DNA of 64,000 nt from Methanobrevibacter thaueri (GTDB lineage Archaea > Methanobacteriota > Methanobacteria > Methanobacteriales > Methanobacteriaceae). The position numbers were made by a program, and so were the translations under genes. The notes beneath the pieces are model-generated. The model saw nothing but the letters and a program-made list of their open reading frames with translations. It ran no database searches and was not told where the DNA came from. The stretch lies in assembly GCF_015062915.1 (NCBI RefSeq), contig NZ_SUTJ01000001.1, forward strand, positions 68,045 to 132,044. The letters are read 5' to 3'. This document shows, piece after piece, positions 1-64,000 of the stretch. Each line of letters opens with the position of its first letter. Position 1 is the stretch's first letter.

Positions 1-2383
1 AAACACCATATGAAGTCAGAAGAACATCATAATCACTTTCGGGAATGTACCTGTTCGGACCATGGTAAATCTCAACATTCAGGCTTGGGCTGAACTTTTC
101 AATTTCCATTGCCCAGTTTGTAAGAATGCTTGTCGGAGCCACAATCAATACCTTTTCATGATTTAGACGATTGGTTTGCTTCAGATGCAATATCACGGAA
201 AGCACCTGTATGGTCTTTCCGAGACCCATGTCATCTGCCAGAATCGATCCGAACCCCAGCTGCATATTCTGAACCATCCATGAAAACCCAATCTCCTGAT
301 ACTCCCTCAATTTTCCATTTAGAGATGATGGAACGTCAATCTTTTGAACCTGTATCATGGCGTTGACCAAATCCTCAAGCTTACCATCCATCTTGACGTT
401 ATCCTCATCAATGGTGAGAAGGTAGCTGATTATCTCAGACTTGTCATCGGTTTCGGGGATGCTTGCTATATCCTCCCGCAACCGGTTGAGATTTCCCTCA
501 TCCAAAAGGACATACCTGTCCTTTACCTTCACCAGTCCACGAAAGCTTGAGCTGAATGACTCGAAATCCTCAAGAGAAAATGTCTCATCACCGATTGCCA
601 CTTTCCAGTCAAATTCAACTAGGTCATTCAATGTAAGCGATGATGTGGGTTGGCTTGAGTTGACATTCAGCAGCAGTTTTGCATCATGGGCGTTTCTAAA
701 TTCAACGGGCAGGTTAACCTCAATGCCACATTCCCTCAAGACGGGAGCGATGTTGTCCATGAAATAGCTGTATTGGCGTATGTTCATTGTCTTGCCGTTC
801 AGGAAACTCAGCGAGAGATTCGATTTTGAAAATATGTTTTGGATGACTGAAACGTTGCTGATTATGTCATTGCGACCCAAATCCACAATGTCTGTGAAAT
901 CATGGATTTCACCGTCAATCCTGATTTTAAGCTGCAGGAGGAAATGGTAGTCAACCTGTTCAGTATTAAGGACGTATTCATAATCCTTCTGGTTTAAAAA
1001 GAGAACTGAAAGCCACTCATCAATCTCGATTTCCTTTTTATCGGAGTAATTGCTCAAGTCCTGGCTTTTGACGAAAAACAATCTGAAATAAGCGTCGTTT
1101 TTAAATGATGACAAGTTTCTTGGAATGAAGCTGTTAATGTAATACTGGCAGAACCCCTCGAATATCAGGCTTATCAAGGCATTGACCTGGCTTTCGCTTG
1201 AAACCTCCCCCTGGCGGAATGTCAATATGTTTTCCGGACAAGTCATGTAAAAGTATTCAAGCTCCTCATATATTGACTTTTCAAATGACGGAACCCATCT
1301 CACATGATACTCACCGTTTTCGAGGCTGAAGAATTCGGGCACCAACGCATTCATGTTTATGAGCTTTGAGGTGAACATGTACAGGTCATGAAGAAATATT
1401 ATATCATCGCAGTAGAATGACAAGTCAACCTGGTCGATTTCCGCAAGGAATGCAAACAACGGGTATTTGAGATTGGATTTGAAGAAGTTGTTGGAGAACT
1501 TTCCTGTGCTGATTTTTGAGATTTCATAGTTTCCGTCCAATTCTATGCTTATTTCATCCCATCTTTGAGGGCATTCCCATTTGTCCTCAAAGGCATCCAT
1601 AATGCCTTTCTTTGTCTTTGACTTGAAAAACTCAAAGTCCCTTAATGCGTTTCCAAGAATAATCAGTTCCTGAAACTCGTTTTTGACTCTTGAATTGTGG
1701 ATTTGGTATATACATCTTGACATTGACGCCAGCGTATCACATATGACCTCATTGAAATTGACTGATCTTGACGGGTAGAATGATGGAAAGTCATCCAGAA
1801 GGAAATTCATCCTGACCAGATAGTTGATGTCGCCTGAATCGTTCAGCACATATTCGGATTCATCATTCATGACTTTTGAGATATCCTTGATATCATTGGG
1901 CTTGTGGTCTGTCATTTCATTCAAATCCAATCCCCTGAGTGACAGGAGAAGAAAGGGGTTTTTGACCATTTCACTTGAAATCCTATGGAATACCGCAGCC
2001 TCATGCTTGCAGAAAGGCCCCTTTCCGCAGGTGCAGGACATTTCAAAATCACCATGTGAATCCGGAAAGACTTTAATGTCTGAATGGATCAGCTCTTCTG
2101 AAATCTGCCTGTTGAAAAGCTTGGAATATATGAAGGGATTTGCGTGAATTAAACTTGAAATACGTTCCTTATCCCAATCATCAAGTTCCCTGAACTTGAT
2201 TTCAACATCATAGACATTGCCTGGTGCACCCTGAACCTTGGCCGTGACTGAATTCATGTCAATTTTCAATTCCTGAATGCTTCTGTCTGTTGCATAAATT
2301 GCACCATGTGCCAACTGATATTTACTGTCCAGTTTCTTTATATTGTCAATCCATTTTTGTGATATTCTACTATTCAGACTCAT
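1..2383 (-). CDS. SWIM zinc-finger SNF2-family helicase (C-terminal part outside window)
   Basis: A DNA-dependent ATPase of the SNF2 superfamily 2 type. I translated the minus strand from the ATG at 2383; the frame stays open for 794 codons and runs off the left edge, so the C-terminal helicase lobe is missing from view. A SWIM zinc finger (C117-x-C119-x5-C125-x-H127) sits near the N-terminus. A long middle region of about 550 residues has no motif I recognise. The first helicase lobe then begins, with Walker A motif DDMGLGKT at residues 717-724 (K723), followed by motif Ia-like IVAPTSILTNW. SWIM plus SNF2 is a known combination in bacteria and methanogens, linked to chromatin or DNA remodelling, but the substrate is unknown. 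The gene stands alone on its own promoter. Confidence 0.9.
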   Translation of the reverse strand, partial: MSLNSRISQKWIDNIKKLDSKYQLAHGAIYATDRSIQELKIDMNSVTAKVQGAPGNVYDVEIKFRELDDWDKERISSLIHANPFIYSKLFNRQISEELIHSDIKVFPDSHGDFEMSCTCGKGPFCKHEAAVFHRISSEMVKNPFLLLSLRGLDLNEMTDHKPNDIKDISKVMNDESEYVLNDSGDINYLVRMNFLLDDFPSFYPSRSVNFNEVICDTLASMSRCIYQIHNSRVKNEFQELIILGNALRDFEFFKSKTKKGIMDAFEDKWECPQRWDEISIELDGNYEISKISTGKFSNNFFKSNLKYPLFAFLAEIDQVDLSFYCDDIIFLHDLYMFTSKLINMNALVPEFFSLENGEYHVRWVPSFEKSIYEELEYFYMTCPENILTFRQGEVSSESQVNALISLIFEGFCQYYINSFIPRNLSSFKNDAYFRLFFVKSQDLSNYSDKKEIEIDEWLSVLFLNQKDYEYVLNTEQVDYHFLLQLKIRIDGEIHDFTDIVDLGRNDIISNVSVIQNIFSKSNLSLSFLNGKTMNIRQYSYFMDNIAPVLRECGIEVNLPVEFRNAHDAKLLLNVNSSQPTSSLTLNDLVEFDWKVAIGDETFSLEDFESFSSSFRGLVKVKDRYVLLDEGNLNRLREDIASIPETDDKSEIISYLLTIDEDNVKMDGKLEDLVNAMIQVQKIDVPSSLNGKLREYQEIGFSWMVQNMQLGFGSILADDMGLGKTIQVLSVILHLKQTNRLNHEKVLIVAPTSILTNWAMEIEKFSPSLNVEIYHGPNRYIPESDYDVLLTSYGV

Positions 2384-2402
2384 CAATTCCAAATCTAAAA
2401 TT

Positions 2403-2420
2403 CAAAGTATATAAAGCTTT
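2403..2420 (-). promoter_or_regulatory. TATA promoter of the SNF2 gene
   Basis: Read on the minus strand this is AAAGCTTTATATACTTTG, an A-rich element followed by a good archaeal TATA box. Transcription would start about 25 bases downstream, near 2388. That leaves only a few bases before the ATG at 2383, so the mRNA may be nearly leaderless. No strong ribosome binding site precedes the ATG. Confidence 0.5.
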
Positions 2421-2480
2421 TTCCAATAAAAACAAGAATTTTACGAGCTTTTTACAATATTGATGTGAACGTGTAAAAAA

Positions 2481-3842
2481 TTATGCCACTTCTTTTTTGA
2501 ATTTGAGGTTGAAAACCCATATGAATGCAAATCCGATGACCGATCCAATGTTCATTCCGATTATTGCACCCAGATAAACTCCAAAAACGCCCATGTTAAA
2601 TGTGATTCCCATTATATATGCAAATGCCATGCTTAAGATGAGTTCCCTTAAAACTGTCAGTGAAAGTGACTTGAAACCTGACCCCACTCCCTGATAGGTG
2701 TATGCTGCGGTCGCACCCAATGAAATGAGGCAGTTATAGAATGACATCAACTGAAGGATTTCCGCTGCACGTTTGACGAGCAATGGATTGTTTGCCTGGA
2801 AATTGAATACGTCACATATCGGATAGGCGAAAATGAAAAACAATATGCAAATTGCCAATGTTATCACCAGACTGATCAATGTTGAGTATATTATTGTCTC
2901 ATTGAAGTTTGGCCAGTTGCGGGCTCCGTATGCCACACCGGAGACTGTTATTGTTGCAATTCCAATGGCCATGCATGGGATGAATGCGATTGTTATCAGT
3001 CTCCATGCTATGGTGAATGAGGCCACCTCACTGACTCCTGCAGTGACCATGATGAGGAAGTTGAGGATGATTGCAACCAATGCAAAGATTATCTCCTCTG
3101 TTGTTGCCGGAAGGGACACCACAAGGATTTCCTTATAGATTTCCAATCTACGTTTGTAATATGAAAATCTGAACTTGAAATAGGTGTCCTTTTTAATGTA
3201 TATCCAGTAAAGCATCCAGACATATCCTACAAGTGATGCTATTACCGTTGCAAGTCCCGCTCCGAATATTCCAAGATTCAGTCCGTAAATCATGATTGGG
3301 TCGATTATCATGTTCAATACGGCCGTAAAAATCAATGGGTTTGTAGCCCTTGCCACATCACCTTCAGCCCTGAATATGCTGGCAGTGACATTAGGTGCTA
3401 AAAATACAATATTTAACAAAAATATGATTTGTCCATAACTTAGGCAATATGTGCTTACACTGCCTGCACCTAATAAAATAATCAAATCATCGAAAAAGAA
3501 GATACCTATTATTAAAACAATGACTGAGACAATAAGTGTCAAAATTATTGAGTGTATTATTGCATTATTTGCTTCATCAATTCTTTGGGCTCCGACATAT
3601 CTTGAAATCAGGGAATTTGCACCTGCACCCACACCGTTGCCGAGGCCAATGATGACAAGGTACAGTGGTGCGATGAAACCGAGTGCCGCAAGGGCATCGG
3701 CGTTGATGCCTGAAACCCAAAAGCTGTCAATCAGGTTATTGACAAACATCAGAAGCATTGAAAATATTGTTGGAAAAGCCAGTTTGTTGATGGCTTTTCT
3801 TGGATTGCCCGTAATCAAGTCAATATTGTCATTGGTCTGCAT
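2481..3842 (-). CDS. MATE-family multidrug/metabolite exporter
   Basis: A polytopic membrane protein of 453 residues with about twelve predicted hydrophobic helices, the size and pattern expected of MATE exporters. These exchange cationic or aromatic compounds for Na+ or H+ across the cytoplasmic membrane. The N-terminal segment 'TGNPRKAINKLAFPTIFSML' and the early loop 'SFWVSGINADALAALGFIAP' are typical of the family. Both halves show the internal pseudo-symmetry of the fold. The start is the ATG at 3842. It is transcribed alone; the neighbours give no hint of the substrate. Confidence 0.92.
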   Translation of the reverse strand: MQTNDNIDLITGNPRKAINKLAFPTIFSMLLMFVNNLIDSFWVSGINADALAALGFIAPLYLVIIGLGNGVGAGANSLISRYVGAQRIDEANNAIIHSIILTLIVSVIVLIIGIFFFDDLIILLGAGSVSTYCLSYGQIIFLLNIVFLAPNVTASIFRAEGDVARATNPLIFTAVLNMIIDPIMIYGLNLGIFGAGLATVIASLVGYVWMLYWIYIKKDTYFKFRFSYYKRRLEIYKEILVVSLPATTEEIIFALVAIILNFLIMVTAGVSEVASFTIAWRLITIAFIPCMAIGIATITVSGVAYGARNWPNFNETIIYSTLISLVITLAICILFFIFAYPICDVFNFQANNPLLVKRAAEILQLMSFYNCLISLGATAAYTYQGVGSGFKSLSLTVLRELILSMAFAYIMGITFNMGVFGVYLGAIIGMNIGSVIGFAFIWVFNLKFKKEVA

Positions 3843-3897
3843 GATAACCTATAATAAATAAAATTTTAAAAAAAATAGGTGAAATAAAGTTAAAAAT

Positions 3898-4032
3898 CTA
3901 ATCTAATAACTTAGATATTTCCTTTTTTTCACTATCTGAAACAAAATCAACAACATTTAATACTTGTTCAATAAAAGCATCCCTTCCTTTATTCCCTGTA
4001 AATTTTAAATCCTCAAATTCTTCATGATACAT
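3898..4032 (-). CDS. Small acidic protein, 44 residues, next to the Ntn-like gene
   Basis: A 44-codon frame starting ATG-TAT-CAT at 4032 and ending at a TAG at 3898-3900. I do not recognise it. It is acidic and predicted helical, with 'GRDAFIEQVLNVVDFVSDSE' as its core. It is preceded by a clear AGGTGAT ribosome binding site at normal spacing and begins 8 bases after the stop of the upstream 256-residue gene, so the two look like one operon. The tight spacing and binding site are the evidence that it is translated. Its role, perhaps as partner or regulator of the upstream protein, is inference. Confidence 0.6.
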   Translation of the reverse strand: MYHEEFEDLKFTGNKGRDAFIEQVLNVVDFVSDSEKKEISKLLD

Positions 4033-4040
4033 TTTATCAC

Positions 4041-4811
4041 CTAACAATATTTAATATTCAATTCATCAAGCATATGATGTTGTTTGCCACAATTTAATTC
4101 AATATTATATATTTCATCAAGAATATTAATACTTTTCTCATCAAGCATTCTAACACCATTTTGACTTAAATATCCTATATCTGTTTCTTTTCCAACACCT
4201 TGCATTACTTCAGCATTCTTTTTTGCCTTATACACATTATACAATGTTGTTTTTAAATCATCTTGCCTAGAATGATGTTGAAACAATAATGTATTCTGTG
4301 CTTGAATTGAACCAGAACAGATAGTGTTGAAATTAATTTGACCATAATCTTCAATTCCCGTATCGACTATTTCACTAATTTTAGCTTTATTATCCTCAAA
4401 GCCCATTAAAAGAATTGCAGTATTTAGTTTAGATTTAGCAATGTTTTTTAAAATTAATGTTTGATATTCATTAGTGATAGGATTTTTGAGAATTTCTTTA
4501 ACAAACTCTTTATCAATAGAAAACACATCAAAAACTTCTTTTTGAATTTTTTCTAATCTTTTCTGTTTGAATTTTTCCTCAAGGATATTTTGAATTTCTG
4601 AATATGATTTTTGCGAATAATCATCATCAAGAAAATAATCCATCAACAAAGCGTTACCTGCTATCATTCCAACAGTGTTCCGTGATAACAATTTATATTT
4701 AGTTATGTCATGCTCAAATTGTCCCAATCCAGTAGTTATCATATGGTCAACACCAAAGACAATATTTTCTTCTTCATTTTCAGTGCATATTGCAGATATA
4801 CAAATTGTCAT
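4041..4811 (-). CDS. Proteasome-like Ntn-hydrolase-fold protein, function unknown
   Basis: 256 residues. The start MTICISAIC would expose Thr2 as N-terminal residue after Met removal. D22 in 'FGVDHMIT' and K38 in 'HDITKYKLL' then fall where proteasome beta subunits carry Asp17 and Lys33, followed by a 'TVGMIAGNALL' strand. This spacing suggests an Ntn hydrolase related to HslV/proteasome subunits, but it is too divergent to be a proteasome subunit and has no propeptide. The C-terminal half has an 'HHSRQDDLKTTLYNVYKAKK' segment, then helical and acidic parts. AGAGGTTATTAA precedes the ATG. The gene is AT-richer than the neighbouring MATE gene and is followed by a 44-residue gene, suggesting an acquired pair. 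Substrate unknown. Confidence 0.55.
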   Translation of the reverse strand: MTICISAICTENEEENIVFGVDHMITTGLGQFEHDITKYKLLSRNTVGMIAGNALLMDYFLDDDYSQKSYSEIQNILEEKFKQKRLEKIQKEVFDVFSIDKEFVKEILKNPITNEYQTLILKNIAKSKLNTAILLMGFEDNKAKISEIVDTGIEDYGQINFNTICSGSIQAQNTLLFQHHSRQDDLKTTLYNVYKAKKNAEVMQGVGKETDIGYLSQNGVRMLDEKSINILDEIYNIELNCGKQHHMLDELNIKYC

Positions 4812-5087
4812 TTAATAACCTCTTTTTCTTTTAATTAAATTCCAAAAACTGATTCCAAAATTATTTAATTACAAATCACAATGACAATTAAAATTCATCT
4901 AATTAGATTATTCTTAATTTTAGAAATACACAATCTTTGAAATATCTAATAATAAGTATACATCAAATTATTAAAATAATTTCGCTTGGAAATGAGGACA
5001 ATTTTATATCTTCGGACAACTTTTTATTTAAACTAAAAATAAAAAATTAAACATACTTTATTCATGGAATAACAATATTTACTTGTT

Positions 5088-6083
5088 TTAATCAAAGTGA
5101 TAACATGTGCTGGTCTTGGTCCTATAGCAGTTATTGCACTTCAGGCATCTAGATTCTCCCTCTCCATTAGCTTCCCATTGCTTAAGGAAATCCCCTTGGG
5201 AGACAAATGGCCTGTACATTGACAGAAACTCAATGTTAGTGTTGTTTAAAAGTTCGTTCATATGCATCATATTGTCAAATCCTCCGCCGACAATGACAGG
5301 CACATCAACAGAATCGATCAGTTTTGTTGCATAATCGACCAGTTCATCTTCACCGGACAGTTTCTTTGTAAAGTACAATGGTGAAAGTGGCCTTGTAATC
5401 TGTATTGAATCAACACCAACCTTTTCAAGCAACTTGCAGGCTTCAAGACTTTCATTTGCATCAAAACCGTCCTTTCTCTCATCAAATGTGTTTACCTTGA
5501 CTGAAACATGCAGGTCCAGATTGTCCTTCATCACCTTAACCAGCTCCAGGACCATTCTCATGCGGTTAAAGACATTGCCGCCGTAATCGTCATCCCTTTG
5601 GTTGTAGTATGGGTTGATGAACTTTGAGAGGAAAAAGTTGTTTCCAACGGACAATTGTATGCCGTCAAATCCTGCAACCTGAAGCTTCTGGGCCGCTTCA
5701 ATTATGTCTGATTGGATCTTGCGGATATCCTCTATTGTCAAGTCATTGACAGCAATGTCAAGGTCTATTCCCCTGTTGAACTTGATGAACTCGACCTGAC
5801 CCAAAATAGGAACATCATAGCTGTGAGTGATTTCAGCCAGTTTCCTTGCCATTGTCATGAAATTGATGTTGTCCATCTTGAATGAATGCTCTGTGAACTT
5901 ATCCTTTGGATAGAGTGAATACAGCTCTGATGTGATTAATCCAACACCGCTTGACGCTATTTTTTCATATCTTTCATATATTGCATCCAAATCGCATTGC
6001 TGGGATTCCCATAAACCTGTTCGGATTATTCTGCTTTTAAGTGTTAAATCCCCAAACTTGCATTTATCAAAAATACTTTTCAT
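5088..6083 (-). CDS. NADH:flavin oxidoreductase, Old Yellow Enzyme family
   Basis: 331 residues from the ATG at 6083; an in-frame TTG lies 9 bases upstream, but neither has a strong ribosome binding site. This is an FMN-dependent TIM-barrel enzyme that reduces activated double bonds or related substrates with NAD(P)H. Family features are the N-terminal 'LTLKSRIIRTGLWESQQ', the 'FDGIQLSVGNNFFLSKFINPYYNQRDDDYGGNVFNRMR' region, which holds the family active-site and barrel motif, and 'PVIVGGGFDN' near the phosphate-binding end. The C-terminus 'RCLKCNNCYRTKTSTCYH' is a Cys cluster of the kind that in longer relatives starts a 4Fe-4S domain; here the protein stops shortly after, so it is a single-domain form. 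It is divergent from the flavodoxin gene. Confidence 0.85.
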   Translation of the reverse strand: MKSIFDKCKFGDLTLKSRIIRTGLWESQQCDLDAIYERYEKIASSGVGLITSELYSLYPKDKFTEHSFKMDNINFMTMARKLAEITHSYDVPILGQVEFIKFNRGIDLDIAVNDLTIEDIRKIQSDIIEAAQKLQVAGFDGIQLSVGNNFFLSKFINPYYNQRDDDYGGNVFNRMRMVLELVKVMKDNLDLHVSVKVNTFDERKDGFDANESLEACKLLEKVGVDSIQITRPLSPLYFTKKLSGEDELVDYATKLIDSVDVPVIVGGGFDNMMHMNELLNNTNIEFLSMYRPFVSQGDFLKQWEANGEGESRCLKCNNCYRTKTSTCYHFD

Positions 6084-6192
6084 AAGAAACAATTAGTTGA
6101 AAATAATATAAAAAGGAATAAGTAACTTAAACCTTACCTAACAAAAGATTTATATTCAAACAAGTTAAACTTAATTAAAAGGACGTGATTTA

Positions 6193-6600
6193 ATGAAAGT
6201 AGCAATCAGATATTACACTAAAACTGGAAATACAAAAAAATTGGCAGAAGCAATCGGCAGTGCAATCAATGTCGAGGCAAAAACCGTTGATGAACCTTTA
6301 ACCGAAGACGTTGACATCCTATTTTTAGGAAGCGCAGTCTATGCTGCCGGAATCAGCAGACAAATCGAGGAATTCATTGAAAACATTAACGTTAATGTCG
6401 GTGAGGTCGTAAACTTCTCATCAGCAGCACTTATCGAGTCAACCTACAAACAGGTCAAGTCAAAAGTTGAAGCTCAAGGATTAAAAATGAGCGATAACGA
6501 GTTCCATTGCCGTGGAGCTTTCAAGTTTGTCCACAGAGGACATCCTAATGATGAGGACTTGAGAAACGCTCAAGAATTTGCAAAAAGAATAGTTAACTAA
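6193..6600 (+). CDS. Flavodoxin
   Basis: A 135-residue FMN-binding electron carrier. The phosphate-binding loop 'YYTKTGNTKKLAEAI' is near the N-terminus and 'LFLGSAVYAAGISRQIEEFI' forms the second flavin loop. The protein is somewhat shorter than classical flavodoxins of about 145-170 residues, as is usual for methanogen versions. The ATG at 6193 follows the ribosome binding site GGACGTGAT. It is transcribed divergently from the flavoenzyme gene to its left, so the two may share regulation or act together; that is inference. Confidence 0.85.
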   Translation: MKVAIRYYTKTGNTKKLAEAIGSAINVEAKTVDEPLTEDVDILFLGSAVYAAGISRQIEEFIENINVNVGEVVNFSSAALIESTYKQVKSKVEAQGLKMSDNEFHCRGAFKFVHRGHPNDEDLRNAQEFAKRIVN

Positions 6601-6764
6601 TTTTTCTTATTCTTTTTCACCAAGTTTACAACCTGTCAAATTCACCATTAATATGTTTCATGACTATCGAAACAGCCAATGTTGCTGTGATTACACCAGA
6701 CAGAGGTCATGGTATTTTTGCACCATTTAGATAAAAGTGAAAAAAAGAAAAAAATAAGATTTGA

Positions 6765-8051
6765 TTAAATCTTATCCAGAGCCTGGTCCACATCAGCCAG
6801 AATGTCCTCAATATCCTCAATACCAACAGAGAACCTGATGAGGTCAGGAGTAACACCTGTTGAGAGTTGCTGCTCCTCAGTCAATTGGGAATGTGTTGTG
6901 GATGCAGGGTGGGTCACCAATGACTTTGCATCACCGATGTTTGCTAAAAATGAAATCAGCTCAACGTTTTCAATGAATTTCAATGCACCGTCATAACCTG
7001 CCTTAAGTCCAAATGAAACGATTCCACCATAACCCTTTTCAGCATATTTTTTAGCAACTTCATGGTTTGGTGAGGATTCAAGACCTGAATATGTTACCCA
7101 GGCAACCTTAGGATGGGCTTCAAGGTGTTCAGCGACAGCCATTGCATTTGAAGCGTGCCTTTCTATCCTCAATCCGAGGGTTTCAAGTCCCTGCAGTAAC
7201 AGGAATGATCCGAACGGGGAAGGAATTGCACCTGTGTCTCTTCCGACAACTGTCCTGAGCCTTGTGGTGAATGCGGCTTCGCCGAATGTTTCTGCAAATA
7301 CCAATCCGTTATAGGTTTCATCCGGTTCGGACAATGTTGGGAACTTGCCGTTCATCCAGTCAAAGTCTCCCTTTTCAATGACAATACCACCAAGAGTGGT
7401 ACCATGACCTCCAATGTATTTGGTTGCTGATGAAGCGATGATGTCTGCCCCATGGTCAAATGGCCTTACGGAACCTATTCCTACAGTGTTATCGGCAATC
7501 AATGGAATGTCATGTGAATGTGCAATTTCAGCTAGTTTATCGAAATCAGGAATGTCCAGTTTTGGATTTCCAATTGATTCAACATAGATTGCACGGGTTC
7601 TCTCATCAATAGCTGCTTCGAACTCATCAGGTGACTGTGAGTCGACAAATGTTACAGTACGTCCCAACTCTTCCAATGTGTTTTCAAAAAGCTCATATGT
7701 TCCACCATAGAGATTGTCAGCTGAAACGATATTGTCTCCCACTCGTGTCAGGTTGATGATTGCATAAAAGATTGCAGCCATACCTGATGCGGTTGCATAT
7801 GCGGCGGTTCCGCCCTCGATTGCAGCCATTCTTTTTTCAAAGGCTTCAGTTGTAGGGTTGTTTAATCTTGTGTAAATGTTTCCTCCCTCTTTAAGTGCAA
7901 AGCGGTTTGCAGCTTGTTCAGGAGAGTCGAATACATAAGAAGTAGTTTGATAAATCGGTGTCACCCTTGAACCGGTCTCGTCAACATCCTCTTGACCGGC
8001 ATGGACGCCAATTGTTGATATGTTCTTTTTGTTTTTAATTTCATACGCCAT
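6765..8051 (-). CDS. O-acetylhomoserine sulfhydrylase-type PLP enzyme (first copy)
   Basis: 428 residues from the ATG at 8051; a TTG 9 bases earlier is in frame but less likely. It belongs to the Cys/Met metabolism PLP family (MetY/MetZ type), which joins sulfide or a thiol to an activated homoserine to give homocysteine or related thioethers. The PLP lysine is K211 in 'ASSATKYIGGHG', with cofactor-binding 'TRLNNPTT' and '[18 protein letters not shown]'. The length matches MetY, about 430 residues. A second homologue lies at 62357-63652 and aligns along the whole length, so substrate or regulation must differ. Upstream 'TGTTATA' at 8071 resembles half of the palindromes before the second copy. 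Confidence 0.9.
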   Translation of the reverse strand: MAYEIKNKKNISTIGVHAGQEDVDETGSRVTPIYQTTSYVFDSPEQAANRFALKEGGNIYTRLNNPTTEAFEKRMAAIEGGTAAYATASGMAAIFYAIINLTRVGDNIVSADNLYGGTYELFENTLEELGRTVTFVDSQSPDEFEAAIDERTRAIYVESIGNPKLDIPDFDKLAEIAHSHDIPLIADNTVGIGSVRPFDHGADIIASSATKYIGGHGTTLGGIVIEKGDFDWMNGKFPTLSEPDETYNGLVFAETFGEAAFTTRLRTVVGRDTGAIPSPFGSFLLLQGLETLGLRIERHASNAMAVAEHLEAHPKVAWVTYSGLESSPNHEVAKKYAEKGYGGIVSFGLKAGYDGALKFIENVELISFLANIGDAKSLVTHPASTTHSQLTEEQQLSTGVTPDLIRFSVGIEDIEDILADVDQALDKI

Positions 8052-8236
8052 AATAATCAAGTAAGATATTTGTTATAAAACTTATATTAAACTATTCACT
8101 TGGCCTTGAAAAATTGCTTTAATCATGTGAAATTATAATATACTTATAAAATTGCTTTTAAAAATCCATCAAATAAATATTTATTGATTTAATCTGAAAA
8201 TAATAATTTATATTATATTAAAACTAAATTAAATCC

Positions 8237-8899
8237 ATGAAATTTAAAAAAATAGTGCTAATGATATTGAACTTTTTAACCATCATGATTAATGGAAATC
8301 AAAATACCGACTTAAGAAAATACATGGAATTAGAAATTAAATGCAAATCCATTATAAGAAGGGACGATTTACCTTCCGAATTCAGTGATGAAGCATTTAA
8401 TCTTGTTGATGAATTCATAAGAAAAACAATTGATTTAGATTATGAAATATTAATCATCTTTGATTATGTAACTGGAGAGATAGTCAAATGTACGATAGGC
8501 AGTGGAATCAATGTTAAAATAACATTTGATGATGATGAATTTAAGGGAAAGAAAATAGCCTCAATCCATAACCATACTAAAGACATGTATACCCCACCTT
8601 CCGACAAGAATTTTGGAATTTTTTCAAGAGAATGGGAAGACTATGAGTTGATTGCAGGGTATAACAAATTATGGATACTGAAAGCCAAAATAAAAGATGA
8701 AAAATTAACATTTGAACTAAAAATCAACTCAAACTTACTATTTAATATGACATTGGATTATTATAGTAATAAAGACAAAAAAGAAGATGAAAAAAATGAT
8801 AAAATAGACAATGAGTACGGAAATTTATTAAAAAATTATATAAATAATAAAAATGAAAGTAGAATACAATTAACTGAAAGGGAGTATTCATATGACTGA
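8237..8899 (+). CDS. JAB/MPN-like putative metalloprotease, 220 residues
   Basis: I do not know the family. An N-terminal hydrophobic stretch (about residues 4-19) could be a signal anchor. Residues 108-125 read 'ASIHNHTKDMYTPPSDKN', close to the JAMM metal site H-x-H-x7-S-x2-D. Here H111 and H113 are kept and S122 is present, but the spacing is one residue longer and the final Asp is Asn125. An 'EDYELIAGYNKLWILKAK' strand follows, also typical of JAB domains in phage head or toxin-processing proteins. The C-terminus is charged and low-complexity. The gene is AT-rich and overlaps the next small gene by 8 bases. A fragment of a second copy lies at 9067-9172. Proteolytic activity is inference. 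Confidence 0.55.
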   Translation: MKFKKIVLMILNFLTIMINGNQNTDLRKYMELEIKCKSIIRRDDLPSEFSDEAFNLVDEFIRKTIDLDYEILIIFDYVTGEIVKCTIGSGINVKITFDDDEFKGKKIASIHNHTKDMYTPPSDKNFGIFSREWEDYELIAGYNKLWILKAKIKDEKLTFELKINSNLLFNMTLDYYSNKDKKEDEKNDKIDNEYGNLLKNYINNKNESRIQLTEREYSYD

Positions 8900-9068
8900 A
8901 AAAATTGCTGACTATGGATGTAAAAAACGTATAACTGACCCAGAAGTATTTAAAAAAGCAGCAGCAAGAATGGATGACCCCAATATAATCACCGGAAAAG
9001 AAGGAGTTTATTATTTATTCAAAATGATGGGCATCCCAATTGAGTGGAATGAAATATTTTCAGAATAG
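8892..9068 (+). CDS. Small protein A of tandem pair, 58 residues
   Basis: A 58-codon frame starting ATG-ACT-GAA inside the last codons of the JAB-like gene, with GGGAGT as ribosome binding site, so translation is probably coupled. It is unrecognised, lysine-rich and predicted helical. It aligns without gaps to the 58-residue protein at 9168-9344 with 17 identical positions, including Y8, C10, P17, 'DPN' at 29-31 and 'GKE' at 35-37. Conservation between the two copies at exactly equal length is the main evidence that both are real genes. The role may be as a partner or antidote of the JAB-like protein; this is speculation. Confidence 0.65.
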   Translation: MTEKIADYGCKKRITDPEVFKKAAARMDDPNIITGKEGVYYLFKMMGIPIEWNEIFSE

Positions 9069-9172
9069 AAATATTGATAATAGTGCCGTAAACTATTTGC
9101 CAAAAATAACATTTAATGATGAATTCAATGGAAAGAAAATTACAATTAGGAGAAACGGAGTATAAATATGAC
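9067..9172 (+). pseudogene. Remnant of a second JAB-like gene
   Basis: Between the two small genes is DNA matching two separate parts of the 220-residue gene. Positions 9103-9141 encode 'KITFNDEFNGKKIT', against 'KITFDDDEFKGKKIA' in the intact gene at residues 94-108. Directly after, 9142-9172 matches the very end of the intact gene at 8866-8898, including the ribosome binding region and the overlap with the next ATG, but in another frame. The part encoding the metal-binding motif is gone. The simplest reading is a tandem duplication of a two-gene cassette, followed by an internal deletion of about 330 bases in the second copy. Confidence 0.7.
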
Positions 9173-9344
9173 AAAACAAAACATTGAGTATGCTTGCAGA
9201 AAAAAAATAAGAAATCCTAAAGCCATTGATAAAATAAGAAAGCAAGCAAAGGACCCTAATCTATTACATGGAAAAGAAGCAATCAAGGCATTATATGATG
9301 AAAAAGGTATGAAATTGAACCTTGATAACTTTCCATCCTTATAA
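9168..9344 (+). CDS. Small protein B of tandem pair, 58 residues
   Basis: Paralogue of the 58-residue protein at 8892, with the same length and the same pattern (Y8, C10, K12, I14, P17, 'DPN', 'GKE'). The ATG at 9168 is preceded by GGAGTATAAAT, a copy of the ribosome binding region of the first cassette. The C-terminal half has drifted more than the N-terminal half. It ends four bases before the convergent aldo/keto reductase gene. It keeps an intact frame although its cassette partner is destroyed, which hints at selection for the small protein itself. Function unknown. Confidence 0.65.
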   Translation: MTKQNIEYACRKKIRNPKAIDKIRKQAKDPNLLHGKEAIKALYDEKGMKLNLDNFPSL

Positions 9345-9348
9345 TATT

Positions 9349-10206
9349 TCATGATTTTTTAACTTCAACCACCTCATCAAACCATTCCACCATTTCAGGA
9401 TCAGTATGGTCAAAGAACATGCTTTCTGATTTATCCAAGCTCATTATTTCAAGCATATCCTCCTCATCCAATGCAAAGTCAAACACGTCAATATTTTCAG
9501 CCATCCTTTCCTTATTAGTGGATTTGCACAGGACCACAACACTTCTCTCTATAAGCCATCGAAGAATCACCTGTGCGGGAGTCTTATTATTCTTTTCACC
9601 AATTTTAACCAATGTTTCGTTGGCAAACATCCCTTGCATTCCCCCTCCAAATGGAGCCCATGCAGACATTTGAACACCGTTTTTCTCCATGTTCGCCTGA
9701 GCGAGGTATTGTGCATGGAATGGATTGGTTTCAACCTGATTGACTGCAGGAATTATTTTGCGTCCAAATAAGCAGATATCTGTTAATCTGTCCTGATAAA
9801 AGTTTGAAACACCAATGGCTCTGATTAATCCCTCTTCATACAAGTCCTCTAAAGCACGGTAAGCACCGTAGTAATCTGAAAACGGCTGGTGCAGCAACAC
9901 GAGGTCAATGTAGTCCAGTCCTAATTTTTCCATGGACTCTAAAACGGAAGCCCTGCATTTATCATAAGCGTAATTTTCTATCCATACCTTTGTTGTGATG
10001 AACAGCTCTTCTCTTGGTATGCCACACTCTGCAATGGCCTCACCGACTTCTTTTTCATTTAAATAGCTTTGAGCAGTATCTATTAATCTGTATCCAACAT
10101 CAATTGCATCCAGAACTGTCTGTTTTGTTTCCTCTGGTGGAATTTGATATGTTCCAAAACCTAAAATCGGCATTTTTACGCCATTGTTCAGAGTCAAGTA
10201 ATGCAT
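9349..10206 (-). CDS. Aldo/keto reductase, AKR family (285 residues)
   Basis: An NAD(P)H-dependent TIM-barrel reductase of carbonyl compounds. The start 'NNGVKMPILGFGTYQI', 'GYRLIDTAQSYLNEKEVGEAI' (catalytic D43 and Y48) and 'FITTKVW' (K73), then 'LDYIDLVLLHQP' (catalytic His) and the NADP-binding C-terminal 'CKSTNKERMAENIDVFDF', are all present. The length is normal for AKR3/AKR5-type enzymes. The ATG is at 10206, 8 bases after the stop of the ferredoxin-type reductase upstream, with AGGTGAT between, so it is co-transcribed. It is clearly paralogous to the protein encoded at 12290-13129. The natural substrate cannot be read from sequence. Confidence 0.9.
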   Translation of the reverse strand: MHYLTLNNGVKMPILGFGTYQIPPEETKQTVLDAIDVGYRLIDTAQSYLNEKEVGEAIAECGIPREELFITTKVWIENYAYDKCRASVLESMEKLGLDYIDLVLLHQPFSDYYGAYRALEDLYEEGLIRAIGVSNFYQDRLTDICLFGRKIIPAVNQVETNPFHAQYLAQANMEKNGVQMSAWAPFGGGMQGMFANETLVKIGEKNNKTPAQVILRWLIERSVVVLCKSTNKERMAENIDVFDFALDEEDMLEIMSLDKSESMFFDHTDPEMVEWFDEVVEVKKS

Positions 10207-10214
10207 CTAATCAC

Positions 10215-11363
10215 CTAAAACCCGAACAGGTCCTGTGCGTCAAGCATCACATCAACAATATGGACATTGAATGGACAGCGTGGCTCGCAGTCTCCGCATG
10301 CTATACAGTCGGTAGCATTGTATTTTAGATTGTTATAATGCTCCTGGATGCTTGCCGGCACTTCATCCTGATTTTTGGCCAAGTCAAATAGTTTGTTAAC
10401 CATTGCAATATCGATTTCACTGGTACATGGTGCGCAGTGTCCGCAATATGTGCACTGACCGTCAAATGAGTGTTTTGGAGCATTCCTTAAAACGCTTGCA
10501 TAATCCTTTTCGGCTTCGGTTGCATCACAGTATTTAAGTGATTCCTCCAGTTCTGAAACTGTCTTGACCCCTACAAAGATGCTGTCAACACCTTTCTGCT
10601 CCAGGCAGTAATGTATGCATTGAACGGGAGTAAGTGCAACACCGAAAGGTGAGGTTTCATCAGACAGGAGATTACCTCCTGCAAATCCTTTCATCACTGT
10701 GAGTGCTGTTCCGTTTTTCTCACAGGTTTCATACAATTCCGCCCTGATAGGATTCAAGCTTGAAAACTCATCATCATATGCATCATCCTTTCTGTACTCC
10801 TCAATGTCATCCATCACGCCGAACATGTCAAATGCAGGATTTATTGAAAACATCAGAAGTTCAATTTCGGGATTTTTTGCAGCTAACAATCCGATTTCAG
10901 GATTGTGTGTACTGAATCCTATGTGTGCGATTGTTCCTTCCTCTTTCAGCTTGCGGACATATTCAATGAACGGTCCGTTCATGATTTCCTCATAGTCTTC
11001 CATTTGGTCGACATAATGGATCATTCCAAAGTCAAGCACATCCAGCTGGAAACGTTCCATAAAGTCTTCAAAGGCTGGAATCACCTTATCCATTTCACGG
11101 GTTCTTACATACTGGTTGTTTTGCCATGTGGCACCGATGTGGCCTTGAATGACCCAGTTTTCACGATTAGGCTTTATGGCCTTGCCCAGGTGTGAGCGCA
11201 CGTCAGGTTCACTCATCCAGCAGTCCACAAAGTTAATTCCATTAGCTTCACATGCCTTGATGAGTTCCTCAGTGTCTTCATAAGGTCTTTCAACTAAAAA
11301 TTCTGCACCAAAGGCTATTTCTGATACCTTGATGCCGGTGTTTCCCAGTTCACGATATTGCAT
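10215..11363 (-). CDS. Aldo/keto reductase with C-terminal ferredoxin domain
   Basis: 382 residues from the ATG at 11363, which has GGAGAT 9 bases upstream; a TTG further upstream overlaps that binding site. The N-terminal 270 residues form an AKR barrel ('YRELGNTGIKVSEIAFGAEFL'). The C-terminal part holds cysteine motifs 'CTYCGHCAPC' and 'CIACGDCEPRCPF', the pattern of 4Fe-4S cluster binding. Such proteins couple a reductase barrel to an iron-sulfur electron relay and are common in methanogens and anaerobes; the partner and substrate are unknown. It lies upstream of and close to the aldo/keto reductase at 9349 in the same orientation. Confidence 0.88.
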   Translation of the reverse strand: MQYRELGNTGIKVSEIAFGAEFLVERPYEDTEELIKACEANGINFVDCWMSEPDVRSHLGKAIKPNRENWVIQGHIGATWQNNQYVRTREMDKVIPAFEDFMERFQLDVLDFGMIHYVDQMEDYEEIMNGPFIEYVRKLKEEGTIAHIGFSTHNPEIGLLAAKNPEIELLMFSINPAFDMFGVMDDIEEYRKDDAYDDEFSSLNPIRAELYETCEKNGTALTVMKGFAGGNLLSDETSPFGVALTPVQCIHYCLEQKGVDSIFVGVKTVSELEESLKYCDATEAEKDYASVLRNAPKHSFDGQCTYCGHCAPCTSEIDIAMVNKLFDLAKNQDEVPASIQEHYNNLKYNATDCIACGDCEPRCPFNVHIVDVMLDAQDLFGF

Positions 11364-11432
11364 AAAAATAATCTCCAAAAAATATGTTACAATAATATTT
11401 ATAGTTAAAAATAGAAAAAGTTAATGGAAAAA

Positions 11433-12287
11433 TTATTGGATTTGAATATCCATTTTTCCACTGTTGATGGCAGCGATTGTACCGCCGTCAATGAGAAGGT
11501 CAATTCCTGTGATGAAACCAGCCTTTTCGGATAATAAGAATTCACTGGCAAATGCAATTTCATCTGAGGTTCCAACCCTTTTGGCACCGCAGACATCAAT
11601 CATTGCCTGGTATCCTTCGCCGTTTGCTTCAAATTCATCATAAGCCAATGGTGTTACGATGATTCCTGGGCTGATTGTGTTTATTCTTGCACCTCTTTCA
11701 GCCCAGGAGTCTGCTGAAGCGTATTGCACTCTCAATTGGTTTGCTCTTTTGGAGACAACATATGCCACTCCAGAGTTTACAATAACATCCTCTTTTAGAC
11801 AATCCAGGTCTTTCAGCTCATCGGTTGGTGTTACCCTGAGAAGATGCTCATCCTCTTTTGTGAGAGGAGACGGCATGTAACCTGTCATTGAGGATATGAT
11901 TAATCCTGCTCCTCCTCTTGCCATCACTTTTCCGAACTCATCCACTGCATAGGATGTTCCAATCAAGTCCAGGTCAATGATGTGCTGTGGGTTTGCCTGG
12001 TTTGGTGATGCTCCTGCTGTGTCAATGAAATACATTACTGGACCGAGTGATGCTGCCTTTTCGGCCAGTGCCTTGATTGAGTCAAGATCCATTGCATTTG
12101 TAACCTGTGTTTCAACGTCATATCCTGAATAGGTCAAGTCATGCTTGAGGGTCACCAGCTTTTCCTCGTTGATGTCTGCAAGCAGTATTTTCTTTCCTGC
12201 TGAGATTCTTTTGATTATTGCAAGTCCCATGTCTCCTGCGCCTAAAAGCACAACTACTTCCTTATTGTGATTTAAATCGAAATTCAT
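11433..12287 (-). CDS. Short-chain dehydrogenase/reductase (SDR)
   Basis: 284 residues. The N-terminal nucleotide-binding loop is 'VVVLLGAGDMGLAIIKRI', a GxGxxG pattern rather than the classical TGxxxGxG, followed by 'ILLADINEEKL' and 'YFIDTAGASP'. The active site shows 'SSMTGYMPS' and, about 40 residues later, 'YVVSKRANQL' (Y-x3-K). 'GARINTISPGIIVTPL' and a C-terminal 'GFITGIDLLIDGG' are also typical SDR features. The ATG at 12287 lies two bases after the TAA of the upstream aldo/keto reductase, with GGGGTAT as ribosome binding site, so the two are an operon. Substrate unknown. Confidence 0.88.
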   Translation of the reverse strand: MNFDLNHNKEVVVLLGAGDMGLAIIKRISAGKKILLADINEEKLVTLKHDLTYSGYDVETQVTNAMDLDSIKALAEKAASLGPVMYFIDTAGASPNQANPQHIIDLDLIGTSYAVDEFGKVMARGGAGLIISSMTGYMPSPLTKEDEHLLRVTPTDELKDLDCLKEDVIVNSGVAYVVSKRANQLRVQYASADSWAERGARINTISPGIIVTPLAYDEFEANGEGYQAMIDVCGAKRVGTSDEIAFASEFLLSEKAGFITGIDLLIDGGTIAAINSGKMDIQIQ

Positions 12288-12289
12288 AA

Positions 12290-13129
12290 TTATACCCCAA
12301 ATTGTGAGATTGATTCTACAAATTCTGGTGTGTCAATGTATGCTATTGGCTCACCGGTTTCAAGTTCTTTAATCTTTTCCATGTCCTCATCGCTTAGTTC
12401 AAAATCGAAAACGTTGAAGTTCTCTTCCATTCTTTCAGGTTTTGTGGATTTTGGAAATACTATTATTCCCCTTTGAATGATCCATCTTATGATTACCTGT
12501 GCCACTGATTTTCCGTATTTTTCACCTATTTCAGCTAAAAGTGGGTTTTTGAATATTCCGTTTCTTCCCTCTGCAAGTGGCCCCCATGATTCAATCAGGG
12601 TTCCAAATTTTGCGTGGAAGTCTTCTGTTCCTTGCTGCTGGTAGAATGGGTTGATTTCTATTTGATTCACCATTGGTTTTATCTTGCTGTGGATGGCAAG
12701 GTTTGTGAATCTGGTTTCGGTAAAGTTGCATACTCCAATCGCTTTTACCTTTCCTTCCTCGTATAGCTCTTCCATTGCTCTCCATGTTCCGAACACGTCA
12801 CCGATGTTTTGATGGATTAAATATAAGTCAATGTAGTCTGTCTGTAATTTCTTCAATGATTCCTCACAGGCTTTTTTGGTTTGCTCATATCCATGATGGG
12901 AATGCCATACCTTTGTGGTTATGAAGAATTCATCACGGTCAATTCCGCTTTCTGCAATTGCTTGACCCACTCCTTCCTCATTCATGTATGCCTGTGCTGT
13001 GTCAAAGTGTCTGTATCCTTCTTCAATCGCTTTTGAAACTGCATCCTTGGTTTCATTCGGCAGTATTTGAAATACTCCAAATCCAAGTTGGGGCACTTCA
13101 ACACCGTTTGATAATTTTACATATTCCAT
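12290..13129 (-). CDS. Aldo/keto reductase (279 residues)
   Basis: From the ATG preceded by AGGTGAAAATT; the in-frame GTG 9 bases upstream is part of that ribosome binding site. The N-terminus 'LSNGVEVPQLGFGVFQI', 'EGYRHFDTAQAYMNEEGVGQAI' and 'FITTKVWHSH', 'TDYIDLYLIHQ' and 'FPKSTKPERMEENFNVFDF' are all AKR signatures with catalytic Asp, Tyr, Lys and His in place. It aligns end to end with the gene at 9349. It heads a leftward operon with the SDR gene and is divergent from the MFS/MarR pair, so the operators in the shared promoter region may control both sides. Confidence 0.9.
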   Translation of the reverse strand: MEYVKLSNGVEVPQLGFGVFQILPNETKDAVSKAIEEGYRHFDTAQAYMNEEGVGQAIAESGIDRDEFFITTKVWHSHHGYEQTKKACEESLKKLQTDYIDLYLIHQNIGDVFGTWRAMEELYEEGKVKAIGVCNFTETRFTNLAIHSKIKPMVNQIEINPFYQQQGTEDFHAKFGTLIESWGPLAEGRNGIFKNPLLAEIGEKYGKSVAQVIIRWIIQRGIIVFPKSTKPERMEENFNVFDFELSDEDMEKIKELETGEPIAYIDTPEFVESISQFGV

Positions 13130-13138
13130 AATTTTCAC

Positions 13139-13229
13139 CTAAAGTTTTATATAATAATAAATTGAAAATTACTATATATAAATCTTTCCTTATGAAAGAG
13201 TTATCTATTGAAAGTGTTTGGAGATTAAC
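13139..13229. promoter_or_regulatory. Divergent promoter region with candidate MarR operator
   Basis: The region separates the leftward reductase operon from the rightward MFS-MarR operon. A rightward TATA box, CTATATATAAATC, lies at about 13172-13184. Immediately after it is CTTTCCTTATGAAAG at 13184-13198, an inverted repeat with 5-base arms, and GAAAG recurs at about 13214. A leftward TATA-like GTTTTATATAA also lies near its start. A repeat between TATA box and transcription start is the usual archaeal repressor position. The downstream MarR protein is the natural candidate to bind it. Confidence 0.45.
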
Positions 13230-14381
13230 ATGAAAAATGAAAACTTAATAATTTACATCATGATGTTGGGTACTTTTGGAGTATTAAGTACCGAAATGGG
13301 AGTTGTTGGAATACTTCCCCAAATAGCGCAATACTTCCACGTTGACATTACACAGGCAGGACTCTTCGTGAGCCTGTTCGCACTTACAATCGCAATTTGC
13401 GGAATATTCATGCCATTGGTATTCTCAAGGTTCGACCGAAAGAAAAGTTTCATCCTTGTTTTGGCAGTGTTCACAGTATTCTCCACAATCGGAGCATTCG
13501 TGACCGATTTCAACATTGCACTAATCTGCAGAGTCATCCCTGCAATATTCCATCCTATATACTGCGGTTTGGCATTGACAGTCGCTGCTGAAATCGTATC
13601 CCCTGAAAAGGCACAGGATGCTGTGAGCAAGGTCATCATGGGAGTGTCCGCAGGAATGATCATTGGTGTGCCAATCACCACATTCGTTGCAACAAACCTC
13701 GGATACCAGTATTCAATGCTCTGGTTCAGCCTTGTTACATTCATTGCCTTAATAGCTACAATAATATTCTTCCCCACATTACCTGGAAAAGAGCAATCCT
13801 ACGGAAACCAGGTGAAGGTGGCAACAACAGGAGTGTTCATAATATCAATTTTGGGAGTCATATTTTTAAATGGAGGAATGTACACCGCATACTCATACAT
13901 TTCCGAGTTTTTAAACACAATGACAGGCATTTTTGGAACAGAGCTGAGCATAGTGCTGTTCATATATGGTGTAGCTTCAATCGTTGGAAATTGGGCCGGA
14001 GCCAAGCTGCTCAACAGTAAAACAAACCTTACCGTTTTGACATTTCCAATAATATTTTCCATACTGATGATTGGAATGTTTACTTTAAGCGGCATTAAAA
14101 TACCAATAATAGTTCTAATGGTATTCTGGGGATTGCTTGCAGGTATCGGTAATGATATCTCACAGTACTGGATGGTGTCCGCAGCACCTGATGCACCTGA
14201 ATTTGCAAATGGAATATTCCTGAGCATGGGAAATGTCGGCGTTACCCTAGGAACCACAATTGCCGGAGCGGTCGTTGCGGGAATGGGCGTTCAGTATGTG
14301 ATGCTTGCAGCCATTGCAGTAATGATTATTGACTTGATACTGTTATTTACCAGAACCAACAGATACAAAATTGAGGCTTGA
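13230..14381 (+). CDS. MFS exporter, drug:H+ antiporter type
   Basis: 383 residues from the ATG at 13230; GGAGAT lies upstream and an earlier TTG is part of that site. Twelve hydrophobic segments are visible. The loop after helix 2 reads 'LVFSRFDRKKSFIL', a variant of the G-x-L-a-D-R-x-G-R-K motif of the major facilitator superfamily. The start 'MMLGTFGVLSTEMGVVGILPQIAQ' resembles the sugar/drug efflux (AraJ/YdhP-like) branch. It sits in the cytoplasmic membrane. The MarR gene begins two bases after its stop, so regulator and pump are co-expressed, the usual arrangement for an inducible exporter. Confidence 0.9.
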   Translation: MKNENLIIYIMMLGTFGVLSTEMGVVGILPQIAQYFHVDITQAGLFVSLFALTIAICGIFMPLVFSRFDRKKSFILVLAVFTVFSTIGAFVTDFNIALICRVIPAIFHPIYCGLALTVAAEIVSPEKAQDAVSKVIMGVSAGMIIGVPITTFVATNLGYQYSMLWFSLVTFIALIATIIFFPTLPGKEQSYGNQVKVATTGVFIISILGVIFLNGGMYTAYSYISEFLNTMTGIFGTELSIVLFIYGVASIVGNWAGAKLLNSKTNLTVLTFPIIFSILMIGMFTLSGIKIPIIVLMVFWGLLAGIGNDISQYWMVSAAPDAPEFANGIFLSMGNVGVTLGTTIAGAVVAGMGVQYVMLAAIAVMIIDLILLFTRTNRYKIEA

Positions 14382-14383
14382 AA

Positions 14384-14827
14384 ATGACACTTCCATCTCA
14401 ATTCACACAGGAAAACACTGAAAACATCTTCATCTACCATTATGTTGAGGAAATGATAGCAAATTATGGCAGATACTTGAAAGAGGAACTAGAAGAAACC
14501 GATATTAAACGTTCAGAAATTCCATTCCTTATTAGGATCAGATTCAAAGGCAAGACAACACAAAAGGAACTGGTGGAACTGTTCAAGGTCAGTGAGGGAT
14601 ACACCGCCAAACTATTGAGGAAATTCGAGGACAACGGTTACATCACAAGATGCGAGGATCCATCAAACAGGCGCAAAAAGATTGTTGAGTTGACTGACAA
14701 GGGGATGGAAAAAACAGATGAGCTTTTTGAATTCATTGGCAATTGGGAGAAAAACGTTACATCAAAAATGACTGATGAGGAAGTTAAACTCCTGAAAAGA
14801 TTATTATTTAAAGTAGTTGAGCCATAA
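14384..14827 (+). CDS. MarR-family transcriptional regulator
   Basis: 147 residues from the ATG at 14384; a TTG 6 bases earlier is in frame but lies inside the MFS stop region. The winged helix-turn-helix covers about residues 50-110, with 'TTQKELVELFKVSEGYTAKLLRKFEDNGYI' as the helix pair and 'RCEDPSNRRKKIVELTDKG' as the wing, a MarR hallmark. Flanking helices give the dimer interface. These proteins usually repress their own operon and release DNA on binding a small phenolic or hydrophobic ligand. Being co-transcribed with the exporter and next to reductases, it probably senses an exported or reduced compound. Confidence 0.9.
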   Translation: MTLPSQFTQENTENIFIYHYVEEMIANYGRYLKEELEETDIKRSEIPFLIRIRFKGKTTQKELVELFKVSEGYTAKLLRKFEDNGYITRCEDPSNRRKKIVELTDKGMEKTDELFEFIGNWEKNVTSKMTDEEVKLLKRLLFKVVEP

Positions 14828-14836
14828 TTAATATTG

Positions 14837-15856
14837 ATGTATACTAAGGAATTCATTCTGGATGAGGTCAACGGAATCAGAGATGAGATTGGCCATGACA
14901 AGGTCAACATTTTCATTGAGGAGATGTACTTCAATGAGGACACCAATGAACTGTGGATAATAACCGAGGACCGTCCCGACAAATCCGCAATCATCGGAAA
15001 GGGTGGATGGGTTGTCGGAAAGCTCAGGGAAAGGCTTGGCCTTGAAAGTATACATGTTGAGTCCTATGGGGACTTCCTGAACAAGGAATATAAATTAAAA
15101 TTATCTAAAAAGACTGTTGAGAATCTTGACTTGAATTCAGTGGGTCTTGAAAACCTGAAAATAACCATTGAAAACAAGTTGGACAACATTTACAGTTTTA
15201 ATTTTGATGATTACTTTAAGAAGAATGAATTTGAAGAATCTTCAGATACTGAAGCTGTTGTTGCACTGTCAGGTGGTGTTGACAGCAGTTTTTCACTTAT
15301 TTTAGCAAAGAAATTGGGTTTCAATCCTGTTGCTGTTACAGTTGATCCGGGAACCATCATCCTGCCGAAGCAATTCAAGGAAAACATCAAGTTGATTACC
15401 GAATCTCTTGATATCACTCATGAGTATATCAGTGCGGATTACTCTGAGGTTATTTCCGAATCATTTACAGGTAAGCTTCATCCATGTGGAAGATGCTCCA
15501 AGAACACTTCCGAACTGGTTAAGCAATATGCAAAAGATAACAAAATACCAATAATTGTCTTTGGTGATATGCTTGCAACAGGTAGCCAATGCATAAATCT
15601 GCAAGAGGATTCATTATATCGATTGAACCTTCCGGCAAGTTTAAGTGTTGGCAAGCAAGAGATAAAATCCTTAATCGGAAACTATGATTTAAAGACATTC
15701 AAAGGATTCGGATGTCCGCTATTGTATGAGGTTCACAGGAAATTCCCATACATGAAGAAATTCTCCATACAAAGGATACTTAGGGAGACCCGTTCAGGAG
15801 CACTGGAACCCGGCGAGGCACTTGACTTAATATGGAGTTTTTATAAAACCAAGTAA
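14837..15856 (+). CDS. KH-domain/PP-loop ATPase, putative RNA-modifying enzyme
   Basis: 339 residues from the ATG at 14837, 9 bases after the MarR gene. Residues 50-66 ('SAIIGKGGWVVGKLRER') form a type II-like KH motif for RNA binding. A PP-loop ATPase domain follows, with 'SGGVDSS' at 145-151, which binds ATP and activates a substrate by adenylation. 'CGRC' at 217-220 and C293 in 'GFGCPLL' may bind zinc, a cluster or carry sulfur, as in TtcA/ThiI-like tRNA thiolases. Family relatives are archaeal 'ATP-pyrophosphatase' proteins of unassigned substrate. RNA thiolation or another tRNA modification is the likely role but is inference. It shows no obvious link to the exporter upstream. Confidence 0.7.
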   Translation: MYTKEFILDEVNGIRDEIGHDKVNIFIEEMYFNEDTNELWIITEDRPDKSAIIGKGGWVVGKLRERLGLESIHVESYGDFLNKEYKLKLSKKTVENLDLNSVGLENLKITIENKLDNIYSFNFDDYFKKNEFEESSDTEAVVALSGGVDSSFSLILAKKLGFNPVAVTVDPGTIILPKQFKENIKLITESLDITHEYISADYSEVISESFTGKLHPCGRCSKNTSELVKQYAKDNKIPIIVFGDMLATGSQCINLQEDSLYRLNLPASLSVGKQEIKSLIGNYDLKTFKGFGCPLLYEVHRKFPYMKKFSIQRILRETRSGALEPGEALDLIWSFYKTK

Positions 15857-16040
15857 TTAATATTTAACATTTATTTTTTAAAAAAAGTCATGATTGTTGT
15901 GTAGAGATAAAAATAGAAGCTGAGCTTTACTTATTGAATTCATTGAGGAACAATTAATAAGTTTTCTATTAATATCTCACTTCACAACATCATGCTTCAG
16001 TAATCAAGGATTACCTCCGCAATTATAATTTTGTTCGTTA

Positions 16041-16069
16041 GACTATATAAAGTTTAGGTATGCCTAAAC
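16041..16069 (-). promoter_or_regulatory. Orphan iron-box promoter in a convergent gap
   Basis: Positions 16052-16069 hold GTTTAGGTATGCCTAAAC, perfect 7-base arms around a 4-base centre, matching the DtxR/IdeR-type iron box pattern. On the minus strand it is followed directly by the TATA box CTTTATATAGTC. Further down, near 16010, is GCGGAGGTAAT, a strong ribosome binding site followed by TTG-ATT-ACT-GAA-GCA-TGA. No gene lies there: the surrounding genes converge on this gap (15857-16094). It may be the promoter remnant of a lost iron-regulated gene or may drive a short RNA. Confidence 0.5.
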
Positions 16070-16094
16070 AATTTTTGATTGAAAAAAAATATAA

Positions 16095-16553
16095 TTATTG
16101 AATGGATTCAATAATTTCATTAACAGGATTTGTACGATTGTCCAAATTATCATGAACCGGAAAAGTGTAAATCATCATGTATGATGAATTGCCCTCATCA
16201 AAAGTGTAAAAAGAGAAATAAGACTCGTTTTTCTTGAAATTCTGATGATTAATGTCCAAACCATTTTCTGAAGTGTAGTTTTCCTCAGACAGGAATGTGA
16301 AACCGGAGGACAAACGACTGTTTTTCTCCAGGATAGGATTTGAGGACTCTACCTGAATGACGCTAATTGTATAATTGTCCGAACCATCATACTTCAATAT
16401 ACATGAATCGTCAGTGGTTTTGTTGATTGAGTAGTTTCCAGGAATGTCAAAGGAGATGCCTGAAACCTTAACCTCTTCAGCAAAAATAATAGAAGTGCTT
16501 GAAGCCAATAGGAAAACAACAAGCAAAGCTAAAATTATTTTATTGAAATTCAT
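16095..16553 (-). CDS. Secreted/cell-surface protein of unknown function
   Basis: 152 residues. It starts with a clear signal peptide: 'MNFNKIILALLVVFLLASST' followed by a likely cleavage after 'SIIFAEE'. The mature part resembles PsbP-like or small secreted proteins of Methanobrevibacter, with 'VSGISFDIPGNYSI' near the N-terminus and several Asn/Ser/Thr sites that could be glycosylated. No catalytic motif was seen. Its start is about 10 bases from the stop of the upstream argH gene, so it might share the argH transcript, although the functions look unrelated. Confidence 0.65.
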   Translation of the reverse strand: MNFNKIILALLVVFLLASSTSIIFAEEVKVSGISFDIPGNYSINKTTDDSCILKYDGSDNYTISVIQVESSNPILEKNSRLSSGFTFLSEENYTSENGLDINHQNFKKNESYFSFYTFDEGNSSYMMIYTFPVHDNLDNRTNPVNEIIESIQ

Positions 16554-16564
16554 AAAATCCCCAG

Positions 16565-17986
16565 TTATATTCCATGCCTTTCAAACTCATCATTTAAGAA
16601 CACTTTAATATTATCACGAGCGATTTCAACCATTTCAGGTGCAGGTCCACCTGGAACCGCTCTGATTCTGACGTTTTCACGAGGATTTAAAGCCCTTTGG
16701 ATCAGCTCATCTTCCAAGTTCAACTCATCAAAGCCCAATTCCACAGCAATGTCGTCAATAAATTGGGAAGTGATGTCCTCTTCAGCCATATCACTTGCAG
16801 TAGCCTCGTTAACGATTCTTCCCACAATCTTATGTGCTGTCCTGAATGGAATCTTCTTTTCGCGAACCATGATGTCAGCCAAATCGGTTGCAGTTGCAAA
16901 GTTCTTGCCGGCAAGTTCAGCGCACCTGTCAACCTTGAATTCGACAGAAAGCATCATTTTGGTTACGATAGACAATGTGTCATGGGTTACCTGAACTGCA
17001 TTCCATAAATGAGGAGTAATTTCCTGCAGGTCCCTGTTGTAAGTGTATGGAATGGCCTTAAGGATTGTCAAGATGGTCATGAGCTCCCCTGTAGCAATGC
17101 TTGTCTTACCACGAGCGAGTTCCGCCACATCAGGATTTTTCTTTTGAGGCATAATAGAAGAAGTTGATGAATACTCATCGGCCATTTCAATAACGCCGAA
17201 TTCATATGTGCTCCACAATACCAATTCCTCACAGATTTTAGCCAATGTGGATGATAAAGCCACCAAATCAAACACTGTTTCTGAGATGAAATCCCTTGCA
17301 GAAACTCCATCCATTGAATTTTCCAGATAAGCGTCAAAACCTAATAAGTCAGTGGTCAATTGCCTGTTTATTGGAAAACTGGTGGTTGCCATTGCTGCAG
17401 AACCTAATGGGTTTAGGTTAACACGCTTATAAGTGTCGGCCAAACGTTCATAATCCCTTTTGAGGGCCTGCACATGAGCCATCAAGTGATGAGCGATTGT
17501 GATTGGCTGTGCATGCTGCAGGTGAGTGAAACCAATGAACACGTCTTCAAGGTGCTCGCCTGCCATTTCAGTCAATCCTTCAATGAATTCAAGAATGCCG
17601 ATTTGAATCTCTTCAATCATTTCACGCAATACCAATCTGACATCACATGCAACCTGATCGTTACGGGACTTTGCGGTATGCATGAAACCGGCTTCAGGTC
17701 CGATTTTGGAGGTTACATAATTTTCAATAGCCATATGAACATCTTCAACGGAAGCGTCGAATTTCAATGCCTCGAAACCTTCCTCCTTAAGGCTGTCAAG
17801 AGCGCATAAGATCTTATCTGCAATTTCAGCATCGATAATGCCCTCATGCTTCAGCATGGAAGTGTGTGCAAAATTAGTCTTGATATCCGCTTCGAAAAGA
17901 AATTTATCAGCATCAAAGGATGAAGTGTATTCAGCTGCTTCATCAGTCATTCCAGTTTTAAAACGACCATTTCTAATATTATCCAA
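16565..17986 (-). CDS. argH: Argininosuccinate lyase
   Basis: 473 residues; the last step of arginine synthesis, cleaving argininosuccinate to arginine and fumarate in the cytoplasm. The fumarase/aspartase superfamily signature 'SSIMPQKKNPDVAEL' is at residues 276-290, including the flexible catalytic serine. 'THLQHAQPIT' at 154-163 provides the catalytic histidine region, and 'SRNDQVA' at 107-113 binds substrate. The start is a TTG at 17986 with AAGGGA 6 bases upstream; no nearby ATG fits the family N-terminus. The gene stands at the edge of the translation cluster and no other arginine gene is in the window. Confidence 0.95.
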   Translation of the reverse strand: MDNIRNGRFKTGMTDEAAEYTSSFDADKFLFEADIKTNFAHTSMLKHEGIIDAEIADKILCALDSLKEEGFEALKFDASVEDVHMAIENYVTSKIGPEAGFMHTAKSRNDQVACDVRLVLREMIEEIQIGILEFIEGLTEMAGEHLEDVFIGFTHLQHAQPITIAHHLMAHVQALKRDYERLADTYKRVNLNPLGSAAMATTSFPINRQLTTDLLGFDAYLENSMDGVSARDFISETVFDLVALSSTLAKICEELVLWSTYEFGVIEMADEYSSTSSIMPQKKNPDVAELARGKTSIATGELMTILTILKAIPYTYNRDLQEITPHLWNAVQVTHDTLSIVTKMMLSVEFKVDRCAELAGKNFATATDLADIMVREKKIPFRTAHKIVGRIVNEATASDMAEEDITSQFIDDIAVELGFDELNLEDELIQRALNPRENVRIRAVPGGPAPEMVEIARDNIKVFLNDEFERHGI

Positions 17987-18059
17987 AAAAATCCCTTCTA
18001 AAAAATGATTAAAATAAATTAAAAATAAATAAAAAAAGAAAATAAAGATTTAAAAAATC

Positions 18060-18212
18060 TTATTTTTTCATTTCAGTGTATCCGCATTTACCACAAGCAA
18101 CTCTGTCACCATGGTCAGCCATGAATACACCTTCACCACAACGAGGACAAATTTGGTTTTTTCTTACAATTTTGTCTCCATCTACTTCGTATAAATCAGA
18201 TTTTCTTACCAT
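18060..18212 (-). CDS. rps27ae: Ribosomal protein S27ae (eS31)
   Basis: A 50-residue zinc-ribbon protein of the small ribosomal subunit, read by hand from the ATG at 18212. It contains '[20 protein letters not shown]' with a C-x2-C...C-x2-C zinc site and the typical C-terminus 'KCGYTEMKK'. Unlike the eukaryotic form there is no ubiquitin fusion. An AGGTGATTAT ribosome binding site precedes it, 8 bases after the S24e stop. It is the last gene of the leftward translation cluster. Confidence 0.95.
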
Positions 18213-18220
18213 ATAATCAC

Positions 18221-18541
18221 CTATTCTTCTGCTTCAGCTTCTTCTTCAGGAGCTTCTTCTTCAGGTTCTTCGTTTTTAGCCATTACATGTTTGGTTTCAA
18301 TGTATTTTAAGTCATCTACAGTGTCGTAAACTTTTGCATAACCTAATGCTTTAGGTTCACCGTAGTGAGGTTGTACATTGTCGACAACAAGTAAATCTTT
18401 TTTAGTGTTTAATAAAGCAACTAATTTAGATTTGATGTCTAATACTTTAGGAGTTGCTTCTCCATCATAATCAACGTAAAATTTGATTTCTTTTCTGTTA
18501 AATAATTTGTTTTCTTTTTCTTCGATAAATTCGATTTCCAT
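18221..18541 (-). CDS. rps24e: Ribosomal protein S24e
   Basis: 106 residues. '[20 protein letters not shown]' at the N-terminus and 'DVVxPHYG-like' segment '[20 protein letters not shown]' match S24e, a small-subunit protein shared by archaea and eukaryotes. The last 18 residues are almost all Glu, Ala and Pro, a low-complexity acidic tail that varies between methanogens. It sits between the dephospho-CoA kinase and S27ae genes, the order found across the Methanobacteriales. Confidence 0.95.
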
Positions 18542-18554
18542 GATAAAACCTCAT

Positions 18555-19067
18555 TTAATTTATTTCAATAAATCCGTCAATAAGCATTTGAGCTTTATTT
18601 TTTAAATCACGAGCTTTCAAAAGCACTAATCCTTCATTTGGTTGACCATATAAAATGGTTGTTTCTGGATTTGCCAGTATGATGCAAGGAAGAACTGCAA
18701 GATCTTCTTCCCCGGCTACTTCAATTACATAGCATTCGCCATTGCTAGATAATTCAAGAGCTTGGCCTATGGTTTCCCATAGATCATCAGTAATGCATCC
18801 AGCAGGATTGTCGGCTTTCAATATATGATCAGCACGTATAACTTCATGAGTATGATTTTTTCTTTGAATTAAATTATCAATTATACCAATATTTGGATAT
18901 AATTCATATTTGGTAAGATTTTCAAAAGTTGCATCACCTACAGAGATTAAAAACTCGGAAGACTTGATTTCCTCAATGGCATCTTCAAAGTCAGGATATA
19001 ACTTGCCTAATGGCTTTTTCAATTCGATAATTATATCTTCATTTAATTCTGCATCAAGCTGTAACAC
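18555..19067 (-). CDS. GTP-dependent dephospho-CoA kinase (DUF359 family)
   Basis: 170 residues. Phosphorylates dephospho-CoA with GTP, the final step of coenzyme A synthesis in archaea that lack the bacterial CoaE. The family signatures are 'KPLGKLYPDF' near the N-terminus, 'ISVGDATFENL' and 'NPAGCITDDLW', a stretch known to carry catalytic acidic residues, and 'ILYGQPNEGLVLL' at the end. The start is GTG at 19067, with AAGGTGTTAAT upstream. It lies inside the ribosomal/RNA polymerase operon, a conserved but functionally odd location. Confidence 0.9.
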   Translation of the reverse strand: MLQLDAELNEDIIIELKKPLGKLYPDFEDAIEEIKSSEFLISVGDATFENLTKYELYPNIGIIDNLIQRKNHTHEVIRADHILKADNPAGCITDDLWETIGQALELSSNGECYVIEVAGEEDLAVLPCIILANPETTILYGQPNEGLVLLKARDLKNKAQMLIDGFIEIN

Positions 19068-19076
19068 ATTAACACC

Positions 19077-19253
19077 TTATCTTACCCTTAAACAATATTC
19101 ACCAGGAATTTCAATGTTCAATTCCTTAGCCACTCTAGACTCTTCCGGGTCAGTTATAATCAAAAGACCGCTCCAATTGTCAGAAGTTGGATTTCCGCAA
19201 CTAGGACAGTGATCTTTACTTGAAATCATTTTACAAACGGTACAAGCTTTCAT
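19077..19253 (-). CDS. spt4: Transcription elongation factor Spt4 (RNA polymerase subunit E'')
   Basis: 58 residues read from the ATG at 19253. The zinc ribbon has cysteines C4, C7, C16 and C19 in '[20 protein letters not shown]'. '[20 protein letters not shown]' is the Spt4 core that pairs with the NGN domain of Spt5 and increases RNA polymerase processivity. Its ATG overlaps the TGA of the Rpo7 gene (ATGA), so translation is coupled; this gene pair is conserved in archaea. Length is normal for the family. Confidence 0.93.
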
Positions 19254-19834
19254 TCTTTACCCTTCTTACTTTTTTGTTTTGCTTCTTCAATCCATTCAAA
19301 TCTACCTAAATTGTTTTGCCTCATTGTGAGCGGAATCTTGGAATTCCTTGCATTGTCAATATTGTTGGTAGATTCGTCCTTAATGGAAACGCTAACTGCT
19401 CTGGCTCTAACCAGGTCCCCAACATCCAAAGTCTTGTTGGATTCCTTAGCTATTAAAGCTCCTCTTTTAGCATCATAGTTAATATAATCGTCAGTGACTT
19501 GTGAAACGTGTATCAGACCATCCATAGGTCCAATTCTGACAAAAGCACCATAATCAACTATATCAATTACTTCACCATCAAAGATTTCATGTTGCTCAGG
19601 CTTAAAGAAAATAGCTTCAAATTCAACATCGTGATAAGAAGCACCATCGCCCATGATAAGTTTTCCTTCACCGATATGGTTTATTGCATTAACACAAATA
19701 AGTAAACCAAGTTTCTTATCTAAACGACCCTCATAAGTTTCGTTTAAAGTCTGAATAGCAACTTCTTCGAGAGGATTTTCAAACCTATAAGGTGGTATTC
19801 TTACAGTATCTTTAATTTTTGTTTTATAATACAA
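19250..19834 (-). CDS. rpo7: DNA-directed RNA polymerase subunit Rpo7 (E')
   Basis: 194 residues. The N-terminal RNP-like domain ('[14 protein letters not shown]') is followed by an S1/OB RNA-binding domain ('[26 protein letters not shown]'). With Rpo4 it forms the stalk of the archaeal polymerase, which binds the nascent RNA and helps open the promoter. The start appears to be TTG at 19834 with GAGGGATT upstream; the normal N-terminus '[15 protein letters not shown]' begins there. It overlaps spt4 downstream. The C-terminus is lysine-rich. Confidence 0.95.
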
Positions 19835-19870
19835 AATAATCCCTCATTCTTTTAATAAGTTTAATCAATA

Positions 19871-20263
19871 TTATATTTTACCTTCAACAGCAATATATTT
19901 TTTTTGTCTTAAGTATACGATTGTTATTCCTTTATTTTTTGCACGATTTTTTAGTTCAATATCGTTAGTAGCTAAAACTTCTGAAACTCTAAGTAACGCA
20001 TCATCCACAGTTTCATTTTCAAGTAATGAAATATCCTTTATTTCAACTTTTGAAGAATTAGCTAATTTTAAGGCCAAATTCGCATTCGACCTTGTTTTTC
20101 CCTTATTATTATTTTTCAAACCCTTCAATTCATTGATAACAAAGCTTGGAGTTGTTAGTTTATAAGAAGGTAATAAGTTTTCAAGTTCAGTGATTATATC
20201 CACATTGAACTGAAAAGGAACCATAAAAAAATTGGTGTCGATCACAACTTCTTTAGAGTCCAT
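19871..20263 (-). CDS. PIN-domain nuclease, Fcf1-like
   Basis: 130 residues. A PIN fold with the conserved acidic metal ligands: D9 in 'VVIDTNFFMVPFQF', E44 region 'FVINELKG', and 'DALLRVSE'/'ATNDIELKNRAKNKGI'. Archaeal members next to the aIF2-gamma and RNA polymerase genes resemble eukaryotic Fcf1/Utp24, which cut pre-rRNA, so a role in ribosome assembly is likely but not proven. It lies 10 bases after aIF2-gamma in the same operon, without any antitoxin gene, which argues against a VapC toxin. Confidence 0.8.
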   Translation of the reverse strand: MDSKEVVIDTNFFMVPFQFNVDIITELENLLPSYKLTTPSFVINELKGLKNNNKGKTRSNANLALKLANSSKVEIKDISLLENETVDDALLRVSEVLATNDIELKNRAKNKGITIVYLRQKKYIAVEGKI

Positions 20264-20273
20264 TTATTTACCT

Positions 20274-21488
20274 CTATTTAATAATACCATATCCAATTAA
20301 TCTCCAACGGGCACCGACTCTACGACTTAAAGCAACCCTATCACCTGGGCTTGCACAAACCGGCAATTTAAGAGTAACATCAACATTATTCTTTTTAGCG
20401 GAAGTTACAACACCAATAGTAGTTGTAGTACCACAATTAATCATTAATGGTTCTTTAATCTTAATTGGAGCAACTTCACGTTCTTCTTTAGTACCTACAA
20501 CACGATCAAGCAAGTTAGCTTCCATGCTGAAAGCGTCCAATACTTCAGGCAAAGTGCCTTCCTCACCTGCAACAGTACCAGATAAAGAATCTGACTTGGT
20601 TAAAGATGGGTCTAATCTTGTTGCAATACCAACAAGTCCTCCAGGACCTATTTCTTCAACTTGCTTACCATTTGCCTCAAGACCGATGATCTCTGATTTT
20701 AGAGTAACCCTTTTACCGTTGTTGGTTGGGCCAGGTCTGATTTCAATGGTGTCTCCAAGTTTGAATTTACCTTGAACCAATGTTCCTCCGATTACTCCGC
20801 CTTTGATTTTATCCGCACCTGAACCCGGCTTGTTAATATCAAATGACCTAGCTACATGCATCAATGCAGTGTCATCAATATTTCTTTCCGGTGGCTGGAT
20901 TTGTTTAAGCATAGTTTCGATAAGGATATCTACATTAGCACCTTGTTGAGCAGATACAGGTATTATCAGTGCATCTTCTGCACAAGTACCTTTAACAAAT
21001 TCCTTGATTTCATTATAACTTTCAATAGCTCTTTCTTTTGAAACAATATCAATTTTGTTTTGAACTACTATAACATCCTTAACGCCGATTACATCAAGCG
21101 CCATGAGATGTTCTTTTGTTTGTGGTTGTGGACAAGACTCATTTGCAGCAATTACTAACACTGCACCATCCATAATTGCAGCACCAGATAACATAGTTGC
21201 CATAAGAGTTTCGTGACCAGGAGCATCTACAAAAGACACTTTTCTGATTAATTCAGTTTCGCTTCCACAGTGTTCACACTTTTCAGAGGTAGTGTAACAT
21301 TCAGGCTCATCACATTCAGGACATTTTCTGAATTCAATGTCCGCATAACCTAAACGGATTGAAATACCTCTTTTTGTTTCTTCACTGTGAGTATCAGTCC
21401 AAATTCCTGATAATGCTTTAGTAAGAGTAGTCTTACCATGGTCTACATGACCAACCAAACCTATGTTAACATCTGACTGTACGTTCAC
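20274..21488 (-). CDS. eif2g: Translation initiation factor aIF2 subunit gamma
   Basis: 404 residues. The GTPase core of aIF2, which carries initiator Met-tRNA to the small subunit. G1 is 'GHVDHGKTT' (13-21), G3 'DAPGH' and G4 'NKID'. A zinc knuckle 'CPECDEPEC...CEHCG' is inserted after switch I, a feature of the family. Domains II and III follow. The start is GTG at 21488 after AAGGTGGTTA. Alpha and beta subunits are not in the window. The operon context (S6e, aIF5B upstream, PIN nuclease and RNA polymerase genes downstream) is the conserved archaeal one. Confidence 0.97.
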
Positions 21489-21549
21489 AGATAACCACCT
21501 TTTTAATAATTTTAATTCAACTTAAAGTAAAATGAGAAAAATAGTAGAA

Positions 21550-21933
21550 CTATTCTTCCTCTTCTTCACCAGCACTAAGAATATCAGCTATTGATTTACT
21601 ACCAGCTTGAGTAACTACAGTGTTGATTTGTACGATATCATCAGCAATAGTGTTTCCTCTTACGGTTTTTCTTCTTTTAACACCATCTGCTTTAGGATGA
21701 TAACCGACACCACCAGTTAATAAGCTTTTGATTCTTCTAGTACCTGAAACATCTTTTTTCATAGTGAAACCGTTTTTGTCACTTCCACCAGTAATTTTTA
21801 AAGTGTAACCATCTAAGCCAACAATTCCACCATCAAATTCATCACCGATCACTAAACCGTTGAGTGCTTTAGCATCGTCCACTTCAATTTGATGAGTTTC
21901 AGCTTTTTGAGACACAACAACTTTGAATGCCAT
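21550..21933 (-). CDS. rps6e: Ribosomal protein S6e
   Basis: 127 residues. 'GDEFDGGIVGLDGYTLKITGGSDKNGFTMKKDV' and 'KRRKTVRGNTIADDIVQIN' are clear S6e signatures. The archaeal form is short and lacks the C-terminal phosphorylated tail of eukaryotes; here the end is an acidic 'AGEEEEE'. Located in the small subunit near the start-site of translation. AAGGAGGAAAAACC precedes the ATG at 21933, a near-perfect ribosome binding site. Confidence 0.96.
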   Translation of the reverse strand: MAFKVVVSQKAETHQIEVDDAKALNGLVIGDEFDGGIVGLDGYTLKITGGSDKNGFTMKKDVSGTRRIKSLLTGGVGYHPKADGVKRRKTVRGNTIADDIVQINTVVTQAGSKSIADILSAGEEEEE

Positions 21934-21972
21934 GGTTTTTCCTCCTTAAATTATTTTATAATACTAAATTTA

Positions 21973-23763
21973 TTATTCAAAAAGACCAAATTTACCCCAA
22001 TCCGGATCTTGTTTGCGTTTAATTTCAAGAAACTCATATAATGTTTCATATTCATCTTCTGTTAGCTTATCTTTAAATTCCCTTTCGATGAACTTGTAAT
22101 GCTTTTCAGGGATATCCACATATAGCTCATCCCCCTCATCGAAATGCTTTCCGACAATGGCGTCCTTAATGGCCATAGCAACCCTTTGACCTCTAGGGAT
22201 GGAAGGCAATGTTTCACCTTTATCCTCCATACTTGCTATTACACCAACATATTCACCATTCTTGTTAATCAAGGTTTGACCTTGCTTGACTGTACCGCTA
22301 ATGGATTCAATTCCAATAATGGCTGGTTTACTTTGACGGAAAACCAATTTAGGCAATGACATGAATTTTGCAGGTTTTATAATGGCATCATAGAACGCTT
22401 TTTTCTTAGCTTGTTCCATCTCATCAATCCATGCCTCGTAATCCTCAATAATCTGATAGATTACATCACCCTTGAACAGCTTAACATCTGAATTCTCCAA
22501 ATCCTCCTGGGAATTCGGATTAACATTAACATTGAAAGCGATGATTGCACCATGTGCATCATTTTCATTTAAAGCAATAGATGAATTAATTATATCTCTA
22601 CGATTAACATCACCGATGTCTGCTTCACGAATAGGGATTTCCAATTCTCTTAAAAGCTTAACTATCGCTTCAAGAGAACCTAATGTATCCGCTTTAACTA
22701 AAATACCTTCATCTTCAGTACTTATTGTAATGTCCTCAATCTCTTTCAAGAGTTCCTCTTCCACATCCTCATTATCGTTTAATACTCTAAGAGGTGAACC
22801 GGAAACGACATCGTCCAAGTTTGGAGCAGCGATTTTGATACCTGCTGCAGCAACGACTTCATCGAACTTTTGGAATTTCTTTTTGGAATCCCTCATTTCC
22901 TCCAATGGGAGAGGTCTTAAGATGGATCTGATTTTAGTTGTCAATACATCATTTGAGGAAGTCATTAAAGCGATTTCATCATTAGTTCGCAAAACACCAT
23001 CATATATAATACTATCAATTGTAAGACCTAAACCAACTTCTTCCTTGATTTCCAGCACTGTACCCTTGGCAGGAGCATCCTCATTGATTTCAAGCTGCTC
23101 GGTTAAGTATTCCTGAGCAAGTCCTAATAGCATTGCTAAAACTTCAATGATTCCCTCACCGGACCTGGCGCTGATTGGAATGATACTGATTTGTGAAGCG
23201 AAATTGCTTACCCTATCAAATCTTTCGGATTGGAAACCTTCCTTGTGGAGTGTACCTACAATCTCATATATTTTAGTGTCCAAATCCTGTTTGACACTTT
23301 GAGCTTGTTGTTCGAAAGATTCCTTGAATGAAGCTCCTTCATGTGTTTCCCAACCGAATAACATGTCTATCTTGTTGGCGACAACTATGAATGGAGTCCT
23401 ATACATCTTAAGGATATTCAATGCCTCGAATGTTTGTGGTTTGAAACCATCATTAATATCAACAATCAAAACGGCCAAATCTGCAAGTGCTCCACCACGT
23501 TTTCTCAAACTGGTGAAAGCTGCGTGACCTGGAGTATCAATAAAGAATAATCCAGGAATCAAGTCCTTGATAGTTAATCTTGATATGAAATTCCCACAGA
23601 TTTCTTCAATAGTATCGTTAGGTATCTCTGTAGCACCTATATGTTGTGTAATACCTCCTGCTTCCTTATCAGCAATGGTACTACCTCTAATATAATCCAA
23701 CAATGTAGTCTTTCCGTGGTCTACATGTCCTAAAACTGATACAATCGGGGATCTGATTTTCAT
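21973..23763 (-). CDS. infB: Translation initiation factor aIF5B (IF2 homologue)
   Basis: 596 residues, the usual archaeal size without the long N-terminal extension of bacteria or eukaryotes. A GTPase promoting subunit joining. G1 '[17 protein letters not shown]' is near residue 12, G3 'DTPGHAAF' and G4 'NKIDM' follow, then the domain II barrel, domain III and the C-terminal domain IV that touches the aminoacyl end of initiator tRNA. No intein interrupts the G1 motif, although archaeal infB genes sometimes carry one. The ATG is at 23763, upstream in the operon of S6e. Confidence 0.97.
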
Positions 23764-23798
23764 AATATCTTCTTAATAATAAAATTTCTAAAATTTAT

Positions 23799-24251
23799 CT
23801 ATTCATAAATTAAATCGTTATCGACGATTTTGTAATCACAAATTTCATCTTCATTAAAGAAAAGTGCAATTTCTCTTTCTGCAGACTCAGGAGCATCTGA
23901 AGCATGAATAATGTTTCTACCGGTATCCATACCAAAGTCTCCTCTGATTGTTCCAAGATCTGCTTCTAAAGGATTGGTTGCGCCGACAATTTTCCTGATA
24001 GTGGTAATTGCTTCTTCTCCTTGAATGACCATTGCAAGGGATGGTGAAGAAGTAATGTATTCAACTAAACTTGGGAAAAATGGTTTTTCAGCGTGTTCTC
24101 CATAATGAGTTTTTGCTAAATCTTCATCAATGTGAATTAATTTACAAGCCACGATTTGAAGACCTTTTTCTTCAAAACGGGATAATATTTTACCCATAAG
24201 ACGTCTTTGTACAGCGTCTGGTTTCATCATTACAAAACTTTTTTGAATCAT
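23799..24251 (-). CDS. ndk: Nucleoside diphosphate kinase
   Basis: 150 residues. Transfers the terminal phosphate of ATP to other nucleoside diphosphates through a phospho-histidine. H116 in '[18 protein letters not shown]' is the phosphorylated residue and the surrounding motif is the NDK signature. Other typical segments are '[15 protein letters not shown]' and 'EHAEKPFF'. Its ATG overlaps the TGA of the L24e gene (ATGA). It is placed within the ribosomal cluster, as in other euryarchaea. Confidence 0.97.
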
Positions 24252-24409
24252 TCTTTAACCCATTTAACTTTTCTTGGAACTCTTCCGAGTTTAATCATAT
24301 TTTTTTCACATTTGCTGCTACAAAAGAAATAAATTGAACCGTCTCTTTTGACGTACATTTTTCCTGTACCTTCTTCTATTTCTTTATGACAGAATGAACA
24401 AGTTCTCAT
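24248..24409 (-). CDS. rpl24e: Ribosomal protein L24e
   Basis: 53 residues read by hand from the ATG at 24409. The treble-clef zinc site is '[13 protein letters not shown]' with C4 and C7, and '[10 protein letters not shown]' with the second pair. '[14 protein letters not shown]' and the C-terminus '[13 protein letters not shown]' are standard for archaeal L24e of the large subunit. It overlaps ndk by four bases. Confidence 0.95.
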
Positions 24410-24423
24410 GCTTTTACACCTTC

Positions 24424-24630
24424 TTAAGGAGTTCTAATTTCTTTAGCTTCTCTAATAGTATCAAGTAACATTAAGATGTCGCCTTGTCTTACAGGACCCA
24501 TAATGTTTCTTGTTAAAATTCTTCCTTTGTCTCTACCATCGAGGATTCTGCATTTAACTTGCATTACCTCACCAGTCATACCAGTTCTTTTTAAAACTTC
24601 AATGACTTCAGCAGGAGTTCCTTCTTCCAT
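24424..24630 (-). CDS. rps28e: Ribosomal protein S28e
   Basis: 68 residues, full length for the family. '[20 protein letters not shown]' and the C-terminal '[15 protein letters not shown]' (followed by RTP) mark S28e, an OB-fold small-subunit protein near the mRNA exit channel. It lies 14 bases upstream of L24e and about 30 bases downstream of L7Ae in one leftward operon. Confidence 0.96.
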
Positions 24631-24663
24631 TTAAATCACCGTAAATCACTAAAAGAATATTAT

Positions 24664-25032
24664 CTATTCTTTTAATTCAGCAACTTTTTCTACGATTTCA
24701 GCTACAGCAGCTTCTGCGTCACCAGCATCAACAATACATGCGGAAGCAGTTCCAACAGTTAAACCAGCAGCAATTCCAACTTGTTCTTTGGTAGGTAAGT
24801 AAACGTAAGGAATTTCTTTTTCATCTGCTAATACAGGAATGTGAGCAACGATTTCAGCAGGATCAACATCTTCTGCGATAACAACTAATGCTGCGTCTCC
24901 TCTTTCGATGAATTTGGTTACTTCGTTGGTACCTTTTGCTACTTTACCGGTAGCTTGTGCGGTTTCTAATGCTTCTTCAGCTTGTTTAGCTAATTCTTCT
25001 GGTGTGTCAAATTTTACATAAATGTTTGCCAT
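24664..25032 (-). CDS. rpl7ae: Ribosomal protein L7Ae
   Basis: 122 residues from ATG at 25032. The in-frame ATG 21 bases upstream contains the strong GGAGGTAT ribosome binding site and is therefore not the start. It binds kink-turn RNA in the large subunit, box C/D and H/ACA guide RNPs and RNase P. The RNA-binding region 'KGTNEVTKFIERGDAALVVIAEDVDP' and 'LPTKEQVGIAAGLT' are clear. It heads the leftward translation cluster and has a long leader with structured elements. Confidence 0.96.
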   Translation of the reverse strand: MANIYVKFDTPEELAKQAEEALETAQATGKVAKGTNEVTKFIERGDAALVVIAEDVDPAEIVAHIPVLADEKEIPYVYLPTKEQVGIAAGLTVGTASACIVDAGDAEAAVAEIVEKVAELKE

Positions 25033-25487
25033 AAAATATACCTCCTTTTTCATCTGGCTATGCCATCCATCGGCAGATATTATAATCCATTTTGAATCAT
25101 AATATTATTTAATTACGGCTTCTAAATTACCTTAATTTATCTATAGAGTAATCTAACAGCCTTTAATAATACTAATTCTTGAATAATTCATATATCACTA
25201 AATCCACAATCCCGAGAAAAAAATAAGAGGGATTAGACTTTCAATACAAATACTTCTGAATTTCATATAATTTTTAGCAAAACTAAAAATAAAAATTTAG
25301 TAATTAATGAAATAATTCTAGAGAACTAGACAATATTAAATTAGTTAGCATAGTATATAAATGTTTTCAAAAAATAAGCCAAAATAAGTAATTTCAGAAC
25401 TTTCAATCATTCTTTAAAAAAAAATAAAATTAAAAAAAATAGTAAAAGAGATAGTATTGGATACTATCTAAAGATCAACTAACAAAT
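25033..25487 (-). promoter_or_regulatory. Long L7Ae leader/intergenic region with hairpin and TATA boxes
   Basis: A gap of 455 bases with no gene I can support. On the minus strand a TTTATATA box at about 25347-25362 would start transcription near 25325 and give a leader of nearly 300 bases; a weaker GATATATG box lies near 25190. Just before the ribosome binding site, 25045-25077 can fold: on the minus strand UGG and CCA flank a short loop and are followed by GAU-GA, opposite a GA in CCGAUGG. This recalls the C-stem and tandem G-A pairs of a kink-turn. Another inverted repeat (AATCCC/GGGATT) spans 25208-25234. Confidence 0.4.
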
Positions 25488-25688
25488 CTATTTGATTGCT
25501 AATTTGATGTCTTCTGCTTTTACAGTTTTTCTACCAGCGTGGCGAGCAAATCCGACAGCTTTTTGAGCGATTTCGTTACCGCAGTCTTCGATAGCTTCGG
25601 TTAATGCGATTTTAGCATCATCACTTACTCTTTGTGCACCAGCATTTTTTAAGATTCTGCCTACAGGAGCAATTGGTAATTCACTCAT
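25488..25688 (-). CDS. Archaeal histone
   Basis: 66 residues from the ATG at 25688; the earlier in-frame ATG overlaps the AGGTG ribosome binding site. '[20 protein letters not shown]' begins the fold, '[20 protein letters not shown]' is the long central helix and '[17 protein letters not shown]' closes it, all characteristic of HMfA/HMfB-type histones. It forms dimers that wrap DNA into extended nucleosome-like particles. The internal Cys in the central helix is less usual. It is a single gene with its own TTTATATATAA promoter near 25735. Confidence 0.96.
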
Positions 25689-25828
25689 AATTATACACCT
25701 CATTTAATTTGTTAATAATAGTTTTAATTTGCTTATATATAAATCTATTGGTAATGAAGGGTTGATTTTTGATAATTACAACATAACTTACCATGATATT
25801 TTAACATAAATAGTGACATTACTATATC

Positions 25829-25844
25829 GTGAAATGTTTTTCAC
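25829..25844. terminator. Inverted repeat between thrC and histone genes
   Basis: GTGAAATGTTTTTCAC forms a perfect 6-base-arm hairpin about 90 bases past the thrC stop. There is no clear T-run directly after it on the minus strand, so it may be a terminator, a leader element or chance. The rest of the 25689-25935 gap is AT-rich, with the histone promoter and nothing else recognisable. Confidence 0.25.
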
Positions 25845-25935
25845 AAATGACTTGAAATAAAAAAAGTGTAACTTTTGTTTGAATAAATAAGAATTAAAAG
25901 AAAAAATTAAAAGTAAAAGAGATTTAAAGCAAAAT

Positions 25936-27132
25936 TTATTTGTTCATCAAAATCTCTCTTAAAGTGTCTATATCCGCATCAACCTCAGTAGGTTGGGTAC
26001 ATGCATCAATAGCAGTGTTAGGATCTTTGAGCAAGTGTCCGGTAACCACACAGGTTATTGTTTCACCCTTGTCAACAACACCCTCATCAACAAGTTTTTT
26101 AAGACCTGCAATGGAAGCTGCTGAAGCCGGTTCGACACCGATACCCTCAGTTCTTGCAAGCAACTTTTGAGCATCTAAGATTTCCTCATCGCTCACTGTT
26201 TCGGAATATCCGTTTGAATCATAGATTGCATTCAATGCCTTGATGTCACTGACCGGAGCACCGATACGTATAGCGGTAGCGATAGTTTCAGGATTTTCAA
26301 CAGGCACTACTCTTTTGTCACCTTTCTTGAATGCATTAGTTACAGGACATGCACCTTCCGCTTGGATACCAGTCATCATTGGCAAGTCCTTGATGAATCC
26401 TGCGTCGTAGAATTCTTTCACTCCTTTCCATATTGCTGAAATGTTACCGGCATTACCAACAGGGAGTATTATTCTGTCAGGAGCCTGCCAGCCTAAGTCT
26501 CTGACGATTTCATAACCGATGGTTTTTTGCCCTTCAAGTCTGTAAGGGTTGATAGAATTTAATAGGTAAAGATGTTTTTCCAATGCAAGAGCGGTCATGG
26601 CTTCAAGTGCCTCATCGAAGTTTCCGTTGATAGACATTACTTCGGCACCATGGAACATTGCCTGAGCAAGTTTTCCAAGTGCAACCTTACCTGAAGGTAA
26701 AAATACGATGCAGCGTAATCCTGCACGGGCAGCGTATGCTGAAAGTGAAGCGGAAGTGTTACCGGTTGAAGCACAACCTACGGTGCTTACACCCAATTCC
26801 ATAGCTTTGGTCATTCCGACAGTCATTCCCCTGTCCTTGAAACTTCCGGTAGGGTTTGATCCTTCTACCTTAACGTATAAGTTTACTCCAAGCTCATCTC
26901 CTAGCTTGTCACATTTGCAGAATGGGGTTCCACCTTCATCAAGGGAGACTATTTTTGTCTCATCAACTGGAATGCATTCCTTGAATTTCCATAAGTTATC
27001 TTTTCTACCGTCAAAAATGTCTTTAGAAACATCTATTTCATTGACGAGTTCAAGTACTGATCCACATTTTTCACAAGTGTAGATTACTTCATCATCGTCG
27101 TATTCTTCTCCACATGAAACACATCTTATCAT
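25936..27132 (-). CDS. thrC: Threonine synthase
   Basis: 398 residues, PLP-dependent conversion of O-phosphohomoserine to threonine. The N-terminus carries a zinc ribbon ('CVSCGEEYDDDEVIYTCEKC'), frequent in archaeal ThrC. The PLP lysine is K99 in 'NPTGSFKDRGMT', with 'GCASTGNTSASLSAYAARAG' and the phosphate loop 'PVGNAGNISAIWKG'. A C-terminal tail of about 25 residues, 'VDADIDTLREILMNK', completes it. A single-gene unit; homoserine kinase and dehydrogenase are not nearby. Confidence 0.95.
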   Translation of the reverse strand: MIRCVSCGEEYDDDEVIYTCEKCGSVLELVNEIDVSKDIFDGRKDNLWKFKECIPVDETKIVSLDEGGTPFCKCDKLGDELGVNLYVKVEGSNPTGSFKDRGMTVGMTKAMELGVSTVGCASTGNTSASLSAYAARAGLRCIVFLPSGKVALGKLAQAMFHGAEVMSINGNFDEALEAMTALALEKHLYLLNSINPYRLEGQKTIGYEIVRDLGWQAPDRIILPVGNAGNISAIWKGVKEFYDAGFIKDLPMMTGIQAEGACPVTNAFKKGDKRVVPVENPETIATAIRIGAPVSDIKALNAIYDSNGYSETVSDEEILDAQKLLARTEGIGVEPASAASIAGLKKLVDEGVVDKGETITCVVTGHLLKDPNTAIDACTQPTEVDADIDTLREILMNK

Positions 27133-27179
27133 AAAAAATCACATATATATTTTTTAAAATTATTTTATATAAAATTTAA

Positions 27180-27803
27180 CTAAAAATTAGAGGTTATGAA
27201 TTCTGCAATAGGCAGTGTCAGGTAAACCTCAACGAAACCTGCAATTATCATCAGTATTGTTGATACAGCTAGCAGAATGATTGCCTGTTTTAGCTTGTCG
27301 AAATTGTCAACATATGAATCGTACAGCTGACTTGAAATCGGCCCGTCTTCCTGCTTTGCGAATGTCTTAAAGAAATTCAGTATAAAATTGAATAGAACAA
27401 AACCTGATGCACAGGCTATGATGCATGATGGCAGCTCGAAAATGCCGTGAGGCACCAGCATCAGCAATGTAGTTAACAGGTCATCCTGAATTGCAGTGAA
27501 ATATCCAATGAACAAACCGTTGAATGCAAGTATAACCGCTGAAAAGCAGCATAAAACTCCCATTATAAACATTATGAACACTATTTTGATATTGTTTGAA
27601 AATATGCTTTGAAATGTCAGCTGGATATTGCCTGTGCGAACCTGGTTTGAAATGTTTTCGACAACAGGGTTGAGAAATGAATTCAGGTAGGGTTCAAGGA
27701 AGTATCCTGCAAGAAGTGAAATGACAAGGAGGGCTATTGATGCATAAACGGCCATTTTGTTTTCTGTGAATGCCTGCCTTATCTCTTTTTTAAAATCAAT
27801 CAT
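27180..27803 (-). CDS. SpoIIM-like integral membrane protein
   Basis: 207 residues with about five hydrophobic segments. The family hallmarks 'NNIKIVFIMFIMGVLCCFSA', 'AFNGLFIGYF' and 'LLMLVPHGIFELPSCIIACA' are visible; PHG-x2-E-x-P is the conserved intramembrane motif. In sporulating bacteria SpoIIM is part of an engulfment complex, but in archaea the role is unknown and may be in membrane or wall remodelling. The ATG directly abuts the stop of trpS, so it is co-transcribed with it, probably for expression rather than function. Confidence 0.8.
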   Translation of the reverse strand: MIDFKKEIRQAFTENKMAVYASIALLVISLLAGYFLEPYLNSFLNPVVENISNQVRTGNIQLTFQSIFSNNIKIVFIMFIMGVLCCFSAVILAFNGLFIGYFTAIQDDLLTTLLMLVPHGIFELPSCIIACASGFVLFNFILNFFKTFAKQEDGPISSQLYDSYVDNFDKLKQAIILLAVSTILMIIAGFVEVYLTLPIAEFITSNF

Positions 27804-28901
27804 TTATATCAGGGTATTTGCAAGTTCCCTTGCTTCATCTTGCTTTTCGTGCAAGTCATCCATGAACTCTTCCATCAGCTCGGCGGTTCTCATCTTACAG
27901 TCACCGCAGCGCAGGGTTCCGTTCAGACAGTCATGCCTGATTTGTTCAAGCTCCTTATCGTCATCGATGAAGTGGTATAATAGCATCTCATAGATTACGC
28001 ACTTGTCAACCTCTCCACCAAGCTCTTCCTGCTCTTTTAGGGTTTCCCTTCCGCCTGTTTTTGCGGACTTGACCTTTTTGACTGCACTTTTTGTGTCGTC
28101 ATTAAGATATATTGCAGTGTTTGGCTTTGAACTGCTCATCTTATCCCCGGTTAAGCCTGTGAGGAACCTGTGATATGTTGATGCCGGCTGGATGAAGCCT
28201 GTTTCCTCATGAAGCCTGTGGGCAATATCCCTTGTAAGTCTTATGTGAGGGTCCTGGTCGATTCCAACGGGAACAACAACCTTTTTCGGTCCGCCGAATT
28301 CCTCGATTTGCGGAAGCAGAATGTCTGCAACCTGCATCAATGGCGCTTGCACATGAGCAATGTTGGTTGAGTTTTCAAAACCGTAGATTGCCCTGAGCTG
28401 GCTGAAATTGGTTTTATTGGCTGCCTTGAATGCCAAGGTCTGCAATTCCTGATTCTGGGATTGCAGATAAACGTTAACGTTATCCCTTTCAAGGTCCAAA
28501 CCTAATGCTATCCAGTTTGTCAGGTATTCATTGACAGCGATTTCACGACCCTTTTCAAAGCTCATTCCACGTGCAGCATATGCTTCCAAGTCTGCAATCG
28601 GCAATGAAAGCATTGCACCCATGTCCTGGTACCATTTCAATTGGTCTACAACCATCTTGTGGCCAATGTGCATTTGTCCACTTGGCATCATACCTGTAAC
28701 AACTGCAAAGTCCTTGTCCTGATTGATCAGGTTGTTGATTTCATTGAATTCCCTGTGTCCGAATATGACTCCTCTTTGCATTAGCCTTTGAGGGTTTTTA
28801 ACGTCTTTTAGAATTTCTGAAATCTTACCTATACCGAATTGATTCACCAATTTGTCATAATCTAGGGTAAATGATGCCCATGGGTCTATTAAATCTGCCA
28901 T
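27804..28901 (-). CDS. trpS: Tryptophanyl-tRNA synthetase
   Basis: 365 residues, archaeal/eukaryotic type class Ic enzyme charging tRNA-Trp. HIGH-like 'SGQMHIGHK' at residues 74-82 and 'TGDKMSSSKP' at 251-260 are the ATP-binding signatures. 'LPIADLEAYAARGMS' and 'PVGIDQDPHIRLTRDIAHRL' mark the tryptophan pocket region. The C-terminal part has 'CVIYEMLLYHFIDDD' and a Cys-containing 'LRCGDCKM'. It lies upstream of the SpoIIM-like gene without a gap and downstream of endA. Confidence 0.96.
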   Translation of the reverse strand: MADLIDPWASFTLDYDKLVNQFGIGKISEILKDVKNPQRLMQRGVIFGHREFNEINNLINQDKDFAVVTGMMPSGQMHIGHKMVVDQLKWYQDMGAMLSLPIADLEAYAARGMSFEKGREIAVNEYLTNWIALGLDLERDNVNVYLQSQNQELQTLAFKAANKTNFSQLRAIYGFENSTNIAHVQAPLMQVADILLPQIEEFGGPKKVVVPVGIDQDPHIRLTRDIAHRLHEETGFIQPASTYHRFLTGLTGDKMSSSKPNTAIYLNDDTKSAVKKVKSAKTGGRETLKEQEELGGEVDKCVIYEMLLYHFIDDDKELEQIRHDCLNGTLRCGDCKMRTAELMEEFMDDLHEKQDEARELANTLI

Positions 28902-28998
28902 ATTTTCACCAACAATTCTGTTAAATTAAATTCATGATTAAAAATTATTAAAAATTATTATAAAAGTTATGAAATATAAATGATTCCTTTGATTTAAA

Positions 28999-29514
28999 CT
29001 ATGGTCTTGTCCATTCTATATTATAGTATGTTATGTCGAAATCCTCATCGACAATGGCCAGAAGCAACTTCTTGTTGACTCCGTGTGAGACCCTCACATA
29101 GCTTGCAAAATTACGTGCATTGATATCATAATTCTCAAAGATGATCTTTACCAGGTAGTCTGAGTGTCCTTGGCCCGGACCGCCTCCACGGTCATAGAGC
29201 CTGAATTCGGAACCGTACTTGAAACCGGTCTTTATCACATAGCCCCTGTCCTTCAAGTCCCTGTAGACAACATACTTGCCGTAGACATCCTGTTCCTTTA
29301 AAAGGTCAATGAGATAGCCCACGCTGCATTCAACGTCATCCTCATAGATATTCAGGCGTCCCTTTTCTGAAAGGTAACATGCCTCAATTAATGAAAGGTG
29401 AAGAAAATCTGCCTCGATTTTTCCGAACTTGCTTTTCTCATGCAAGGCAATCGGTCTTTTACTTCCTTCCTCAATCTTTATAGAAACAATACCGTTTGAT
29501 AAATTTCCACGCAT
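28999..29514 (-). CDS. endA: tRNA-splicing endonuclease
   Basis: 171 residues, the size of the homotetrameric euryarchaeal enzyme that excises introns at bulge-helix-bulge sites in tRNA and rRNA precursors. Catalytic triad by spacing to the M. jannaschii protein: Y107 in 'FRLYDRGGGPGQGHSDYLVK', H117 in the same segment and K148 in 'SHGVNKKLLLAIVD'. The N-terminal domain with 'YLSEKGRLNIYE' is complete. Its start ATG at 29514 is followed directly by 'RGNLSNG'. Transcribed in the same direction as trpS with a 97-base gap. Confidence 0.95.
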   Translation of the reverse strand: MRGNLSNGIVSIKIEEGSKRPIALHEKSKFGKIEADFLHLSLIEACYLSEKGRLNIYEDDVECSVGYLIDLLKEQDVYGKYVVYRDLKDRGYVIKTGFKYGSEFRLYDRGGGPGQGHSDYLVKIIFENYDINARNFASYVRVSHGVNKKLLLAIVDEDFDITYYNIEWTRP

Positions 29515-29607
29515 TAAAACACCGTAAAAAGAAATAAATTATATTTAATGCTAATAAGTTTGAAATAAATATTATATAAAATTTTTGTAAAAAAAAGAAA
29601 GGTAAAG

Positions 29608-30321
29608 TTAAACCCTAATAAAGATATTATGGGCCATTTCGGTTGGAATGTTTAACTCTACATCATCAATAGTAACCAGATAGTGGTTGCCTATGCGGTT
29701 TTCATTGAATTCATACTTCAAGTGTTGACCGACCTTAATTCCAGCGTCAGTGATTTCATCAAGAAGGTCTTCGTTTCCACGAATGAATGATATTGTACCT
29801 TCCGCATTGGAATTTAACTCTGAAACAGACAATAAATTGAATTTCCTATTGATGACCTGGTCAAAGTCTTTTTGAGAAAAGCATTGTTGGCAACTTTCAA
29901 AATCAAAATCACATGCAGGAATGATATGGTCATCAGGACACAGGTCAGGATGGTGCATCATAGTGCATAAAGCCCTTTCAGCCTCATCAGACAAGGTATG
30001 TTCCATTTCACAGGCCTGTTCATGGACATTTTCCTCTTTGACTTTTAAGATATCCAATAGGAATTTTTCCAAAATCCTATGTTTTCTTGTAATCTTTTGA
30101 GCGATTCTCATGCCCTCGTCAGTTAAGGTTGCTCCTTTGTAAGGAGTATATCCAATATAACCTAAATCTTCTAGTTTTTTAAGCATTTGGGTTACACTGC
30201 CTGGTGCAATACCTAAGTCCTTTGATAATTGTGTGGTTGAAACCTGTTCTCCGTTGCTGCCGTTACGGTAGAGAACTTCCAAGTATTCTTCAATGTTTTC
30301 ACTTATTTTAGCCTCTGCCAT
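29608..30321 (-). CDS. DtxR/MntR-family metal-dependent regulator
   Basis: 237 residues from the ATG at 30321; the in-frame GTG upstream belongs to the AGGTGAC ribosome binding site. The N-terminal winged helix ('EQVSTTQLSKDLGIAPGSVT', 'KKLEDLGYIGYTPYKGATLT') and the metal-binding dimer helix ('RILEKFLLDILKVKEENVHEQACEMEH') are typical of iron- or manganese-sensing repressors. A short Cys-rich stretch 'CDFDFESCQQC' then leads to a C-terminal FeoA/SH3-like domain. Two 17-base repeats in its promoter suggest autoregulation. The metal sensed cannot be decided; iron is favoured by the iron-box pattern at 16052. Confidence 0.88.
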   Translation of the reverse strand: MAEAKISENIEEYLEVLYRNGSNGEQVSTTQLSKDLGIAPGSVTQMLKKLEDLGYIGYTPYKGATLTDEGMRIAQKITRKHRILEKFLLDILKVKEENVHEQACEMEHTLSDEAERALCTMMHHPDLCPDDHIIPACDFDFESCQQCFSQKDFDQVINRKFNLLSVSELNSNAEGTISFIRGNEDLLDEITDAGIKVGQHLKYEFNENRIGNHYLVTIDDVELNIPTEMAHNIFIRV

Positions 30322-30335
30322 GAAAGTCACCTATT

Positions 30336-30394
30336 TTTTAATTAATCTAAATGTTTATTATTGAAAGTATAAAAAAGTTTTGATTAACCTAAAA
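30336..30394 (-). promoter_or_regulatory. DtxR gene promoter with two near-identical 17-base repeats
   Basis: TTTTAATTAATCTAAAT at 30336-30352 and TTTTGATTAACCTAAAA at 30378-30394 agree at 14 of 17 positions (TTTTRATTAAYCTAAAW). On the minus strand they flank a TATA-like TTTTTTATAC near 30365-30375, one upstream and one at the expected transcription start, about 42 bases apart, four helical turns. The half AACCTAAAA matches the iron-box half-site. The likely function is autoregulation by the DtxR protein just downstream. Confidence 0.45.
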
Positions 30395-30443
30395 TATAAA
30401 AAAATAGAATTTAAAAAAAAGAAAAAAAAGAAAAGAATATCCA

Positions 30444-33400
30444 TTAGAATGACAAGCTGGAGTAGATACCGTTTAAGGTAAATGAGTTTGTATTCCAATT
30501 AGATACTGATCCTAAAGAGTTTCTTGAACTAGTTGCATCAGCAACATACCATTGACCGTTAACCAATACCTGAGTCCATACGTGACCGTATGTGCTTCCG
30601 CTTGAGAACTTACAGGTACCGTGTACGTATCTTGCCTCAAGACCTGCGGTTCTGAACATTGCAACCAACAGGTGTGAATGGTCAACACAATTACCTTTTC
30701 CGGCGCTTAAAGTACCGGTAGCACCATATTTGGTGTTATAGTAGAAACTATATGATATATGGTCCCTGACGTAATTGAATATCGCTTTAGCTTTAGCCAG
30801 ATCAGTGGTCAATCCTTTTGTAACTGAATTGACAATAGATTTAATTGCTGAAGCGCCAACTTGACAGTTGGTTGTGGACTTGAGATACTTGGCCAAACTG
30901 GTTTCAGTACATTTCTCATTCAATCCTGAACCTGTTCCGGTTGTTGAACTTGAACTGGAATCTGAACTGGAACTTGAGCTTGAAGCGTAAGTAACAGTCA
31001 CATAGCTAGGCAATCTATTTTCGGTATCGTAGAAGTACAATACGCGTGAAAATGCGTCAACCAATTCGGAGTAGATAATCTTACCCACGTCGGATGAAGC
31101 ATAGTTCGGAGCATGATTGTTTGTGCTAATGAACACTGCAACATTCTTTGCGACAGTTACATAATCGTATAACTTTTTAGAGTTTATTGTGTCTCCGGAA
31201 GGAGCGCTTGGTACTGAAACTCCGCTAAGGACAATAATGTCATTGGTATTGGAACTGTTTATTTGATATATTGCTTGACTCATCAAGTACAGGAATTCCG
31301 GTAAAGTGAATGTGTATCCTCCGGTTGTTACTGTATTAGGCAGTTTGCCGTTGGAGTCATAGAACTTTTTCAGATTGGTTGCACCAGTGACAATATTCTT
31401 GATGGATACTGTCTTGACTGATGAGGATGATGAGGACACAGAATTGAAGTCCACATCGTTTGAAATACCGTATCTGAACAATACGACACCGGCTGATCCA
31501 CCTTTCAACGCTGATGCTATGTCAGTTTTGAGCTCTGATGTTGAGAGTTTTGTTGTATCCTCATCGGACTTGTATGTTTGAATACCTGTCCATACATCAG
31601 CTCCTTTTGAGTTTTCCACATACCATTTGGTTGCTGAAGCAATCCATGTAGTGTCCTTGTTATAATTTCCCTTATAGACCATAGGGATTACTACATCCAT
31701 GTACTTACTTAATGAGTCATAATCCTGTCCATAATAATATGCGCTGCTTGTAGTTTCAGGCATCAATGCACAGGATAGGACCAAATTACTGTTAATTGAA
31801 TCAACAGCAGTCTTAACCTGCTTTACAAATGATGTTATTGCTTCGGTTCCTCCAGTAGTCTTATAAGCGGTTCCAGGATATCTTAAATAATCCAAGTGGA
31901 TACCTGAAAGACCTTTTAAAGCCGCATAAGTTTTTATTTCATTTATTTTAGTTGTGAAATATGATGTATATTCCTTGCCGTCTTTAACTGGATTTACCCA
32001 ACCTGTGCTGCCTGAGTAGAATGCCTGAACCCACATGTGAACATCGATTCCGACTTCAGACGCACTAGCAATCCATGATTCAACACCTGATTTACCGTAT
32101 AATTCGTAAGCCTTGAAGTTCAATAGAATATCTGTAACTCCTTTTGAAGCAAGAGTCTTAAGGTTCACGCTTTTCATGTCTGAACCGTACAACCAATATG
32201 CATTATGTGTTGTTACAGTCTTTTCCTTGATTGTAACTGTACTTGACGCAGTTTTAGCGTTTATCTTGGAGTCCTTAGCTATTGAATACTTAATTGTGTG
32301 CTTACCTATCACCAAATCAATCGGTAACGATGCGATACCATTGCTGTCAGTGGTTTTAGTATATGTTTTACCGTCCACATTGAATGTGATCTTTTTGCTT
32401 ATTAATGGAACGCCAGCTGCAGTTACAGCAACCTTAAATGTGTTGCTTTTACCATAAGTGAAGCTGGTTCCGCTTTTTACAGTAAATGTAGGAGTTTTAG
32501 TAGTAATGATAGTTACTTTACTTGTTGTACTTGATGCCTTATAGAAACTATTCCCTTCAAATTTATATTTTACTGTATAAACCCCTTTCGCCAATGAAGG
32601 AAGATTAAGTGAAGCAATACCATTGGCATTTGTTGTTCTAGAATATGTTTTTCCATTGATAGTAAATTTAACTACTTTTCCTTTGCCCGGAGCGTATCCG
32701 AACTTGTTTAACAATTTGACTTTAATTTTCTTAGTGTCAGTATTAAGGAAAACGTAATTGCTTGCAGTTAATGATGAAGTAGTAGACCTAACTACCTTAA
32801 CAGTGTTGGTTTTTGTCAAACCATCAGTGTTATAAGAGATTATCTTATAGGTTCCCTTTTTAAGGGTGGTCAATGATAAACTAGCAACACCATTAGCATC
32901 TGTTTTTACCTTATATGTTTTTCCGTTAATCTTAAACTTAACTGTCTTTTTAGCTAGAGCCTTACCGTTGCTTTTAAGGAATTTAGCAGTGAATTTTCTG
33001 CCATCAGTGTACACCTTAGAGATGTCACTTGCAGTGATTGTTGACAGTACCTTGAAGGTTGTAGTCAACTTATAACCTGTAACAGGGTTTTGTGCAATCA
33101 CCTTGTAGGTTCCAGGTTTAAGATTTATGCTTAAAGAAGCCACACCTTTCGCATTGGTCTTTTTGGTGTATGTCACTCCATTGGCAGTGATCTTGACATT
33201 GGTGTTCGCCAGAGGATTTCCGTACTCATCCAAAAAGGTAGCTGTGTATTGTGCAGTTCCCTTATAATATTTAGTGATATCCTTTGCCTGAATAGTCTTT
33301 GATACATCGATTTTTGAAGAAACATTGCCTTCTGCACTTAACAGCTCATTGTCGGATGAAGCTGATAGGCTGGCAATCCCATTTTCACTATTCAAGAGAT

Positions 33401-33686
33401 AGTCACTATCCGAGTTAGTTGATAAAGTATTTGAATTTTCAGATTCTAAAACTTCTTCACTTGATAGAGAAACTTTAGATGAATCATTATCAACATTTGA
33501 AACACTTGATACAGAAATTTCTGATGAATCAGCAGTTTTCTCCAGTGGGACTGATACATCTGATGTGTCATCTACTAAGCTAGTAGCATATGAATCTGTA
33601 ACATTAACATCACTTGCTGATATTGCGCTGAGCGATAACACAGCCGTGAACAATACCACTAAAGTGAGTAATATTTTTTTGTTCAA
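30444..33686 (-). CDS. Secreted multidomain pseudomurein hydrolase candidate
   Basis: 1080 residues. Order: signal peptide 1-24; Ser/Thr/Asn-rich low-complexity 25-125; four Ig-like beta repeats about 126-488 with recurrent 'GKTYTKTTDSNGIASL'-type motif; a glycosidase-like TIM barrel 494-740 with 'GIHLDYLRYPG' (D599) as in the YngK/GHL10 family; two pseudomurein-binding repeats about 760-815 and 850-900; a Ser linker 901-920; and a transglutaminase-like cysteine peptidase 921-1080 with C1000 ('GKGNCVDHS'), H1035 ('TYGHVW') and D1050 ('YVADATS'). The last domain and repeats match C71 pseudomurein endoisopeptidases. It starts at TTG 33686 after AAGGAGGTAAAA. Likely a wall-remodelling enzyme; both activities are inferred from motifs. 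Confidence 0.8.
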   Translation of the reverse strand: MNKKILLTLVVLFTAVLSLSAISASDVNVTDSYATSLVDDTSDVSVPLEKTADSSEISVSSVSNVDNDSSKVSLSSEEVLESENSNTLSTNSDSDYLLNSENGIASLSASSDNELLSAEGNVSSKIDVSKTIQAKDITKYYKGTAQYTATFLDEYGNPLANTNVKITANGVTYTKKTNAKGVASLSINLKPGTYKVIAQNPVTGYKLTTTFKVLSTITASDISKVYTDGRKFTAKFLKSNGKALAKKTVKFKINGKTYKVKTDANGVASLSLTTLKKGTYKIISYNTDGLTKTNTVKVVRSTTSSLTASNYVFLNTDTKKIKVKLLNKFGYAPGKGKVVKFTINGKTYSRTTNANGIASLNLPSLAKGVYTVKYKFEGNSFYKASSTTSKVTIITTKTPTFTVKSGTSFTYGKSNTFKVAVTAAGVPLISKKITFNVDGKTYTKTTDSNGIASLPIDLVIGKHTIKYSIAKDSKINAKTASSTVTIKEKTVTTHNAYWLYGSDMKSVNLKTLASKGVTDILLNFKAYELYGKSGVESWIASASEVGIDVHMWVQAFYSGSTGWVNPVKDGKEYTSYFTTKINEIKTYAALKGLSGIHLDYLRYPGTAYKTTGGTEAITSFVKQVKTAVDSINSNLVLSCALMPETTSSAYYYGQDYDSLSKYMDVVIPMVYKGNYNKDTTWIASATKWYVENSKGADVWTGIQTYKSDEDTTKLSTSELKTDIASALKGGSAGVVLFRYGISNDVDFNSVSSSSSSVKTVSIKNIVTGATNLKKFYDSNGKLPNTVTTGGYTFTLPEFLYLMSQAIYQINSSNTNDIIVLSGVSVPSAPSGDTINSKKLYDYVTVAKNVAVFISTNNHAPNYASSDVGKIIYSELVDAFSRVLYFYDTENRLPSYVTVTYASSSSSSSDSSSSSTTGTGSGLNEKCTETSLAKYLKSTTNCQVGASAIKSIVNSVTKGLTTDLAKAKAIFNYVRDHISYSFYYNTKYGATGTLSAGKGNCVDHSHLLVAMFRTAGLEARYVHGTCKFSSGSTYGHVWTQVLVNGQWYVADATSSRNSLGSVSNWNTNSFTLNGIYSSLSF

Positions 33687-34104
33687 AATATTTTACCTCC
33701 TTAACAAAATTTTTAAAAATTAATGAGAATATTTTCTCATCGTACAAATATTTATTGCAAATATCTTATATAAAGCTTTGTATTTGCTAAATCCAATTAA
33801 ATGAGTTTAATTTTTAAAATTAAGTCTAAAACTTTATGAAAATAAACAAAGAAGTAAAAATATCTTTGAATTAAGCTTTAAAAGAATATTACATGATGAA
33901 ACATTTTTTAAAGTGACTTAATAAAACAAAAATAAGAACAGTAATGTTAAAGCTTTTTAGATAAAATAGGGCATGATTTAAAGTTATTTAAGCTATAACC
34001 ATAAAGATAAGTCAAGTTATAATTAAAAACAATAAGTTTAACAAAGAATATTAAAAAATAAGCAAAAATAATAAAAAAAAGAAAAATGTGTAAAATTTTT
34101 AATT
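33687..34104 (-). promoter_or_regulatory. Promoter and leader of the wall-hydrolase gene, otherwise AT-rich gap
   Basis: The minus strand has AAGCTTTATATAAG at about 33765-33778, a strong TATA box, with transcription expected near 33742. The leader holds ATGAGAATATTTTCTCAT (33723-33740), a perfect 7-base-arm hairpin, followed by AAGGAGGT just before the TTG start. From about 33790 to 34100 I see only AT-rich DNA with T-rich runs after the thermosome stop; no gene or RNA is recognised there. Confidence 0.5.
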
Positions 34105-35754
34105 TTACATCATTGGAGGCATTCCGCCCATACCGCCTGCACCAGGCATTGGTGGCATGCCGCTTGCATCGTTTCCAGACTCATCAGGTCCGGTGGAGTT
34201 GAGTGCATTTCTTGCTGCAATCATGTCATCGATACGTAAGATCATTTCTGCAGCTTCGCCAGCGGATTGGAGAGCTTGTATTTTAACTCTTAAAGGTTCA
34301 ATAACGCCAGCTTCTTTCATGTCAACAACTTTACCTTCAAATACATTGATTCCAATGAATGGAGAGTCTTCGTGAGCAGCTTTCAAGTCAGCAATCAAGT
34401 TGATGGTGTCTAAACCTGCATTTTCAATTAAGGTTCTAGGGATTACTTCCAATGCTTCAGCATATTTTAAAATAGCTAATTGTTCCCTTCCGCTTACGGA
34501 TTCACCATATTCTCTTAATTGTTTTACCAAATCGATTTCACAAGCTCCTCCACCGATGAGAACTTTTCCTTCTTCAATGGTTGCAGCAACTACGCCTAAT
34601 GCGTCGTCAAGTGCTCTTGCGATTTGTTCGGTAACGTAACGGGTACTTCCTCTTAATACGATTGAAGATGCTTTCGGATTGTCACATTCTTCGATTAAGG
34701 TTAACTCGTGGTCAAAGATTTTGTCAAGGTATACATGACCTGCTTTACCTAATTTTTCTTCGGATAAATCTTCAATGTCAGTTACGAGTTTAGCACCGGT
34801 TGCTTTTGCGATTCTGTCCATATCAGATTTTTTGACACGTTTGAAAGCCATGATTCCTGCTTTTTTAAGGTAGTGTTCTGCCATGTCGTCAATTCCTTTT
34901 TGACAGAATAATACGTTTGCTCCGGAATCGATGATTTTTTGAACTAACTCTTTTATCATGGTTTCTTCCTGTTGGAGGAAGATTTCAAATTGATCAGGAC
35001 TGGTTATGTCAATTTTAGAATCGGTATTGATGCTTTTAAGCTCAATTGGATATTTCATTATTGCGATTTTAGCGTCTTCAACATCTTTAGGCATGTTTTT
35101 GGATACTGATGCCTTGTCGATGATGATTCCTTCAGCAAGGAATGAATCTTCCACGGAGTCTCCGGAAACCCTTTGGATGTTGATGTTGTCAATATCGGAT
35201 TTTCCGTCTTCCTCAATTCTTAAAGCTGCTTTTACAACAAGGTCTGCTAAGTGTTCTTTTGCATAGTCTGAACCTTTACCACTCATAGCAGTTACAGCCA
35301 CTTTTTTAAGGGTTTCTTCATCGTCAGCGTCAATTGCAATTTCTTTTAATAATTCAACAGCTTTTGCAGTAGCGTTTCTGAATCCTTTAACAACTACGGA
35401 AGTTGCAATGCCGTCATCTAATAATTCTTCAGCTTTAGCTAATAATTCACCTGCAATAACAACAACAGAAGTGGTTCCATCTCCAACGATTTCTTCTTGT
35501 TTTTTAGCTGTTTCAACGAGCATTCTAGCTGCAGGTTGGTTGATTTCCATTTCTCTCATAATGGTTGCACCGTCATTGGTTACGGTTACGTCACCTAATG
35601 AGCTTGTTAACATTTTGTCCATACCTTTAGGACCTAATGTAGTTCTTACAATACCTGCCAATACTTTAGCGGCAGTGATATTCATTCTTAAAGCATCTCT
35701 TTTTGAATATCTTTCAGTTCCTTCAGGAAGGATAAATATTGGTTGATTTGCCAT
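34105..35754 (-). CDS. Thermosome subunit (group II chaperonin)
   Basis: 549 residues. ATP-driven protein-folding ring complex of the archaeal cytosol. Signatures include '[13 protein letters not shown]', '[12 protein letters not shown]', the catalytic 'GDGTTSVVV' loop and '[16 protein letters not shown]'. The C-terminus '[12 protein letters not shown]' is the usual Gly/Met tail. The start is ATG at 35754, with AGGTGATTATTAA upstream. Only one subunit is encoded here; a homo- or hetero-oligomer cannot be told from this window. Transcribed alone, divergent from the TPR gene. Confidence 0.97.
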
Positions 35755-35870
35755 TTAATAATCACCTAAAAATTTTTTAATAAAAATATAAAACTAAGTT
35801 TTTATACATATTTAGATAGGTAAGAAGTAATATAAAAACATTACCCATTAAACTAACTTTAGGTGTGTTA

Positions 35871-36887
35871 ATGTACGAAGAGATAATAAAAGAGATTAAG
35901 GCTAACCTGGGTGAAAACCCGGATTTGAACAGGAAGTACCTTTCCTCACAGATTGAGGTTTACAAGGACCATCCCTACAACAAGGAAATCATCAAGGAGA
36001 TTTCACGTCTAATGTGGGATTGCCTGAGCGATGACGAGAAACAGGAATTCATAGAGATATCCGAAAGGGAAAATCCTATAATTGATGTATTAAATGACAT
36101 TTTCTATGAGATTGAGAACGGAAACTATGATGAGCCCTTAAAAAAGCTCAATGACTTCATGAAAACTTTTCCGGGAATGTTTGAGGACGACAAGGTAAGC
36201 GAGTACCATTATTTCACAAACCCATTGGAAGAGTTGATTTTCAGGAAATATGTCGGTGCTGAAAAGCAGCTCAGATACATTCCCGACAACCAGCCACTGC
36301 TTGATTTGTACTATGTATACGGATTTCTGCTTTTGGAAAACAAGGAATATGACAAGGCAGAGGAGTACCTGAAAAAGGCAATAAAGATCGATCCTGTTTC
36401 AGCAAGGATAATCCTTGAGCTGACCGAAATCTATAAAGTTCACACCTACACGTTAAATGAAAGCTTCATCAGAACATGCGATGCACTCAAATACTCCTAT
36501 TATCCGCAGGACATTGCAAGATGCTACAGGAACCTCGGATATTACTATGTTGAGGAAAATGACATGAAAACAGCCCTGGCGCTTTACATCTACAGCATGG
36601 AGTTTGAGCCAAGCCCTCTTGCATATGCTGAAATCAAGTCCATCCAGTCCAAAAACGACAATATGGAACTTTCACTTGAGGAATGCATTGAAATAATAGG
36701 CAATAAGAATATTCAATTGGGCGTGAATCCGTTTATTCTTGAAACCCTTGACGAATTCATCAAGGAATATGAGGCAAATAAGCTATATAATCAGTTAATG
36801 TATTTCCTGGAGCTTAAGTTTGACCTGACAAGGGATGAGGAAACACTAAGTAAGATTAATGAGACACGTGAGAAACTTCAAAACTAA
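35871..36887 (+). CDS. TPR-repeat protein
   Basis: 338 residues from the ATG at 35871, directly after an AGGTGTGTTA ribosome binding site; an in-frame GTG within that site is less likely. No signal peptide. Helical throughout, with a clear tetratricopeptide unit at 'PLLDLYYVYGFLLLENKEYDKAEEYLKKAIKIDP' and a second 'IARCYRNLGYYYVEENDMKTALALYIYSMEFEP'. TPR proteins act as scaffolds for protein complexes in the cytosol; the partner is not known. It is transcribed divergently from the thermosome gene. Confidence 0.75.
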   Translation: MYEEIIKEIKANLGENPDLNRKYLSSQIEVYKDHPYNKEIIKEISRLMWDCLSDDEKQEFIEISERENPIIDVLNDIFYEIENGNYDEPLKKLNDFMKTFPGMFEDDKVSEYHYFTNPLEELIFRKYVGAEKQLRYIPDNQPLLDLYYVYGFLLLENKEYDKAEEYLKKAIKIDPVSARIILELTEIYKVHTYTLNESFIRTCDALKYSYYPQDIARCYRNLGYYYVEENDMKTALALYIYSMEFEPSPLAYAEIKSIQSKNDNMELSLEECIEIIGNKNIQLGVNPFILETLDEFIKEYEANKLYNQLMYFLELKFDLTRDEETLSKINETREKLQN

Positions 36888-36933
36888 ACTTATTAATAAT
36901 ATATATTATATATAATATAACAGGTGATTTAAA

Positions 36934-37089
36934 ATGTGCTCTAGCGGAGGGCCAATGGCCGATATCGATTTGAAAAAATTGAAAACAAAAAAATATCATT
37001 GTAAAGACTGTGGAAATTCCTTTAAAGGACTTGGAAAGAAAGTTGTTTGTCCATCTTGTCAAAGTGACAATGTGGAAGTTGCAGAGTAA
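36934..37089 (+). CDS. Small zinc-ribbon protein (51 residues)
   Basis: Read from ATG at 36934, behind AGGTGATTTAAA, 46 bases after the TPR gene. 'MCSSGGPMADIDLKKLK' is followed by 'KYHCKDCGNSFKGLGKKVVC' and 'PSCQSDN', a C-x2-C...C-x2-C zinc ribbon. A second Met at 36955 is a possible start, but the first has the better binding site. The function is unknown; such small ribbons usually contact nucleic acid or another protein. An AT-rich TATA-like stretch lies just upstream. Confidence 0.75.
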   Translation: MCSSGGPMADIDLKKLKTKKYHCKDCGNSFKGLGKKVVCPSCQSDNVEVAE

Positions 37090-37128
37090 ATTCAATATTT
37101 ACTCTCTTTTTTTATTTTTTGTGATAAC

Positions 37129-37581
37129 ATGAATATTGATTTTAAAAATGATGAGATACTATTTCTTGAAGGCGAAACAGGAATGGTGGGTGTTGTTAAG
37201 GTTGCATATGATGACAAGATGCTTTTCATTGCAACACAGGACAATGAGGAAATAGTCCAGTTTTTAGAATCAGATGACATCATAGCCGTGTCAAACTTCA
37301 AAAAGGACAAGCGCGCCATAAGATCACAGGCTTACCTTTCCCGTGAAGAGTCCTCACCATTGGTTATTTTAAATAAGGATCATCCATCAACCAAACGATT
37401 GGAAACCGTCATATCAATTGGTGACGAGGTGAACCTCAATTGCAACATCACTCCAGGAACCCATCCCGAACAGAACGTTTTGTGTTCATGCGACAGTCTG
37501 TCAGGACTAGAAATTGTAAAAACACCAACCGGAGTTAGACTGAACAGGGAATTTGACAATTACACCATTGAAGAGTTTTAG
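37129..37581 (+). CDS. Conserved hypothetical protein, 150 residues
   Basis: No family recognised. No membrane segment or signal peptide. Mixed alpha/beta with 'GMVGVVKVAYDDKMLFIATQDNEEIVQFLESDDIIAVSNF' in the first half and a proline- and Cys-containing 'CNITPGTHPEQNVLCSCDSL' later. The Cys pair might bind metal. It starts at the ATG at 37129 preceded by GTGATAAC, and lies 10 bases upstream of the DUF116 gene, so the two are probably co-transcribed. Confidence 0.6.
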   Translation: MNIDFKNDEILFLEGETGMVGVVKVAYDDKMLFIATQDNEEIVQFLESDDIIAVSNFKKDKRAIRSQAYLSREESSPLVILNKDHPSTKRLETVISIGDEVNLNCNITPGTHPEQNVLCSCDSLSGLEIVKTPTGVRLNREFDNYTIEEF

Positions 37582-37590
37582 GTTGAAATA

Positions 37591-38232
37591 ATGTTGTTCA
37601 TTGATTCTTTTTACATGTTCTTAGGCCAGTTGGTAGTGCTTATAGTGGGCATTATCATAATATTGCTGATTATATTCCTGATACTGGGCCTTTTGATAGC
37701 CAAGAAAAACCAGATAAAGTTTCCAAGATTCCTATTATACATAGTTGACCTTCTCTACTCACCATTAAAAACAATAGCTCATTTTCTAAAACTTGACGAC
37801 AATCTCATCGACGACATTGCAATCAAGGTGAGAAACGATCTCAATAAGGAACAGTACAACAGAATCCCTGCTGAAAAGACATTGATATTCCTACCACATT
37901 GTCTCAGGCATAAGGATTGTCCTGCAACACTTCAAAAGGAAGGATTGAACTGCACTGAATGTGGATTATGCTCAATCGGTGTAATAAAGAAAAAAGCAGA
38001 ACCTTTAGGATATAAAATGTACATCGTTCCAGGTTCCAGTTTCGTTAAAAAGATAGTTATGGAAAACAAGTTCCAGACTGTTCTTGGCGTTGCCTGTCAT
38101 GAGGACCTAAACCAGATGATGATGTTACTGTCTGATTTTTACCCTCAAGGGGTTTTGCTTGAAAAGACCGGTTGCTTTGAAACCAAGGTCAATGTTAAAA
38201 AAGTATTTGAAAAACTGGATTCCAAATACTAG
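37591..38232 (+). CDS. DUF116 family membrane protein
   Basis: 213 residues. Two or more hydrophobic helices occupy residues 5-38, followed by a cytosolic domain with 'FLPHCLRHKDCPATLQKEGLNCTECGLCSIG', cysteines that could hold a metal or iron-sulfur centre, and 'GVACHEDLNQMM' and 'LLEKTGCFETKVNVKKVFE'. This is the DUF116 pattern; function is unknown, but relatives are often near lipoate/formyltransferase-type genes in methanogens and clostridia. It follows the 150-residue gene by 10 bases. Confidence 0.75.
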   Translation: MLFIDSFYMFLGQLVVLIVGIIIILLIIFLILGLLIAKKNQIKFPRFLLYIVDLLYSPLKTIAHFLKLDDNLIDDIAIKVRNDLNKEQYNRIPAEKTLIFLPHCLRHKDCPATLQKEGLNCTECGLCSIGVIKKKAEPLGYKMYIVPGSSFVKKIVMENKFQTVLGVACHEDLNQMMMLLSDFYPQGVLLEKTGCFETKVNVKKVFEKLDSKY

Positions 38233-38244
38233 TATCCAAAATCC

Positions 38245-38697
38245 TTAAAATTTAACTTCAACTTTTTGGATTTCAACTCCGTTGCTTACAGGGTATCTAT
38301 GACATAATTCATAATCATCTTCACCATTACCCCATTCACTCCATTTCCACTCACCATCCATGTAGAAATAAGCTCTAGTCAAATAAGAATCTTTGTCAAC
38401 TGATTTGCCGTTTTTATATAAATGAATTTCAAATCCACCAACAGATCCTCCCATCCACTTTTGTGCATCAACAGCATAATCTCCTGCAGTTTCTGTGTAA
38501 GTCTTGTCAAATTCAGGCAATTTCACAGTTATGGTGTCTGGTGAAGGTGAAGATTCATCGACCTCATCCACTTCATCTTGGTTATTGTCAACATTTTTTG
38601 GTTCAGATGTGTTTTGCTGTAAAAACATTATGCCCGCCACAAATGCCAATATAACAATTACAACAAGCAGTATAATTATTATATTTTTATGTTCCAT
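38245..38697 (-). CDS. Membrane-anchored extracellular protein, 150 residues
   Basis: An N-terminal hydrophobic helix (residues 5-26, 'IIIILLVVIVILAFVAGIMF') is followed by an acidic Asp/Glu/Pro-rich linker and a folded domain of about 95 residues ending 'SNGVEIQKVEVKF'. It resembles the small surface or lipoprotein-like proteins common in Methanobrevibacter. The anchor predicts an outside location. No catalytic motif. It is a lone leftward gene facing the DUF116 gene. Confidence 0.6.
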   Translation of the reverse strand: MEHKNIIIILLVVIVILAFVAGIMFLQQNTSEPKNVDNNQDEVDEVDESSPSPDTITVKLPEFDKTYTETAGDYAVDAQKWMGGSVGGFEIHLYKNGKSVDKDSYLTRAYFYMDGEWKWSEWGNGEDDYELCHRYPVSNGVEIQKVEVKF

Positions 38698-38830
38698 TTT
38701 AAAAACCTCCCATTATAATGAAAACTAAACTCGTTGTATATTTCATATAGTTTATCCCAATTTAATATTATTGAAAAATATAGTTTACATGAGTTGATTG
38801 GAAATCATACAATAATTGTATGACTCCAAT

Positions 38831-39034
38831 TTAATCAAAAAAAGCCATGAATTCCTTTGATTCGGGAGTTTCACTAAATTCCTTAATGAACTCATTTAAA
38901 TCATTGATGAATTCTTTTTTTCTTTCATCTAAATCTTTAATTTGGGAGTAATCCTTTTTAACAGATATCTGCATTATCAAATCATCTGTTTCAAGGGTGA
39001 TTTCAGGATATAAATCCTCTAAAAGATCATCCAT
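38831..39034 (-). CDS. Small acidic protein downstream of hmgA, 67 residues
   Basis: Starts at the ATG at 39034, one base after the hmgA TAA (TAA-A-ATG), behind AGAGGAT; an earlier in-frame Met would lie within hmgA and is not needed. Not recognised. It is acidic and helical: 'DDLLEDLYPEITLETDDLIM' and 'LDERKKEFINDLNEFIKEF'. Tight coupling to HMG-CoA reductase suggests translation from the same mRNA. Whether it affects isoprenoid synthesis is unknown. Confidence 0.6.
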   Translation of the reverse strand: MDDLLEDLYPEITLETDDLIMQISVKKDYSQIKDLDERKKEFINDLNEFIKEFSETPESKEFMAFFD

Positions 39035-39035
39035 T

Positions 39036-40238
39036 TTATCCTCTTCCGAGTTCCTGATGAGCCCTGGCAAGGTGTCCAGCAGCCAATGCGCCTACAAGAG
39101 AAAGCTCTCCAGCAAGAACGGTACATGCCACAATTTCAGCAAATTCCTTTGCATGATTTGAACCTGCAACTCCAAGGATGTTCAATCCTTCCTGTGCAAC
39201 TTCAAGGCTTGTTCCTCCACCGACTGTTGCCACTGGCAGGTCAGGCAGGTTAACTGAGAAATATAAATCGCCGTTGCGGTTTTCAGCGGTTGTGATTCCT
39301 AATGATCCTTCAACAACATGTGCCGCATCCTGACCGGTTGCCAGAAATATTGCTGCAACCATGTTTGCATAATGGGCATTGAATGCCATGGATCCGCTTG
39401 CGGCTGAACCGATAAGGTTCTTTGCTGTGTTTACCTCAACAATTGCTTCGGCAGTTGTCTTGAGCTTTTTGGCAACAATGTCTTTTGGTATCAGGATATC
39501 TGCTATAACGCTTTTTCCTCTTCCTTCAACAATGTTTATAGCAGCAGGCTTTTTGTCAACGCATACGTTACCGCTTAGGGCAATGTGTGTTGCAGAGGTT
39601 TCCTCTGCAAGTTTGTCTAAGATTTTTTCGGAAGCTATTGTAACCATGTTCATTCCCATACTGTCTCCTGTTGAGAATACAAATCTTGGGTATACATAGC
39701 TTCCCACGATTAATATAGGGTCTATTTTAATTAGTTTACCGTGAGATGTTGTGCTTTCGGCAATGCTTTTTAATTCATCGAAATTATCAATAAACCATTG
39801 TTTGACTTCAATTGCATCGTTGACGCCATCGCATTTTATTGCAGGCGCACGGGTCATGATGTCTGATACGACTCTTGCGTTTGCTCCTCCTGAAGCGGTT
39901 ATTGTTGATGCTCCACGGTTGATGGATGCAACCAGTGCTCCCTCGGAGGTTGCAAGTGGAATGAATACTTCCCTTTGACAATATTCACCATTGATTTTCA
40001 TTGGTCCTGCAATACCCATAGGGAGTTGCAATACTCCAATTGAGTTTTCAATGTTTCTTGCAGATGCCCTTTCCATGTCAAGGGTGTAGTTGGAGATGTT
40101 GGACAAGTCCAAGTCATATTTCTGCTCTAAAAATTCTCTTCTAATGTCAGTTGCTTCGCGAGCTGAAACTTCCTTGTCCACTTGGTAAAGCTTCATTTCG
40201 CCGTTTAATAATTTATCAATAATTTCCTGATTTGACAT
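39036..40238 (-). CDS. hmgA: HMG-CoA reductase
   Basis: 400 residues. NADPH-dependent reduction of HMG-CoA to mevalonate, for archaeal isoprenoid lipids. Class I signatures: 'NSIGVLQLPMGIAGPMKING' at the substrate-binding start, 'ATSEGALVASINRGASTITASGG' (catalytic Glu), 'DSMGMNMVTIASEKIL' (NADP site) and the C-terminal 'LARAHQELGRG' with the catalytic His. It starts at ATG 40238, next to the sucD stop, so the two are an operon together with the small gene downstream. Confidence 0.97.
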   Translation of the reverse strand: MSNQEIIDKLLNGEMKLYQVDKEVSAREATDIRREFLEQKYDLDLSNISNYTLDMERASARNIENSIGVLQLPMGIAGPMKINGEYCQREVFIPLATSEGALVASINRGASTITASGGANARVVSDIMTRAPAIKCDGVNDAIEVKQWFIDNFDELKSIAESTTSHGKLIKIDPILIVGSYVYPRFVFSTGDSMGMNMVTIASEKILDKLAEETSATHIALSGNVCVDKKPAAINIVEGRGKSVIADILIPKDIVAKKLKTTAEAIVEVNTAKNLIGSAASGSMAFNAHYANMVAAIFLATGQDAAHVVEGSLGITTAENRNGDLYFSVNLPDLPVATVGGGTSLEVAQEGLNILGVAGSNHAKEFAEIVACTVLAGELSLVGALAAGHLARAHQELGRG

Positions 40239-41099
40239 CTACATTACCTTTTTGAGTAAATCTACGATTTCTGATGGTTTTACAGCCACTTCAACACCAG
40301 CTTCATTTAAGGCTTTGGTTTTACTTGCAACAGTACCAGATGATCCTTGAATGATAGCTCCTGCGTGACCCATTCTTTTGCCTGGTGGTGCGGTTCTTCC
40401 TGCAATGTATGATACAACCGGTTTTGACATTTCTTCTGCAATGTATTTACCGGCTCTTTCCTCTGCAGTTCCTCCGATTTCACCGATTAAAACCACTGCG
40501 TCTGTTTGGTCATCTTTTTCGAATCTTTTTAATATGTCAACGTAATTGTCACCGGTCACTGGGTCTCCACCGATTCCCACTGCTGTACTTTGACCGATTC
40601 CTGCATTGGTGAGTTCACTAGCAATTTCATAAGTTAATGTTCCGCTTCTTGAGATTACTCCAACGTTTCCTTCTGAAAAGATGTGAGTAGGCATGATACC
40701 TAACTTTCCAACGCCCGGAGAGATGATTCCCGGAGTGTTAGGTCCGATGATTGTAGTGTTCATCTGTTTTGCATATGCCATGATTTTCATACTGTCATGG
40801 ACTGGAATATGTTCTGAGATGATTACAACTAAATCCAAGTGTCTGATTGCCTCGAAAGCGGCGTCTTTTGCAAATCTTGCAGGCACGAAAATTATGGAAG
40901 CGTTCACGTCAACTTCTTCAACAGCCTCTTCCATGGAGTTGAATATAGGCACTCCCATGAAGTCCTGGCCTCCTTTTCCAGGAGTCAGTCCTGCAACAAT
41001 ATTAGTATTATAATTTAACATTTGTTCAGTGTGGAATGAACCTTGCTTACCGGTTATTCCCTGAACTAGACATTTTGTATCTTCATTCAATAAAATCAT
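40239..41099 (-). CDS. sucD: Succinyl-CoA ligase (ADP-forming) subunit alpha
   Basis: 286 residues. Alpha subunit, which carries the CoA-binding Rossmann fold ('[14 protein letters not shown]') and the phosphorylated histidine H245 in '[17 protein letters not shown]'. '[17 protein letters not shown]' and '[17 protein letters not shown]' are also family marks. The beta subunit is not in the window. In methanogens with an incomplete citrate cycle it works in the reductive branch. Directly abuts hmgA downstream. Confidence 0.95.
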
Positions 41100-41111
41100 T
41101 AATAAACCCCC

Positions 41112-41837
41112 TTATCTTAATATCCTAGTTTTATTTTCGAATGGAACAGCTAAATCTATCACATTTCCATTCATAAAAGCGGTAGCTGAAAAAATAACGC
41201 TACCGGGCAATACATTACAAGTTGTTCCTCTTTTAACTAAATAAACGTTCTTATTTCCAAGTGCAGCTCCAATCATGGCTCCTGCAATCACTCCGACAGA
41301 CTCTATATTCTCGACTGTGGCGACAACCACTGGATCGTCTGTTTCAGGTGACACATAACCCACACCAGGTATCTTTCTTGTTTTCGGTTCAATCAAATCT
41401 GACACATCTGTACAGTTTGCCATTCCTCTTGCAGCCTCAATGGCTGAGTTTGCAACATCTGCAACAAACGGTTCACCACCGTATGTATCAAAACCTAAAA
41501 CAATAGCGTCAGGGAATCTGTCTGGCCTGATATTCGCTTCGGCGTATGAAACTCCTTCTCCTGCATCTTCAGGATTGTCGGAAATTCCGGATACGTCGCC
41601 CAAGTTCTCTGCACTCATACGTAAAACATTAACGATAGCTTCATTGACAGCCTCATGCAGGTCATCCTCGACAAATGCGCTGATGACAACGTCATCTCCT
41701 GTCACATTTGTCAATGCAACATCCTTTGCTCCTGCGTCCAATACTGTATGAAGATTATTCTCAATAGTTTCTACTAGCTTAGAACTGCATGACACATCAT
41801 TTTTTGATATGTCTGCTCCTATAGCTGTAATTTTCAA
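41112..41837 (-). CDS. Conserved methanogen protein of unknown function, 241 residues
   Basis: I do not recognise a named family with confidence. The N-terminal 'MKITAIGADISKNDVSCSSK' is followed by Asp-rich 'TNVTGDDVVISAFVEDD'. A central 'FPDAIVLGFDTYGGEPFVAD' and a 'KIPGVGYVSPETDDPVVVAT' region, then 'GVIAGAMIGAALGNKNVYLVKRGTTCNVLPGS', look like an alpha/beta enzyme or binding domain. No transmembrane helix is needed for the Ala/Gly-rich part. It is the first gene of the leftward sucD-hmgA operon, 12 bases before sucD. Confidence 0.65.
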   Translation of the reverse strand: MKITAIGADISKNDVSCSSKLVETIENNLHTVLDAGAKDVALTNVTGDDVVISAFVEDDLHEAVNEAIVNVLRMSAENLGDVSGISDNPEDAGEGVSYAEANIRPDRFPDAIVLGFDTYGGEPFVADVANSAIEAARGMANCTDVSDLIEPKTRKIPGVGYVSPETDDPVVVATVENIESVGVIAGAMIGAALGNKNVYLVKRGTTCNVLPGSVIFSATAFMNGNVIDLAVPFENKTRILR

Positions 41838-41967
41838 ATTAACACCTTGTATAATTAATTAAATAAATAATAAAATTTTTAAATTTTATTGGTATATATT
41901 ATGTTTTTCAATTTATATAAAGTTTATAAGAAAATTTAATTAATGGTAACAATTATATTATATAATA

Positions 41968-42645
41968 ATGTATTCCCAAACAAAAATTGCAATTCCTATC
42001 TTTCAGGAAAAGTGCGAGGACGTAATCGCTGTAGCAGAGGATTGTATTAGAAAGGGCGCTGACGTATTGGAGTTCAGGATAGATGCTCTTAAAAACCCTG
42101 ATATCAGTGAAATCAAGGATACAATCCGTGAAATTAATTTCCCTATGATTGCAACAAACAGAATCAGTACTGAAGGAGGCGCATTCAAGGGATCTGAAGA
42201 GGAAAGGTTCAATATTCTTTATGAATGCTGTGACTTGGTCGATTATGTTGACATTGAGCTTCAAAGCAGCGACGAATACATCAAACAGATCCATGATACA
42301 GGAGTCAAGACCATCGTTTCATATCATGATTTTGAAAAGACTCCTGACTTGAATGAGATAATGTACATTGTCGAAAAGGAACAGGAATTGGGCGACATTG
42401 CCAAGGTCGCATTCATGCCTCAGGATTTGGAGGACACATTAACCATTTTGGCAGTTCTTTCACATTGTGAAAACACCATAGCCATATCCATGGGAGATTT
42501 GGGAAGTTACACTCGCGTGATGGCATCAAAATTCGACTCACCAATCACATTTGCGGCAGGAACCGACGTTACCGCTCCCGGCCAGATTGACATTGAGACA
42601 ATGCGCGCACTGCTCAATATGGACTTGAACATCATGGACGAGTGA
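41968..42645 (+). CDS. aroD: 3-dehydroquinate dehydratase, type I
   Basis: 225 residues. Schiff-base enzyme of the shikimate pathway. K146 in 'GDIAKVAFMP' forms the imine and H120 in 'KTIVSYHDFEKTP' is the general base; 'DVLEFRIDAL' near the N-terminus binds substrate. Upstream on the plus strand is TTTATATAAAG near 41914, a TATA box with about 28 bases to the expected start. It is followed closely by the S26-like peptidase gene and is divergent from the sucD operon. Confidence 0.95.
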   Translation: MYSQTKIAIPIFQEKCEDVIAVAEDCIRKGADVLEFRIDALKNPDISEIKDTIREINFPMIATNRISTEGGAFKGSEEERFNILYECCDLVDYVDIELQSSDEYIKQIHDTGVKTIVSYHDFEKTPDLNEIMYIVEKEQELGDIAKVAFMPQDLEDTLTILAVLSHCENTIAISMGDLGSYTRVMASKFDSPITFAAGTDVTAPGQIDIETMRALLNMDLNIMDE

Positions 42646-42650
42646 TTGTG

Positions 42651-43253
42651 ATGGCTAAAAAACTTATTTTAGCTTTAATAATACTTATTTTTATAGCTTT
42701 TGGAGCATTGCTGATGATTAATAATGACACTGTTGACGTTTACATTGACGGTGAAAACGTAAGCGTTGAGACACGAAGCATGAGCAATGTGGACATAGAC
42801 AGAATGAACCATGAAATCTGCAACTACACTACATCAGTAATGGATGACACCACAACCAACGCCACAGGACTTCATGACGGCATTGAAAAGATATGCAATA
42901 GGTATGGGTTGAACAATCCTACAGTAAACATTGATTCAAGTTTAGGACCCAATCAGATCCCAGTCAGTATCCATGTTGACGGAACATCAATGCTTCCGAC
43001 CCTTAAGGACGGCCAGACCGTGCTTTTGAACAAGACCCATGACGTACATGTCGGAGATATCGTAGTTGCCAATTCAAGCGAATACGGAGGCATCATAAAA
43101 AGGGTTGATCAAATCAACGGCAGTGATGTTCATCTCATAAGCGACAATAAGGAAGTCTCATACGAGTTCATTAATGGTGGGCTTTACGAAATCAAGGGTG
43201 TCACCACTTGGGTTGACATTTCAGACATTTCTGGTGTGGTTATAGATTACTAG
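42651..43253 (+). CDS. S24/S26-like signal peptidase homologue
   Basis: 200 residues from ATG at 42651; the in-frame GTG upstream overlaps the aroD stop. One N-terminal membrane helix (residues 4-22) is followed by an extracytoplasmic domain. S113 in 'DGTSMLPTLKDG' and K150 in 'GGIIKRVDQI' match the Ser/Lys dyad of bacterial-type leader peptidases; most archaeal enzymes have His instead. 'VGDIVVANS' and 'VHLISDNKEVS' are further family pieces. An insertion of about 85 residues between helix and Ser is unusual. It may be a specialised protease rather than the main signal peptidase. Confidence 0.65.
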   Translation: MAKKLILALIILIFIAFGALLMINNDTVDVYIDGENVSVETRSMSNVDIDRMNHEICNYTTSVMDDTTTNATGLHDGIEKICNRYGLNNPTVNIDSSLGPNQIPVSIHVDGTSMLPTLKDGQTVLLNKTHDVHVGDIVVANSSEYGGIIKRVDQINGSDVHLISDNKEVSYEFINGGLYEIKGVTTWVDISDISGVVIDY

Positions 43254-43305
43254 AAGGGAGAAATGGGAAATATTTTGGATATTTCCCACTTAGTGTTATT
43301 ATAAT

Positions 43306-43644
43306 TTAAACTACCTTATCACCTTCCTCACCAGTCCTGATTCTTATTACGTTTTCAATAGGCTGTATGAATATTTTTCCGTCACCTATGTTTCCGGTGT
43401 AGGCTCCTTTCTTGATGGCCTCTACAAAGATGTCGAGTTTTTCGTCTTTTACAACGATTTCAACACGTGTTTTTGGCAAAAGGTCAATGCAGTAGCTTGA
43501 ACCTCTGTAGGATTCCTTTACTCCTTTTTGGCTTCCTCTTCCTTTCACTTCAGAAACTGTCATTCCGTCGCATCCCACTTCAACCAGGGCCCTTTTAACA
43601 TCCTCGAACTTTTCCTGTCTCACTATTGCAACTATACATTTCAT
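43306..43644 (-). CDS. glnK: PII nitrogen regulatory protein GlnK
   Basis: 112 residues from the ATG at 43644, the family length; two ATGs upstream lie in or next to the GAGGTGATG ribosome binding site. The T-loop reads 'GSQKGVKESYRGSSYCIDLLPK', with both family tyrosines (Y in 'ESYRG' and 'SSYCI'), and the C-terminus 'TGNIGDGKIFIQPIENVIRIRTGE' is the ATP-binding loop. It senses 2-oxoglutarate and ADP/ATP and plugs the Amt channel. It follows amt by 11 bases in one operon controlled by the NrpR-like site at 44931. Confidence 0.95.
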   Translation of the reverse strand: MKCIVAIVRQEKFEDVKRALVEVGCDGMTVSEVKGRGSQKGVKESYRGSSYCIDLLPKTRVEIVVKDEKLDIFVEAIKKGAYTGNIGDGKIFIQPIENVIRIRTGEEGDKVV

Positions 43645-43655
43645 AAACATCACCT

Positions 43656-44870
43656 CTAATTAAAGTTATATGCGGATTCCTTGTGGAGATTGGAGTCAAG
43701 TCCACCGACCTCTTCATGGCTTTCAACTCTTATGCCTCCCATTGCCTTGTCAAGGACTTTGGCCAGTACGTAGCTGATTGCAAATGAATAGATCATTGTT
43801 GCTATTACGCTTATTATCTGAATTACTACCTGTTCAGGGTTTCCTGCAATCAGTCCTGCAACTCCTCCGATTGTTGGCACTGCAAAGATTCCTGTTGCTA
43901 TTGCTCCCCATACTCCAGACATTCCGTGAATGCCCCATACATCCAATGCATCGTCGTATCCGAGTTTCGGTTTGAGGTAATAGATTGCGAAGTATGAGAT
44001 TATTGGAGCGACCGCACCAATTACAAGTGCTCCCGGAACATCCACGAAACCTGCTGCAGGAGTGATTCCCACAAGACCTGCAACCGCTCCGGATATTGCA
44101 CCGAGCACTGTCGGTTTTCCAACCACATATGTATCTATCACGGTCCAGACAATCAGTCCCATTGCTGCTGCAACGTTTGAGACGATAATTGCATTTGCTG
44201 CAAGCCCGTCAGCTGCTAGGCCTGATCCTCCGTTGAATCCCATCCATCCGAACCACAGCAATGCTGCGCCGAGAACTGCATATCCGAGGTTGTGCGGAAT
44301 CAGTGATGTGTCCTGTCTTTTTCCTAATACCAATGCTACTGCTAGTGCGGAGATTCCTGAGTTTATGTGTACTACTGCTCCTCCTGCAAAGTCTAACGCT
44401 CCCATTTGCATTAACCATCCTCCGCCCCATACCCAGTGGGCAATTGGGACATATACGAGACATGCCCATAGCGGAACGAAGATTACCCATGCTTTTGTTC
44501 TCATCCTTCCAACAAGTGCACCTGACATGATTGCACATGTAAGTCCTGCAAATGCGCACTGGAACATCACAAAGAGCAATGTCGGGATTGTTCCGTTAAG
44601 GTCTTCCAATCCGATTCCCTGCAGGAAGAAATTGGTTGGTGCACCAATCAGTCCGTTAATATCGGCTCCGAATGCGAATTGATAGCCAAATATTACCCAG
44701 ATTACACTGATTATTGAAAATGCAATGAAAGTCAGAAATATTGTATTTAATACGTTTTTTCGTTTACTTAATCCTCCATAAAAAAATGCGACTGCAGGAA
44801 TGCTCATAATCAGTACCAGTAAGGTACATACAAGCACCCATGCGGTGTCGCCAGCACTAAACATAACCAT
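43656..44870 (-). CDS. amt: Ammonium transporter
   Basis: 404 residues if begun at the ATG at 44870 ('[13 protein letters not shown]'); a second Met two codons later is equally possible, and the longer frame upstream has no homologous N-terminus. Eleven membrane helices, with '[12 protein letters not shown]', '[20 protein letters not shown]' (the first pore histidine) and '[16 protein letters not shown]' (the second pore histidine) clear. It conducts ammonia or ammonium at low nitrogen. The partner glnK follows directly. Regulation by an NrpR-type operator is likely. Confidence 0.95.
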
Positions 44871-44929
44871 CTTATCATACTCTATTATATTTAATTTGAA
44901 CAATTGCCATTTAGTCGGCAATAATATGT

Positions 44930-44985
44930 CGGAAGTATACTTCCGATATATAATGATAGAACACAATCATATATAAAGTTTTTGC
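44930..44985 (-). promoter_or_regulatory. NrpR-type nitrogen operator and promoter of amt-glnK
   Basis: CGGAAGTATACTTCCG at 44930-44945 is a perfect 16-base palindrome and contains GGAA-N6-TTCC, the operator consensus established for the archaeal nitrogen repressor NrpR. On the minus strand the TATA box CTTTATATATG lies just upstream at about 44971-44985, so the operator covers the expected transcription start, the classical position for repression. A further weak repeat TTGCC/GGCAA occurs in the leader at about 44904-44921. Confidence 0.75.
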
Positions 44986-45115
44986 AGGCCACATCAAAAT
45001 TGTGAAAAAAAATAGCTAAAAATCGTTATTTTTTAAGCAACTATAAATAATAGCTTTTAAAAAAATAACAATAGTATAGTTTATATTCTTAATCGAAATA
45101 AATATTGGTGTTATT

Positions 45116-45424
45116 ATGAAAGGGTCAGTAAAAGCAAATTTGATTATATTTTTAATAATTGCAGTCGCTGCATTTTGCATTAGCTCAGCTTTTGCAAGCC
45201 TGACAATCCATGAGGACAACGACTCATACAAATTGATATCACTTGACAATGACTCATTCGAGCCTGATGAAATCAACTATGTGCCAACAATCAAGCCAAA
45301 GAATAACACTAACACAACAAATAACACCATAGAGAATGTAACCTACACAAATGATACTGACGAGGATTGGAATACTAGCTATGATGATTGGGAAGACGTA
45401 TACGAGGACTGGTATGATGAGTGA
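45116..45424 (+). CDS. Secreted small acidic protein, 102 residues
   Basis: A signal peptide, 'VKANLIIFLIIAVAAFCISS' with likely cleavage near 'AFAS', is followed by an Asn/Thr/Asp-rich mature region and an acidic, Trp-containing C-terminus 'EDWNTSYDDWEDVYEDWYDE'. Asn-Thr pairs could be glycosylated. No known domain. Its end overlaps the start of the HD hydrolase gene by 8 bases, so the two are translated from the same mRNA although one product is secreted and the other cytosolic. Confidence 0.6.
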   Translation: MKGSVKANLIIFLIIAVAAFCISSAFASLTIHEDNDSYKLISLDNDSFEPDEINYVPTIKPKNNTNTTNNTIENVTYTNDTDEDWNTSYDDWEDVYEDWYDE

Positions 45425-46643
45425 AAAAAAGAAGTTTATCAGAGACAGCGTATATGGAGATATTCGCTTAAATGAATTTGAAATAAGAATAATGGACATG
45501 CCCCAGTTTCAACGTTTAAGAAGAATCAAGCAGTTAGGTCTAATCAGCTTGATTTACCCTGGCGCCACACACACAAGATTCGAGCATTGTGTCGGAACAA
45601 TGCATCTTGGATCAAAACTGTCCGAGGAGCTGGACCTGAACAGCGATGAAATAGACCTCATCAGAGCATCAGCGCTCCTGCATGACGTAGGTCACGGACC
45701 ATTTTCCCATGTATCCGAAGGAGTCCTATCAGTTCCCCATGAGGAATTGTCAAAATTCGTGATAACCCAAACATCAATGAGGGATTTGCTTGAAGAGAAA
45801 TTCGATGTCAATGAAATCGTCGACATCATAAACGGTAAGGGGCATCTCGGCCCAATCGTTTCAGGCGAGCTTGACGTCGACAGGATGGACTATCTTTTAA
45901 GGGACTCCCATAACACCGGCGTTTCATACGGTAAGATTGATTATGAAAGACTGATTTCAAATCTCACATTGGATGACGGATTGATTTTGGACATCAAGGG
46001 AGTTCAGGCAGCTGAAGGGGCATTGGTGTCAAGATACTTCATGTACCCAAGCGTCTATCAGCACCACACAACCAGAATCGTCAACACAATGTTCAGACGA
46101 GCGCTTAAAAGAATAATAGATAATGAAATCATCGATGAAAACGACATCTACAAGTACGATGACACAGACATCATATCAATTTTCAGGAATTGCGAGGACG
46201 AGTTTGCAAGAGACATCATGAACAGGCTCGACAACAGGATAATCCCGAAAAGGGTAAAGACAATAAGGCTTGACAATTTCAAGATACCTGAAAAAATGTA
46301 TAAGATTAAAGCAAGTGAACTTAGAAAGGCTGAAGAGGAAATAGCCGAGGATTATGATATAAATAAGGATTACGTATTCATCAACATTGCCGAATACCCT
46401 CGCTTTGACGAGATGAAAACCCAAGTCAGCGTGGACGGTAAGCTTTACCCATTGACTGAAATATCAAACATCATTGGGGCATTGAGCAAGGCGAGATTCA
46501 ACATACCAGACATCAGCGTCTATGTTCCCGAAGAGGAAAAGATAAAATTCGATAAGTTCAAGCTTGAAAATTACCTGGATTTACCTGAAATCGACAGGGA
46601 AAAATTCCATGGAATTCATTATGACCAAATTAAACTGTTTTAG
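45417..46643 (+). CDS. HD-domain phosphohydrolase (dNTPase-like)
   Basis: 408 residues from the ATG at 45417, overlapping the upstream gene. The HD metal site shows 'HTRFEHCVGTMHLG', 'ASALLHDVGHGPFSHVSEG' (H and D ligands) and 'SGELDVDRMDYLLRDSHNTG' (final Asp). This pattern is shared by SAMHD1-like dNTP hydrolases. The C-terminal region has no motif I recognise. Likely role: hydrolysis of dNTP or another nucleotide in the cytosol. Followed by ubiX, cbiT and mobA on the same strand with short gaps. Confidence 0.85.
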   Translation: MSEKKKFIRDSVYGDIRLNEFEIRIMDMPQFQRLRRIKQLGLISLIYPGATHTRFEHCVGTMHLGSKLSEELDLNSDEIDLIRASALLHDVGHGPFSHVSEGVLSVPHEELSKFVITQTSMRDLLEEKFDVNEIVDIINGKGHLGPIVSGELDVDRMDYLLRDSHNTGVSYGKIDYERLISNLTLDDGLILDIKGVQAAEGALVSRYFMYPSVYQHHTTRIVNTMFRRALKRIIDNEIIDENDIYKYDDTDIISIFRNCEDEFARDIMNRLDNRIIPKRVKTIRLDNFKIPEKMYKIKASELRKAEEEIAEDYDINKDYVFINIAEYPRFDEMKTQVSVDGKLYPLTEISNIIGALSKARFNIPDISVYVPEEEKIKFDKFKLENYLDLPEIDREKFHGIHYDQIKLF

Positions 46644-46652
46644 GAGAATAAA

Positions 46653-47201
46653 ATGATTGTTGTTGGAATAACAGGAGCCAGTGGAGTAATATATGGAATA
46701 AGACTCCTTGAGGCACTGAAGGAATTGGATATTGAAAACGCATTGGTGATAAGCGACACCGCCAGGATAGTCATAGAATCAGAAACCGACTACAAAGTGG
46801 ATGATGTAATAGGACTGGCGGATAAATACTATGACTTCAATGACCTGACCGCATCCATCAACAGCGGATCATTCAAGGCCGATGCACTTGCAATCGTGCC
46901 ATGCTCCATGAAGACATTGTCATCAATAGCCAACGGCTATGGTGCAAACACAATAACAAGAGTGGCAGACGTGAGTTTAAAGGAAAGAAGACCAACTGTT
47001 ATTGTGCCACGTGAAACTCCACTCAGGAGCATTCACTTACAGAACATGCTAACATTATCACAAGAGGGAGCAATAATATTGCCTGCAATGCCCGGTTTCT
47101 ACTCAACACATGATACCGTTGACGACCAGGTGAATTTCATAGTCGGCAAAATATTGGACTCCTTGAAAATTGAAAACAATCTATTTAAAAGGTGGGAGTA
47201 A
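46653..47201 (+). CDS. ubiX: Flavin prenyltransferase UbiX
   Basis: 182 residues. Joins dimethylallyl monophosphate to FMN to make the prenylated flavin cofactor of UbiD decarboxylases. 'GITGASGVIYGIRLLEAL' binds FMN, 'ALAIVPCSMKTLSSIANGYG' and 'VIVPRETPLRSIHLQNM' are the active-site loops, and 'GFYSTHDTVDDQVNFIVGKILD' closes the fold. No ubiD gene is in the window. The ATG follows AGGAGAATAAA. The TAA is directly followed by the ATG of cbiT. Confidence 0.93.
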   Translation: MIVVGITGASGVIYGIRLLEALKELDIENALVISDTARIVIESETDYKVDDVIGLADKYYDFNDLTASINSGSFKADALAIVPCSMKTLSSIANGYGANTITRVADVSLKERRPTVIVPRETPLRSIHLQNMLTLSQEGAIILPAMPGFYSTHDTVDDQVNFIVGKILDSLKIENNLFKRWE

Positions 47202-47765
47202 ATGTTAGAAGATAAGGATTTCATTAAATCCTGTGACGTTCCAGGACCTACAAAAGAGGCCATAAGAGCAATATTGCTTTATAAGTCTGAAGTTAGCTCA
47301 ACTGACAAGGTTGTCGATTGCGGATGCGGAACCGGCGGAATCACCTGTGAGTTCTCACAGAGAGCCGGCGAAGTGATTTCCATCGACACAAACCCCGAAG
47401 CGATTGAAGTGACTTCAAGAAACCTCAAGAAATTCGGACTTGGAGACAATGTCACCCTTATTAACGATGATGGGGCAAATGCCCTTAAGGATATTGACGG
47501 CATTGACATTGCCATTGTAGGGGGCAGCGGCAAGCAGCTTGAGAATATCCTTGAAATTGTTGATGAAAAACTAAATTCAAAAGGAAGAATTTTAATTACA
47601 GCTATCCTGGTTGACACTAAGGTTGAAGCAGTCAACAAGCTTAAGGATTTAGGGTACAATCCAAAACTGATGGAAGTTAACGTTTCAAACGGAAGAATTC
47701 TTGATCGTGGAGTTCTGATGATTAGTGAAAACCCAATAGCTATCATTACTGCTAAAAAACGATAG
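47202..47765 (+). CDS. cbiT: Cobalt-precorrin-6B C15-methyltransferase CbiT
   Basis: 187 residues. SAM-dependent, decarboxylating methyltransferase in cobalamin synthesis. The SAM site is 'VVDCGCGTGGITCEFSQRAG' followed by 'VISIDTNPEAIEVTSRNLKKFG' and 'DIAIVGGSGKQLENIL'. The N-terminus 'KDFIKSCDVPGPTKEAIRA' is typical of CbiT and sets it apart from other methyltransferases. The other cobalamin genes are not in the window. Confidence 0.92.
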   Translation: MLEDKDFIKSCDVPGPTKEAIRAILLYKSEVSSTDKVVDCGCGTGGITCEFSQRAGEVISIDTNPEAIEVTSRNLKKFGLGDNVTLINDDGANALKDIDGIDIAIVGGSGKQLENILEIVDEKLNSKGRILITAILVDTKVEAVNKLKDLGYNPKLMEVNVSNGRILDRGVLMISENPIAIITAKKR

Positions 47766-47785
47766 AAAATACTGGAGATTATATA

Positions 47786-48547
47786 ATGAGTGAACGATTA
47801 AGCTGGAAAGCTAAATTTTCCATATTGATGGTTATCCTGATAATTATCATTTATGGTTCAAACTATCTTGTTTTAGGCGATGCCGAGCATATCATATCAT
47901 ACATATGGACCCATTTAGGTTTCATTCCTGTTGATATACTTATTGTGGCATTCCTGCTTGACGAAATTATCGAAAGAAAAGAGAAAGAAGCAATGCTTGA
48001 GAAATTGGACATGCTTATGAGCACATTCTTCTCTGAAGTTGGAAATGAATTGATCAGCCAATTGAGCCATGCAAACAAATACAAAGCAAGCACTGAAAAC
48101 CTCAAATCAATCAAGAATTGGGATGAAAATGACTTTGACAATAAGCTGGCTGAGCTTAAGGGCTCATCCCTTGACTTCAGCGCTGACGTTTCACCTGAAG
48201 AGCGTGAAGAGTTCCTTGAAAACTTAAGGGCATTACTTGCAGGCAAACGGGATTTCATTATCAATCTGATTAACAATCCTAATCTGCTTGAAAAAGAGGA
48301 ATTCACTGAATTGATGAATGCCATTCTCCACTTGGATGAGGAATTGGAGCACAGGACCGATTTGGCATTGGTCAATGACGCTGATTTTGGTCACTTGAAT
48401 GGAGACATGCAAAGGGTTTACAACAAGCTTGTCTATGAATGGGTTTACTACTTGAAATACCTTTACAAGCATTACCCATACATGATTGCATTGATTGTCC
48501 GTACCAATCCATTCGATGAGACTGCGGACGTTTACGTGAAAGAATAA
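47786..48547 (+). CDS. Membrane protein with coiled-coil domain, 253 residues
   Basis: Two hydrophobic segments (about residues 11-30 and 41-58) precede a long charged helical region ('LDEIIERKEKEAMLEKLDML'). Archaeal relatives are annotated only as hypothetical. No enzymatic motif. The predicted orientation leaves most of the protein in the cytosol. It lies 20 bases after cbiT and 17 before mobA, so it is in the same transcript, but a functional link is not evident. Confidence 0.6.
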   Translation: MSERLSWKAKFSILMVILIIIIYGSNYLVLGDAEHIISYIWTHLGFIPVDILIVAFLLDEIIERKEKEAMLEKLDMLMSTFFSEVGNELISQLSHANKYKASTENLKSIKNWDENDFDNKLAELKGSSLDFSADVSPEEREEFLENLRALLAGKRDFIINLINNPNLLEKEEFTELMNAILHLDEELEHRTDLALVNDADFGHLNGDMQRVYNKLVYEWVYYLKYLYKHYPYMIALIVRTNPFDETADVYVKE

Positions 48548-48564
48548 TTTCGGAGAGATTTAAT

Positions 48565-49194
48565 ATGAGTAATGAAGATAAAAGTAGTGAAAATATTAAA
48601 TCCTGCATTATTTTATGTGGAGGTAAAAGTAGCAGAATGGGTCAGGACAAGGGTTCAATGATTATTCAAGACAAACCTATGATTAAACATATTCTTTCTA
48701 CTTTAAACCATCATATAAATGAAGTCATAATCGTTTTAAATGACCAGGACAGGATTGCCAGATATGGCAAATTCATCGACCCTGAAGATTATGACTATAA
48801 ACTTGCCTTTGTGGAGGATGAAATCAAAAACAAGGGCCCATTGCCTGGAATCATGACTGGGCTTGGTGAAATCGGAAGCGACTATGCCCTGGTATTGCCT
48901 TGCGACAGCCCTTATGTTTCCGCAAACTATATAAACACTATTTTTGAAGAGATTAATGAAAATTATCAGGCCATCGTGCCGTATCATGATGAGTCCAATA
49001 AATTAAAGACATCAGAGCCATTGCATTCAATCTACAATAGGAACATAATCCCTGTAATTGAAGATCTTCTAAACGAGGATATTCTGCACATAAAGGGGCT
49101 CATAGAAAAAATAGATTCGAAATTTGTATTTATTGATAATAAAAAAATAGAAAAAAAAGAATTTAGAAATCTTAATCGTCCAACGGACATTTAA
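48565..49194 (+). CDS. mobA: Molybdenum cofactor guanylyltransferase MobA
   Basis: 209 residues. Adds GMP to molybdopterin to form the guanine dinucleotide cofactor used by formate and formylmethanofuran dehydrogenases. 'CIILCGGKSSRMGQDKGSMI' is the nucleotide-binding P-loop of the nucleotidyltransferase family, and 'ALVLPCDSPYVSANYI' is the Mg-binding segment. Its stop overlaps the stop of the convergent exosome gene rrp42 by four bases. Confidence 0.88.
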   Translation: MSNEDKSSENIKSCIILCGGKSSRMGQDKGSMIIQDKPMIKHILSTLNHHINEVIIVLNDQDRIARYGKFIDPEDYDYKLAFVEDEIKNKGPLPGIMTGLGEIGSDYALVLPCDSPYVSANYINTIFEEINENYQAIVPYHDESNKLKTSEPLHSIYNRNIIPVIEDLLNEDILHIKGLIEKIDSKFVFIDNKKIEKKEFRNLNRPTDI

Positions 49195-49976
49195 AGATGT
49201 TCTATTAACTCTTTTGTTTTTGTAACTGCCATGTTGACAGCGAAAAGAATGTCATCTTTGGTCAATGGTTGTTTACCACCTTTCTGCATGGAGCAGATGT
49301 GACCGTCTTTTGTAACACCAACATTCAAACGGGCGCTAGCCACTTTTTCTTCGGTTAATGTTGGGTCAATTACCATCTTGTCACCGATTTTAACGAATGT
49401 GCATAAAGCAAGTTCATTGTTGATCGGTAAATCAATGGTTTCGGTTTCGCTGATGACTACTTCTTCATCTTCAATGGTTGCGACTGGCAATTTCATTGTT
49501 TTGAGTGCTGCCATAACCGCAAGTTCACATGCGTCGAAAAGGTTTCCGCAGTTGTCGATGATGTGAAGGTCAATGAAAAGCATCCAAACGTGTTTTCCTT
49601 CCTCTACACATAACTTGTCGAGTTCAACCAATTCACTTTCACGAATTCCTCTGTCAACTACACGTGCAAGTTCTATTGAATCGTCGCTAGGTGGACCTGG
49701 TTCAAAGGTAGGGTCAGCCATTGGCAACATTTCACAGTTGGTCATCAATACTCCTAAGTCAGGAGTGTCTGGGAATGGACTTCCGAGAGTAGGTTTGATA
49801 CCTACAATGACCTGAGTCTTACCAAGTTTTACACGAGCGGATCCTTCTGCTTTTGAAATAACATTAGTTTCAATAGAAATGTCCCTATATTCATCAAGGG
49901 CCCTGCCGTCTTCTCTTTTATCATTCATGACAAGGCTTGTTATACTTTTTCTTGTAATTTCCGGTACTATCTCCAT
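49191..49976 (-). CDS. rrp42: Exosome complex component Rrp42
   Basis: 261 residues. RNase PH-fold subunit of the archaeal exosome, catalytically silent, forming the hexameric ring with Rrp41. 'DGRALDEYRDISIETNVISKAEGSARVKLGKTQVIVGIKP' and 'PTLTEEKVASARLNVGVTKDGHICSMQKGG' are typical. It lies 14 bases from rrp41 upstream; the order SBDS-rrp4-rrp41-rrp42 is the conserved archaeal superoperon. It ends convergently against mobA with a four-base overlap. Confidence 0.96.
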   Translation of the reverse strand: MEIVPEITRKSITSLVMNDKREDGRALDEYRDISIETNVISKAEGSARVKLGKTQVIVGIKPTLGSPFPDTPDLGVLMTNCEMLPMADPTFEPGPPSDDSIELARVVDRGIRESELVELDKLCVEEGKHVWMLFIDLHIIDNCGNLFDACELAVMAALKTMKLPVATIEDEEVVISETETIDLPINNELALCTFVKIGDKMVIDPTLTEEKVASARLNVGVTKDGHICSMQKGGKQPLTKDDILFAVNMAVTKTKELIEHL

Positions 49977-49990
49977 ATTAATCCACCCAC

Positions 49991-50683
49991 TTATTCAATA
50001 GAATATTTTTTCATTAAAGCTTCTTTTTGGATTTCGTTTACTTTACGACATCCTTCCATAGCTAAATCGATTGCTTTTGCAAATTCTTCTTCGGTCAAGT
50101 CACCGTCACTTTGAAGCAATGTGATTTCACCGGTTCTTGGCATCATAGCTATTGGAACATCAGCTTGTCCTTCCTTATCCTCTTTTTCGGATAAGTCAAG
50201 AACGATTTCATCATAAACCTTACCTGCAGCACAGCCCACTACAATATCCTTCATAGGCACTCCTGCATCAACTAATGCAACGGAAGCTGCTGTGATTCCT
50301 GCACAACGGGTTCCTCCTTCCGCTTCGATTACTTCTATGTAAATATCAATCATTGAACGAGGATAATTCTCGAGCATCAATGCTGGCCTTAAAGCATCAG
50401 CAGTGATTTTTGAAATTTCAGAAGACCTTCTGTCAGGACCTGGTCTTTTCCTGTCGTCCACTGAGAATGGAGCCATGTTGTATCTGCATCTGATTACACC
50501 AGTATTTGGCTCAAGCAATCTTCTGATATAGGATTCTCTAGGACCGTATACAGCTACAAGGATCTTGTTTCCTCCAACTTCAAGGTAAGCTGAACCGTCC
50601 GCTCTTTCAAGAACTCCCGCTTCAATTTTAATAGGACGTAATTCATCAAATTTCCTACCATCATCTCTTATTAAATCTGACAT
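49991..50683 (-). CDS. rrp41: Exosome complex exonuclease Rrp41
   Basis: 230 residues. Active phosphorolytic 3' to 5' RNase of the exosome. The RNase PH signature '[23 protein letters not shown]' and '[20 protein letters not shown]' include phosphate- and RNA-binding arginines. '[20 protein letters not shown]' contains the catalytic aspartate region. Its ATG is at 50683, downstream of rrp4 in the same operon. Confidence 0.96.
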
Positions 50684-50705
50684 ATTTCAACCTCACACTC
50701 TGAAA

Positions 50706-51617
50706 TCATTTATTATTCAATATAAAAGAATTATTAGAGTTATCACTTAATGACAAGGAATTGTCCTTGCTTTTATTTTTCCTTTTGAATTCTTCTATAA
50801 CTTCACCAATATCTGGTTTATCGCTTTTCTCTTTTTTCTCTTCAGCTTCTCTTTCTTCTTGTTCTAATTCTTCTTTAAAGTTTTGAAGTTTAGGTTTTTC
50901 CAATACAAACTCTTCCTCAGCCTCTTCAACTTCTTCAGGTGGCAATTCACCGTCGATTGCTAAGTATAATTTGTTCTTGATTTTGTTTGTTAAACCAGAA
51001 GTATGAGCCTCTTCCTCAATCAAGTGAATAACTTCACGGGTAAGCTGTTCCATGTCCTCGTCTCCTTTTACCCAAACGAGACCGTTTTGACCAACAACGA
51101 TTTTACATTTGGTCTTATCCTTGATCATGTTAATCATGGAACCTTTTTTACCGATTAGTCTTGGAACTTTGGTTGGAGCAATATCTACAATTATTCCTCC
51201 CTTGAATTTACCCATTCCTCTTCCTTTCAAACCGAGTTTTGCCTTCTTGATTTCATCAACGTCGACAACTCTTAAAAATAGCACATCCCCAACATCATAC
51301 ACTTTGTTGAGCTCTTTTTTCTCACGACCAAACACTTCAAAAGCAGGTAAAATTCCAGAATAAGGTGAATTGATATCCACATCCCACATTGAGAATCTGA
51401 CATCATTGATTTTACCTATTACAACATCTCCTTTTTTAGGAACGTATTTGCTTTTGAGAGGAATAACTCTGAGTTTCTTATTCCTCAAGGAAACGCGTCC
51501 CATTAAAGAAGAGCAGACTTTACCGTTTTCTTTGAAGGTACCTCTTCCTGAATAGTATTCGTCATCGGCCAAGATTTGACCTGGAATAACTAAATCTTTA
51601 TTCTCCACATATATCAT
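50706..51617 (-). CDS. rrp4: Exosome cap protein Rrp4
   Basis: 303 residues. RNA-binding cap subunit with an S1 domain (centre near '[20 protein letters not shown]') and a KH domain ('[32 protein letters not shown]'). The C-terminal third is a charged, low-complexity Glu/Lys tail followed by Ser/Asn, longer than in many relatives. The start is ATG at 51617 with the operon order SBDS-rrp4-rrp41. Confidence 0.95.
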
Positions 51618-51643
51618 AATAATCCCATAAGTATGAAATTCAA

Positions 51644-52345
51644 TTATTTAATAGTTCTAGTTTCTGCTTCTCCACTTGAAATTTCAGCCATTTTTGCAGC
51701 GAAATTGTTTTGAAGACCACCTGGCATTTCAATAACGGCAATCCATGAACCGTCCTGTTGCCATTCCTCATTTACTATTTCTCCAAATCCATGAATCACA
51801 TTATAGGCGCTTCCCGCTGCAGAACCTGGGAGTCTGACAGCAACTTTAACCTTTTCAAACCTGATTGGAATTAACGGTTTGATAGCTTTTAGGGCTGATT
51901 GGACTTGTTGGTCAACTGAAGTAAATGGATCAAACTTGACTTTCGCCTCATCACATGCGTTCTCGATTCTTTGAACAGGATGCGGCAATCCGTTTTGAGG
52001 GTTGATTGCCTCTTTGGCAATCTTGTTGATGACAAGTTTTCTCTTGTCCTCTTGCATCTTCCTTTTTTGATCCGCAGTTAATTGAACAGTACCTTTTTCA
52101 AGGATGATTTTGGAAACTTCTATTGGGTCAGTAGTTTCAAAAATCTTATTCATGGCTTCTTCGGAAGCCTTATCTCCTTTTTTGGAGTCTTTAAATATTT
52201 CTTCAACAGCTAAAAGATCCTCGATGGCAACATCTGGGCCATCAGGATTACGATAATCTGCCGCTAAATCAGGGTCAACCAATATCTCAAAGTGTTCACC
52301 CATGTATTCGTATTTGGCAATAATAGCTTCATCAACATTTACCAT
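51644..52345 (-). CDS. sdo1: SBDS ribosome-maturation protein
   Basis: 233 residues from the ATG at 52345, just after a GGGGATG binding region; an upstream TTG is in frame but unlikely. Homologue of Sdo1/SBDS, which releases the anti-association factor (aIF6) from new large subunits. Segments '[29 protein letters not shown]', '[34 protein letters not shown]' and '[13 protein letters not shown]-like' are family marks, three domains in total. Upstream of rrp4 in the exosome operon. Confidence 0.94.
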
Positions 52346-52381
52346 CAAAGCATCCCCTAACTAGTAATTTAAGAATAATAA

Positions 52382-53161
52382 TTATTCTTCAGTTTCTTCA
52401 GAATCTTCTTCGGATTCTGCTTCTTCTTCCTCTTCTTCTGCTGGAAGCACTTTGTCAATGTATGCTTGCACTTCATCTTGAGGAAGTTTCACGTATTTTT
52501 CATCTTCAATCTTGATTACTGCAATTTCAACATTGTTGGATGTGGTGTCATGGTCTGTTGCTTCATTGATTGCGGTTAATGCCAATTCAATTGCACCATC
52601 CAAGGTTAAGTCGTCTTCGTATTTTTCTTCGAAGATGTCCATTGCAGCGTTTCTTCCGGAACCGATTGCAGTTGCCTTGTATTCAATTAATGCACCACTT
52701 GGGTCGGTTTCGAAGAGTTTGCATTTGCCGTTGTACACTCCACCGATGATTAGAGCTGAACCGAATGGTCTTACTCCACCGTTTTGGGTGTATAACTGTA
52801 GCATGTCACATAATTTTTTAGACAAGCTGGTTACGCGAATTGGTTCGCTGTAGGTAATTTTATTGATTTGTGCCTCTACTCTTGCTCTTTCCACTAAAGC
52901 CCTTGCATCTGCAACAAGACCGGAAGTGGCGGCACCAATGTGTTCATCTATCTTGAATATCTTTTCGATAGATGATGCTTCAACCAATTTAGAAGTGGTT
53001 CTTTTGTCTACAGCTAATACAATACCTTCGGAACTTTTTACACCAATTGAAGTGGTTCCTCTTTTAACAGCTTCTCTTGCATATTCTACTTGGAAAAGTC
53101 TTCCATCTGGGCTAAAGACAGTAATAGCCCTATCATATCCAGCACTTTGTAAAGGTTGCAT
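52382..53161 (-). CDS. psmA: Proteasome subunit alpha
   Basis: 259 residues. Structural alpha ring of the 20S proteasome; '[35 protein letters not shown]' includes the N-terminal gate and the RPN-docking helix. There is no propeptide or catalytic Thr, as expected. The C-terminal tail is Glu/Asp-rich ('[19 protein letters not shown]'), longer than in many archaea. Start ATG at 53161 after GAGGTATTAAT. It is the first gene of the leftward psmA-SBDS-rrp4-rrp41-rrp42 operon; psmB is not here. Confidence 0.97.
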
Positions 53162-53249
53162 ATTAATACCTCATATTTTTTATAAATATAAATTTAATTC
53201 GACTACATAAAAAAATAAAACCAAATCTTCCATGAAAAGGCAAATTTTT

Positions 53250-53283
53250 AATTTTAATCCCCACGGAGTGGAATATTAAAATT
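53250..53283. promoter_or_regulatory. Long imperfect hairpin between RNase P and proteasome genes
   Basis: AATTTTAAT...CCAC-GGA-GTGG...ATTAAAATT: outer arms of nine bases and inner arms of four pair around a three-base loop with 2-3 base internal mismatches. It lies in the 53162-53371 gap, which contains at least one further TATA-like stretch (near 53315-53330) but no gene. It could be a terminator for the RNase P transcript or a structured leader for psmA. Nothing of this size occurs in neighbouring gaps by eye. Confidence 0.4.
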
Positions 53284-53371
53284 GTTTTTTATTCTTTTTT
53301 CCATAAATCCAATTGTTATTTATAAATATAGTAATTTATAAAGTTTTCTATTTTAAAGTTACAAAAAGTAA

Positions 53372-53728
53372 TTAAATATATTTCTGTGATGCCTTTATGG
53401 TGCCTGACACTCCAATTGTGGAGATTGCCATTTCGCTTGAATTGTACCTTGTTGCAAGTGCAAGGGATGACCTGACCTCACCTACAAAATCCCTCTGACA
53501 TCTGACTATTGCCTTATAGTGATGGTAATCATCGATGTTTTCAAATTCATAGAATTTCATGACCCATAGGTTATAATTGGATGTTCCACATTCTCCCTTG
53601 AAGCGAATGCATGCGTCCCAAATTATGTTTACAAGATCATCCTTGTCGATTTGGGATGCTATCTTTATGTCAAGTGTAAGATAGTGATTGTTCTTTCTAA
53701 GTGTAGGGGGCAATACCTTAAGCTTCAT
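53372..53728 (-). CDS. rnp2: RNase P protein component 2 (Pop5)
   Basis: 118 residues from the ATG at 53728, behind GGAGGGTTAGCG; the longer reading from GTG includes that binding site. 'KVLPPTLRKNNHYLTLDIKI' and 'IIWDACIRFKGECGTSNYNLWVMKF' match archaeal Pop5. It pairs with Rpp30 and the RNA to mature tRNA 5' ends. It overlaps the 3' end of rnp3 by 11 bases, a conserved translational coupling. Confidence 0.93.
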   Translation of the reverse strand: MKLKVLPPTLRKNNHYLTLDIKIASQIDKDDLVNIIWDACIRFKGECGTSNYNLWVMKFYEFENIDDYHHYKAIVRCQRDFVGEVRSSLALATRYNSSEMAISTIGVSGTIKASQKYI

Positions 53729-54428
53729 CGCTAACCCTCCTGACACCTTTGAAAATCATGTTCTTGCGGTCTTTATTATACTCCAGTATGGATTTGGCAG
53801 ATTCGAATGACTTATCTATATCCTCATCGCTCAAGCCGCATTGCCTGAAAACCTCACAGAAATCATGAGTTGTCCTGATATCCATTATTGACTCTGCCCT
53901 TGATGAAATAATCATTGGAAAGTCGAATTTGTGATGCAATGCACATATGTCGCGAATGTTGGAGATGACCTTTGCCCTTGGAGTGAGGTATGTCCTTAGA
54001 ATATCCTTGAAGCACACTTCAATCGCCACATTGTTTCGAACTGCCTCCTTTGCCAGCACATGGTTCAATCCGGAATCGAACCTGTTTAAGTATGGCCTTG
54101 ACAATGCATCTATCTTGATGTTTTCAACAACGGCACGATTGACCTTCAAGTCTCCTCCGATGACGCTTATGCATGAAGCCCTTGAGCGGAAATTGTTCAC
54201 GTACTTTCTGATTTCATTAATGTTTGTTGATTTGATTTCAAGAGTATAGTCAAAGTCAATGATACCTTCAAGAGAATCAGATAAATCGTTTTTTATGCTT
54301 AGGGCATCCTTGAAATCATTTTGATTATATGAAAAATTAATATGCTCCCATCCGTATTCGGAAGCTTGAACAGCCAGTTTAATGTTATTTTCCAAGCTGG
54401 CTCCTTTAATATTCAAATCAAAAAACAT
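53718..54428 (-). CDS. rnp3: RNase P protein component 3 (Rpp30)
   Basis: 236 residues. TIM-barrel protein that binds the specificity side of RNase P RNA with Pop5 partner contacts. 'FDLNIKGASLENNIKLAVQASEYGWEHINFS' is the first strand and helix, and 'ISRAESIMDIRTTHDFCEVFRQCGL' is close to the C-terminal family motif. Its start is ATG at 54428, and the 53718-53728 overlap joins it to rnp2. The pair precede psmA, the same order as in related euryarchaea. Confidence 0.93.
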   Translation of the reverse strand: MFFDLNIKGASLENNIKLAVQASEYGWEHINFSYNQNDFKDALSIKNDLSDSLEGIIDFDYTLEIKSTNINEIRKYVNNFRSRASCISVIGGDLKVNRAVVENIKIDALSRPYLNRFDSGLNHVLAKEAVRNNVAIEVCFKDILRTYLTPRAKVISNIRDICALHHKFDFPMIISSRAESIMDIRTTHDFCEVFRQCGLSDEDIDKSFESAKSILEYNKDRKNMIFKGVRRVSDEA

Positions 54429-54503
54429 AGTAATTACTTTATAACTTTATATATTAATAATTATCTTAAAAAAAAAAATAGAAAAAGTGATTGGAATAAT
54501 CAC

Positions 54504-55133
54504 TTATTGATATCTGAAGAATTCAACTTCCCAGCTTACGGTTTCATAGTAATCTATTGTGAATGTCTCTTCGGAACTGGAAGTGTATGTGAATGAGTCT
54601 GATCTTGTTTCAACACTACTTTTTGAACCCCAATCGACTCCACCTGACTCACCGTTTGAGCCTGAGACATATAAATGGTTTGTTGCATAGTTCTTGATAG
54701 GGTATGCAGACAATTTTACCATGATTTTACCTTCAGGAACGCTAATGGTCTCAGAACCAGATCCTGAACCGGAATAGCTTCCAATAGATTCCCACGATTT
54801 CTTATCCTGTGATTCAGTAGTCTTTTTGGATGAGGATACTGATTCTGTTTTAGCATCATCATCGGAATCATCCACTGAATCATCCTCTTGGGAAGCGGCA
54901 CTTTGTGAATTGTCATTGCTTTGAACTGAATCGGAACCGTTGTTCATAGCGAAAAATCCAATTGTTCCAACCAAAATTATTATAACCGCAATCAGGGCTA
55001 TTATGATATATTTGGTGTTGTTATTGGAACTTGCAGAAGTTGGTCCCGGAGCCGGCTCATTCAATGGAGTTCCACATTTAGTGCAAAACTTTGCCTTGTC
55101 CTTGTTTTCAAAACCACATTTACTACATTTCAT
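54504..55133 (-). CDS. Zinc-ribbon membrane protein with exported domain
   Basis: 209 residues from the ATG at 55133. An N-terminal zinc ribbon 'CSKCGFENKDKAKFCTKCG' is followed by a Pro/Ser/Asn linker, one membrane helix (about residues 42-64, 'IIIALIAVIIILVGTIGFFA') and a Ser/Asp-rich low-complexity stretch. A C-terminal domain of about 90 residues ('GSETISVPEGKIMVKLSAYP') lies outside the membrane. The zinc ribbon sits inside the cell. Such 'zinc_ribbon_2 plus TM' proteins are common in Methanobrevibacter with unknown function. Confidence 0.65.
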   Translation of the reverse strand: MKCSKCGFENKDKAKFCTKCGTPLNEPAPGPTSASSNNNTKYIIIALIAVIIILVGTIGFFAMNNGSDSVQSNDNSQSAASQEDDSVDDSDDDAKTESVSSSKKTTESQDKKSWESIGSYSGSGSGSETISVPEGKIMVKLSAYPIKNYATNHLYVSGSNGESGGVDWGSKSSVETRSDSFTYTSSSEETFTIDYYETVSWEVEFFRYQ

Positions 55134-55264
55134 GTTATCTATAATAATATTGTACACAACTTATATAACTAGTTACCCATTAATCTAAAATAATTTAAAT
55201 GGTGTTTAAAATAATTATACACTGTTATAAAACATTTTATAGTATAACTAATATAATAAATTAC

Positions 55265-55552
55265 ATGGTTAAAGAGAGTGATGAGCTTTTGAAATTAACT
55301 TCATATGTTCAAATTTCAAAGTATAGAGAAAAGACCTTGAAATCCATTGGAGACGAAGTTAAAATACCAACTAACATCGCAAAAGACAGTGGAATTAGAA
55401 CAAATCATATTTCAAAAGTTCTAAGCGAATTAAAAAGTAAAGAAATAGTTGAATGTATAAATGAAGAAGCTCGTAAAGGAAGACTATATCGTTTAACCGA
55501 TACCGGTAAGGACGTACTGGAAACTATTAAAGAAAAAGAAAGCAAAGAATAG
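55265..55552 (+). CDS. Winged-helix transcriptional regulator (95 residues)
   Basis: From the ATG at 55265; the earlier in-frame Met gives an N-terminus without homology and no binding site. 'GDEVKIPTNIAKDSGIRTNHISKVLSELKSKEIVECI' is a helix-turn-helix, and 'EEARKGRLYRLTDTGKDVLE' is the wing. The short size is typical of archaeal ArsR/MarR-like single-domain regulators. It lies between zinc-ribbon genes, facing the metalloprotease-like gene with stops 2 bases apart. The target is unknown. Confidence 0.75.
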   Translation: MVKESDELLKLTSYVQISKYREKTLKSIGDEVKIPTNIAKDSGIRTNHISKVLSELKSKEIVECINEEARKGRLYRLTDTGKDVLETIKEKESKE

Positions 55553-55554
55553 AC

Positions 55555-56535
55555 TTAACTTAATTCTATCCCTTCTTTAATAATTTCTAATTCTTTTCGA
55601 GCGTCAATATCATTAGAAACTTCTTTTAAAACATCACACAACATATTGATGAAATACTTGTTTTTTACATTTAAACTGAAAATATCCTCAGTTTCCAGAA
55701 GGAGTGACTGATTAGTCGGAGCAGTCAAGTCCTTTCTGTACTGAAGCTTTATCTCATTTCTCAAAGCGTCATTTATATACTTTTCCAGATAGACTATGAT
55801 TTCTGATGCAAATGAATTGCCCAGCTTAACCGCCACATCAAGAGTTTCACTGTCAAATCCTGAATTTTCAATCAGACTGTTGTATGAACCGTAATTCTGA
55901 TAGCCGAATGGTATGAATCTTCCCTCAACAGTATGGGCACAGTACTCACCCATGATCTTGAACTCCAGAAGGTTGAGGAAATACCAGACAAAGCTTTGAA
56001 TTGTTGAAGATGACCTGACTTTTAGTATATCGCACATTAAAGTTTCAATTATATGGAATAAAAAGTAATGGGCAAGCTCATGGATGATTGTTGCTATCTG
56101 AACAGAATCGGCAAGCCTGTCATCGTAAAATATGCATGTTCCAAGGAATATGAATCCTCTCTCATATCCCCTTGCCTTTGGCTTGCACTCTGTGAATATG
56201 CTGGCCAGGTTTAAAATCTTGTTTTTTGTGTTTTCACCCCAAACGTCAATGTAATCTGCCTTTATGAAAATGTTGGACAGCAATTCCATATACCTCTCGT
56301 CACTGATTTCAGCATTGGCCATGAGGTTCTGGTTGAATTCACTGAACAATATGTCAAAATCATCAATGCTGATTGGGTTCAACTGGTTTTGGCATTTGAC
56401 GCAGTTGGTAGCGTCATCATTATTGATTTCACCGCAAATGGGACAGACACGTTCCAGTATCAACCTATTGCCGCAATGGGTGCAATAATTATTTTCCTTG
56501 AAGTTTCGTGTTCCGCAAATGTCACAGGTAATCAT
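55555..56535 (-). CDS. Zinc-ribbon protein with HExxH metalloprotease-like motif
   Basis: 326 residues. Two N-terminal zinc ribbons use C4/C7/C18/C21 and C31/C34/C45/C48. The middle has 'TIIHELAHYFLFH' with HELAH at 152-156, the pattern of a zinc-dependent peptidase, and E197 in 'MGEYCAHTVEGRF' may be the third ligand. The remainder is helical. No signal peptide is seen, so it acts in the cytosol. The ATG overlaps the TGA of the multi-ribbon protein upstream (ATGA), so translation is coupled. Function unknown; proteolysis is inference. Confidence 0.6.
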   Translation of the reverse strand: MITCDICGTRNFKENNYCTHCGNRLILERVCPICGEINNDDATNCVKCQNQLNPISIDDFDILFSEFNQNLMANAEISDERYMELLSNIFIKADYIDVWGENTKNKILNLASIFTECKPKARGYERGFIFLGTCIFYDDRLADSVQIATIIHELAHYFLFHIIETLMCDILKVRSSSTIQSFVWYFLNLLEFKIMGEYCAHTVEGRFIPFGYQNYGSYNSLIENSGFDSETLDVAVKLGNSFASEIIVYLEKYINDALRNEIKLQYRKDLTAPTNQSLLLETEDIFSLNVKNKYFINMLCDVLKEVSNDIDARKELEIIKEGIELS

Positions 56536-57425
56536 TTCAATCCCTCTTTGAACATATCCTTGAGGCTTCTGACAGTTGACTTGACTGAATTCTTATGTAT
56601 GATTCTCATCTTGACATTCTTTCCGCAATTCGGACAGTAATCACTATCCCAGTCAAGAATTTCACCGCAGGAACACACTATTTTTGTCTTGACATTCCTT
56701 TGAGGGTTCAATGGCCTGTCGCAGTCTTCGCAAAACCTCAAATTTGGGGAATTGTGATGGCCGCAAACGCAGACAATCTTTTTGTCCTCCCTTTTGAGGT
56801 TGGTTCCGCATTCAATGCAAAAGTCAGATGTGATTTCATTAAGGGTTGAGCATGTGCATAGGATTGCAATGTCATTCAATGATCCGTAATTTCTAAGTGG
56901 TCTTCCGCAGTTTCTGCAAAACATTGAGAACTTCTCATTTTCCTCACCGCAATAGCAGAATATGGAATCCTTAAATTCAAGATTGAAATTGCTGTAATTG
57001 TCCTTTTTGACTGTATCGTCCTTCAATTGCTTTCCGCACATTTCACAGTATACGTTTTCCTTTGAGTTTACGGCTCCGCATTCGCATAGGACATTATCAA
57101 TTGAGAATTTGGGTTTTGATTTTCTTTTAAATATTCTTGACAGCTTGCTCTCGGACCTTTTGGCCCCGCACATGTAGCAGAACTCATTATCGATATCGTT
57201 GAGATATCCGCATGAGCAAATATCATATTTAAAATCACTATTGGTAATGATATATGGTGAAAAATCGATTGGGAAATTGAAAAAGCCAATGTTATGGATT
57301 GGAGGTGTTAAAATACAGGTTTCATTGCTTGCATCATTACCTGTCTTGGCACCGCATCCAGTGCAGTATGGCTCATTTGGAAGGATTCTGTGTCCACAAA
57401 CCTTACAGTAATTTCCCGCATGCAT
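56532..57425 (-). CDS. Seven-zinc-ribbon protein (297 residues)
   Basis: A string of seven C-x2-C...C-x2-C (or C-x-C...C-x2-C) zinc ribbons separated by 20-40 residues, such as 'CKVCGHRILPNEPYCTGCG', 'CSCGYLNDIDNEFCYMCG', 'CECGAVNSKENVYCEMCG', 'CYCGEENEKFSMFCRNCG', 'CTCSTLNEITSDFCIECG', 'CVCGHHNSPNLRFCEDCD' and 'CSCGEILDWDSDYCPNCG'. No other domain. Such arrays usually bind nucleic acid or several protein partners. It lies six bases from the RecJ-like gene upstream and overlaps the HExxH gene. A novel two-protein unit is possible. Confidence 0.65.
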   Translation of the reverse strand: MHAGNYCKVCGHRILPNEPYCTGCGAKTGNDASNETCILTPPIHNIGFFNFPIDFSPYIITNSDFKYDICSCGYLNDIDNEFCYMCGAKRSESKLSRIFKRKSKPKFSIDNVLCECGAVNSKENVYCEMCGKQLKDDTVKKDNYSNFNLEFKDSIFCYCGEENEKFSMFCRNCGRPLRNYGSLNDIAILCTCSTLNEITSDFCIECGTNLKREDKKIVCVCGHHNSPNLRFCEDCDRPLNPQRNVKTKIVCSCGEILDWDSDYCPNCGKNVKMRIIHKNSVKSTVRSLKDMFKEGLK

Positions 57426-57430
57426 TTTTA

Positions 57431-59692
57431 TCAGTTTTTGGTTAAGGATTGGATTTCTTCCACAACCTTATATAATACTTCCTGACCGAGTCCCTCAATG
57501 TATTTGATGGATCCGGCACATTCATGGCCTCCTCCGTCAATACCTGCTTGAGGTACCTTTTCAATCATTTCAGCTACAATTTCATTTACATTGAATCCAT
57601 ACTGTTCGTTAACTGCATCAGTTGCCCTGAACACTCCGAAATCAGGCCCGTGACCTAAAGTTACAATAGGCTTGTCTTCGCCCAGTTCCTTTATCACGTG
57701 ATCATGCACGAAACCGCAGGTTTTACCTGGTGCAGGGAATGTGAACTTGTGTGCGAACTTCTCAACATCCAATAGGTTGAAGTAGATTCCGTTGTCAAGC
57801 TGTGTTCTTTTGATGTTCGGCAATGCTGCCCTGAGCTGTGTATCGATTCTTTTTTGATACTCCTTATATAATGCCTCAATCATTTTCTTGTGCTTGTCAA
57901 TATTGTCAACGGCGAGGATTGTGTCCATTATTCCCCTACCGTTCATAAATCTTAGGAAATAAGCTTCAAAGTCTACACATTCAGCCACTTTTGCAAGGTG
58001 TTCCTGTGTGAAACCCTTTTGTGATGCAAGTTTCAGGTATTGGTATACCTCACCGCATTCCGCACGATCTCCAAGTGCAGCAATGGCCGGAAGGTGCTGA
58101 ATCAATCTTTTAACATCAGGATTGATAATGTGAGCCACTTCTGTTGCAAGGCATCCTGCTGTCAGCTGTGAGTCCCCTCCGACAAGGTAAGGGTTGACAT
58201 GACAATCCACATACTCATCCACTGCAACGGTAGCGCCGTATATTTCACCGTCTTCCTCTATTTTTGTCAGAAGCTCTCCTGGTGAGTGGTGGTCTATAAC
58301 TACAACCTCGATATCATAGATTTTGGCCTGCATTAACGCAACGATATCCTCTTCGGTTGAACCGTTGTCAAGCAATACTATTAACGGCAATTTCTGACCG
58401 TGCCTTTCCTGGTCTTCGAGTGCGAATGACAAGTCTTTTACAACATCCTCTAGCTCATAGAATGGAGCCTTACTTGGTGAACGTTTGAAGTAATAGTATT
58501 CAGCGTCATTACTTGGGTTAATTTCCTGGATCAGTGGAACAATAGCCTTTTCCATTGCAACTCCTGACACGATTCCGTCGGCATCATTGTGGTGTCTTAG
58601 AAGTATGGTCCTTCCGTCAAGTATTGCCCTTCTGATTCTTTGGGCAGCCTCATACATCTTAGGTTTAAGTCTGTTTAAAACATCACTTTTGACCAAGAAA
58701 TCGACCTCTTCAGGTTTGGCCTTGGCATTTAATGCATCGTCAATCAATTTATTTAATTGCTTTGTGCTTTCTTCATCAAGTTTTATCATTGATGATGACT
58801 CAATTTGGGTTTTTCCGCCATGTTCGTTAACTTCACCTATGACCTGAACCGCATCGTCAAGTTCGATTTCAGGATATGACCTCTCGCCAGCCTTGTCGAA
58901 AGCGGCGATTTCAGTGGTTCCACTCTCATCGCTGATGATGAAAATTGTCGGTCCGGAAGTCTGCTGAATTTGCTGAACCTTACCATCGATTCTAACGATT
59001 TTACCTTTCTTCTCTTCAAGCTGACCGATTAAAGTTCTTGGAATTGATTTTGTTAATCTTTTAAGGTTATATGAGTCAACATAAGCCGGTGCAAAGTCTA
59101 TTTTTCCTTCTCTTGACTTGATTGATGTGACAAATACAATGATTTCATCTCCAACATTGTACTCGGAGACATCTCCTCTCATAAGTCCCCAAACGTTATT
59201 GTTAAGGCTTACGAATGCACCATATCTTTCAATTCTTGTAATCTTACCTTTGTATAATTTGTCCTTGTCAATGTCGCGCATGTTGCAGATTGCATCCAAG
59301 ACGTAAACATCACGTGCGGCTTTTCTTCTTGCCTCGAATTCCTCGTGCTTTGCCTTTTCAGCCTTTCTTTTCTCACCGCATTCATGGCAGATATCATATT
59401 TCTCATCAAGGGGCTTTCCACAGTCCCTGCATACGTTTATCTGACCTGTTCCATGGCATTGTGGACATTCCTCGAACACTTCGACCTGGCCTTTTCCATT
59501 ACATGCTTCGCATGGAATATCCTCTTCTCCTCCAAGGTCGAACTTGTCTCTTGCCTTGCTGTTTATGCCCTTAAAATGGCTTCCTACATTAAAGGCATCA
59601 TCTTCATAACCGGTTCCGCCACATGCATCGCATTCCTTATAGTCCACTACAACGGAACCTCTTCCTTTACATTTCGGACATTTTGTTTTCAA
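57431..59692 (-). CDS. Archaeal RecJ-like DHH nuclease with DnaJ-type zinc finger
   Basis: 753 residues. Residues 1-107 hold C-x2-C-x-G-x-G repeats of the DnaJ zinc-finger type plus a ribbon 'CRDCGKPLDEKYDICHECG'. An S1/OB RNA-binding domain (about 145-205) and a second OB-fold domain (about 228-300) precede the DHH catalytic part: 'HHNDADG' at 367-373, 'DNGS' at 442-445 and 'DHH' at 467-469. This is the archaea-specific RecJ-like group (COG1107), considered an exonuclease for single-stranded DNA or RNA and related to the GINS-linked nuclease. Complete and with all metal ligands seen. Confidence 0.9.
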   Translation of the reverse strand: MKTKCPKCKGRGSVVVDYKECDACGGTGYEDDAFNVGSHFKGINSKARDKFDLGGEEDIPCEACNGKGQVEVFEECPQCHGTGQINVCRDCGKPLDEKYDICHECGEKRKAEKAKHEEFEARRKAARDVYVLDAICNMRDIDKDKLYKGKITRIERYGAFVSLNNNVWGLMRGDVSEYNVGDEIIVFVTSIKSREGKIDFAPAYVDSYNLKRLTKSIPRTLIGQLEEKKGKIVRIDGKVQQIQQTSGPTIFIISDESGTTEIAAFDKAGERSYPEIELDDAVQVIGEVNEHGGKTQIESSSMIKLDEESTKQLNKLIDDALNAKAKPEEVDFLVKSDVLNRLKPKMYEAAQRIRRAILDGRTILLRHHNDADGIVSGVAMEKAIVPLIQEINPSNDAEYYYFKRSPSKAPFYELEDVVKDLSFALEDQERHGQKLPLIVLLDNGSTEEDIVALMQAKIYDIEVVVIDHHSPGELLTKIEEDGEIYGATVAVDEYVDCHVNPYLVGGDSQLTAGCLATEVAHIINPDVKRLIQHLPAIAALGDRAECGEVYQYLKLASQKGFTQEHLAKVAECVDFEAYFLRFMNGRGIMDTILAVDNIDKHKKMIEALYKEYQKRIDTQLRAALPNIKRTQLDNGIYFNLLDVEKFAHKFTFPAPGKTCGFVHDHVIKELGEDKPIVTLGHGPDFGVFRATDAVNEQYGFNVNEIVAEMIEKVPQAGIDGGGHECAGSIKYIEGLGQEVLYKVVEEIQSLTKN

Positions 59693-59706
59693 TTTAAAAC
59701 CTCTAT

Positions 59707-60207
59707 CTAATTGAATAATTCCGGATTCTCACTGACAATGCTGTTTCTCTCGTCCTGATACTTTACCGCATCATACATCAGCTCATTTGCCTCGGTTCCG
59801 TGAGTTGATCCGGTGTAATTGTAATAGTTTTCCAGATAATATATTGATTCCTTAAGCTCGTCAACTGCCTTGAGCTTAAATTGCAATTCTTTTATTGTTG
59901 TGTCTAGATAGTCCTTGTGAACCTCGTTCAGGTCCTTGTCAAACTTATCCCTAATTCCTTCAAGCCTTTCCAAACTGTCATTATAATTGTCTCCGGCAGA
60001 TTTTGCCTTATCACTGGCTTGGTCAAAATTTCGACTGTTCAATAATTCAACGGATTCATTGTAATCCTCATCCCCCTGAACAATACTGTCACTGATTGAT
60101 GGCATTGATTCATTGATATTGTCCATTGAACTATCGATAAAAACGATAGCTGCGGATATTAAAAGCAGAACTACAATAAAAATTATTAATTTTATATAAC
60201 TGGACAC
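59707..60207 (-). CDS. Membrane-anchored coiled-coil protein, 166 residues
   Basis: An N-terminal helix 'IKLIIFIVVLLLISAAIVF' (residues 5-23) is followed by a long helical region with heptad-like spacing ('SLERLEGIRDKFDKDLNEVH'). It begins at a GTG at 60207 in a weak context, so the start is less certain. No known domain. The outside-facing coiled coil suggests a structural or envelope protein. Placed before the RecJ-like gene without a functional link. Confidence 0.5.
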   Translation of the reverse strand: MSSYIKLIIFIVVLLLISAAIVFIDSSMDNINESMPSISDSIVQGDEDYNESVELLNSRNFDQASDKAKSAGDNYNDSLERLEGIRDKFDKDLNEVHKDYLDTTIKELQFKLKAVDELKESIYYLENYYNYTGSTHGTEANELMYDAVKYQDERNSIVSENPELFN

Positions 60208-60295
60208 ATTATTTAATTATATCTTAGGATATTATTAAAATTTGTCATAAAAAAATTAAAGAAAAAAAGAAAGTTTAAAATAAAATATTTTAAAC

Positions 60296-60661
60296 TTATT
60301 CGCTGGACCAGAGTCCGTGTAAATTACAGAATGCTAATGCTTTAACGTCATCGGTTGAGTTGACTGTGAAGGTTGCTTCTGCAACATCTCCAGGTTTAAA
60401 GCATTTTGCGTATTGTTCAGCTCCTGCTTCAACGATAACAAATTGGATGTAGTGGTCATCGTCCATTGGGTGAGCTGCTTCACCGACTTTAACGGTTACT
60501 TTGTCACCATCGATTTCAACTACAGGTTTGTGTTTAGGAGCTTTTTCTCCTTCGGTTTGGACTGGGAATTCAAGCATGTGGTCGTTGCAGACGTTTTCGT
60601 CGCCTTCAGCTAAAACTTGAATGATACTTCCGCATTCATTACATTTTAATATTTTTGCCAT
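60296..60661 (-). CDS. Superoxide reductase (desulfoferrodoxin type)
   Basis: 121 residues from ATG at 60661, behind AAGGAGATG. Reduces superoxide to peroxide without producing oxygen, suiting a strict anaerobe. The catalytic iron ligands are H44, H64, H70, C112 and H115 ('HKPV', 'AHPMDDDHYIQF', 'CNLHGLW'). The N-terminal desulforedoxin-like site has only C7, C10 and C25: the usual fourth Cys is Asn26 ('CNDH'), so the extra iron centre is probably lost or altered. It lies near the IscS/IscU pair but with its own gap. Confidence 0.9.
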   Translation of the reverse strand: MAKILKCNECGSIIQVLAEGDENVCNDHMLEFPVQTEGEKAPKHKPVVEIDGDKVTVKVGEAAHPMDDDHYIQFVIVEAGAEQYAKCFKPGDVAEATFTVNSTDDVKALAFCNLHGLWSSE

Positions 60662-60715
60662 AATAAACATCTCCTTAATAGGTTAAAGATAATTTATTAG
60701 TCAAAGTATTTATTA

Positions 60716-61090
60716 TTATTGATTGTTTTCATAATAGTTTTCAATGGCTGCCTGAAGACCGTCTGCCGCAAGGTTGGAACAGTGCATCTTGATTGGTGGA
60801 AGACCGTCCAATTCATCTGCCACATCGTTACGTGAGATTTTCAATGCTTCTTCAAGGGTTTTGCCCACTGCAATTTCAGTAATCATGCTGCTTGTTGCAA
60901 TAGCTGCTCCGCAACCGAAGGTCTGGAATGAAATGTCCTCAATGACTTCATCATCATTGACCTTGATATAAATTGTCATCAAATCCCCACAGGTCGGGTT
61001 TCCCACGGTTCCGACACCATTGGCGTCTTCCATCATTCTACAGTTTCTAGGGTTTGCAAAGTGATCCATTACTTTTTCTGAATAATCCAT
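60716..61090 (-). CDS. iscU: Iron-sulfur scaffold protein IscU/NifU-like
   Basis: 124 residues from the ATG at 61090; an in-frame GTG 9 bases upstream overlaps the AGGAAGTG binding site. The three conserved cysteines C34 ('NPTCGD', with D36), C60 ('TFGCGAA') and C104 ('KMHCSNL') hold the nascent cluster. The gap to the iscS stop is two bases. It is the scaffold half of a minimal ISC pair in which IscS supplies sulfur. Confidence 0.95.
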   Translation of the reverse strand: MDYSEKVMDHFANPRNCRMMEDANGVGTVGNPTCGDLMTIYIKVNDDEVIEDISFQTFGCGAAIATSSMITEIAVGKTLEEALKISRNDVADELDGLPPIKMHCSNLAADGLQAAIENYYENNQ

Positions 61091-61092
61091 TT

Positions 61093-62301
61093 TTAACACT
61101 TCCTACAGTTGTCTTCATGTTTTCTACACATTATATTGTCATAATCCAATTCTTGATTCCACAATGGTGACATTTGCCTTAGTCTTTTGACAGATTCTGC
61201 TATGGTTTCAACAAATTCGTCAACGTCAAATGCATCGCTTTCAGGTGCAAGTGATATTCTTAAAGATCCATGCACGTCCACCGGGTCAAGGCCTAAAGCG
61301 GTAAGGACAGGTGATGCCTCAAGAGTGTTTGATGAGCATGCTGAACCTGTTGATGCCTGATATCCCTTAGCGTCCAAAAGAAGAATCAATGATTCACCTT
61401 CAATAGCCTTGAAACGGAAGTTCACAAGGTTAGGTAATCTGTTTTCAATTCCACCGTTGAGGTATGCTTCAGGGATTGTGCTCAATACCTTGTCGATTAG
61501 CTCGTCACGGATTGAGGAGAGTTTCTTGTAGTGTTCATCAAGCTTTTCTGTTGCGATTTCGCATGCCTTTCCGAATCCGACGATTCCAGGAACGTTTTCG
61601 GTTCCTCCTCTGATGCCTCTTTCCTGTCCTCCACCATGGATTAATGGCACGACACGGGTTCCCTTTCTGATGTAGAGTGCCCCGACACCTTTCGGTCCGT
61701 TGATTTTATGGGAAGATAAAGAGAGCAAGTCAATGTTTAGCTTCTCAACATCCACTTCAATCTTACCGAAGCTTTGCACTGCATCAACGTGGAATTTAAT
61801 GCCTTTTTCACGTGCAATCTTACCTATCTCCTCGATTGGCTGGATAGTACCCAATTCATTGTTGGCATGCATTACAGTGATTAGAATTGTCTCGTCTGTA
61901 ATTGCCTCTTTCAGGTCGTCGATTTCGATTACTCCATCCTCATTAATCGGAAGGTAGGTTACCTTAAAGTCCAGGGATTCCAAAAATCCGAGAGTGTTTT
62001 TAACGGCAGGGTGTTCGATATTGGTGGTAATAATGTGTTTGCCTTTTTTAGCTAGCTTGAATGCAACTCCCTTGATTGCAAGGTTGTCGGATTCTGACCC
62101 ACCGCTTGTAAAGATTATCTCTTCAGGTTTTGCATTTATTGAATCTGCCACTCTTTGGCGGGCAAGATCCAATGCCTTTTTGGATTCACGACCTATTCCA
62201 TAAAGGGTTGAAGGGTTTCCAAACTCCTCGATGAAATATGGTTCCATTTCTTTAAAAACTTCTTCACTAACTTGAGTGGTTGCTGAGTTGTCCAAATACA
62301 T
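61093..62301 (-). CDS. iscS: Cysteine desulfurase IscS/NifS
   Basis: 402 residues. PLP-dependent release of sulfur from cysteine for cluster assembly. K199 in 'LSSHKINGPKGVGALY' binds PLP, and C322 in 'STGSACSSNTLEASP' is the persulfide residue. The length exceeds many relatives because of a C-terminal tail with 'MCRKHEDNCRKC', three cysteines that could form a metal site or relay sulfur. IscU follows in the same operon. Confidence 0.95.
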   Translation of the reverse strand: MYLDNSATTQVSEEVFKEMEPYFIEEFGNPSTLYGIGRESKKALDLARQRVADSINAKPEEIIFTSGGSESDNLAIKGVAFKLAKKGKHIITTNIEHPAVKNTLGFLESLDFKVTYLPINEDGVIEIDDLKEAITDETILITVMHANNELGTIQPIEEIGKIAREKGIKFHVDAVQSFGKIEVDVEKLNIDLLSLSSHKINGPKGVGALYIRKGTRVVPLIHGGGQERGIRGGTENVPGIVGFGKACEIATEKLDEHYKKLSSIRDELIDKVLSTIPEAYLNGGIENRLPNLVNFRFKAIEGESLILLLDAKGYQASTGSACSSNTLEASPVLTALGLDPVDVHGSLRISLAPESDAFDVDEFVETIAESVKRLRQMSPLWNQELDYDNIMCRKHEDNCRKC

Positions 62302-62356
62302 TTTCTTTATCTCCCAATTGTCTTTAATTTAAATTTAAAATGATTTAGATAGTAAA

Positions 62357-63652
62357 TTATATACTATCTAATGCTTGAGTTAAGTCTGCGATTAAATCAT
62401 CAACATCCTCCAATCCGATTGACAGACGGATGAAGTCAGGTGTAACTCCTGTTGCCTCCTGCTCTTCAGGGCTTAGCTGTTGATGTGTGGTACTTGCAGG
62501 GTGGATTGCAAGGCTTTTTGCATCTCCGATGTTTGCAAGTATTGAGAAGAGTTCAAGCTTTTCGATTACTTTGCGTCCTGCTTCCTCTCCGCCTTCAACA
62601 CCGAAACCTAAAATTCCTGCGAAGTGATCTTTCAGGTATTTCTTGTTGATTTCATATGTTGGGTGGGATTCAAGTCCAGGGTAGTTCACCCATTTGACTT
62701 TAGGATGTGATTCTAAAAATTTAGCCACTTTGAGTGCGTTTTCAGAGTGTCTTTTTATACGCACGTCAAGGCTTTCCAATCCTTGTAGGAATAGGAAGCT
62801 GTGCACTGGTGCCTGGGTTGCTCCAAGATCTCTTAAGAGTCTTGCTCTTATCCTTACTGTGAATGCAAGGTTTCCAAGTTCAGGCACGTCTCCGAATGCA
62901 TCCCAGAATACTAGTCCGTGGTAGCTTGGATCTGGTTTGGAGAAGTTAGGGAATTTTCCGTTTCCCCAGTTGAATTTACCTGAGTCAACAATGTATCCTC
63001 CGACTGCTGTACCGTGTCCGCCGACATATTTTGTAGCTGATGCTGCGATGACATCTGCACCATGTTCCAATGGCCTTACAAGTCCTACACCTACAGTGTT
63101 GTCCACTATCAATGGTATGTCGTGTGAGTGTGCGATTTCAGCTAATGCCTCAAAGTCAGGCACGTCGAGTTTTGGGTTTCCTATTGATTCAACATATATT
63201 GCCTTGGTCTTTTCATCGATTGCCGCTTCAAATGCTTCAAGATCCTGTGAGTCGACGAATTTTACGTCTCTTGCAAGGTCCTTGAATGTGTAGTTGAACA
63301 GTTGATATGTTCCTCCGTAGAGGTTGTCTGCTGATACGATGTTGTCTCCAGGTTCTGTTACATTTAGTATTGCGTATGAGATTGCTGCAAGACCACTTGA
63401 TGTTGAAATTCCTGAGTTACCGCCTTCGATTGCGGCAATTCTTGCTTCAAATACATCACTGGTAGGGTTTGTGAGTCTGGAGTAAATTTGTCCGAACTCT
63501 TGAAGGGCGAATCTCCTTGCAGCTTCATCTGAGTCTTTGAATACGTATGATGTTGTCTGGTAAATAGGAACTGCTTGAGCTCCTGTTACGGGGTCTGGTT
63601 GCTGTCCTGCACGGACGCCTAATGTTGCTAATCCATAATCTTTATTAGTCAT
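62357..63652 (-). CDS. O-acetylhomoserine sulfhydrylase-type PLP enzyme (second copy)
   Basis: 431 residues from ATG 63652, behind AGGTGATAAAAA. Same MetY family as the gene at 6765. K208 in '[12 protein letters not shown]' binds PLP; 'SRLTNPTS', '[13 protein letters not shown]' and '[23 protein letters not shown]' match. Relative to copy one it is similar along the whole length but differs in the extra '[18 protein letters not shown]' insertion near residue 270. It is placed just upstream of iscS in the same direction, suggesting a sulfur-metabolism transcript or a shared regulation. Its promoter bears two large palindromes. Confidence 0.92.
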
Positions 63653-64000
63653 TTTTTATCACCTTTATTTTTTTGAAATTTTAGTAAATATATCACGTGT
63701 TATATTACTATATAACAATAGTTATTTTTTATATATAAATGTTTTCGTCAGCCTAAAAACATCATGTAAAAAATAAATTATAACCTATGTTATACAGATA
63801 TAACATCTGTTATTTTTAGTATATAAACATTGTTATATTTTCAAAGAAAAATCGAAAACAAATCACATCATAAGTTTTTTTGATATTACACTCTTAAAGC
63901 CAATGACTTTCCCATTTTAAAAATGAATTATTTATAAACGATAAAAATTTCATGAAAAATCCTCATAATCTTATTTAATATACTACAAAAAGTAAAATTA
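63653..64000 (-). promoter_or_regulatory. metY promoter region with paired palindromes
   Basis: No gene in this 348-base end. A TATA box CATTTATATATAAAA (minus strand, about 63729-63743) would start transcription near 63707. Exactly there is TGTTATATTACTATATAACA (63698-63717), arms of eight bases around four. A second, ATGTTATACAGATATAACAT (63787-63806), has the same arm and spacer lengths and is upstream of the TATA box. Further TGTTAT copies occur at 63808 and 63831, with another TATA-like GTTTATATAC beside them. This looks like a multi-site operator for an unidentified repressor of sulfur assimilation. Confidence 0.55.

Follow-up and report, generated by a model that had tools for sequence, protein, structure and literature searches.

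A secreted methanogen protein with candidate glycan- and peptide-cutting domains for pseudomurein, and its relatives in archaea and bacteria

Introduction

The enzymes known to open pseudomurein are peptide cutters, and in the literature searched no glycan cutter is named: we found there neither a named pseudomurein glycosidase nor a bacterial pseudomurein-utilisation locus. One gene of Methanobrevibacter thaueri, located in a stretch of DNA of 64,000 nucleotides that was analysed as a whole (the window), raises the question of whether a single exported protein could cut both the sugar chains and the peptides of this wall polymer. An earlier note, made from the sequence alone, had proposed a secreted protein with candidate glycan- and peptide-cutting domains for pseudomurein. 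The architecture proves to be widespread and not a single instance. The core of that proposal is supported here, although no activity has been demonstrated. The enzyme acting on archaeal wall sugar chains has yet to be identified, and the barrel domain of the protein is a concrete candidate for it. If this is true, the wall could be dismantled for analysis with the help of a glycan-cutting partner, which would also improve methanogen lysis for DNA extraction, imaging, and genetics, and help explain how methanogen cells enlarge and separate.

Gene and domain architecture

The gene occupies exactly the interval first assigned to it (Table 1) and is preceded by a ribosome-binding site, GGAGGT, at positions 33695-33700, about 8 bases upstream of the start codon. 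Pfam searches and inspection of the sequence give the domain order signal peptide, Ig-like repeats, barrel, pseudomurein-binding repeats (PMBR), and C-terminal transglutaminase-fold (TG) domain. Several claims of the earlier note held, namely the four Ig-like repeats, the pseudomurein-binding repeats after the barrel, and, at the positions given, the motif GIHLDYLRYP with D599 and the residues C1000, H1035, and D1050. Its names for the two candidate catalytic domains fared less well. The label “GHL10-like” failed by Pfam, as a profile search with PF02638 (GHL10) gave no match to the protein and only weak matches in 20 of 61 relatives, and the barrel is instead assigned to PF13200 (DUF4015). 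The label “C71-like peptidase” held in part: Pfam assigns PF01841 and the C71 score is below threshold, but the triad and a Pei-like fold are present. Searches of NCBIfam and PHROGs returned nothing decisive for this protein.

Table 1. Features of the gene and its product (positions are those of the window).
Feature	Position	Strand	Basis
Whole gene	30444..33686	-	Single ORF, 1080 aa, TTG start
Signal peptide, residues ~1-24 (MNKKILLTLVVLFTAVLSLSAISASD)	33615..33686	-	Read from sequence, no predictor
Four Ig-like repeats, residues ~119-490	32217..33332	-	PF02369 / PF16640, four stretches each
(Beta/alpha)8 barrel, residues 491-754, candidate glycan-cleaving domain	31425..32216	-	PF13200, AlphaFold2, Foldseek
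Asp599, end of strand 4, candidate catalytic residue	31890..31892	-	Conservation; position from model
Glu644, just after strand 5, candidate catalytic residue	31755..31757	-	Conservation
Pseudomurein-binding region, residues ~757-905	30972..31418	-	PF09373, two stretches; model
Transglutaminase-fold / Pei-like domain, residues 936-1080	30447..30881	-	PF01841, Foldseek
Cys1000, candidate nucleophile	30687..30689	-	Invariant in 42/42 TG domains; also 21/21 bacterial
His1035	30582..30584	-	Invariant in 42/42 TG domains; also 21/21 bacterial
Asp1050	30537..30539	-	Invariant in 42/42 TG domains; also 21/21 bacterial

The barrel domain

PF13200, described as a putative glycosyl hydrolase domain, scores 35.4 bits with the whole protein and 39.0 bits with the isolated domain (curated cut-off 27 bits), and thus the criterion for family membership is met. 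All 61 relatives also match it at E ≤ 0.1. A predicted structure lacking the family carboxylates would have refuted the original proposal; the AlphaFold2 model, built from a 61-sequence alignment, is confident (pLDDT 96.3, pTM 0.93), the carboxylates are conserved, and both D599 and E644 lie at the C-terminal mouth of the modelled barrel. Among 73 archaeal barrels picked by hand, all have D599, R602, Y652, D664, Y671, and W681, and 72 keep E644. Conservation at these sites, like that of the C-H-D residues of the TG domain, greatly exceeds what chance would give. Among bacterial barrels, D599 is found in 12/12 of a first set and in 35/35 from the Bacteroidales gene cluster described below, and E644 in 11/12 and 33/35, respectively, the remainder of the latter having Asp. 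The Bacteroidales-cluster barrels are invariant at D599, Y600, R602, Y652, Y671, and Y705 and often have His in place of D664; the acidic pair is thereby narrowed to D599 and E644.

When the barrel model was compared with the PDB by Foldseek, the closest solved fold was Cwp19 of Clostridioides difficile (5oq2, E 1.1e-10), followed by PgaB and then GH164. Cwp19 is a GHL10 lytic transglycosylase of the cell wall (PMC6016235) whose structure report stresses D196, Y197, and Y297 and notes that Gly replaces the strand-7 Glu (PMC5765458). These residues resemble D599, Y600, and Y671: both barrels have Asp-Tyr after strand 4, Tyr after strand 6, and no strand-7 Glu, and both proteins carry wall-binding modules on the same polypeptide. 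The similarity is nevertheless one of fold only. Identity is ~17%, the substrate of Cwp19 is murein, and no counterpart of E644 is named in the structure paper. The second match, the C-terminal domain of PgaB (GH153), is a poly-GlcNAc hydrolase, but is only ~10% identical and acts on beta-1,6 poly-GlcNAc.

By sequence, GH18 enzymes are nearest to the barrel in profile searches. Membership of GH18 was rejected because the catalytic Glu is missing; in the HMM alignment the DxxDxDxE motif reads GIHLDYLR, and the catalytic Glu column is occupied by the invariant Arg602. D599 aligns with the third Asp of this motif, beside the missing Glu; the counterpart of Y671 is the Tyr of strand 6 in GH18. In GH18 and PgaB-type enzymes, such residues stabilise a 2-acetamido oxazolinium. 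The equivalence makes a substrate-assisted cut of GlcNAc/GalNAc/TalNAcA chains plausible. That the barrel is a glycan cutter is supported only by its fold and acidic pair; no activity has been shown, and the bond cut and the mechanism are inferred.

Pseudomurein-binding repeats and the transglutaminase-fold domain

The PMBR family (PF09373) matches at 54.9 bits (cut-off 24.9) in two stretches, residues 759-788 and 868-898; binding itself is inferred. A model of the PMBR-TG region (pLDDT 92.3, pTM 0.56, with a flexible linker) places four helix-strand units ahead of the TG domain, two of them recognised by Pfam, with pLDDT mostly above 90 across the PMBR region. Transglut_core (PF01841) is strongly matched (87.9 bits against a cut-off of 23; E 8e-26 for the domain), whereas Peptidase_C71 (PF12386) scores 18.0-20.5 bits, under its cut-off of 22, and reaches 23.7 in one relative (L140). 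Other features expected of C71 are present, namely the C-H-D triad residues, the PMBR ahead of the catalytic domain, and the Pei fold. Cleavage of the Ala-eps-Lys isopeptide bond is inferred.

Residues 758-1080 gave PeiP (8z4f) as best Foldseek match in the PDB, followed by a Cytophaga transglutaminase-like protein (3isr) and then PeiW, and the PeiP match covers both PMBRs and the catalytic domain. PeiW and PeiP (MEROPS C71) likewise have PMBR repeats ahead of a C-terminal transglutaminase-fold domain with C-H-D residues. Our protein differs from them in its strong PF01841 and sub-threshold C71 scores and in its additional Ig stalk and barrel, and it is encoded by a host gene at a conserved locus and is not a phage lysin. 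A protein of Methanobacterium virus Drs3 with PMBRs and PF01841, encoded near a tail gene, is 40% identical in the TG domain. Group III (TG-type) adhesin-like proteins of M. smithii and M. stadtmanae share the N-terminal export helix, the Ig-like repeats, and the PMBR beside a C-terminal TG, but as described they lack the barrel (PMC11532034). One M. smithii adhesin-like protein is listed with a putative glycosyl hydrolase domain, with no function proposed in the relevant sections (PMC11532034).

Distribution in methanogens

The M. thaueri genome encodes five barrel proteins and four TG proteins, this protein being included in both counts. Its closest TG paralogue (C20, L021) is 59-65% identical outside the barrel and has a fifth Ig-like repeat in the barrel's place; the parts are therefore modular. 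Some other paralogues carry a beta-helix or Ig-like repeats only. Across the phylum, the barrel family is found in 134 of 152 genomes and in 20/20 genera, in a search that covered one class only and left Methanopyrus outside its scope. The closest relatives in a scan of named genomes are from Methanobrevibacter.

PMBR are encoded on the same ORF as the barrel in 49 of the 73 sampled archaeal barrels, 31 of which have PMBR and TG and 18 PMBR only; the remaining 24 have neither. Genus g1 has the barrel-PMBR-TG fusion at 19 of the 20 loci L087-L106, with L106 among the fusions, and it is also present in other genera of family f1, in family f3, and in a 1.24-Mb genome listed under the same class and a different order (L140). 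One-off recombination as the source of the fusion was dropped, because the identical domain order is found in other families. Most g1 loci, and that of one related genome (L107), have retained the gene order thermosome, fusion, DtxR-type regulator, TrpS. Five complete genomes (two of genus g19 and three of g9) have no barrel but have TG and PMBR, and thus the barrel is dispensable. The most divergent archaeal barrels, those of genus g12 (L142-L146), have no PMBR in the same ORF, and the M. thaueri paralogue L026 is similar. An origin of the barrel as a phage lysin is unsupported, as none of the viral contigs and phage records searched contained a barrel relative.

Barrels in bacteria

Our initial expectation that the barrel would be restricted to pseudomurein makers was wrong, as two bacterial groups carry it. 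The Bacteroidales MAG SIG155 has two barrels in one co-directional cluster (L250, G156:C32:46000-65900), together with a BACON lipoprotein and a TG lipoprotein that both have PMBR-like regions and are encoded by separate genes (lipoprotein naming is based on reading of the sequence). The cluster also encodes two GH20 hexosaminidases, a MurQ-like protein, a C1-type peptidase, an M20-type amidohydrolase, a kinase weakly similar to NagK, a NagP-like transporter, and a GltS-like protein (named from its sequence). The Pfam PMBR model is sub-threshold in the cluster proteins, and a profile made from archaeal PMBR regions matches them at E 3e-16 and 3e-11. The parts of the archaeal fusion thus occur here as separate genes of one shared cluster, which is newly reported in this study.

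Among 399 genomes of this Bacteroidales family, TG is found in 22, and the barrel is found in 22/22 of these vs. 4/377 of the others (Fisher p ~2e-32, uncorrected for relatedness). Barrel and TG lie within one stretch of at most 20 kb in 19 of the 21 loci read, and in the other two the TG is near a contig end. The barrels of these clusters form one clade (support 100). That barrel and TG are paired separately in bacteria for which no pseudomurein synthesis is known speaks for a degradative role of both parts. The chief reason for caution is the MurQ-like (N-acetylmuramate-6-phosphate) etherase. It implicates N-acetylmuramic acid and, through it, perhaps murein, and it fits murein better than pseudomurein, a polymer without muramic acid.

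The second group lies in the order to which a Lentisphaerae-labelled rumen MAG (G152) belongs, where 11 of 162 genomes encode a secreted single-domain barrel 47-57% identical to that of M. thaueri. These barrels (L227, L233-L241) form one clade nested among the genus-g1 fusion barrels, with support of 92 to 99 depending on the tree, and are under purifying selection (dN/dS ~0.15). The simplest reading, which we consider likely, is transfer from a Methanobrevibacter-like donor. A Coriobacteriaceae-labelled contig ends in a barrel (L156, 3911-4723) nearly identical to a Lentisphaerae-labelled gene; on account of its contig-end position and near-identity, this match was treated as probable mis-assembly or mis-binning.

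Proposed function and alternatives

The architecture, conservation, folds, and co-occurrence described above are observed, and the substrate, chemistry, and physiological role proposed here are inferred. We favor, at a probability of roughly 0.6 and without any activity having been shown, a secreted bifunctional pseudomurein-remodelling enzyme in which the barrel cuts glycan and the TG domain cuts peptide. The signal peptide would export the protein, the Ig-like repeats would form a stalk, and the PMBR region would hold it on the pseudomurein sacculus. The barrel may cut the N-acetyl-aminosugar backbone using D599 and E644 as acidic pair, with Y671, R602, Y652, and Y705 around the site; hydrolysis and lytic transglycosylation remain undecided. 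The C-H-D domain would act on stem or cross-link isopeptide bonds, most likely cleaving them as PeiW and PeiP do, and the role in the cell may be wall growth, turnover, or separation. Some bacteria would employ related forms of the two parts, probably in digesting the walls of methanogens.

In favor of this reading, the barrel-TG pairing is conserved within methanogens and, independently, in the bacterial cluster. Against it, no member's activity is shown in the literature searched, the barrel is dispensable in some complete genomes, the g12 and L026 barrels are without PMBR, and only two PMBRs reach Pfam recognition vs. the three reported necessary for binding in one protein (PMC2989375). A bolder version holds that the barrel founds a new family of glycoside hydrolases or lytic transglycosylases specific for pseudomurein glycan, that its fusion to an endoisopeptidase serves Methanobacteriales as a bifunctional autolysin, and that some Bacteroidales (with a locus for complete digestion, import, and catabolism) and Lentisphaerae-labelled bacteria took the barrel over to feed on methanogen walls. 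As one joint claim, we consider this slightly more likely to be wrong than right. Were bacteria to digest methanogen walls by means of such a locus, this would add a new trophic link, and the locus would supply enzymes for use against methane producers.

The alternative that remains possible places the protein on the synthesis side: the TG domain would be a transpeptidase that links Glu and Lys on adjacent pseudomurein strands, and the barrel would trim or open glycan for strand insertion, so that the protein would not be an autolysin. Exported transglutaminases have been named the best candidates for the cross-linking step (PMC11915815, PMC2812497), Pfam assigns PF01841 rather than C71, and TG homologues occur in 12/12 good-quality archaeal genomes checked. 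However, a similar PMBR-TG protein is encoded by the lytic virus Drs3, PeiP is the closest complete fold, and in the bacterial clusters a TG with PMBR-like repeats lies beside GH20s, transporters, and peptidases, where pseudomurein cross-linking would make no sense.

We regard as unlikely that barrel and TG act on bacterial peptidoglycan, with the methanogen attacking or scavenging bacteria and the bacterial cluster being a murein-salvage locus. Cwp19 and the MurQ-like etherase speak for a murein substrate, and murein hydrolases are known in archaea (PMC12352652), but only two homologues of these were found in Methanobacteria/Methanopyri (PMC12352652), the barrel is tied to PMBRs and a Pei-like domain in archaea and bacteria alike, and it is conserved across a whole phylum of pseudomurein makers. 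Least probable of all is an adhesin-like protein whose barrel and TG serve chiefly for binding or are no longer active. The Ig stalk and a build like that of the group III adhesin-like proteins fit this idea, as do the M. thaueri paralogues with only a beta-helix or Ig-like repeats. Contrary to it, catalytic-type residues are near-invariant over archaea and two bacterial groups while the remainder diverges to ~30% identity, and dN/dS is low in the bacteria that carry the secreted barrel alone.

Barrel variants and further loci

In barrels of several lineages (L133-L135, L137-L139), the profile match is interrupted by an extra segment of ~60-70 aa and so falls into two parts. In genus g12, one protein bears a beta-helix (L143) and another consists of two barrels in tandem (L145). 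A second conserved barrel locus (L022 and L152) is formed by a tandem Ig-barrel gene pair adjoining a CapA-like gene, named by eye. In the Bacteroidales, the conserved cluster recurs at L261-L280 and is a candidate pseudomurein-utilisation locus. The third barrel of SIG155 (L244, G156:C25:10000-22000) is located near two GDPD-like genes and two NagB-like (glucosamine-6-phosphate deaminase-like) genes, also named by eye.
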